Source: Dermatophagoides farinae | Taxonomy: Eukaryota > Arthropoda > Arachnida > Sarcoptiformes > Pyroglyphidae | Length of the DNA stretch: 64,000 nt | NCBI RefSeq assembly: GCF_024713945.1 | Contig: NC_134680.1 | Span: 4,054,001 to 4,118,000 of the forward strand | Reading direction: 5' to 3' | Part shown: one piece after another, positions 1 through 64,000 of the stretch | Layout: the number at the start of each line of letters is the position of its first letter | How positions within the stretch are numbered: the stretch's first letter is position 1 | Translations under genes and position numbers: made by a program | The notes under the pieces: model-generated | Databases searched by the model: none | The model's input: only the letters and a program-made list of their open reading frames with translations | What the model was told of the DNA's origin: nothing

Positions 1-287
1 ATTCCACTGCGAATCCAATGAAAATTCATTTTTCTGATTCTTTCTCACTGGCCCTAAACTCTCTCACCACTTAATGTGAAAAACGAAAAAAAAAAAAATA
101 AAAGGATTCAATAGTCATTAATTTCATTCTAACATTTGAATATTTTTTTCTTCTATAGACAATCAAATTGTTGATTGAGAAATCCGACCGATAATTATCG
201 ATCATCACAATTCGAGGTGAGAATATTGCGTTTTTTCTGGAACTTTAATTTTTTTTTGTTTTGTCTTTGTTTTGGTTATTTTTCTCT
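1..287. other. 3' flank of the first receptor gene, no gene seen
   Basis: This stretch lies downstream of the stop codon of the minus-strand receptor gene. It is AT-rich with short poly(A) and poly(T) runs. No canonical AATAAA is present on the minus strand; a variant ATTAAA lies at about 244-249 (read on minus). I see no further receptor exon here. Confidence 0.5.
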
Positions 288-1832
288 TCATCGTTTGTTA
301 ATCAAATTTGAAATTATAATTCTTATCGATAATGAAAATTCAATTATGAATATAGCCATACAAATGGTAATGCACCAGATATGTAATAGAAAGATTAACT
401 TAAATTCTTCATAGGTATATTGATGTAATGAAATCTGCTCCACAGCATCATCGATAAATTGATTATTTTGTTTTGAAATTTTTGCCATTTCTTTAGATGA
501 TTGACGATTACTTAATTCATCGCGTAACCATTTCTGCACTAAACCAGATGATTGTAGATAGAATATTCTGGGTAGAAAGAAAAATTTTTTTTTGTTTGTT
601 TTTGAGGTTTCAAAATTAAAAAAATTCCATTTTTACACACATACAATATATCGAAAGATTGGAAATGTTCAAAAGATTTTCGTACTGGTATCGATACAAG
701 AAATGGATAGAATGATGATTCGAATTGCAATGGTGGTAAATATAATAAATTTTTCCCATAATGGCATTGATAATATTGTAATGAATAACGTGTAGTGATT
801 AATGAGAATTTTTTACCATTCAAATTCTGTTCAATAATCATTTGTATGCCTTCTTCAGTATCGGATATTTGTTGAGTTTTTTCCCAAATCATTTGAAAAT
901 CTTTTCGTTTAGACATCTGTGATTGAAATAGAATTTTCTTGATTAAAATCAATTTAGTTTATGATCAATATTATAAATGTACAGAAAAAGTTTTTATAGC
1001 ACTTGTATTGGCCTGAATCAATGGTATAATATTCTGCGAATGACATTCATCGGCTAAATGTTGAATCGTATGAATATAATGATTTGCTATGGCCAAATCT
1101 GATGATAGAAAAACGCCATACATTGTCGATAATATTAATACCGATAAAATCCAAAATGACATCATAATTTTAAATGATAAATGCGTTGATCTTAATGGAT
1201 GATATGGTTGACGAAAAAATAGACCTAAACTGATCCATATAATATTATTATTATGATAATCATTAAAATATCGTTGATATTTCACAATTAAATTGCTACG
1301 AATTTGTTTCATCATATAAAACAGAAAAAAGATGGCCAATATCATCATCCATACTTGATTGGTGAATGGTTTCAATAATGAATAATAATTAATCGATGAT
1401 TGTTTAGCAGTGCTTGTCATGAATGTAACATAATCTATTAGATGTGTATAAAGATGATTGGTGACCAAATTTCGTTCATAGTTCATCATAACACCACCGA
1501 TACCAAGATCAATTTGTTCAGTTTCCAGCAATCCGATCATACCATTAAATGAACCATTCGACAATCGATATCCGTAGATATTATTACAATCAATGAATTT
1601 GATTGTAAAATTAAAATATTCGGCAATCGTTCTGATTACTGATGTATCGATACCAAACAATCGATCATTATTCAATGATTGTATCATGATAGATGTATAT
1701 GGTAGATCCTGATTATTATTAATTTATTTTAAAAATAGAATAGAATAAATTGTTATATGAATTCTAATAGATAGATAAACATACATTATTATATCCAACA
1801 ATTAAAGTTTTTGCTTCCAAATTTAATCTCAT
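288..1832 (-). CDS. Ionotropic receptor (iGluR superfamily), intact copy
   Basis: Predicted ligand-gated cation channel of the variant ionotropic glutamate receptor family, 441 residues. Exons on minus: 1832-1785, 1708-983, 916-645 and 567-288. All introns (76, 66, 77 bp) are GT-AG and the phases agree. Residues 8-110 resemble the S1 ligand-binding half, with LIVGYNNDLPY at the start and a YER motif whose Arg (about residue 95) sits where iGluRs bind the ligand carboxylate. M1 is at about 135-150, the pore segment at about 170-189 with RQPYHPLR, M3 at about 195-219, the S2 half is spread over exons 3 and 4, and M4 is at about 405-428 followed by a short tail. The M3 SYTANLAAF signature of classical iGluRs is absent, which is normal for divergent receptors. 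No amino-terminal domain or signal peptide is seen. The frame is open a little further upstream of the chosen ATG, so a 5' exon is possible. The ligand cannot be told from sequence. Confidence 0.8.
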
Positions 1833-2337
1833 TATTATTGCGTTGTGAAAGAAATCGTTTTTTTTCTGTTGTCCTACTGAAATGAATAAAAGTGAAAATT
1901 CTTAATTATTTTCATAAAAACAAATTCCTATAAAATATCATACCATACTAATTATTATTATACGTCATGGTGTTGATGATGAATAACTATGAAAATGAAT
2001 CGATCGATTATCGATCAGATACGAATGAAAAAAAAAACATTCCAGTACTTGAATAAAAAATTTTTTCGGTACATAAAATTCACATTGATTTCAACATAAA
2101 AAAAACGAAAACAATACATCGATCTAAAATGATCTTGATGACCTTGATGATTAACAATATTTCGATCAACAAATGAATCAATCCATCATCAGTTTTCTTA
2201 TTAATTTATATATTAGATCACGAATAAATAGATGGCAGCATAAGTCATTAATCAACAATTATGGACAACTGGAAAAATTGATCAACGAGTAAAAATCGAT
2301 TACACACACACCCATTTTTCGTGAATACACAAATCTA
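1833..2337. other. Spacer between the two receptor genes
   Basis: About 500 bp lie between the end of the open frame of the upstream receptor gene and the first ATG of the downstream one. It must hold the 3' UTR of one gene and the promoter of the other. The sequence is AT-rich, with an AGATGGCAGC element at about 2231-2240. I see no coding exon. A short ATG-containing stretch near 1970 ends at a possible donor, but its phase does not fit the next exon. Confidence 0.5.
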
Positions 2338-2340
2338 TTA

Positions 2341-2487
2341 TTTTGAATTAATTATTTGGAATATATAACTGAGAAAATTAAAATTTAAAAAATTTTTTCG
2401 ATATTTTAAAATTTCTACAATACACATTAGTATGGAGATTGTGTTAAATGTAAGATACATTTGAAATAACATTTGAAGATTTGTTGA
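2341..2487 (-). pseudogene. M4 helix sequence stranded behind an in-frame stop
   Basis: Directly after the TAA at 2490-2488 the same reading frame stays open for 49 codons, to a TAA at 2340-2338. It encodes a hydrophobic segment containing FNTISILMCIVEIL followed by basic residues. This matches the position and style of M4 in the neighbouring receptor (ITICMAIFIIEF). No AG dinucleotide lies between the stop and this segment, so a normal splice acceptor cannot remove the stop and keep the helix. It is either the lost end of a receptor turning into a pseudogene, or it is reached by stop-codon readthrough. A sequencing or assembly error at one base is the third possibility. Confidence 0.75.
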
Positions 2488-4045
2488 TTATGTACGAATA
2501 ATAGCATAGACTGAATCATCTTTATGATCATGGTAATCATAGTGACGGGGAACATTATATTGTTGTTTTTTGTTAGTGTTTATCATCAATGATCTAAACT
2601 TGTTTGCTTTCATTTTTTCCCGTTCAAACCAATGTTTTATCAATCCAGATGATTTATATAATGAAAGTCTAATGATGAGAGACAAAAAAACAAAAAAGAA
2701 ATTTCAAAATTAAAAATCAAATATATATTATTATATAATAATAACAATAACAATATAATTACAATTTATTGAATGATTGTAAATATTTGAAATCATTTCG
2801 AAATGGAAAAGAAATCCATGTCATTGAAATGGATGAACCGGAATGATTCGGTGGTATGTAATACAATTGTTTTTCATCGCCACCATTTTGATAATATTGT
2901 AATGTTTTCCTATAGGAAATGACAGCATATTGTTTGGCTTTCGGGCTATAATTCATTTGTCTTATAAGCAGATTTAGTGCAAGTTCATCATCATCACTAT
3001 TTTCCGTATAATCATATAATCTTCGATATGATTCCTGGTGATTAATCGATTATTATTATTATTATTAATATTCTGGTATATTTTATTCATTAATAATGGC
3101 ATTTATTTACCAATAAAATTTTTCCATTAGCACTATTTAGTTGTGTGAGTATAATAATTTTATTTTGTCCACATTCTTCGGCCAATTTATCCACCGTATC
3201 GATTACCATTTTTGTGGGTATGGTCAATGTTGAAAATAGAAATGTTCCATATAAAATATGTAATACAATAATGGCCATACACCATATGATTAGACAGAAT
3301 TTTTCCAATTTTTTCATCCATCGTAATTGCTGATATGGTTGTTTCAATAGAAGCCTGATGGCAATGTAAAAAATATTTGCCCGATGATGATGATGATTAA
3401 GAGATTTTTTACCCGTGTTTTTCATTAATAATGAATTATTGAAATAAATTTTAAACTCTTGAAATATCAGAAATAGTGATAATGAAAGCCATAGGCAAAG
3501 CCAAATTTCTTTGGAAAATGGTCTAATTAATAAATCAAAATTTATTTGATTTTCCGGAAAAATCGTTGCAAATGTAAGTCGATCAACTGTATATGGATAA
3601 AGAAATTTGAAATGATTGTAACGTTCATAGGTCATCATTATACCACCGATGCCGAAATCAATTTCCTATGATTATGATTAATTAATTTTATAATTAATAA
3701 AATTACAATTTTTTTTCTAGTGAATAAATTTACATTATCAATTAATTTACGTAACAATCCTGTCCATGTTCCATTGGACAGTTTGGCGCCATATTCTCCA
3801 TGACAATCGACCAATTTGATCGTAAAATTGAAATAAACACTCATCATTTTAATAATTGTTAATTCGATTCCGCCGAATCGATCCATAATGGTATATGGTG
3901 GATCCTACAAAATAAACAAACCAAATAATCGATTGTAGAAAGATTAAAAATAGATAGAAAAAAAATCATATTAAATCAAATGTAAACTTACATTATTTAA
4001 ACCGATTCTTAATGTTTGATTTTGAAGATTCAATAATGTTGCCAT
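2488..4045 (-). CDS. Ionotropic receptor (iGluR superfamily), copy with early stop before M4
   Basis: Tandem paralogue of the receptor at 288-1832. Exons on minus: 4045-3992, 3904-3734, 3665-3111, 3034-2763 and 2668-2488; introns are 87, 68, 76 and 94 bp, all GT-AG with matching phases. Translation to the first stop gives 410 residues. S1 starts with TLRIGLNNDPPYTIM, the ligand-site-like Arg is in MMTYER (about residue 90), M1 is at about 128-144, the pore at about 173-190 with KQPYQQLR, and M3 at about 197-220. S2 ends with LQSFNK and SSGLIKHWFE. A TAA then ends the protein just before M4, which is still encoded in frame further on. The start is fixed by a TGA codon directly before the ATG, so the protein opens at S1 with no signal peptide. 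The intron at 3733-3666 is absent from the sister gene. Because M4 is needed for a functional channel, this is either a young pseudogene or a readthrough gene. Confidence 0.72.
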
Positions 4046-7000
4046 TCAAAAACAAAAGCAAATGAAAGAAAAAAATCGTCGAATCTTGCTGTCGTTATTG
4101 TCACCCGTATGAATGGTATATGACGTGTTTTTTTTTCGCCCGATTTATTCGAACAGATATTTAACAATGAACATTTCATGATTTCTTCGCTATCAAACAC
4201 AACCACCGATCGGTTTATTAATTACATAGAAAAAAAAATCAAAATTGTGGTACATTCAAATAAGGATACATTTGTACAATATAATAATAATTAGTCTCAT
4301 TGTTTTTCTTTTTTTTTGCAATCTCGAACATTTTTTTTTTTTTTTGACTCTGTTTCTCATCATTTAATGATCGTTCATTAGGTTACACTTTTGAAAAAAA
4401 ACACAACCATCTGCTGCCACCTTTTGGAGAACATAGTTAACGTCACAAGATTATGTGATTGATTTTTTTTTTTTTTTTGAATATATTTTGCCAATTCTCA
4501 GGTACATAATGTATATATCAAACTAAAATGTTTTTGTAATGTCGATATAATCTTTTGGGAATTCTGGTTCTATTTTGATCATCATAATCATTTACCGAAA
4601 ATTTTCAATATCATCATCATCATTACATCTCGATACAAAGAATATTTGTAGAAAAAAAAAATTCATTTCTCTCTTTTTTTTTGTCCCAAAGATCTCTTTC
4701 GGGATTTTCTTTCTTGTTACACCATTATATTGATAAATTTATGAATATTTCATATTTTCCGAAGAAAACGACGACGACGACAACAAACAAACAAAAAAAA
4801 AAACATATTATGATCATATCATTTTCTTTGAAACATTTTCTCTTCCAAATTCTCATGATGATGATGATGATGATGATGTCCATATAAATTGAAATCAAAA
4901 TGACCAGATGAAAATAAGAAAAAAATCAATTATTAATTGCCATCCACTTACATCGAATATTGGTAAAATTTCAATCACGGTAACATCCGTACTTGTCAAT
5001 GTTCATAGTGGAAAAAAATCCATGTAATTCGTAAATTCTTAATTTCTAATTCAATTTAGCATTTTTAACATGAAATTTATTTTATTCTGCCCCGAAATAT
5101 TTGAATACAAGACACATTAATGTCAATAATGTTAACATTAACATTAATTTTTCTTTTATGGCTTCTTCTTCTTCTATTTGCCCAAAAAATTGAATGGGAA
5201 ATGAATCTTATGATATAAAAGGATGAAAAGTTGAATAGAATGATTGTGAATGAAATAAAATTCAAAATATTCAATACATACAAGGTACACAGAGAACAAA
5301 AAAAAATAAATAAATAAATACCAAATAGAATAATAGAATGATATATGTAGGTGTAAATAGGTTGGTTGGGTAATTTTTCCTCATCATATATGATGATGAT
5401 GAAATTCTCAAATTTTTTTTTTTACAAAAGAATTTGTCGATGGTAGTGATGATGCTGTTTTTTTTCGCTTTTATTCCAATGTTTACCTGGTTTTCTTTTC
5501 TCACTTTTAGTTTTTATATGATGAATATTTTTTTTTTTTTTTTTGTAAAAAATTCAACAAACTTTGAACATGTTGAATTCCGTATAAGTAAAAAAAAAAT
5601 CTGTGAATAAAAACACTTGAATTTGAAAATGTCAACATTGAACATATGCATTTTCTTTTCTTTTTCTGTTTTGTTTTGTTTTGTTTTTCTGGTTTGTCAA
5701 AACAAATCCAATTCATTCATTTATTCAATAATAATAATAATCATTTATTATATTCAAATTTTGAAATTTCACATTTAAACATTCACTTGCTTATTGTGTT
5801 ATAGCTCATTGTATTGTAGAATTCCTAATAATTTATTGCCCACAATAATCCATTAAATACATGATGATCGTGCATTATTATAATCAGAATAATAATAAAA
5901 TAAAATGAACCAATGATTCGTGATATCTATGGTGATTCCAACGAAATTATGGGGCCATAAGAATGGTATTAGAGAAAAAAAATTATGGAAAATATTCACG
6001 TAAAAATGATAATTCTTTTTTCCTTCTTTTTTTTTGCTTTTTCGGCTATAATTTTGATTTTATAATGTTTTTCAAAATTGTAGATATAAATGTAGGTTTG
6101 TGTGCTTGTGTGTGTGTGTGTGTGCGGAATATTCTTGATTCAAATAATTTCAATAATAATTTTCAAACAAAAATAGAAATATCGAATGAAATTTGATCGG
6201 ATTAAAATTGTTTTATTTTACTTCATTTTTAATGTTTTCCATTTTATTCTTCTTTTTTTTCATTATTTTGCCATTTCCATATCTGTAAAGTGTCATCTGT
6301 CAATTTGTCAAGTTTAAAAAAAAAAAATTTTTTGTGAAAAAGGAAAATCAATTTGTATAGATAAATGAATGGATGGTTGGATGGATTTAACAATTTCAAG
6401 ATGATGATGGTGTTGCTTTTCTTGATTAATAAAACAATTGAATGAAAAACACTTGAGTTTGAAAGAGATGAAATTGAAAGAAAGAAGAGGTGGGTGGAGA
6501 AGAGGTGAAATAAATTCTTGGAAAAATAATAAAAAAAAAATGTTGTTGAGATAAGGTTGGCACTGTGGATTTTTTTAGGAAAATTCTTCATTTTCAAATG
6601 TAGGATTGAATTGTAGATAATAGGAGGTTTCAAATTGTTGTTGAAATAGGAAGCAAAAAAAAAAAAACAAAACAAAAACAAAAACAAAATTCATTCATTG
6701 ATCTCGGCATCAATGAAACAAATAATAACGATGACGACGACGATGATGATGATGGTGATCAACGAATAACGAACAAAAAGAAAATTGTCAAAATTCAAGA
6801 AAAAAAAATCAAACTTGGTGACACCAACAACAACAAAATCAATTTAGTTGTCTTGTTTATGTTTTGCCTTCAAAAATGTTTGAATGTTTGTGTGTGTGTG
6901 TGTATGTTGTTGACAGTTTTCTTTTGTTATTATTGTTATTTAAAAGAATAAATATTCTCAAGAAGATTCGTTGATAATGTCAAACATGTCTGTTAAATGC

Positions 7001-7159
7001 AATCGCAATCGAAAATAACACATATTTGATCTATTTAGACATGAAAATTCTTGAAGATTCAATAAAATGAATTTATTTTATCAATCTTTTTTTTGTGTAT
7101 ATGTGTGTTATTTGATAAATAATTTTCTTTTCAAACATTTCAATAAATCATTATCGTTA
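4046..7159. other. Intergenic stretch, no gene seen
   Basis: About 3 kb between the receptor pair and the AKAP-like gene. It is AT-rich with a (GAT)n tract at about 4855-4877, a (GT)n tract at about 6105-6125, GAT/GAC triplets near 6730-6760 and many A or T runs. Open frames here are short and made of Phe, Ile, Asn and Lys, as expected by chance. A GGTGGCAGC element on the minus strand near 4412-4424 lies about 370 bp upstream of the start of the second receptor gene. Confidence 0.5.
7072..7077 (-). other. Candidate poly(A) signal of the AKAP-like gene
   Basis: AATAAA on the minus strand about 85 bases past the stop codon. A second AATAAA at 7165-7160 overlaps the stop codon itself (TAATAAA) and would leave almost no 3' UTR, so the distal one is the better choice. 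Confidence 0.4.
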
Positions 7160-7163
7160 TTTA

Positions 7164-10100
7164 TTAATGTTGCTGTGAAGATTGATTTTCCAGTTGTTGT
7201 TGTTGTTGTTGTTGTTGTTGATTATGATGTGTACAATGATGATGATGATGATGTGATATGGATGTTGCTGTACAATGATGGTGTGTTTTATTAAATGTTT
7301 GATTATCATCTTTTGTTCGTGTACAGATACATGCATGTCTTACAATACGACGTATTGCATTCCTAGTACGTGTTAACCATGAACAATTATTCTGTACCAT
7401 TGAACGTTGACTATATGTTGATAATTTTGATATTGATTCCGGTTCATCTGATTTTGAAAATTTCATAACAAGAATTTCGCAAAAATAAACGAGGTCAAAA
7501 TGGGAAGAGAAAAAAAGACAAAAAAAAAATTATTATCGGATGGGCCAAACAGAATTTATTTTATTTTTTTTATAATGGGCAATTATTTCTGCATGCATAA
7601 TAAATCAGGTTTGGTCTGTATTGTTGTTGTTGTTGTTGTTCGATCATTATTATTAATGATTCAATGGATTTTGAAATTAAAATTTATTTTCCTAAACATA
7701 CAAAAAAAACATGCTTCTATAAAATTAGCGTCTAGCATAACTAAATTCTGTATGATGGAACAACAACAACAACAGAAAATACTCACGTTTTAAATGTTTA
7801 TTATTTTTAATATCATCATTTAAACGTCTGACAGCTTGATTAATGATATCCGATACGATATGTTTCGATAATTCTTGTGCTTGTTCCAGATCCATTTCCT
7901 TGAATAAAATGATGATGATGATGATGAAAAAAAGAATAAAAAAAATTAATTTTCCATTTTTCTTTCGTAACAAAATCTAGCAAATTTTGTTTTTTCTAGT
8001 GAAAAAAAAATAAAAATATTTTCATATTTACCGATTCAGGTGTTGTAGCACAATCCACTTGATGTTCAATCATTTGTGCACTATTTGCCATCATTATTTT
8101 CTGTTCAATTCTATTTTGTTGTTGCTGTTTCTGTTGTTTTGTGGTTTCAACAATTTTTATCGATTTTATTGCTGTTGTTTGATTATTATTATTATTATTG
8201 CTATCGATATTTTCATTATTATTGAACGTTTTTTCAGTCTTATTTTTATTATGATGATCACCATCATCATCATTGATCATCACAATCGATCGTTTTTGGT
8301 CATTTCTATTATTATTATTATTATTATTATCATCATCATCGATGAATTGTATCGATTTTTTCAATGATTGTTTTTGTTGTCGTTGCTGTTCATAAATATT
8401 ATTATCGGAAAATTGATTGATATCCTGATCATCTTCATAATAATAATAATCATCATCGTCATCATAATCTGGACTACTACTACCTGTCATTGTTTGTTTG
8501 TTTTGTTCATCTTGTGAATCATCATTTGTTTTAACTTTAAATTTATATTTTCTTTTCTGTGGTGGTGGTAATTCAAAGCTCGTTTCTTCTACAGGACTTG
8601 GTGTACGTGGACCAGCCAGATCGATCTGTATTTCCGGCGTGTTCTGTGATTTGCAAATATATAAACATGTGTTTGAGAGAGAGAGAAAAAAAAACAAAAG
8701 ATAGAGAGAGAGAGTGAGAAAAAAAATCGATCAATCAAAAAAAAACAAAACAAAAAAAAAATTCAAATGTCAAGACCAGAAACAAAAATTTAAAAAAAAC
8801 AACAACAACATGCTAATCATTATCACCAGGAAGAAGAAAGTGGAAAAAAAATTCTGATGACCGTATAAGAATCGATCTTTAGAATATATTAGAATCAACA
8901 AAATTCAAATCACGTTCCACATACATACACATAGACATTATGTATGTATTAATATGTGTGTTTGTGTGTGTATAAATCGATCGAACAACGAATGATAATC
9001 ATTGCATGTGTCATGTGATATTTTCAAGCAAAAAAAAAAAAATTTCCAGAAATCAATTATATTTTTGCCATACTATAATCATCAATATTGTCATCAGAAA
9101 ATAAATAACCAATGTAATAATTTTCAAAATAGAAATTTCCGATTTGAAAAAATGTCCATTTATAGACAGTGGTAAGGTTAATGTGATGTTAGAATACATT
9201 TTACTTACTATTAGAAGCCATAGAATAACCAATAATAATAATAATAACAGTGTGTAGTTAGAAAATGAATCAATTTTCATTACGTAAATACATCAAATGA
9301 ATGAAAGAAAAATTGCTATAATTTATTCCCCGAAAATGTCACATCATTATCATCATCAAATGTTTGGAATAGAATCGAGAATTTTTTTTTTTAATTCTTT
9401 TCATTGATTCTTCCCCACACACACATTTTACGTGACAATTTGGAAATTTTTTTCCATCGTTGTTCGTCGTACTGTGTAAATGTTTAAGAAAAAAATGGTC
9501 CGGCAAATATTTTCGATCGATCAAATTGAATGAATGGATAGAATGAAAATGGGAATCAATCTATCAAGTATAAAGAAAAAAAAAATAATAAAAAATCTAC
9601 ACTAATTTTACTAACTTGGAGAAAAAAAAGATTAAAAAAAAGTGAAAATGAAACTACAGTAATGGAGCCGGAAAAAAGTTTTGCAAGTTCATCACTAAGT
9701 GCGCACACAGAATTTTTTCAGAATTTATTTTAGTAACATACACAAAAACCATTATTCACTCGTCGATTGTTTTCATTTTGTTATGTGGTTTTCATCATGT
9801 TTTTTTTCTATTTGGTTATCATCATCATCATCATTGAAAAAGAAACTTGACAAGAACAGAAAATTAAAAAATAAATAGCTTATTAAAAAAACAAACAAAC
9901 ATCTGTTTTTACATTTCGCGTTGATGATGATGATGATAATAATCCAAAATAAAGTTTTGAAATTTAAAATTTTCTTTTCAAATTGATCTTTCCATTTCGA
10001 TAAATCGGAAAAAAATTCGCATCTTTTTATTCGTTCGCCCATATTTTAAAAGTTTCTATGGGAATAAAAATAACTCGAAAAACAAACAAAAACAAACAAA

Positions 10101-11471
10101 AAAATAAATTCCACGTCTTTTCATAAATAACGTTTTTTTATGATCCTGTTCCTGTTGTTGTGTGATAAGCACTTTTTTTACAAAAAAAAAAAAAAAAAAA
10201 ATAAATGCATAAATGAAAAAATATATACTCATTTATATTGTGTGTGTGTGTATGTTTGCTAAATTGTTTATTACATATATACAAAACATATATTTCAGTT
10301 TTTGGTGAATTTTTTCTTGTTTTTTTCTATTGAATTTCCTGTTTTCATCATCTTTTCATTTAATTTTTTTTTTTTTGGTACCATCGAAATTTTGTTATAT
10401 AAGCTAAAACATCGTTGATGATGATGATGATGATGTTTAATTATCATGTCACACAAATACACACACACAACGGTAATGTGTTGTTGCCCAGCAACCAAAC
10501 TATTTTTCGATTTGATGGAGAAAAAAAATGTCATTCTAATATAATGATGATGATTACAACCATTTTCATCATCATCATCATCATCATTTTATTATTATGG
10601 TTAATAATGTTGGAATTTTTTTTTTTGGATTCGTTTGAAAGAAAGCGAAATTTTTTTTGTTTTGTTTTGTTATTGTTTCACAAAAAAAAGAAAATAACGA
10701 ACATGAGAAATTTAAGAAAAAAAAATTAGAAATTCCAAAGAATCTAAAGAGAGAGAGAGAGAATGTGACAGAAAAATTTTCTGAGAAAATATAAAAGAAT
10801 TTTTTCTTTGTTCAAATCATTAAAAATGCAATCAAATATGATATGAGTGTGTGTGTGTATTGTGTGTGTTTGAATTTGAATTTGAAAGTTGTAATTTAAT
10901 CATCATCATCATCCACAATAAAAATGGTGAAAAAAGAAAAAGTTTTTTGGTAAAGAAAATCATCAAGGAAATAAAATAAAAAAAATCAAATAAAATCAAA
11001 CAGACAAAACACCTTACCTCATTAAAATCGATATTTTTCTTTCCTGTTGTTGTTGTTATTGTTGTTTCAGTCCAGAAATCAGATCTATTCTGACCTGATT
11101 GATTATTTGTTTGATTTTTTGTTGTAATAGTATTATCAGGTGGTTTTTTATTCATTATCTGTAATGGTAATGGTCTTGGTGTTGCCGTTGTTGTTGTTGT
11201 TGTTGTTGTCGATGGATGTTTATTATCATTAAAATTGGTCATCATTTGATCATCACATGAATTTTCGTCATTTCGATTATAATGATGATGATGATGATGA
11301 TTGGATGATTTTAAAATCTGATTATCATCATTATGATTTGTTTGTGTTATGAATGCTAATTTTTGACTTGCTTTTACAATCGCTTTAGCCATTAATGTAT
11401 CTACTAATGTTGATGCCATCTGACGACATACATCTTCATGATGATTATGGCTATCACCGTACATAATTTTC

Positions 11472-11518
<47 letters not shown>

Positions 11519-11641
11519 GACAGATGAGGAGAAAGAAAAGAAAGATGTAGTGGTGGTGGTGGTTGTTGTCGTGGTAATATTGGAGTTAAAGGAAGAGGCG
11601 GTAGCTGTTGTATTTGTTTTGGTAATTAGAGCATCATTCAT
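7164..11641 (-). CDS. Putative A-kinase anchoring protein with two RII-binding-type helices
   Basis: Four-exon minus-strand gene, about 543 residues from the first clear Met: exons 11641-11018, 8643-8032, 7898-7787 and 7447-7164. Introns are 2374, 133 and 339 bp, GT-AG, and all phases join cleanly (0, 0, 1). Helix A (residues about 69-97) contains MASTLVDTLMAKAIVKA. Helix B (about 415-440) contains LSKHIVSDIINQAVRRL. Both show paired hydrophobic residues every three to four positions with small or aliphatic side chains, the pattern that docks on PKA regulatory subunits. The rest is mostly low complexity: Thr and Asn runs near the N-terminus, a Pro-rich TPSPVEE / ELPPPQKRKYKFKV segment, an acidic Asp/Tyr stretch, Asn runs, and a C-terminal basic patch (TRTRNAIRRIVRH) before His and Gln runs. 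I recognise no catalytic domain and cannot name an orthologue. The frame is open upstream to about 11761, so the true N-terminus may come from earlier exons. Low-complexity coding could be misjudged, but the splice phases and helices argue for a real gene. Confidence 0.65.
8644..11017 (-). other. Large intron of the AKAP-like gene
   Basis: It begins with the donor GTAAGG after codon GAG and ends with the acceptor CACAG before AACACGCCG, both phase 0. Inside are (GA)n near 8674-8720, (GT)n near 10240, (GAT)n near 10415-10435 and many homopolymers. I looked for further minus-strand exons and found none I would support. A short membrane-like open frame at 9053-9280 lacks splice or family support. 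Confidence 0.5.
11474..11518 (-). repeat. (AAT)15 repeat coding for an Asn run
   Basis: A pure trinucleotide tract within the first supported exon of the AKAP-like gene. It reads as 15 Asn codons on the minus strand, just upstream of helix A. It would be expected to vary in length between individuals. Confidence 0.85.
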
Positions 11642-11748
11642 AGTTGCAACATGTTGTTGTTGACGATTATGCTGATGAATATGCTGATGAATATGGCCGT
11701 TGGATAATGAAAATTCGTTTTTTTTTATTATTGGGATTTTATCACACC

Positions 11749-14700
11749 TACTCGCACTCACACAAACACATTAATTGTTGACCTACACACAAACATACAC
11801 AATGACGGCAATTGATGACGTTGATGAATGAATTTCCGATTATTATTAAATCCGAGAATTCATTTATTTTTATTCTGTTTTTTTTTCAATAAAATTTTGC
11901 TCTGCACACAATCGGTTCGGAAATATCGATGATTCGTAGCAAAAAAAAAAAAAAAAATGAAATGAAATGAAAAAATAATCAATCATTTATCATCATAAAC
12001 AAATCGATTAACAAAACAAAAAACAAACAAATAGACACAAAAAACGGATGAAAATATAGTTCACATAATATTTGGATCAAAAAGTAGAGTCAAATTTCAG
12101 GTTTTTTCATCAAATTAAACAAAAAAAAAAAAAAAAAAAATTCAATTCAGAATCTTCAAACCAAAAGCAAAAACAAAAAAAACACTAGCGTTTTGCAGCT
12201 AGAATGGTAATAATAACCAGAATAAATAAACAAACAAAAGAAAATGCAACATATCATTTTCATAATAAGAAACAGGAATAATGATAACGTCAAAAAAAAT
12301 AGAGAAAAAGAAACAGAAATGGCAATAATAATAATGATGATAATAATAAAATTGTGACTAAAAAAAAAAAAAAAAACAGTAAAACAGAAAAACCGACTCT
12401 TACGTCAAAAGAATCATGGTTGGGAGCACTCTCTGGAACACACACACACACACACACACAATAGACTGGAAAATGTAAACACACAACAAAGTAACAATAA
12501 GAATATAAAAATAATGATGATAGCATGAGAATAAAAATAAAAAAAATATATATATTGGAACTGTTGAAAAGAATATTCAAGAAAAACCGTGTGTGTGTCT
12601 GTGGATTTAACTCAAAATAATAAAAAGACTGTTTGTTTATTCAATTCAATTCTATTCAATGCACTTGTTTAGTACAATTTTCAGTGTTGTTTTTTTTTTT
12701 TTTTTTTTGATTTTATGGTTGGTTTCATCATCATCATGCAATTAGTTTTTGTAGAATTTTTTAGAAATATTCTTTGTGCTATAGCAAATCTTTTTTGGTG
12801 ATGATAAAAAAAATATCCACCAAAATCAGGTATTAAAATTCTTGATTCTTCACAAAAATCTTATTTGGTTGAATGATAAATAATAATTTTTTACATCTCA
12901 TTATTCAGCTATGGTTGATAGATTTTAACAGAATTAAAATCAAACTTGAACATTATCAAGCTGAAATTGTTAATCAAATTTTGGATACAATTTCTACATT
13001 TTCTTCATTTTTTTTGTACTACAAAATAGTTTCAGTCACGTCACATAGAATATTGAATTAAATCAACACAAGATTATCGATTATTATTCATCGATGATGA
13101 GCAAATGTATTCTAATGGAAAAAAAACAAAAACAATAAATGGAAAGAATAGAGAAAAATAAAAATTCTTCTTTGCTTTGTTTTCTAAAATCATCAAAATT
13201 GATTGAAAATGAATCCACACACATAATTAATCAATGTTAATCCATTGGAACGTGATTTACAAGTTGATTCGGTAACCACAAGAATAAAAAAAATAAAACA
13301 TTTGGGCCAAAAAAAACAAAACACCAAATCCGATTATACATACCGGAAACCGATGAACAAAAAATTGTTTAGAAAAACCGGAAATTATCATTTTCCAATT
13401 TTCAAGTGGAAAATTACAATGAAAAACAGTGTTATCCTTTCTTCTATTGTAGTTGGTGTAATGAGAGAAAAAAACTGCACTAAACATTTCACGATTTTTG
13501 TAATTATTATTATTCTACGATTGTTAATGATAATGTGGGCGGTATAATTTGTGTGAATGATGAAAAAAAATCACCTGAAATGAGCCTATAATTATTATTG
13601 TTATTATTATTATATGATAGAAAAGAATTTTTTAAATACCGGTTTCTTCTCAGAATTTATTTCAGGTTAATCTTTTTTTTTGTTTTCATTCGATCGTTAT
13701 CGTTTATTGTTTTTCCGAGATTTCGTAACTATCTGAATTGAATGTAATATGTTGTTGTAATGGTAAAAAAAACATTAAGTTATTTTTTTTTGTTCCACTA
13801 AAATGAACAGAAACACAGAATAGAAAAAAGTTCACTGTTTCCGTATATTATTCAGAGATAAATAATGTGTGCAAGAATTATTCTGGCATATTTTTCAGTG
13901 AATAATGAAAATAAAGCAAAAGAAAAACTTTCTAAGGAGTAGAATTCAACTGTTTTTTGTTTCATTATGTGTGTGTGTGTGTGTGTGTGTGTGGGTCAGC
14001 CAGTGTAAGAAACGAGAAACAAGAACTAACAAACAAACAAACAAAAAAATTCTCACACACATGGTCAACAAGGAATTATCGACATTTCATATCATTTGTC
14101 TTGTTTTTTTTTTTGCTATACATAAGGCAATTTTAAGTTCTCATTTTTTTCAAGAATTTTTCGAAAAAATTTTTGTTTACTCAACAACCTTTTTTTTGAT
14201 GTCAGTTTGATTGATTCTTTAGTTTGATAACAATTTCTTCCGCTTTCTATTTTTGCAAACATGTTACATTCTATTTGATTGGTTTTTTTATGTGTGTGTG
14301 GATAAATTTCCATTTGATTTAACAGGATAGGTAGATGTGTACAAATACAGTAGCATCATCATTTTCAGGTATTACCGACATGGGCTACAGAAAAAAAACA
14401 AAGTTGCTTTAATCAGGAATTTTATTTTTTTTTTGCTCAGAATCATCAACATTATGCCTACTTTTAAAATCTTTTTTATTTAGTTACTAAATTTTTAGTC
14501 GAAAAAACATTTAATATTTAATGTTAATTCGCATAACATGAAACATTTCTTTGGAAAAAAGGTTTAATTTTTTTAAATATAGTAATTCTTGGAACAAGTT
14601 TTCTTGGAAAAGTTCTTGGATTCTATCGATGATATAAAAGCTTGTCAATTTGTTGAATGGATTTTCCAATTGAGCATTTTCATTCTTCTCATTTTTTTGT

Positions 14701-15914
14701 GTGTGTGTGTGTGTATGTCTATGTCCATTAGAGAAACACACAGAATACATATTTCATCATGGAATTATTTATTTTCATTATTTTTTCTCATCAATTGATG
14801 ATTGCAAAAGAGAAAATATAAGAAATTTATCGAATCGAGATAAGATTCTTTGATTTCAGGATACTATGTATCTCTATCTTGACAAAAAAAAAACAACTTC
14901 AAAATAATCAAAAAAATAAATAAATTGACTGAATGTGAGTTTGGTTCTTTCAAAATTGTCCAATTATAATTGAAGGTATCTACGAAAAAAAAATGATGAA
15001 AATAAAAATAACCGTATCACAATATATGGTGGTTAGTATTGGAAATAAGTATTGACATTTTTTGAACAACAGCATTGCATAAATAATAATAATAATGATG
15101 ATGATCGCTAAGACTTAAGATAAATAAATTCGCTCTCGATGGAACTCATTATATCTCTTTTTTTTCATTTTGTAACAAGAAAAAAATAATCGCTTGCTAA
15201 ATCTCAATTCTTATTCTTCTTTTTTTTTTGCTATACGAAACGCTAATGATTATGAACTTGAAACCAGTTCAATATATATGAGAAAAACTTACCGTTATTG
15301 ATGATTTTAACTAATATTTTTTTATTGTTCCATAAAATATTGGCCATTTCTGTATGATGATGATGATGATCGAATCACCAAATAACCATTGATATGAATA
15401 CGATAAATAAATTGATCGATCAATTATTCAATTTGTTTTGTTTTTCAATTCCGAAGATTCCGAATAATGATTTTTTTTTTGAAAAAAAATCGATCATCGA
15501 AAAAAAAACAAACTTAATGATGGCGTGTAAGATTTTGTCGATTCTCTCTGTTGAAATGTAAAAGTGTATAAAAATCAAAATCAAAGTAATAAAAAAAAGG
15601 AACCGATTCAAATGAAAAATTTCAATTCAAATCACACATACACACACACACAATGAATCGTCAACTAAATAATAAACAGACAAACAAACAAACAAACACA
15701 CACCACCACCACCACCACCAATGAATAAACCAAATTGGGATTCTATTTGGAAGAAGACACGATCACGATACATACACGCACACACACACACACACACACA
15801 CAATAATAACAATAACAACCACCATACACAGTCAATGATGATGATGAAGAATTTTGATTTGTATAATTTTTTTTTTTGGAATTGGCAATTGCGCATACAT
15901 TCATACATACACAC
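11749..15914. other. Non-coding stretch upstream of the AKAP-like exons, probable intron
   Basis: If the exon at 15915-15969 belongs to the same gene, this is an intron of about 4.2 kb ending at the acceptor GAGTAG at 11754-11749. It holds (CA)n near 12438-12460, (GT)n near 13968-13993 and 14699-14714, and long A or T runs. One plus-strand open frame at 13245-13547 is less repetitive than its surroundings but has no recognisable domain, and I do not call it a gene. Confidence 0.4.
15704..15720. repeat. (CAC)n microsatellite
   Basis: A short pure CAC/ACC tract about 190 bases beyond the putative 55-nt exon on the minus strand. A longer (CA)n tract follows at about 15777-15802. Confidence 0.7.
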
Positions 15915-15969
15915 CTTGTAATTCTTGTACAAGCACAATAACAAGCCGAAGCGGCAGCAGCTTGATGCC
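15915..15969 (-). CDS. Putative internal coding exon, possibly 5' part of the AKAP-like gene
   Basis: A 55-nt block on the minus strand is bounded by a good acceptor (TTTAATTCAG) and a donor (GTGTGTATG). It is richer in G and C than everything around it. In one frame it reads HQAAAASACYCACTRIT with two leading and two trailing bases, so it leaves in phase 2. The next downstream block that needs phase 2 is the open stretch starting at 11748 (CDKIPIIKKNEF), which runs in frame into the AKAP-like protein. The joint is consistent but not proven. The alternative is an unrelated short exon or chance. Confidence 0.35.
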
Positions 15970-18900
15970 CTGAATTAAATGAAATATAAAAACGGTAACG
16001 GTGAGAAAATATAATCAACAAAAAAAAACTGCGGTTCGTTTCCAAAAAAAAGTTCCATGATGATGATGATGATGATGATCATCATGAATCATTGAATCAA
16101 CCAAACAACCACTACTTCTAGTATTCTATAAACTACATGAAAAGCAAATGAATGAATGAATGAAAAAAATTACTGGAACCTGGAATGAATGAATGAATGA
16201 AATATATATTTTTGTAGCACCAATTTTCCAATACACACACAAGAACACTGCTACCACCACCACACCTACTCGATAGACATTCAATTGGATTCTATTAACA
16301 GCAATAACAAAAACAAGAAGAAGAGAATGGGAATAAAATAGGACCAGATATAAATTTTTTTCTTTTCTTTTGAAAGATTCATTGAAATTTCAATAGTTGT
16401 TGTAGTAGCAGTTGTTGTTGTCGTTGTTGTTGTTGTTATATTTATTGATGACGACAATTTGCCCTCAAATAATACACATCAACACACACACACACAAGTC
16501 GTGCTGATCGAACACATTATTTTGAAATTGATGTTGAAATTTTTTTTTTCACATATATTCTGTATCTTGTCTGCTATATTAAAATGTTTTTTTTTAATTT
16601 CAGGAAAAATTGTTGAATTGTTGCTATGCTTTTTCTTTTTCTTTTTGCTAAGTTTTTGATTCAATTTTTGATGAACACAAATTCCATCTCTTTCTCTTTT
16701 TCTTTTTGATTCATCCATTGTTTCATATCCAAAATATGATTATAATGATTATATTTAAGCGGTCTTTTGTCGTTGTTTTTTTTGTAATTATTTGTTTGAA
16801 ATCATACATACATCCATATTTATTTTGGATTTTTTTTCACTAATTGCATGCATGTTTTTGTCTGGTGATTGGATTGGTTTTGATTATTTGCTTTATATTA
16901 CATATATATGTGTGTTCGTTGTCATCATCAACTATTGCGGCTTGTTTTATGACGATGATGATTTTTTTTTCTCTTTCTCGTTCGTTGTCATTATTGTTGA
17001 TTTTCTCCATGTTTTTTCATGTGTTCATGTGTTTGAATTTATTACCCCGAACTAAAAAAAAAAAAAAAATGCAAACAATCAGACATACATTTATATATCA
17101 ACAAATCATGATTATACTGACATCATCATCACATTTTAAACCAGAAAACATCCTGAACAATGAAAAACAAAAAAAAAAAAAAAACAGAAAATGCACTCAG
17201 TTATAAATCAATCGAATTTATTGCATTTTTTCACTGTGGTTATAAATAAAAATAAAATAAATTAAGGTTGCCAGATCTACTAAGGGGTCGAGGAGGACAA
17301 AAAATTTTTGGAAAATTCGCTTAATAATACCGTTTTATATTGATGATGATCGAATAAACGTATTCTACTTGTTATTTCAACATAAATCGGATATAATATA
17401 TAAATATCACCACAGTGGTGATGGTGTTAGAAAAGAGAGAAAAAAAAACTTTTATTTTCGATGCCAGTAATTTTGTTAAAACATGACTGGTGAAAATTGG
17501 TACCATGGACATTAAGAATATATTTGCTTTTATTGCTCGATGAAAGAAAAAGAAACGAAAAGTTTTCTCATTGATTTTTCACTCATTACTTTTTTTCTGA
17601 TGTTTGAGAACGAGAGAGAGAGAGAGAGAATGGAAAATGCCAACAAAAAAATATATTCTTTGTAGACCTGCAAAAAAAATAACACCGTTAGGAATTTTCC
17701 ACCTAATGATAATGATGATGATGGAATTTGAGAAATAACGATGTTGTAAAATTGCAAAAAGTGTGTTTCTGTGTGTGTGTGTGTGTAATGAATGTGAATT
17801 ATCCAATGTCATGTATCCATCTTTTTTTATTATTTTTTTTTGTCGGTTGAATTTAATGTCTCAATGTTTAAGTGTTTCTGTAACCTGATTTTTAATGACC
17901 GGTATATATATTATATAAAAGTCACGGAAGTGAAAAAATTTTTTACTATTCAGGTAATCATCGGTTAGCAATGATGCAAAAGAAAATTTTTTTTTCCGGT
18001 TCAATTCAAATCAGAGAATTTTTACACTGTTTTATTTATTCATAAAAAAAAGTTTTTTTTTTTGCAAAACATCCACTCATTGCAAGAATCATCATCATGT
18101 TCGAATGTTAGAACGAAAGTTAAATTGGTTGAAAACTTTACTGGAAATGAGAAAAATATTTTCTTTGCATCATTATCATCAAAAAAAAAAAAAAAAAATT
18201 TTTTTCTTCAATTATTCTCAAGATATGCATAAAAAAGGATTATGTAAATAGTTTGTTGTTGTTGTTGATCTCGAAATTCTTTTTTTCACATATATATATT
18301 TTTAATGTTCCAAACAACATACATTGCTGTTTCTCTAACTTTATTTGAATTTTCTAAATTTTCTTTTTCATTTCATTTTTGACATTTCTGTTGGATATAT
18401 ATGAAAAAAAAGTTTGCCACATAGTTTTTCATGTAAAAATCAATCAATTATTAAATAGTAGTAAAATGTTGGGCCACGTTTATATGTTATAGCCATTAAC
18501 ATCAAGAATCACTGTCATCATTTTGAATTCAAACATTTTTTTTTTATTTTATTTGTCGGCTGTCACATATAAAATGTCCATTTTCATTTATAAATTCAAA
18601 TTTTTGATTTCCAATACGTTTCCTTTTGATTCTTTGATCCAATTTAATTTGATTCATATTCTTCTATTTATTCGTTTCAAAATCGAATTTGTAATTTATT
18701 CTGGAATTATATTCTGTGTGTGTGTGTGTGTGTGTGTATGGCAACAAAACAAACATATTGGGCGAAAAAAAATGTTTGGCAAAATGAAACTTTTTTTTGC
18801 CGTTAGTGTTGAATTTTCTTTCCTTTTTTTTTGTTCGGAAGACAAATATTTTTTTTTGGTTTTTCCAGAATTTTTTTTCTGCAAACATAATTAGAAAGTC

Positions 18901-21900
18901 TACGACAACGAAAACGAAGGTGATGATGATGATGAAAATTTGTTTTTCTTCCATTTTCCATTTGGTCTATTTTTAATATAATTTATTGGCAAGCAAAAAA
19001 AAAAGGTTTTGTTGTTGCTTTTTGGTGACAATGTAAAATGGAATGAATTTTTTTTCTCTTTTTTTTCATCACCAAACAACAAAAGTTTTTTTTCGAACTT
19101 TATCGGATCTGAACATCGGAAAATTTGTTAAATTTTTTTTTCTTTTTTTTACAAATTTCATTTTATATATTTGATTTCAGAATTCGATTATAATGACAAA
19201 ATCTAATTGAAATGGACAGTTCAATTTTCTTTACACTGATAAATCACAGCCAAAACAAAACAAAAAGTTCATTCATGCGATATTAGTATTGAATTTTTGA
19301 TTTTGTGAAATCCAATCATTCACAAACTATACGAACGAAAAAAAAATACAGAGGTGTGTGTGTGTGTGTGTGTCTTCGAATAAATTATTACATTTCACGT
19401 TTGAAACATTGGTGACGGAAAAAAACCTAATAATATGATCAAAAAAAAAAATCAAAAGATTCAAAGAATTCAACCGTTAACACAGAATGGAAAAAAATAA
19501 TGTTTTATTTATGAATTTTCTTTTTATTCCAAAATCATTTTTAAAACATTTTGGTCGTTTGTTTTTTTCCTGTTATTTTTTTTCTTCATTCAGAATTTCG
19601 TTTCATTCAGAATGTTTGCGTGAATTTTGTGTTAATTTTTTTTTTTTTTGATATTCTTTAAATCCACACACACAAACATTCTGATTCAAATTCTGAGTCA
19701 AATTGAGGCAGAATAAATATACTTGTTCAATGTTTTGAAGTTCAATAAGAAATTCTTCGAACGTAAACAACGTGAATACATTATTTGACAGATATGGGTG
19801 GTGAAGAAGACAAAAAATTTTAATTTTTTTTTCTTACATGAATACTGATATGATGTGTTTGAAAATGGAAAATTTTTTTTTTTTTTTTTGACAAGAAAAA
19901 AAATCATATGTGCAGCGTGTATAAAATAGCCTTTTGATCAATTTCGTAATTTTTTTTCCTTCTCGTTTCACCCATTCGTTTTTTTTGTTTGTTTTTTTTG
20001 CTTGTAGTTGGTAGCGACAATAATATAGATATATCCAAGCGAAAAATGAAAACAAACCAAAAAAAAAAATTGCAACTGGAATCCCATATATGCATAGACC
20101 GGGAATATATATGAATGCCTTTAGGCAGTTTGAACAGTCGTAGTCAATTGTGGATACATTTTCATTTCCATTTCATATACATCAAGGTTGACTTGTTTAT
20201 CATCATGCAAATAGAAGAAAAAGTTAAATGTCAAAGAAATGTAAATGTGTGTGTGTGTGTGTTTGTGAGAGAGAGAGAGAAAACATCAAAAAAATGGAAA
20301 TTGAATTTGAATGGATTGTCCCAGAAAGAAAAAAAAACATTAGAATCCGAAAATAGGAAAGAAAAAGTTTTGTTTGTGCTATTTTTGTTTTCTTCATGAA
20401 TGGATACACAAAAAAAAAGCAAAAACAACAATATTATGCATTAAGAAACAAAAAAATAATATATATTCAAATGGATGAAATGAAATAGGAAAACAAAATA
20501 AATTTCCCGATGCTAAAATGCTATGTTCTATAAACACAACACAAAGTAGCCTATGGCGAAATTGGACGGTCATTTTCTGTTATTGTACTATAGATTTTTC
20601 GGTTTTTTCTCGAAATCAAAAAAATAGCTTACACATTTTATTCATCTGAAGGTTAGTTGATTTATTTTGGATGGAAAAAAATATTCATCATAAAACAACT
20701 AATAATATTGGCAAAAAGATTTTTTTTTTCATTTTATTTTGGAAAAAATTCCTTTTGAAATAAATGGAAAACAAAACAAAAAAAAACAAATTCTAAATGA
20801 AAAAAAAATAAATCATCCAAATATGATCGCTATGTCTGTAAACAAATACAAACACCCACATGAGGAGAAAAAGAAATTAATTAAAATTTTCCATGTACCA
20901 ATAACAACTGGGTAATGTAGATCAATAAGAATTATTTATATACAGATGGGAATTTTTTTTTTTTTTAGTAATTTTGGACATCTTCACCATCTAGACCAGC
21001 GACGAAAAAAATCCGGCTCATGTGTAAGCTTAGTGGTCTTATGGAATGAAATTTGGTAGTAAATGGGTTAACATTTTGAATTTCATCATCATCATCATCA
21101 TCACCAGAAATGAGAGAACAAAAAAAACAAAATATAATCGATCAATGATTAATTAGTTTTATTTTGCCATTAATAACTGATTTTGTGATTCTCATTCATT
21201 CATTGTGCAATGGATTTTATTTCTATTAAATGCTGATAAATAATGATCGAATGATTATGGATACGGATAAGTTTCCGTGGAACAAAAATTTTTTTTTCTT
21301 CATTTGCCAGAAAAATGTCATATTCATAATAACACACACTCACACACACACACACACAATTTGAATCGAGTGAATAATGGGCTAAAATATCTCGGGAACA
21401 AAAATTACACGAAACGCTAATAATCAGATATCGATATTATCATCATCACACGCACACACACACACACACACAAATGGACGAGATAAGATGGAAACAAAAA
21501 AAAACCACATTTCGGATATATTAGAACATCTTTTTTCCCGTTCATTTTTTTTACCATTGTAATGTCTTCGTATTTTGGATTGGTTATCATTGGTTATCGC
21601 AAAAATCATCATCATCATGTCCAATCATGATGACAAAGATAATGATCGTGGCATCAATAATAATAATAATATTCGTTGAATGAATGAATCAGAATGAAGA
21701 AAAAAAAAGAAGAAAATGTCACATCTGTTGTTCACAAATGCCTATTTGTTTGCTTATGTAATCTACAAAACAAACAAACAAAAAAAAACCAAACGAACAA
21801 ACAAACAAAATTAACAAAACTGATAGCAAAAAAAAAAAAAACAGAAATAAAAATAAAAATGAACAAGTAATAATTATCTGGACAGTTGAATTCAGTATGG

Positions 21901-24040
21901 CTATATAGCTGGACAGATGAATAGATTTATTTTCAAATCTCATACAAAATGACCATAATAATAATGTAAGATGGAATAAAAAACAAATTCCTTTCATCAT
22001 CATCATAAATGTTTGATGTTTGTTTGTTTGTTTGTTTGTCATTTTCGTAAAATGAACATTATTTTCATTTATATGCGATATGATGCTCATTTTGATTTGT
22101 TGTTAGATTCTCATTTTTCCATTGTTGTTGACAATGAATTGAATCATCTGTATGTTTCCCAAAACACACACACACGAACATCACATTGGTAACCTAATAT
22201 TCTTGCATAGATTCTTCTTTTCTTCATGGATAAAAAATAAAAATAAAAATTTCATTTACATTTTTGCTTTCTTATTTCTATTTTTCAATATTCATCATCA
22301 TCATCAATATTTTGTTATTCAATAAATTCAACATTTTTCACATTGAAATATGCAATGAGACAAAAGAAAAAGAAATAAAAACTGGAAATTTTTACCTGAT
22401 TTTTTTAGTTATGAATAAATATGAACGCAAACGGAAACGAAAATGTCACGATTCTGTCATAATTCTTTGCGGATATTTATCATGATGATAAAATATAAGA
22501 ATTTTCAAAAAAAGAAGAAGTGTCTTTTTTCTTTTTCTTCTATTCCTTGTTAATGAATATTCATTCATAAAAATTAATTAATTTACCTTTAGGAAATAAA
22601 ATGAATATATATAAAAAAAATTCTTACTTCCTATTCAAATTCCTAAGAATCAGGTAATTCTATTCACATGGATGGGGGGAATTGATCCTGATGATGAATG
22701 ATTAATCGAAAATTAATACCATCCTCTCGTGCAAAAAAAAAATAATTGGAACATGAACATTTCAGAAAAAAATGACAATAAAAAGAATGATGATGGATCA
22801 ATTATAAATTATTGAAATTATTATTTTCTGATCGATTCTTTTTTCTGGCGCTTGCTATTTTCGTTATTCACCATATATGTAAGTAAATTAAATAATAAAT
22901 TGTTTTTCGAGAAATAAATCAACGAGAGAGAGAAAGAGAAAACAAGAGAAGCATTGGGAATTTTTCTTCTTTCATTATTTATATATAATAAATAAATGTA
23001 TTGAGCTTTGATGTATAAGATGCTCGTGATCATGAAGATGATGATGTTCAGAAAATGGATTGAATGAAGTGAACCGGAAATGTTTCCATCATCATAAATA
23101 ATGAGTATAAGATGGGTTTTTTTTTGCTTTCTCTATTTCCAATCATTGACGTAAATGAAATGATGATGATGATGATGATGATGATGACATGACAAACAAG
23201 TAAGGTACAAAGAAGAAAAAAGAAACAAAAATCTGTTACAAATATCATCATCATTTGTAACATTTTGAAATTGGAGATTGATAAAATCAATCGTATTTCC
23301 CAAAAGACCGAAATAAATATTTAAACAAAGAAAACAAAAAAAATGGTGATTGGTAACAAAAATCAAATTGAATTTTTAAATCTTTTTTGTTTCTCTTTGT
23401 TTTGTTCTGTTCTTTCTGTTCATTTTCATGTTCAAGAATGTGAAACAGATGCACAAAAAATGCCAATTATTCATTAATGATTAAGAATTTAAATTCACAT
23501 TCATGACAATCAGAATGAAAAAAAAAATTCTGAATGTAAGCAAAAATTTGTCATTATTTTTGTTTTCAATTATTCATTGTTAATTTCAAAAACCATTTTA
23601 TCACTCAATATTCATTAATTTAAAATGCTGATTGATTCCAAATTTTTTTTTGTGTGTGTTAATTGTGTGTGTGTGTGTGTGTGTGTGATTGAAATTAGAA
23701 TTTTGTTAAATCAATCAATTTTGATGTTAATTGATTTTTTTTCCAATCACATTCTTTATTCATTCTCAATTTTTGATGATGATGATGATGAATAATTATT
23801 GTTGGTGAATATTGGTTCTCTCTTTTTCTTTCTGGTATTGGTAATCCATTGTTTAATTGAAAATGTTTCTCATCATCATTGGAATTTGTGGTTCTTTAGA
23901 ATTTAGAATTTACAAGTCACGAATAAGCGGATTTTCTCTCTCTCTCTCTAGAGTCTAGACAAACTATTCTCATTTTATTTTGTTGAAAATTTTTCCATTC
24001 ATTTATTCATTTATCATTTCAATGAAAAAAAAAATTCATG
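15970..24040. other. Long stretch without supported genes
   Basis: About 8 kb lie between the putative exon and the hydrolase gene. It holds many microsatellites: (GT)n near 18715-18738, 19353-19372, 20247-20262 and 23662-23687, (CA)n near 21337-21358 and 21451-21472, (GAT)n near 23160-23187, and (TC)n near 23936-23950. Open frames are low complexity. Small islands of ordinary sequence, such as 17268-17302 and 20975-21065, stand out from the repeats but contain no exon I can support. If the AKAP-like gene has more 5' exons, they should be here. Confidence 0.4.
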
Positions 24041-24046
24041 TTTATT
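24041..24046 (-). other. Candidate poly(A) signal of the ester hydrolase gene
   Basis: AATAAA on the minus strand, about 55 bases past the stop codon. The position is suitable for a short 3' UTR. Confidence 0.55.
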
Positions 24047-24099
24047 TTGTCACTATTGTCGCCATCTGTTGTTAGAGTTGTGGTGTTGATTCTTTTCAT

Positions 24100-25121
24100 T
24101 CATTCGGTTGGTCGATCAATCCGATAGATGGCTTCAGCAACGTTCAGATAAGCAGTTATACGAATAATATCTGGTGTTGTATCATAATGATAATGGCCAC
24201 CTTGATTATGATCACTAAAACAATGTGTATGTTCCATACGTAAATTAAGACCGGGATCATTTGAATGTAATGTTGTCAAACATATCAATGGTGGATCCAT
24301 ATCAAAATAACGTAGCCAATTATCAACAGCTTCAGTTGATTTTAATGGTTCTTTGGCAAAATCCGGCATAATATGTAGTTTAGCTTTTCCTTTTTCAATG
24401 ATAAATACACCGCCCATACTCATTGATTTGTTCGGATATTTTTCCCGTAAAATAGATTGAATTGATTCGGTAAAATTTTCCTTTCCCAGTCGTTTTTCCA
24501 CAACAATTTTGATAACTTTTCCTGGTTTTCCTTCCGATACGTATAGATTGGCCATTAGACCGAATTCCGGATATTCACATTTTGCAAGACGATAGCCGTT
24601 TTCGAAAATCTTTATCGAAAAAAACAACAAAATTTTAAAATAATCAAGTGAAAAAATTGAAAAAAAATTGTAAAATAAATACAAACATCTGCATATTGGG
24701 TATTATTATTGACCACTTCAAAATGATCACCATTTTTATGCATCAAAACATTGGGCATCAATTCACAATTATGTCCAATCTTATGAAATGGTCCAGCACC
24801 GGCACCGATCATGAAACAATCTCGAATATCTTTCTTGTCATTATCATCATCAGCGGTAACAATAAGGGCAATCTGTTCAAATGTATAGATTTTTGTACGT
24901 TTGGGTATCGGAGATAAATTGGATACGGATCCAATATCAGCGATAGATGGATGTCCACATAAACCCGATGCAGCAAGATTGAATGGTGCCTTTGTAAGAT
25001 CGGGACATTCTTCCCATGTAACATGACATTTTTCAAATAATTTTTTCAATCCATCATCAATGGCCAAAATTAATTCATCGATATTCACTTTGTTGAGAGT
25101 ATATTTTTCCGATGAAAGCAT
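24100..25121 (-). CDS. Ester hydrolase C11orf54 homologue (PTD012, DUF1907)
   Basis: Two exons on minus, 25121-24687 and 24609-24100, with a 77-bp GT-AG intron (donor GTTTGT, phase 0). The product is 314 residues, close to the human protein. The family signature is clear: CPDLTKAPFNL (about 39-49), a glycine-rich FMIGAGAGPF (about 103-112), EGKPGKVI, MGGVFIIEKGKAKLHIMP, and near the end EHTHCF (His 272 and 274) plus GGHYHYDTTPDI (His 284 and 286). In the human protein zinc is held by three histidines in this region and the enzyme splits simple esters in vitro. The physiological substrate is not settled. The only departure is a small acidic DDDND insertion at about 91-95. The chosen Met has A at -3 and matches the family's start. 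The frame is open for 24 more codons upstream (Met at 25193), but that extension is Phe-rich and not family-like. The nearest upstream gene is far away, so it has its own promoter. Confidence 0.95.
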
Positions 25122-25210
25122 CTTTTTTTTCGTTCGATATTGAAGAGAGAAATAACTTTTCACAAACAATCCTGATGATGTGAAATAAATCACCTGACGT
25201 TTTATTTATT

Positions 25211-25240
25211 TATTTATATTGAAACAGCGCTGCCACCGCT
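25211..25240 (-). promoter_or_regulatory. Possible core promoter of the ester hydrolase gene
   Basis: On the minus strand a GGTGGCAGCGC element (about 25224-25236) is followed by an AT-rich TATAAATA-like stretch (about 25218-25211), some 90 bases before the start codon. The spacing is reasonable for a promoter, but AT-rich DNA makes TATA-like matches cheap. Confidence 0.25.
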
Positions 25241-25586
25241 CTGGTTTAATAATGATGATGTGGCTTTTATTACAAACACTAACCAGGCAACCAAAAGAGT
25301 TTTTTTCCATAAACAACAAACATAACTCAAGTGATGAATCAACAACAAAGATAATCATTCACATTCGATGCAAACAAGTTTTTGTTTGTTCCAATATTTC
25401 GCATTGATTTCCACCAATCAATTGATTGATTGATTGATAACATTTCAATTAATGAAAAAAAGCAAAAAAAAATTGATTATTTATAATTATCCAAATCTAA
25501 ACCATCATTTTATCATTTCAGATAAATCGAAACCATATTTAATAATTATTTTTTCTTTAATTCCAAATGAAATTTTTCCATTTTTC

Positions 25587-25618
<32 letters not shown>

Positions 25619-28600
25619 ATTGATAACAACAACAATGATAATGATGATGATGATTCAAATGCTGATCTGAATGAAATGGATTTAGCAGAAGTGGCAATAG
25701 CAATAATAATAATAAAAAAAAACAAAATCAAAAACAATTATCAATCAAATTGATCGAACGCAGAATCAATAAATTTGTCAAGAATGTTGATGATAAAATA
25801 TTCATCTGATTCGTCTATATTCTTATATAGGATATGATCACATGATCAAGAAACAAACATGATCAGAATCATTTCATATTATATAACCTGAATGGATGTA
25901 TCATCCAACCAACGACCAATAACACAACGCAACAACACAGACAAGAATCCGTATATATATATAGCATAGTAGTGGTAGTGGTAAAAAAAAAATTTTTTTG
26001 ATTATTATTATAACCAAAAAAAAAAAAATTGGAATTTTGGATCAGGCGCATTCATAACATTTTTTTTTTGACTTTACTTAAATATACTAATACTATATAT
26101 ATGATTGTACTCTAGTAATAATACTCGATATACTTGTAATACATATCTTACTATCTAGTATGTCTTTTCATTTTCATTTCATATTATTATTATTATATAT
26201 TGATTATTATTATTATCATCATCATTCAAAGGAAAAAAAAGAAAAGTGAAATGAGAGAAAAAAAAATATGATACGAAAATAACAAATTACCACGACAAAA
26301 TATCAAATGAAAGAATGAGACACACACATAAAACACACAGATAGAGATAACAACCCAACAACCCAACAACAACAACAACAACAACAACAGAAAGCAACAG
26401 AGTCCTCGCACCAACACACACACACACGTCACCAGAAATTGCTATCAAACAACCAAAAAGAAACAATTTTTTTTTCTACATTTGTCGAATTGATGGAACA
26501 TGCACACACACACACTCAGTGATCTTCTATTTGTCTCTCATATCCAGAAAAAAAACGAAAGAATTGTTTCAATATCAAAGTTTTTATAACCATTACATGT
26601 ATGATAAAATTAGATTTTCAAATTCTATTGGCTGCCGTTGTTTTTGTTTTGTTTTTGTCCGTTTAAATGTGTGTCTGTGTGTGTGTGTGTTTACGGGGAT
26701 ATGGCTTTTTTTTGTCATCAAGTTATAAGAAGAAAAAAAAACCGGTGATAAAGATACAAAAGATTGAGTTGAAAATTTAATTGATTTCATCAATTTGTTT
26801 GTTTGTTTGTTTGTTTGTGTATGTGTGTGTGTTTTAACCAATGGAACAATAATAATAATTACAACAACAACAACATTGTCGATGTTTATCAATCCATTGA
26901 ATGGATGGATAATTTTTTTTGTGGTGTTTTACTTTTGGTCACATCAATCAATCAATCAATCAATCATCATCAAGTCGAAAAAAATGATCCAATGTCGATT
27001 TTTTTTGTTTGTTTGTTAATTGATGTTTCAAAAAAAAAAATTGATTTTCACCAATAATCAATCCATTGGTTCGTTACCGGTTCTTCTTGTTGTCATCGTC
27101 GCGATTTTTTTTTACAATGATTTTGTTTAGTGTATGCTGCTACTACCCTATTTTCAAATACGATTTTTTTTTCATTGCCATTTCATTCATTGAGAAACAT
27201 ATGGAAAACAAAACAAAACAAAACAAAAAACCTAGCCGACCCGATTGAATCGAATCCACAGGAAAAAAAGGCCCGCCTTGTCTATGTTGATCTTGACCAA
27301 TGTCCAATCATTCATTCAGCATGTTGATCTTGATTCGTCAACAACGACAACAACAATTAGGTTTTTTTTTTGGTTTGTGATTTAGTTTGAAAAATAAAAT
27401 TATTCCATGTTTTTTTTCTCATTCTCTCTCTCTGTTTTTGTTGTTATTTATAAAAAAAATTGTGCTTGATTCGTGAAATTGTGAATTTTTTTTCTTTTTG
27501 ATTAATGATTCAAAAGATAATTCATTTTTGTGTGTATGATAATCAACAATAAAAATTGATTGATTGTGTAATTTAATCTTAATTGTTTATCGAGAATAAG
27601 ATAATAGAATTATTCTGTTATTAATTACCGGATTACATCACCACATCATTCATTATATAATCATCGTCATTTACATCATTTGCAAATTTCATTTTTGTTT
27701 TTCACAACATTACATTACAGAATTATTTTTCTTTAAAAATTTCGGTAAGTTTGATATTCATTTTTGTTTTCGAAAAAAAAAAAAAAAAATTCTAAGCTTG
27801 AAAACAACAAAAAAAATGCAAATAAATTATTATCATATGACAAATGATGAGTTGTTATTCTTTTTTCTCTTTATGAATTAAATTAAATTCAACTTTTTTT
27901 TTGTTTTCATTCATTTCAAAATTCAAAATTCGCCTGATAATTTTCATCATATTATAATTCATAATAAATTAAGCACAAAAAACAAAAATGAAAAATCCAT
28001 AAACAAACAAACTTTGGAAAAAAATATAAAATATTCTTGCGCAAACTCAATCTTTTTTTCTTTTTTTTTTTTAGTTTACAGCTGCACACAGAGAGATGCG
28101 ACAATATTATCAATTGTATGAATGGAAAAAAAGTATGTCGGCGTCTGTGCATGCTGTGTGTGTGTGTGTGTGTGTGAATTTGTTTTGCCCACTGACCGAC
28201 TGACCTGATGATGATGTTTGAAAATGTGATAGTTGAATCCTCTCTCATTGCTTTTGCTTGAATGAATGAATTCTGTATACAGAATTTTAAAGAATACATT
28301 TCATAGAGAAAAAAGAGGTCGACCATCTACACTAACTTAAAAAGCATTGGAACTTGAACAAAAAATTAATGTCCAAAATCGGCGCCAACTATATATATCG
28401 GTCGTTTGGTCGATGTGTGTGTGTGTGTGTGTGCCATGCACACACATGAACAAACACGCCATATTAAGCTTCTTACCGTTTTATAGCCGGGACAACGGAA
28501 TTCGTATTTGTCCGAATCAAAAAAAAAAAAAAAAATATTACATTGAATTTTGAGTTGCATTTTTTTTTGTCTTGCTTACGTCATGGAACTATACTAAATT

Positions 28601-29886
28601 TTTTTTTCTGTTACTTTTTTTGTTCATTGCTTACTGACTTTATATGATACACAGTATTAATAAATGAAATGAATGAATGGATTGTAATGAGCGGAAAATA
28701 ACCATGAAAAAAACAAAACATAAACACGCACAGAGACCGAATGATAAATCAATAAATAGATAGATTCACAAGAATAATAATTATTATTATTACATTCAAC
28801 ACATTTCATCGATTTTTCTTCACAGTGATTTAATGAAAAAACAGAATAAAGTAATATAACAACGGAAAAAACAACATTAATTATTCAAATATATTCTGGT
28901 CAGAGATTCGAATATTGAAAAAAAAGAATTAAAAACAAAAAGAAATAGGAAAATCATTTTTTTTTCTACACGTGTATTTTGGGTGTGTGGGTGTGCCGAA
29001 TACATTTACCATGAATTCGGCAACTATATCGATAATTCATTCATTTGTATGGTCTTTTTTTTGGAGGTTTTATTGTTGTTATTTTGTCTATATAAATTGC
29101 TTACGTAATATAGAATATTTTAAGAATTGTACCCGAATGACGAAAACAACTGCTGTCTGTTCGTTGTATAATCAGCCGTATCCGTCACGAAGCCATTTTG
29201 CGAAAATCCAATAAAAAAAAACCAAACAAAAACAAACAAACAAACAAAAAAAATTCAAGGACAATTAAATCAAAAATAACCGATAATCAATTGAACTTGT
29301 AGAATTTTATTACTACCGACTACTACTACTACTACTACTGCTGACATTAGCTCAATATGTTCAGTTTAATTCATTCAGTACAATTCCGATAATCCTCACC
29401 CACACACCCACACACACACACACACACAAACATTCAATTCACATCAATGTTTATTATGTATGTGTGCGTGAGGATTATTATTAAATGTTGAATGATAAAT
29501 AAATATCCATAGGGATTATCATCATTATATTATCATGTGATAATCATCAATTTCTTTTCTTTTTAACTCAATTAAAATGGATGAATAATAATCTACGAAA
29601 ATAAAAAATACCAGATGACTTTGTTTTGTTGTAATATTTTTTTATTGTCATCATAAAAATAGTATAATAAAATCGAAAGAGAAAAACAAAAACAAACCAA
29701 AAAAAAAAAACTTTTACTGTCAATCATAATTGGATATAATCGGTTTGTGTACGTGCGTTTGGTTATATAATGCCTGATATACTATTACTCTATTGGTTAT
29801 TTATCACAAAATCTGAATATTTTCATATTTGGTTCACATAATGATTTTGACCTTTAAAGTATTCAAAGGATGTTATCCCAAATAAC

Positions 29887-29888
<2 letters not shown>

Positions 29889-29922
<34 letters not shown>
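29889..29922. repeat. (AC)n microsatellite
   Basis: A pure AC dinucleotide tract of about 34 bases. It is directly followed by the hairpin-forming segment at 29931-30021. Confidence 0.9.
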
Positions 29923-29924
<2 letters not shown>

Positions 29925-32900
29925 TTTGAGCAAGACCTAGAACCTAATATGTGAAGGTCTTGTGATTAAAGAAAAAAAAAAACACACGCACACACACAAG
30001 CCCAACTATAACATGGGCTTGACTTGCAGGCTTGGCTTGAAATATCATCTCTCATCGATCTTTATCGTTTTCACAAACATTTATAAGTGTGAAGCAGGTG
30101 ATCCTGTGACAACAACAAACAACTGACCAATCGACCGACAGACAGACGACGACGACAATGATGATGATGATGTTATATGATGATGAAACATGAAATAAAT
30201 AAAATCGGAAGCCAATAATCTTGAATAAAAACGGTATATATTTATTTACCCGGCATCAGTAGCAGCAAAAATAATAACAACAATAACAAACGGTATTTGC
30301 AATATATATATAGGAAAGTTTCGACCTTTGACCTGCTATTGCTGATCTATACTCAAACAAATCAAATTGATATAAAGAATAGCAAAAAATGAAACAGATA
30401 GACCTAAATTATTATTGTCACAATGAAAAAAAAATAAAAAAATTTTCTGGAACAGTCAACAATATTTATGGAAATATGAACCACTAAAAATGCTTCAATT
30501 GTTTGTATTTGAATTTGAATGAATGAAAATCGAATGAATTATAAGGTGATGATAAAATTGTCGAAAATACATACATTCATTCATTTAGTTAGTCAGCCAG
30601 TCAGTAGTAGTAGTAGTAATGATTTGACTAACAAATGGAATAACAAAATCGGAAAAGAAATTTTAGTTTTTTTTTTGTTAGAAATAACGAAAAACCGGAC
30701 ACATGACAATGTTTTTATGATTTACGTTTATTTAGATTTATCCTTATTATTATTATTGTTGTTGTTGTTCGGGTCTAGAAAAAAATACTAAAATATGGAC
30801 TCCCCCTCTGAAAAACGTGTTATTGAATAAGGCCATAAGGCTCTTCACTTATATTTATTGAAAAACATATTGACCCAGTGTTCTAAACAACAACAACAAC
30901 AGTAGCAACAGCCGCCAAAAGTTTACTGACCGACTGACTGGTCCGGCTAGTTATTTTTTTTCTTTCTTTCAATAGATAGGAGTAGAGCTTCTCAAAATAA
31001 CAAATGTTGACCATATACCATATATCACAGTGAGAGACTATCAGTTTGTCAACAGTGTTTGAGAGAGAAAAAAAAATGAAAATACAAAACACCTAAAAGT
31101 AGTAAAAATTGAATGAATGAATGAAAGAAAAAACAACCCGAAAGCCTATCCTATTTGGGGGTATTTCTCATCATGTTTTTTTTCCCATTCATTTATTCAT
31201 TCATCAGACAATCAATTGTCCTGTCCACTATGTTGTATGTTTCGATCCCCCCCTTTCCATCATTTTCTCTCTTCTTTTCAATGATGATGACCATGATCAC
31301 CTTTGTTGTGGAACAAACACAAATTACAACGAAAACGCCAATCATCATTGAAAAATCAATGAATGGTAAAATTAACAACAACAATGGATCATGATTGAAT
31401 GTTATGTTATTCATGTGATGAAACATTTATCATCACCTTGTTGTAAAGTAATGAATCAAAAAAAAGAGAAGAAAATTCATCCACATTACAGCAATAACAA
31501 CTTACGATTAATTGAAAAAAAATTTCCGATTAATTAGCATTTAATCTACCTTCAAACATTCTGATGATGATGGATTAATTTTGATGATATTTTATCATAA
31601 AGTAGTTTCGATTGTTCATAATTTCAATTATTTATGACGTGGTAGGATTAACACCATCTAAACACCACCACTACGCACACACCTTTATGATTGTATGTGT
31701 TAATCCGGCCAAAATGAGAATGAAAAATTTTCCAAAATGGCTAAAACTAGGCCAGGTTAGACTGTTTTTTTTTGCTGGGCCACACAAAACTTTTTTCCAC
31801 AAATAAAATAAAATCTAAAATCAAACATTTGAATGATCATTTTGGTTGATTTCTTTTTTTGGAATAAAAAAAACACGCAACAATTGATTGATATAAAATT
31901 CGTCATGGATTTCTCAATCACCATCCACAAATTGCCATTTGGTCATCAAAAATTAAGAAACCTAGCTGGAACCAGAAAAAAATGTTGCGGTTAAATCAAA
32001 TCGAAACGACCGATTTTATTAGAAAATTGATGAAACATTTTTTTGATTGACATTTCTTTCTCTCTCTCTCTCTCTCTCTCTCTTTGACTGCTTCAATTCA
32101 TAAGTCTGTTGATTAACCTTTTAGAGGTAAATTATGGTCAATAGTTTTTTTTTTCTGTCCATTTTGGTGATTTATAATCATAAATTCATTTTTTTTCTCT
32201 AATATACTGAATATGAATTATGAAATTAAGTTTTTTTTCACTTCACTGAATCAATAAACTTTTGGTTGAAGAATGTTGTTTGATAAATTCACCCAATAGA
32301 ACATGAAACAACTTCGGAACAGTTTAAAACGAATTTTTTTTCTTTCTTCAAAAGGTTATAAATTAATCAATAGGTCATAAATGTGATGACCTTGTTGTTG
32401 TTGTTGCTGTTCAAGGGTAATTTGTATGAATATTTAAAATGTTTTACAAAAAAAAACTTTCACTTTGTCACCAAGAACAAAAAAGCAATCGACAAAAACA
32501 AAAATCATTCGCTTTCGATTTTCGTTTTTTTTTATTATTTTACATTTTTATTGTACCCTAATGTCCAATACCTTAATAATCATCATGGATCATCATCATC
32601 GGTATGTTGTTGTGTCCTAATTATCAATGATTTAGATTTTTTTTTTCGTTTGAAAAATATGCCGCCAATTTGATTTTCTATGTTCGATTCAGTGAAAGTT
32701 ATGGTGTGTGTGTATATATGTCTACAGAAGACAAAATTGATTTGAATGTTTTTTTATGACACACGTCTATTCTGTTTTCTTTTTTCAGTTGCAAAAAAAA
32801 CAGGTCGCTCCAATTTCGCTTTCATCTATGAATATTTACATTTATTGTGCATTTGTCCGTGTTGAGAAGAAAAGAAAAATTTTCAAGTCCTTAGTCACAA

Positions 32901-35900
32901 TTATTGTGCACGTCTCTCGAATCTATAACAATAATGTAAAGAATAATTTTAGAAAAAAACAAGTGAATATTTTTTTCCATGATATTTCCACATTTTCATT
33001 TTCATTTGAATTAAAAAAAAAATTCAAATTATTGATCAATGATTCTTGACGCAATAATATATAGCAATTCCAATGAATTATTAGGATCGATGAAGTGAAA
33101 AAAAAAACAAATCAATGCATAGTTGAAATGTAGTATTTCCTTTCCATTTTTTTTGTTTGTTTGTTTGCCCAAATTGTTTGTCAATTATAAAATCGATTGA
33201 ATTCGATCGAATCAAATGTAATTTTATAAAGTGTCGAAAATTACCGGAAGAATGTCAAGAATTTTCCAACATAATAATTATCATCATTTTACCATTATTT
33301 AATCAATTCAGATCAACATCATCAGATATCTGTAATTTCCAAGTTCTTTAGTTGTTTTTTTTTTGTTGTTGTTGAATTCTTCGTCTTTTTTTTCCTTTTC
33401 ATTAATTTTTCCAATAATTCTGTTATGAAATTCTTTGCCAATCCAAAGAAAATTGTATTTATCATTATCATGTCTAACAATTATATTGGCATAATTTGTT
33501 ATTTTGAATTGAGATAGTGAAAAAAAATCAACACGAAATCAATATGTAAATATTAATCGAATTTCTCTTCGTTTGTTATTCATGTCTGCGATTGACATTT
33601 TTTTTCTTTTACATTGAAAAGATTGATTTTATTTTATTTTTTTCCATTTAAAAAAAAAGTAGAGCAAAAAAAAACAAAATTTATATAATCAAAAACACAC
33701 ACACGCACACACATCAACACACAGTTGTGAATATAATTGGGCTACGATTCTCATGATCTTGGATCGATTATGAGAAAAAAAAATTTTGCATTATAATCAT
33801 AATGGATGGATAATGTGAGAATATTTTTCTTCTTTTTTTGCGGATGACAAACAAATCAAAACAAAATAATTTACATTCAATATCCTATTTGCATCTGAAT
33901 TCATTCTCTCTTTATTGATTTTTTTTCACATTTCCATGGAATTTTCCAGAAAAGCATGAAACCAAAAACAACAACAACGACGACCATGATCACGACCATA
34001 ACAACTTGTATTATTCTGTAACAAAAAAAACTATTCACTAATAGGATTATTTTAGATGTCCAGAATTTGCATGTGTGTGTGTGTGTTTATGTATAATGAA
34101 ATGTAACGATGTTGCAGATTCATCTGGTTTGATTTGATTCTAATTTTTTTTTCTAATCAAACAAAATTGAAAGTTCGTGTGTGTGTGTGTGTGTGTATTT
34201 GCCGTTTTTTCCCATTTTTAATCATTATGTTGTCTTTTGTCGTTTCAAAGACATTTTTATTTTCGCCTCAATCTTTATGCACATTATATCTGCAATTGGA
34301 TATTTATTTTGAAAATATCGAATATCATATTATAATTAGCCGATTTTGAGTACAAATTCGTGGATGATTGAATGAAAATTTGTTTTTTTTTTTCATCTTC
34401 GTTTATTTTGGATAGAATTTATTTGATTTCGCAATCATTTGATTATGTGTGTGTGTGTGTGTGTGTAGCCTATCCATCATCATCAAACTTTTGTTATGTA
34501 ATGCTAAATATACATAAATATACTTTACTCATCTATATATCATTTATTGAGAGGATTATTATGTTATTTTCTCATTTTTATTAATTATTATCATCATTCG
34601 ATTTAGTTAAATAATTATTTTCTGAAATATTCTCTCCATTAGTACAGAAACAAAAACCAAATAATAATAATAATAATAATAATGATGATGAAGCATATCT
34701 TCTAGTTTGTATGTACGTAAAATGACCTTCATTTATAGTCATGCATGATTTAAATATGATGATCTTTGATGATTTAATATATTACATAAATATGGGAAAG
34801 AAAAAAAAATTCTGGTTCAATATCAAAATCATTATCATTTCAATACAATGATTGCAATCATTAGATGACATACACATATGTGGCCTGCTCAAAAGAATAT
34901 GAAATACACAGAATTTCAAGGCGAAACATGTACAGGTGTGTATTATTATTGCTGTTACATGTTGTATGTATTGGTGTATGTGTGCTAGGGCCTAGTTTCT
35001 TGTTTTTATTATTTGAATTTAGAAATTGAATGATGATGAATCAGGAAAAAAAAATAAAAGCTTATGATTATCATTATAATGATGAGAATATTCAGGACAC
35101 ACACACACACACGCACACAAAAACACAGAAAGCCTGAAAAAGAAAATCTTTTTGCACTGGTGAAATAATGAATAACAAGATCAAGTTCATTTTATTGTTT
35201 TGTCAGAACAAATATTCTTCAAATAGGAATATGAATCAATGAGGAAAAAATTCTTTTTCGCTTTCATTCTGTCTCTAAACGACACTATACTATAATCAGA
35301 AATGATACTACAATGTATTTGAATTCAAGGATACAAAATGAATGAAAAAATGACCAAAAAAAAAACTTAAAAAAGTTTGATTCCATGACAATAGATGGCA
35401 ATCTTGCTAAAAATTTTGAATTTTTTTTTTTAAATAAAATTTCAGGTTTTTTTCCCATAAATATGGTTGTGTATGACAATTGCAAAAAACAATGATGATA
35501 ATAAATTCCCTAAAAAATAACAATAACAAATGAATGAAAAGAAAAGAGAAAAATGACGTCGTCAATAATCATTCTCATTTATGATGATGATGATGATCAA
35601 ATTATATTTATCGACAAATACGTCAAACTTCCCGTTTCCTGTTTGTTTGTATTTTTTTTTCATTTTGTTGCTATCTGGAATATCCAATGCCAGGATTTTT
35701 TTTAAATAGAATTCATGTTACCAAAATTAGGTCGAAAAATTAGCGAAAAAAAAACAACAATCTTATCTCAAACAGCAAAATAATATTGTTTAATCAAATT
35801 ATTGAAAAAAAAGACGAACGGAATTGGAATTGCTTTGTTTTTTGGCTATAAAATAGACCACACATACACACACATAAATTAACACAAATCAAATGTTGTT

Positions 35901-36937
35901 TTTATTCCTGGTTTTTCAAAAAAAAAATTCCAAGAATTATACAGAGAAAATCCATCGAAAAAAAACCTGTGATAAGATTATGAGCGCTAGGTCGTTTTAT
36001 TTTATCATAAAATCAATTGAAAATTATTATTAAAATAAAAAATTCGACATAGAAAAATAAAAATGAAACAAAAAAAATTGATCCAAATTTAATCAATATT
36101 TTCAGCCAACCAGCATTGTATCATCATCATCATCATCATTATTATTGAATCACGGTAAACCATAATAAAAAAGAAGAAAAAAAATTCAATCATTCAACTA
36201 CCACCACCACCACCACCACCAACAGTAAATTTTTGCCATTTTGATTTTCAACGTAATGCCGGGCGTCATTAAGGGCGTCTCATTTTTTTTCGTTTACTTT
36301 TGCTTTAAAATTGTTCTTGCCATTCGTTTCAAATAAAGTGTGTTTATACTAAACTAAACTAAACTAAACCAAATCAAAGAAAAAAAAATCGAACACACAC
36401 ACCGCATATATCTGTAAAGAAGCATCATCATTGAAAACATTTGAAAAGAAAAAGAAAAAAAAACGGGAGCTATACATGACCATTTGGGTAATAATCGTGA
36501 AGTAAAGAAAAAAAAATCAATCAATCAATCAATCATCGATTCGTCAATCATTCATTCATTCATTGTGATTGTTGTGAAATGGAAAGAATGTTTTGAAGAT
36601 ATTGGAATTACATTATATTGTTCATTATCATCATCATCATCGAATCGAAACTGGTTCAACTTTGTTGTTGTTCAAGTCAAGATGATTTTTTTTCCTTTTT
36701 CACTATTTCATTTAACGAATAATGGTAGTCTTTTCTTTTTTGTTGTTGTTGTTGTTGTTTTTGCTGCTGCTGCTGCTGTTTTTTGTTAGCTAAATTGACC
36801 TAAATTCTCATTTCATAGATTTAGATTTTTTTCTCTCTTTCACTCTACTTTTAAATGATTATTGCTGTTGCTGCTACTGTTGTCGTTGTTGTTGTTGTTG
36901 TAGATCAATTCATGTAACGATAAAAGTGAATAAGTTT

Positions 36938-48008
<11,071 letters not shown>

Positions 48009-48243
48009 TAAAACATATATATAGCAAAAATAATCTGAATATGAAATAATATTGAAACAAATGACGCCAATGAATAAAACATATATAACGTATACGAATA
48101 CTAGGTCTGGATATATATGTGTGTGTTTGCAAGTTGAACAAAAAAAAAATCGTAGATCATTATTATTAGCACAATCATCAGTCATTCGTTCGTTTTTTTT
48201 CTATTCATTTTGTATTGAAAATTATAAATTCAATTCAACAACC

Positions 48244-48268
48244 AAAAAAAAAAAAAAAAAAAAAAAAA
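48244..48268. repeat. A25 homopolymer
   Basis: Longest uninterrupted single-base run in the window. It may mark a poly(A) tail of an old retrotransposed sequence, but no element body is recognisable upstream, so a simple slippage tract is more likely. Confidence 0.8.
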
Positions 48269-51200
48269 TAGACGAAATTTCGATTGAATTAATTTGAATT
48301 GAGTCAGGAAAAAAAATCGAAATTCGAACCCAATAATATTAAAGGCGATGATGATGATGATAATGAAATAAAAGGTCACATTCTATGAATGATTTGTTAG
48401 AGAAAAAAAGCAAAAAAGAATCAATGTGTGTACGTATATATGGGCGATGAATTTTTTTTTCTCTCGAGTTTATTATTTGTATATGTTTTTAGTTTCGGTT
48501 TTTGTGTGTTTGTGTGTGTGTGTGTGTGTGTGTCTGTTTGTATAATATTCTTTTCAATGAGATTTTTCTATATTCGTTTCAATTTCGTCGTTATAATATT
48601 TGTTTTTCCAGTTGGCTAAAGGCATACCTACGAGAACGATAAATTTATAATAGTAGTAACAAAACCTAATATTAGTTGACGAATATTGTTTGATGATGAT
48701 GATGAATCTACAACAACGACAATGACAACAACAACAAAAACTATTGGGTCTATTCTTCAATTGGAACGATTTGTTGTTGTTGTTGTTGTTGTTATTGTTG
48801 CCGATTATCACATATATATGATGGTCATTGACGTCAATGATCATTTGATGATTATTCGATGATAATAATAATAATTCTATTTTATTTTCCAAAAGTGCGC
48901 TCATTCGATGATAATAATAATGATGGTGGTGGTTCTTGTTGATTGTTTGTTTGTTAGTTTGTGTATACAAATTATTATATTATTTTTAAGCTAATTAATT
49001 GATTAATTAATTAATGACGATAATCATAATCATCATTTTGATCATCATAATTCACTAAATAAAATAGAATCTTTTCGATTTACTTTTAGAATTTTCCAGA
49101 AAAAAATGCACCAAAATTCTTACATCCGTGTTTTATATTTAGTTCCAAATTTAAAGAAGCCTTAATATATTTTTTGCTTGTTTGTTTGTTTGTTGTTTCG
49201 GATCAAAAAAAAAGTACATCGATCAAAGATGATGGTTGAAAAACTTGAACCATCCATCCATTCATTCATTCATTCATTCATTAAAGAACCATTCAAAGAA
49301 CGAAAATAAAACAAGGCCAAACGGTTTGATTTGGTTTGATTGTATATAACATCCATAAACATCATCATCATCATCATTGAAAATTTTTTTTAAAAAAAAA
49401 ATTAGTCACACACGCACACATTGACCAAGTAAATAACCGGATTTTGAGAAAAAAAATAGAGAAAGAGAAAAAAAACTGGACAAACAACCTTACTGACTGT
49501 CCGACCGACCGAATGTCCGAGTTCTTTGACACAATCATTATATTCATCATCAGAGTCCACAACAAGGGTCATGTCTAGCTATCTATCCAAATCTAATCTT
49601 TTTTCTTCTTTGGTTTAATTCTTTTCTACATTCAACATATATGACGGTAAATAAATGAGTAAGTAAGTTAGTAAGCCAGTCAGTCAGTCGGACATGAATC
49701 ACGAATGAATCAAAATGCAGTGGTAATACTGATATTTTTTTTCTTGAAATGAAAGGTAAAATAAGGTCGAATGAATTTTTTTCGTCTCTCTATCTCTGTT
49801 TCTCTCTTTTTCAATGTGTTAACACCCGGTTACATACTTTTCATCATTTTTTTTCCTTCGGTTATCGATAGCGAATTTTCATATGTTGTTTTCATATACT
49901 CTTCTCACACACACACACACACACACAGAACTCAAAACATTTGGTCCTCAAAAGAAAAAAAAAATGTTGGTCATACACGATCCTAACTGTTGATGATGAT
50001 AATGATGACGGTCATCAAATGATGGTCGTCTTGATTTTTTTTTTATTCTTCTTTCATTTTCGTAATGACCGAAATCAAGTTCTTGTTGTTTATATTTTCA
50101 ATGACCAGTTGATGATGATGATGATGATGATGATTGAAATCTGGTCACATTTACAAGCATCAACATTGATTCATCTCATTCACATTCAACTTGTTGCTGT
50201 TGTCCAGTTGTGATTTCTTTGAACTAATCAATCAATCAATCTAAATAAAAAAAAATTAAGTCGATTAATTAGATTGATTAGTTTTCGGATTGTGATGATC
50301 ATCATTTTAATAACAAAGAAAGAAAATTAACTTAAAATTCAAATTGTAGTTTCTATATGAAAAAAAGAAAGAAAGAAATGAATTGAACCACAAAAAAAAT
50401 GAATTGAATTGAAAATTTTTTCAATAGAAAAAAAAATTGTCAAGAATGATGATGATGATGATACATAATGATTGAACCATTGTTATTATCATCTTATTTG
50501 GTGGGTGTGTCACTTGTGTACTTGTATATAACTAAATATAATGGGTTCAATTGTCATCAAATTTTTATAATTACAATTGTCATCAGGCTTTCTCTATTTA
50601 GTCTATATTTGTGAATTGGTTGAATAAACGTTATCGTTGCACACACACACCGGCTATACCTGCTTTATTTTTTTTCTGCTTCAATTTATCATTCATTCAT
50701 TCATTCATTCATTGTGTCTCTTTTTTTTGTCAATCACATGTATATTCATTGTATCCAAATGATCAACAATGAATGAAAAATGAAATGATTTGGTCAAAAT
50801 TCCATTCCATCCATATTTTCATCTTCATCATTTAATGATTCGGTCACAAAGCCGGATAATGATGATGATGATGATCTTAATCCATCTACAAATTCATAGT
50901 GGCTGCTGTTGTCGTCGTCATCGATGTCATTTCGGGTTTCTCTTTTTGATTTTTTTTAAAGTTAAATTTCCAATCGGGATTGAAAGGGATTTCTTCATCT
51001 CTTCCACTCTATCATTCTTTTTTTTTCTTTTTCACCGTTTTGTTAGATTTAATTTCGTTTTTATCTGGTGACACAACAGATAAATAAATGAGAAGAAAAA
51101 AAAATTATGGTCGACTTGATTCTTGACAAAATAAACAAATAAATATAAAGAGTCTCTGAGTATTTGAGTGTCTTTAAGATTGATTTGTTTGTTACTAAAT

Positions 51201-52517
51201 TAAGAACATAGACAGTCAGAAATGCCATGAAATGGAGAAAAAACACACGTTGAGAGAAAGAGATAAACAGAATGTTAATGAACTTTGACATGAAACGAAC
51301 ACGGTTATCCTTTTTTTTCATTTGTTTGTTTGTACTTAATGGCCCTAATATTTTCATTTACAAATTGTATTGATTTTTAACCAGAAAAAAAATTGATCAA
51401 CCAAATCAATTCATAACAATTAATAGATGAATGAAAAAAAATTTTTTTTCCCAGTTTTGTCGCGTTACGTATTGCGAACAAATAAACAAACATTTTAATT
51501 TATAATATAATGATGATGATGACGACAATTCGATTGAATGAAAAAAAAATGTCATGACAACAATTCAAAGAATTCCTCTCCCCCACACCACCATCACCAT
51601 CTTCCACTCTCTCATAATATATTTCAAATATTTTTTTTTATTTAGGAAAACCAGAAAAAATTTACCGGAAAAAAAACAGAAACAAAAACAAAAAATCACA
51701 TCATCATTTCTGTTAATTATTCTGTTAGTAAACCCATAAATATAATCCGTTAGAGATTGAAAATTGTGCTACAAATTTCATTTTATTCCAATTTCATTTC
51801 ATTTCATTTTTCCAATTATCTCACAATGTTGACACAATGTTTTGACGCCTGCTCGAATCTAATCAAAGTGAATGCAGTTTTTTTTTTTTTTTTTGGTTTT
51901 GAAGAAATTAATAAATGATGAATCAAGAAGGCAAATCAATCGAACCGAATCGACCACCATCAACAACCACCACTACTACCATCATCATGATGAATCAAAT
52001 AATGGGAAAAAAATATATATATACGGGAATAATAAGAAAACAGAAAAGATCTGACATTCAGTCATTATTGATGTATGTTGCTGTTGTTTGTTCCCGTTTG
52101 TATATATATAAATTTGGTACCCGGTTTTTTTTCTATATTATTATACTATTTATATAACTGTGTGTGTTTTATTATCTCCATCAACAAGCAGCAATAATAA
52201 TAATAACCGAACCAAAAAAAAAAAAAAAAACTAACCAGTTGGTCGGGCTGCCAGTTGCTCATATAACAAATATACACACAAACTGTTATGTTTTGTCTCT
52301 CTTTCGCTCTTTTCTCTCAAAATAATCAATTCAGCAGCAGCAGCAAGTTCTTATGACAAAAACAACATTTTTCTCTCTTTTCACAATTCAATTCATTTCG
52401 ATTCGATTCAATTCAATTCGATTCGATTCTCATCATCGTCATAGATTCATTGAAATGAATTACGAAAAATAAAAATTTTTATTTTTTTTTCTGGTTAACA
52501 GTTAAGTTCAAAAGTTG

Positions 52518-52537
52518 TAGTAGTAGTAGTAGTAGTA
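52518..52537. repeat. (TAG)n microsatellite
   Basis: A short pure TAG/GTA tract in the gene-poor region upstream of Mef2. Confidence 0.8.
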
Positions 52538-55500
52538 ATATTAGGAGCAGTAGCACAAAAAAAAATACAGACGAGATGATGATGATGATAGATGAATTGA
52601 AGGCAATAAAAAGGACATGAATACATAGAAACCTAATGGAATAAGTTTTTATATAAATGACGTCCGTATGTATATGAAGAAAAAAAAAACCAACAAACTC
52701 GAAATTTGCGCTTTGAATCTCGAAAACTCTCTCTCTCTCTTTCTTTACATTTTTCTCTTCTTCTTGTTGCTGGATTCCAAAAAAAACGAATCCATTTCAC
52801 ATTTTGGATGAATCTTTTCCATCTCATGGATCACATATCATCATCTCTCTCTCTCTCATCTCATACACACCAAACAAACCAACCAATCAACCAACCGGCA
52901 TAGACGCAGACACACAGAGAAACGTTTTTTTTTTTTTTTGGATTCATTTCTTTCCTTTTTTTCTTTTTATATTATTTTCTGTTCTTTATATATATACACA
53001 ATATTTACTTGGCTTTAAAAGAAAAGAAAAGAAAGAAAGAAAGAAAAAACCGAATGAATGATCATCATCAACAACATTCGTATAGCAAAATGTAATGGTT
53101 GTTTTATTTTTTTTTCGCTTTTTTGGTTTTTGGTTTGCGTATGTGTGTGTACTGTGCGTGTGTGTGTGTGTGTGTGTGTTGTTCAAAAATACGGCTTTGA
53201 ATTGATGATGATGATGATGATCTTTCGAAAACAGCAACAACCATCCATCCATTCATACATACATCCATCTATCTATATCTATCCTTATACATCTTCCAAA
53301 AAAAAGTATGAAATGATGACTGCCATCCATTTCAGAATATCATCATCATCATCAACATAGTATGTTGTTGTTGTCGTCTTCGTTAGTCGTCATATAGTCA
53401 TAGTCATATATATATTCATCGTCACACACACACACAAACAACAGATACAGATACACAGACGCATTGTATATACAGCAAAAAAAAAAAAGAAAATTCTAAT
53501 TCATCCACAAATTCATTTCATTCAATTCACTGTTGATGATGATGATGATCATTATGTCTGTTTGTGAATTATTTGATTGTGTTGGTGATCATCCTGTTGC
53601 TTCTCCATTCATTCAATCAATCAATCAATGAATAAATATTGATTTCTAATATACTGAAAAAAAATTGTTTTTTTTTTGTTTCATATATATTTTATTTATT
53701 ATTTATTTATATTCATTATCGATTCGATAGAAACAACAAACAATAATTAGAACCAGAAAAGAAAAACAACAACAACGACAACAACAACACGTACTACGTG
53801 CACTTACACACTCATTATTTAATCATTGAATTTATTATACCGTTGTTATTTGGTACATATTGTGCTGTGTATAGTGCAGAATCTTGATTATTCACATTGT
53901 TTTTTTTTCTCTACACTGTTTTCCGTTTTTTTTCAATATTCTTTTTTTCATCAGAATTTGTTCAATGTTTGTTTTTGTTGATTTTTTTTCCCTGTTAACA
54001 AATATCTATTCATGATTTCAATCTCTCAGTGTTTAAGTTTTTTTTCCAACAGAATTCAAAAATATTTTTGTTTTCGTGGAATAAATGGAAATTTATTCTC
54101 TCACTTTCTTCATATAAATTCTGAATTCAAGAATTTTTTTTTTCATCAACTTCCTTGTCATAAATTCACATGTGTGTGTGTGTGCGTGCGTGTGCGTGTT
54201 CGTTAACGTGGGCTTCTTTGTTTTCAACTACGACCTTTGAAATGCAAATTTATTCTCATCAACAACAACTATTTGAATGAATTGAGTTCTTAAAAATTTT
54301 TTCTGAAAAAATTTTGGATCATAATTATTTGACTTCTACCTACGCATCGTAAACAAACTTTTTTTTTCTCCGGTTATTATTATTTTTGTCGTGTTTCGGA
54401 AATATTTTTCTTTTGTACATTTATTTATATTTTCCCTGGAATAATTCTTGAATTACGGTTAGTACCATATATATATCTATCTAATTTGACGTTATTTTTT
54501 TCTACCATTCGGTTACCGTTGACTATTTTAAACATTTTCATATCATAACAAAAACCAATTCTTTTTCCACTGAATTTGATGTCTTAGATTGTAATTTGAT
54601 GCCTGAATAAGAATGTACGGTTGAATTTGTTTCAAAACAAAAACAAAACGAAAAAAAAAATAAAAATCTCATTGACGACATAGTTTTTTGTTTGTTTGTT
54701 TTTTTTTTGTTTTCAAACAATTGAAATGTTCCAATTTCCACTTTTAGATTCAGCTTTGTTGTTGTTGTTGTTGTTGTTGTTATTGTTTTTGTAGACTTCA
54801 GTTGGTTCAAACAGAATTTCAGAATTTCTTTGTTACAATTGTTTGTTGAAATTTAAAACTTTCTAACAAATTACAACAACCAAACAAAAAATTGGAAAAA
54901 ATTTTCCCATTTCATTCTATTTTTGTTTTTTGGACTGACAATGACAATGAATTTATTTTTTAATTTAAAATTTAGTTTATTAAAATTATCAATTTTAAAT
55001 TTCATAAAAAGCATCAGGTTTCAAAATTCTGAAGAAAAAAAGTATTCTTCTTTTACCCGGTTTCGATTATTTATTTATTTTTAAAGGGCTTAAAAGTGAT
55101 TACATCATCATTATCATCTGACCCGAATTTCAATGTCATAGCCAACACCTGAGTAGTTTATTGATGTGTGTGTGTGTGTAGGTTGACTATACCGTGTTAC
55201 ATACGGTACATATACCTGTATACCTGTATACAAGTTTGAAAAACAACAATAACCAAAGAACGAAATGTAAAAGAAAAAAAATCAGAATTAAATTCAAAAT
55301 GAAAAAAAAATTCATTTAAAATAAAAGAGAACGACAACAACAACTTGTATTCAGAGTTTAACCCAATTTTTTTCTAATTTGTTTGTTTCTTATCCAAAAA
55401 GAAAGAAAAAAAGTTTTCTCTTTATTCTCACTACACGAACATACAACACAAACCTCACTAATCATAGAAAAAGGGGTTTTTTTCGTTCGACCTACAGACC

Positions 55501-58500
55501 TACCAATCTTGATGATCATCAGATCTAGGCCATCGGTTAATCGTTATTATTTTTCTTTTTATTCTCGAAACATACTTTCAATATTACGACACACACACAC
55601 ACACGCAAACAGGCTAACAAATCTTGATGGTCAAACAAAAAAAAAAAAAAATTTCTCTATCTTTTCTCAGTACAACTTACGGTAAATAAAATGAAAAACC
55701 CGAAAAAACAGGTATTCCTGATGATCATGATGATGATGATGATGGTAGGTAAACAACAACAACAACAAAAAAGGGGGCACCAAAGGTTTCAGAAAGCAGG
55801 TTTGTTGTTGTTGTTTTTCATTCATTTATTCATTCCATTCGTTTCGGTGAAAGGTCTTTCATTTTTTTTCTTTCTTTCTCAACATCTCGTCATGATTATG
55901 ATGATGATGATGATGGTGACCTTTTTTTCTCAGGTAAATCTCTCTTTCTCTCTTTGTCGTTGTTTTTTTTCCACCTGATTTTCGATGGTTAGATTTTGGG
56001 CGCCTTATTTCATCATAATCATCATGATAATGATGATGTTGAGATTTCAATGTAGCGTGATTATGATGATGATGATGATGATTTTTTCTCAAATCAAAAT
56101 AACAACAACAACAACAGTAACTAGTTTTTTTTTGACATGAAACACATACACACTTTTGCTCTTAATACCCAATGACCTAATCTTTTGGTATGTCTAGCTG
56201 GTTGGTAGTTTGGTTGATTGTCATTTCTTTCTATTTTGTTTGTTAGTTTTTTTTTGAAAAAACATTCTTAAAAACCAATTAATGATAAATAATCCAACGA
56301 CGATAAGGATAATGATGATGATGATGATGATGGCAAAAACTATCGTTTTTTTCTAATTCACGAATAAATGAATGAATGAATGAATGCAAAAAAAAATTGA
56401 TACCAATCCCAATCGGTAATGAGTTGTTGTTGTTGTTGTTGTTGCTGCTGCTGCTTTAAAATCTGGATGAATGAATAAAAAAAAATATCCAATGTATAGA
56501 GAACAATGGATCATCATCATCATCATCGAAGAAAGTGCAAAATTGTTCCATTTTCATTTGTTTTATTTTGGTCAACATATTGTCATTTAGATAATACAAT
56601 GGATTATGATGATGATTGAATGAAATGAAATGAAATGGAAATGATCCAGAACAAAACAAAAAAAACAAACGATGAATGAAAATTGAGGCTAAATATAGCC
56701 ATTCACGATTGAAGAATTGTGATGATAAAATGTGAATGAAAATCCGAACAATAATAATAACAACGATAACCGGCAAAAAAAAATTTAAATCGTATAGTTA
56801 TATTGAGTGATTAATGGCGTGATTTTTTTTTGTTCACTCTTTTCACGATGTTTCAAAAAAAAAACAAAAAAAAATTCCTATATTTTATTCAAGGTTTTTT
56901 TTGGCAACTGGAATCCTCCAAAATATGATTACCGTAATGATCATGATGACGGTGATTTTTTTTTTTTTTGCTATGTCAATGTCAAGTGTATTTTATCAAA
57001 TTAAATAATCTAGATATTTTGGCATTATCGATTCATTTTATTTTTTCATTACATTACATTCATTCAATTGATGACTACAGGTTTTGAAAAATTCCTTAAG
57101 ATTATAAATCTGCCTGTTAACGATGATGATCATGATGATGATGTGTGAATCATAAATGAATCGAACGAATATTTTGTATTCAATACATCAATTCATTCTG
57201 TTCATTAGGCAGGCAAGTCAATCTGCAAAAAAAAGATGTATGTTTGTGATTGCAATGCAATTTTACCATTTTTTTTTCTCTTTTTATTTATTTCATTCAC
57301 TAGTTTTTCTTATCTCATGATCATGATCATTAATGTACATGTTGTTGTTGTTGTTGTTGTTGATATCATCATCCTCATGATGACGATGATCAAGCAACTT
57401 ATCTCATTTTCATCATCATCATACCATATTATTTACCTTTATATGATTTTTTTTTCACTAGTTTTTTTTTGTTTTGTTTTGTTATTTTTCAATCTTTCTC
57501 TCTCTCTCTCTTTTCTCCTTGATAATAATGATAATTTGTAATTTAATTTTACAAATACAAAAGTGTGCAAAATTCTATCGCCTCAAACCAAAACAACAAC
57601 AACAAAAAAACATATAGCCACAATAACATCAACAAACGACGACGAACAAAACATTAACAACATGATCATTAGAACGATCAAACTACGTCATATATAATAA
57701 TTATGATGGTGGTGGTGTATTCCAATCCTTCATCATTGTCAATATCGATTTATAGATATATTGATTGACAAAAAATGTTTATTTCATTATATTTGTTTGT
57801 TTTGTTTTTTGTTTTTTTTTTGATTGTTGTTACGTTGAATACGAAATTTGAATTAATTATTGATTTTTTTTCAACAATTTAATAATTTCTCTTTCCATAA
57901 TCATTTATGAGAAATAATGATTTCAATGATGATGATGATGATGATGATAGGTTGGCTGGAGTTGAACAGAGAAAAAAATAATAATAATGAATAATAAGCA
58001 CTTGGGCAACGAACACTTGCACCTAGAAACAAAACAAAACAGAGAGAATTAATTAGACTTTTTTTTTATTGCAATGAATTCTTAGTTCATTTTTTATCTA
58101 TTATGATGATGATTGAAATTAGTATAACAGTGTTTTTTTTAAATGCCAAATCGATGCTTCAACAAAAAAAAATATTTGAACAACAGAAAAAAATTCTTTG
58201 GCTAATGGCCAATGAAATAAACAAAAACAGAACAAAAAAAAATTAAATGATGAACCGGGCTCTATCAGGAATTTGGATTGTATAAACAAACACACACACA
58301 CGCACACATATGGTGTGGCTCTATCGATATTTGATTCCGGATTAGTGATTCTTTTCATTTCAACAAACGAGATGAGAAAACAAAAAAAACATCATATTAA
58401 GGAATTGAATTTAAACATTTTATTTTTTTCCTCTATTTTCGTCATTTCGTTTTGAATGAAATTAATCAATTTCCTTGCAACAAGTGGTGTTTTTAGCTAG

Positions 58501-60216
58501 TCGAACGAATGAAACAATAGAAACAATACATTTCTTAGGATTCTTGATTTTTTTTTTCTTTTTGACATTCAATCTATTTAATCGGTGTGTCATATACATA
58601 TCGAATGATGAATTGCTTGTCATCGATTTGATTTGAATGGTGAATAACAATTTTTTTCTCTCTCTTTTTTTTCCAAACAATAAAATTCAATTTGTATAAT
58701 TTGATTTGGCCACTCACACACACACACATACACATTGATTTTTAATGCAAATTCAATGAACCAAAAATGAAATTTTCAATCTTGTCAAAGTTTTTTTTTT
58801 CTTCAGTCTCTGTGTGTTTCAAATCTGAATTCAATGATTCGGTGATTGAATTTTTTTTGTTCAATTTTGTTGCTGTTGTTTTCTTTTTTATTCATTTCAT
58901 TTTAGCGATTCAAATTGGTGTGTAAAATGTCGATTTTGTGAAAATTCAAAACAAAAACAAAAAAAATTGAAATTCAATGAAATCAAACCATATCGTGCGT
59001 TGTGCAAAAAAAAACAACAACAACAACAACAAAAAACAATTCAATTCAATTCGATTCGATTGTTAATGGATGAGAAATGACTATGTGAAAAACCGACTTT
59101 ACACCACTGAAATTAACAAGTGAAAAAAAAATTCGGTTATTCGATTATGAAGGTAACGAGCGAACGGGCAGAAAAAAAACAATAATTCACACGCACCACC
59201 CACCCACATATATGAATTTAAAAATATAATTTAAGAAAATTAAAAACAAAAACAAAAAAAAACGGGTAAAACCTCATTTTTTTTTGTTGCACTGTTTTGT
59301 TATTCAAAATTGACAACCACAAAACAACAAGTTCAAAGTTGAATTTCTGTTGTTGTTGTTGTTGTTGTTGTCAATTTTAAAACGGTCATTCACACATTTT
59401 GTTGTTGTTGTTAATATTGTGCCACTCAAAAACGATGATTATGATAGACTTTGGGTAACCGTTGTTGATTGTTGTTGTTGACAAACAAAAAAAATTGGTG
59501 ATTGAATTACAAAAATGATGAAGAAATTGAGAGGATTTAACTTTGACAGAAAAAAATTTGCATTTTATCCCGAATAACGATACTAATATATCCTTATTTA
59601 TTCATTTTTTTCTCATTCTTTTTTCTCTTTTTCTATTTTAGAGATAAATTTTTTTTTATCATCAAAAAAATTTTTTTTTATTGGTCGATTGGTCGGGCTT
59701 CGATCATCATCATCATCATCATCACCTGAATTGCATCAATCAATTTGATTGGCCGTGAATTCAACAAGAACAAATTTCGTACATTTTTTTTTACTTGTAC
59801 GATAAAATGAAGAAAAAAAATTGTTTTTGCATTAATAATCAATCAAAATTGAAATAAAAAAAAAAGATCACTCGAAAACAACACAAGAGTGAAAAAACAT
59901 TTTTTTCTTTTTTTTGATCGACTTTGCCACGATTTTTTTTCCTCTTCACTCTACTACTTTACTTCTTCAAATTGTGTTGTTTACATCCGAACGGTTTTTT
60001 TTCATTTTTTTTTTGGTTCAATTTTGATTTCGTGCCCTATTGATCGCGATTTGATTCATTCATTCATTCATTCATTGATTCCATTCAATTGATTTGTGAC
60101 GATTTACGCGATAATAATAATAATAATATATAATAATAATGATGATGATTATAATATATCGTTGTTGTTGTTGTTGTTTTTTATTGCCATCGTTGTCGTT
60201 TTAGCTGTTGTTTACT

Positions 60217-60242
60217 ATCATCATCATCATCATCATCATCAA
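60217..60242. repeat. (ATC)n microsatellite
   Basis: A pure ATC tract, one of many ATC/GAT tracts in the window, about 0.9 kb before the Mef2 start codon. Confidence 0.85.
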
Positions 60243-60468
60243 CATTTACTTGATGATGATGATGATAATAATTATATATCATCATCATCATTATTGCAAC
60301 AAAACCACATTTTTTCAATGAAAACAAAAAAAAAATTCAATCAAATTAAGTGAAAAACGAAACGAAAAGAAAAAAATTCATCCAAAACATCAACAACAAC
60401 GTCAAATGAATGTGTGTGTGTGTGTGTGTGTGTGATTCACCATTCAATAATAATCAATCAACAACCGC

Positions 60469-60504
<36 letters not shown>

Positions 60505-61165
60505 AATATTATTTTTTGCAAATTAAAGAATTATCATCATTTGAAAAAGAATTCAAAGTTGTAAATAGAAGTGAAAAAAAAACATTTTGAAAAAAAATGT
60601 TGTTTGTCAATAACATTAACATCGTCAACAGCGAAGAAAAAAAAACACCACCAACCACCAAAAACAAACAAACAAACAACAACAACAACAACCGCATCAA
60701 ATCATCAATCAGATTAATGTAAATCATCATCATTTCAAATGTGTACATGTTTTCTGGGTGAGAATATTCTCACTTTGAAATAAATAACTGGACTTCTTTT
60801 TTTTTGATAAATGTTTTTTTTTTTGGTCAATTTGTGTATGCTCATGATCGATCATTGTTTATTCATCCATGTTAATTTGTTGATTATTTAAAAAAAATTT
60901 CTTTTTCTTGTTGAATTTGCTTCGTTTTTTTTTGTTTGTTTGTTGTTATTTATCATTCATAATATTTTTTTTTCATCTGATTTTAAATCAAAATCCAAAG
61001 TACAAAATAGCAACAAAAAACAACAACAACAGTTGAAATCAACCAGGTGAAGTGAAGACAATTGACATCATCGAATGACAAATTTTATTCATTTGAAGAA
61101 TTGAAAAAACACAACACACACCTAAATTTATCAAGGAAACGATAAAAATCATCCAAGAAAGAAAA

Positions 61166-63393
<2,228 letters not shown>

Positions 63394-64000
63394 TTGCTAT
63401 TATTATATCATTATTATTATTATTGTTGTTGTTGTTGTTGCTGTTGTTGTTTTTTTCTCATCATCATCATCCGTTATTGATAAAATCAATTTTCAATCAT
63501 CGTTCATCATCAACGATCATAATATTATTAAAATTAAAATAAAATCAATTAAACATATGATCATCATAATCCTGATCCTGATCAGCAAAAAAAACGGCTA
63601 CAATAATTATAGAAATAGATCGAAATGAAAATGAAAATAAATTTCGTGATATGAAATTTTGATTATTTTCTGAAATTAAAATGTCAATTCAATTCAATTC
63701 AATCATCGACCAGACACACACACAAAAACACAAAACAAACGATTCATTCACATTTTTAATATTATTGTCGATGATGATGATGATGATGATAATGATTATG
63801 AAACTTGAACGAAACAAACACACACACACACACAAAATCAGAAAATGAAATCCGGAATCAAGCAATTCTTTACTCACTCACTTACTCTCAATCTCTCGCC
63901 TGAATCTAATGTAAATGTAAATTATTATTATCATTCTTTTTTTGCTCTTTTCTTTTCATTCACTTTTTTTTGTTCATTTTTATTCTTCATTTTTTCCATT
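63394..64000 (+). other. Mef2 3' UTR and downstream sequence
   Basis: After the TGA the sequence has ATT/GTT/ATC triplet repeats, then two AATAAA candidates at 63538-63543 and 63636-63641, about 145 and 245 bases past the stop. Beyond these lie (GAT)n at about 63769-63790 and (CA)n at about 63817-63834. No further gene starts before the window ends. Confidence 0.6.
63636..63641 (+). other. Candidate poly(A) signal of Mef2
   Basis: AATAAA about 245 bases after the stop codon. An earlier AATAAA at 63538-63543 is equally canonical, so either or both may be used. Confidence 0.4.

Follow-up and report, generated by a model that had tools for sequence, protein, structure and literature searches.

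The ionotropic-receptor (IR) gene g01, which lies on the minus strand of the window (the whole stretch of 64,000 nucleotides of Dermatophagoides farinae DNA analyzed here), carries a single premature in-frame TAA, beyond which the same frame encodes a preserved M4 helix. We propose that g01 is probably a very young or still segregating null in a chemoreceptor family with rapid turnover. The gene has a clean five-exon model with one lesion only, and other members of the family also carry single lesions, from which we infer a loss of function, its recency, and the likely fate of the mRNA and the protein.

The gene extends from 4045 to 2338 of the window and comprises five exons separated by four introns of 87, 68, 76, and 94 nt, all with GT-AG borders, and 410 codons are open before the TAA. 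Exon 1 (3992-4045) contributes 18 codons that form the beginning of S1 and ends in a GTAAGT donor. The open reading frame begins MATLLNLQNQTLRIG at the ATG at 4045, and an in-frame TGA lies directly 5' of this ATG, so exon 1 encodes no signal peptide. The S1 half of the ligand-binding domain is in exon 2 (3734-3904; TAG acceptor, GTAAAT donor), which scores 86.6 bits with the S1 HMM, the seed set of which includes g01 itself. The end of S1, M1, the pore loop, M3, and the start of S2 lie in the open frame of exon 3 (3111-3665), which keeps all four of the columns that are invariant across 19 aligned pore exons. Exon 4 (2763-3034), flanked on both sides by GT-AG introns, encodes S2 (85.7 bits with the S2 HMM, again with g01 in the seed set), and the gene model and the last-exon alignment together place the end of S2 and the linker to M4 in the part of exon 5 before the stop (2491-2668). 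The premature TAA (2488-2490) is found 178 nt into this last exon in the context ACA TAA TCA, and the post-stop frame continues for 49 sense codons (2341-2487) to a second TAA at 2340-2338. The five-exon model thus bears out the first-pass annotation, which had described a receptor that is open through S1, M1, the pore, M3, and S2 and then meets TAA at 2490-2488. The neighboring receptor g07 (288-1832, minus strand, a span judged by eye from the open frames) has its M4 inside the last exon and no lesion was seen in it. By eye, the starts of g01 (4045) and g07 (about 1832) enter S1 directly with MRLNL- or MATLLNLQ-like openings, and starts of this type, with no signal peptide in that exon, would call for either a further exon upstream or an uncommon mode of membrane insertion.

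The g01 product is assigned by its sequence to the iGluR family as a protein that lacks the amino-terminal domain, and the gene is read as a divergent ionotropic-receptor gene. Lig_chan-Glu_bd (PF10613) is found in the product with an E value of 2e-10 and 41.2 bits against a Pfam cut-off of 30, Lig_chan (PF00060) scores 18.3 bits, below its cut-off of 30.8, and GluK2 chains align with residues 17-239 (E 1.3e-12). Searched on its own, the g01 pore exon has no Pfam match at E 0.001, whereas the neighbor g07 passes the cut-off; the g01 exon does align with the members of the receptor family, including g07. The M4 helix is outside the encoded protein, as its codons are found only 3' of the stop.

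Ordinary splicing around the stop is ruled out, as had been claimed from the letters alone. The first AG is encountered 74 nt downstream of the first TAA base (2416-2415), within the last two M4 codons, and with no AG until the end of M4 the stop cannot be removed by ordinary splicing while M4 is kept. The M4-like helix itself (2413-2478) has 22 residues and ends in a conserved Glu. For comparison we defined an M4 block of 31 residues, namely six before M4, the 22 of M4, and three after, in 23 loci (21 intact loci together with g01 and g21; g13, g16, g17, g27, g28, and g29 were left out, mostly because of the census gaps given below). The pre-M4/M4 block is open in 21 of the 23 aligned loci and interrupted by a stop in g01 and g21. 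The g01 block aligns with those of its 22 paralogues without a gap, with 21 of them in the last-exon alignment and with g21 when anchored on the conserved Glu. The last 25 columns of the g01 block have a leave-one-out score of 32.2, which ranks 16 of 23 (range 24.6-46.5), and none of the 31,748 overlapping open 25-codon stretches on both strands of window positions 5001-64000, coding or not, reaches that value, the maximum being 25.1. A chance hydrophobic stretch in AT-rich DNA is thereby ruled out, and on sequence grounds the block is judged to be homologous. It follows that codons 4-28 of the 49 beyond the stop are M4 of the family type, as the first-pass annotation had supposed.

An HMM of the last exon built from 21 paralogues detects the post-stop frame by itself (21.8 bits, E 1.7e-5), and its match stops at residue 34 of 49, so that the last 15 or so post-stop codons are without support. 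A pairwise search with the g07 last exon gave five matches and g01 was not among them, hence the homology of M4 is visible only with a family profile. g01 has an intact helix but an atypical linker around the stop. The mean hydropathy of the M4 block is 1.71, the second lowest of the 23, and the six columns before M4, with the stop counted as -2, score -6.5, the lowest of the 23; the next-lowest linkers are those of the array neighbors g08 (-1.8) and g04 (-0.7). Column -5 holds Thr in g01, the only polar residue at a position that all 22 other loci fill with a hydrophobic or aromatic one, and column -3 is Ser in g01 and g08 only. The suggestion that everything on both sides of the stop is under coding constraint therefore holds for the M4 block, which is preserved, but is too strong for the pre-M4 linker and the last 15 or so codons.

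Across the genome, a search for the pore exon in 62,435,336 bases in 22 contigs yielded 29 matches, named g01 to g29, on contigs C1, C4, and C8, many of them in tandem, and none of the 29 contains a stop. A census of the 29 loci with HMMs for S1, the pore, S2, and the last exon revealed clear lesions in four, g01, g02, g11, and g21, with one lesion each, that of g01 being the TAA before M4. This is a lower bound because the census has gaps: the S2 and last exon of g17 were not found in its stretch, nor was the M4 of g16, the last exon of g13 is outside its own stretch and appears in the next one, g27-g29 are weak matches, and S2 is matched only in part in g06, g09, and g13. The four lesions occupy four different sites and so represent separate events; on the pore-exon tree the lesion label needs four changes, of which the well-supported branches alone force only two. 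Nonsense lesions outnumber frameshifts by 3 to 1, an excess that we judge too small to mean anything.

The three other lesions are as follows. In g21 (C8:2129439) a TAA is located inside M4; the tandem neighbor g20, with 88% identity across the pore query, remains open at this site. In g02 (C1:3463166) a TAA is located in S1, and the pore, S2, and M4 matches are free of lesions; a candidate frameshift between its pore and S2 was rejected by eye, as an ordinary GT-AG intron of 50-odd bases lies there, so that g02 shows the TAA alone in the matched stretches. In g11, downstream of the pore exon (C1, 3511196-3511663), S2 enters another frame and the last exon with M4 is open, which by our reading of the sequence would reflect a small frameshifting deletion. 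Weakly matching relic S2 and last exons with stops and frame changes were also seen, on C8 at about 2127320-2127690 between g20 and g21 and on C4 at about 2734110-2734290 between g06 and g13. Such sets of relic exons between intact copies have the look of older pseudogenes of the family. The lesions and the relics amount to ordinary birth-and-death turnover in a family that loses genes often. In g17 the pore exon is followed by tandemly repeated units of about 98 bp (NREYNKSNLTRSVQ-like; C4, about 2738060-2738870), and a last-exon-like match of 31.7 bits is present at about C4:2740760, although the search of the g17 stretch recovered neither an S2 nor an M4 exon.

The rate of protein change was compared in the tandem pair g20-g21, with dN/dS of 0.58 over 391 codons, and in the intact control pair g04-g08 (pore, S2, and last exon), with 0.35 over 368 codons. 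When the amino-acid changes in the g20-g21 pair were assigned by outgroups, 22 fell on g21 and 15 on g20, with 31 unresolved, which does not separate the two copies. This suggests some relaxation in the pair that cannot be placed on g21.

How recently g01 was lost was estimated with a neutral-decay model in which selection is assumed to have ended at the stop and in which the mutation model and the indel/substitution ratios (0.15-0.05) are also assumed. Under this model, 5% of genes would still be without a second stop or frameshift in 439 codons at 1.2-2.0% neutral divergence (indel ratio 0.15-0.05), and thus, if selection did end at the stop, the neutral divergence since the loss is probably below about 1.2-2.0% (95%). 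In the simulations M4 is open with a score as good as that of g01 in 67% of cases with no decay, 29% at 5% divergence, 12.5% at 10%, 5.5% at 15%, and 2.1% at 20%, so under the model the M4 score is a looser limit on age than the missing second lesion. The absence of a second lesion and the undecayed M4 together imply that the loss is very young, or is segregating, or is not a loss. A search of the same assembly with 420 bases of DNA found no second copy or other haplotype of the g01 locus, and single-protein scans of collections of genome contigs and viral contigs, which include no related mite genome, found no orthologue. The first-pass annotation was right in taking the DNA for that of a mite: a Blo-t-5-type gene on the contig of the window is identical over 111 residues (8-118 of the translated query) to solved Der f 21 chains, which points to D. 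farinae. A group 2 allergen-like gene matched chains of both Der p 2 and Der f 2 and did not decide between species. A heterozygosity of 0.52% is reported for a published D. farinae assembly that we take to be the source of the window (PMC11074847).

That same assembly bears on the possibility of an assembly or consensus error, in which the animals would carry a sense codon at this position. Its reported Merqury QV of 36.1 corresponds to about 2.5e-4 errors per base (PMC11074847), or about 0.3 errors expected per 439 codons; were all of them substitutions, about 7.6% would create a stop. The fit of the published assembly to the genome of the window is imperfect: it is described as 21 scaffolds on 10 pseudochromosomes, compared with 22 contigs here, and its largest sequence is 9,172,953 bp, compared with 9,170,000 bp for C1. 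Against an error, the published assembly is reported to have been polished with Illumina reads using NextPolish and Pilon (PMC11074847). The 29 stop-free pore-exon matches are a weak sign that errors in these exons are not rife. Typical long-read errors are indels, and a substitution to TAA flanked by off-consensus neighbors is atypical of these. We regard an error in the assembly as very unlikely.

The mechanism that we put forward for a young or segregating null is as follows. A nonsense lesion would have been gained very recently in the last exon of g01, or a nonsense allele would still be segregating in the sequenced culture, and the transcript would still be spliced normally. An mRNA with its stop 3' of the last exon junction often escapes decay of the exon-junction type, and since the g01 stop is downstream of its last exon junction, the g01 mRNA would often do so. 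The predicted product is a 410-residue subunit with S1, M1, the pore, M3, and S2 and without M4. Judged by the analogy of NMDA receptors, this subunit may assemble and be delivered to the membrane without conducting, so that g01 would be functionally null or weakly dominant-negative. M4 would look intact because there has been too little time for it to decay.

The analogy comes from M4-deleted NMDA receptor subunits, which, like the truncated g01 product, consist of S1, M1, M2, M3, and S2 without M4, although they are engineered, vertebrate, and of another subfamily (PMC8517087). They are reported to assemble and to reach the surface, but not to conduct unless M4 is supplied (PMC8517087), and as they are silent at the surface, the g01 product could likewise be silent or dominant-negative. 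These subunits also raise the possibility that g01 encodes a functional M4-less subunit, its truncation selected or tolerated, acting as a decoy or dominant-negative, or perhaps receiving M4 in trans, either from another subunit or through translation that restarts at an ATG soon after the stop. Isolated M4 peptides are reported to rescue GluN1/GluN2A when one of the two subunit types lacks M4, though not with GluN3A, nor when GluN1 and GluN2A both lack it (PMC8517087). The position of the g01 stop in the last exon would suit such a product, and of the three premature stops seen in the family, two lie within the 28 codons of the pre-M4/M4 block, out of about 439 (P about 0.011-0.012 for random nonsense, calculated post hoc). 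This clustering, which also speaks against a simple young null, may reflect tolerance of late truncations instead of chance, and we treat it as a lead and not as a result. An unused M4 should decay, however, and that of g01 is not decaying, and the first ATG after the stop appears by eye, and from general knowledge, to be in a poor start context. Hence, we consider a functional M4-less subunit highly improbable.

Nearly all of the evidence for a young null is equally expected of a gene that is kept working by readthrough, in other words a pseudo-pseudogene in which a near-cognate tRNA decodes the TAA in sensory neurons and gives enough full-length working receptor, as for Ir75a of Drosophila sechellia. 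M4 is kept in the same frame and no other lesion was found in g01, and g02 and g21 likewise have one TAA each with no further lesion in the matched stretches. There is also precedent in the IR genes and neurons of flies: premature stops are reported for D. sechellia Ir75a as well as for other IR genes in D. melanogaster (PMC5615767), and readthrough of premature stops in reporters is reported to be high in fly neurons (PMC7244557). On the other hand, the stop of g01 is TAA followed by T, while readthrough in flies and mosquitoes is described as usually occurring at TGA and as more often lost at TAA and TAG, and an enriched 8-mer is also named (PMC5100048). The 100 nt that begin at the stop fold no better than average (z -0.09, equalled or beaten by 88 of 200 shuffled sequences) and give no sign of a stimulatory RNA structure, and the residues at -5 and -3 beside the stop are off consensus. 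Two of the hallmarks of conserved readthrough in flies and mosquitoes, a leaky context, usually at TGA, or RNA structure, are absent from g01, and its sequence lends readthrough of this stop no positive support. We therefore hold readthrough of g01 to be unlikely. Of the two outcomes that the first-pass annotation had offered, it is the young loss that gains from the data, with one lesion, intact splice sites, a preserved M4, and single lesions in three of the 28 other loci, whereas readthrough finds no positive evidence here given the TAA-T context, the lack of RNA structure, and the atypical residues that flank the stop.

The closest known parallels to g01 include the Ir75a pseudo-pseudogene of D. 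sechellia (Prieto-Godino et al., 2016), as each is an IR gene with a single premature stop and an otherwise intact frame; the difference is that readthrough of Ir75a was shown by experiment and g01 is known from its sequence alone. The Ir75a stop is said to lie in the ligand-binding part, and if so, g02, whose TAA falls in S1, may resemble Ir75a more closely in position and is perhaps the best Ir75a-like candidate. A broader form of the hypothesis, that house dust mites tolerate the TAA codons of g01, g21, and g02 by neuronal readthrough and that pseudo-pseudogenes are recurrent in chemoreceptor families beyond insects, strikes us as quite unlikely. A literature search at the level of titles and beginnings of abstracts, with subscription journals and preprints mostly outside its reach, found no study of IR genes in D. 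farinae.

The IR, GR, and OR families of arthropods evolve by birth and death and include young chemoreceptor pseudogenes. What we propose for g01, a very young or segregating null, resembles these in that the copies stand in tandem arrays, with single lesions in genes that are otherwise intact and relic exons between them, and differs in that the lesion falls just before M4, so that nearly the whole receptor is still encoded. If g01 is only a young loss, it is another example of chemoreceptor turnover, in this case in a major allergen-producing mite. Were readthrough to be demonstrated, chelicerates would join flies in having pseudo-pseudogenes, and it would be unsafe to rely on pseudogenes called automatically in mite genomes. 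With three TAA-bearing copies (g01, g02, and g21) in one family, readthrough is testable within a single species.
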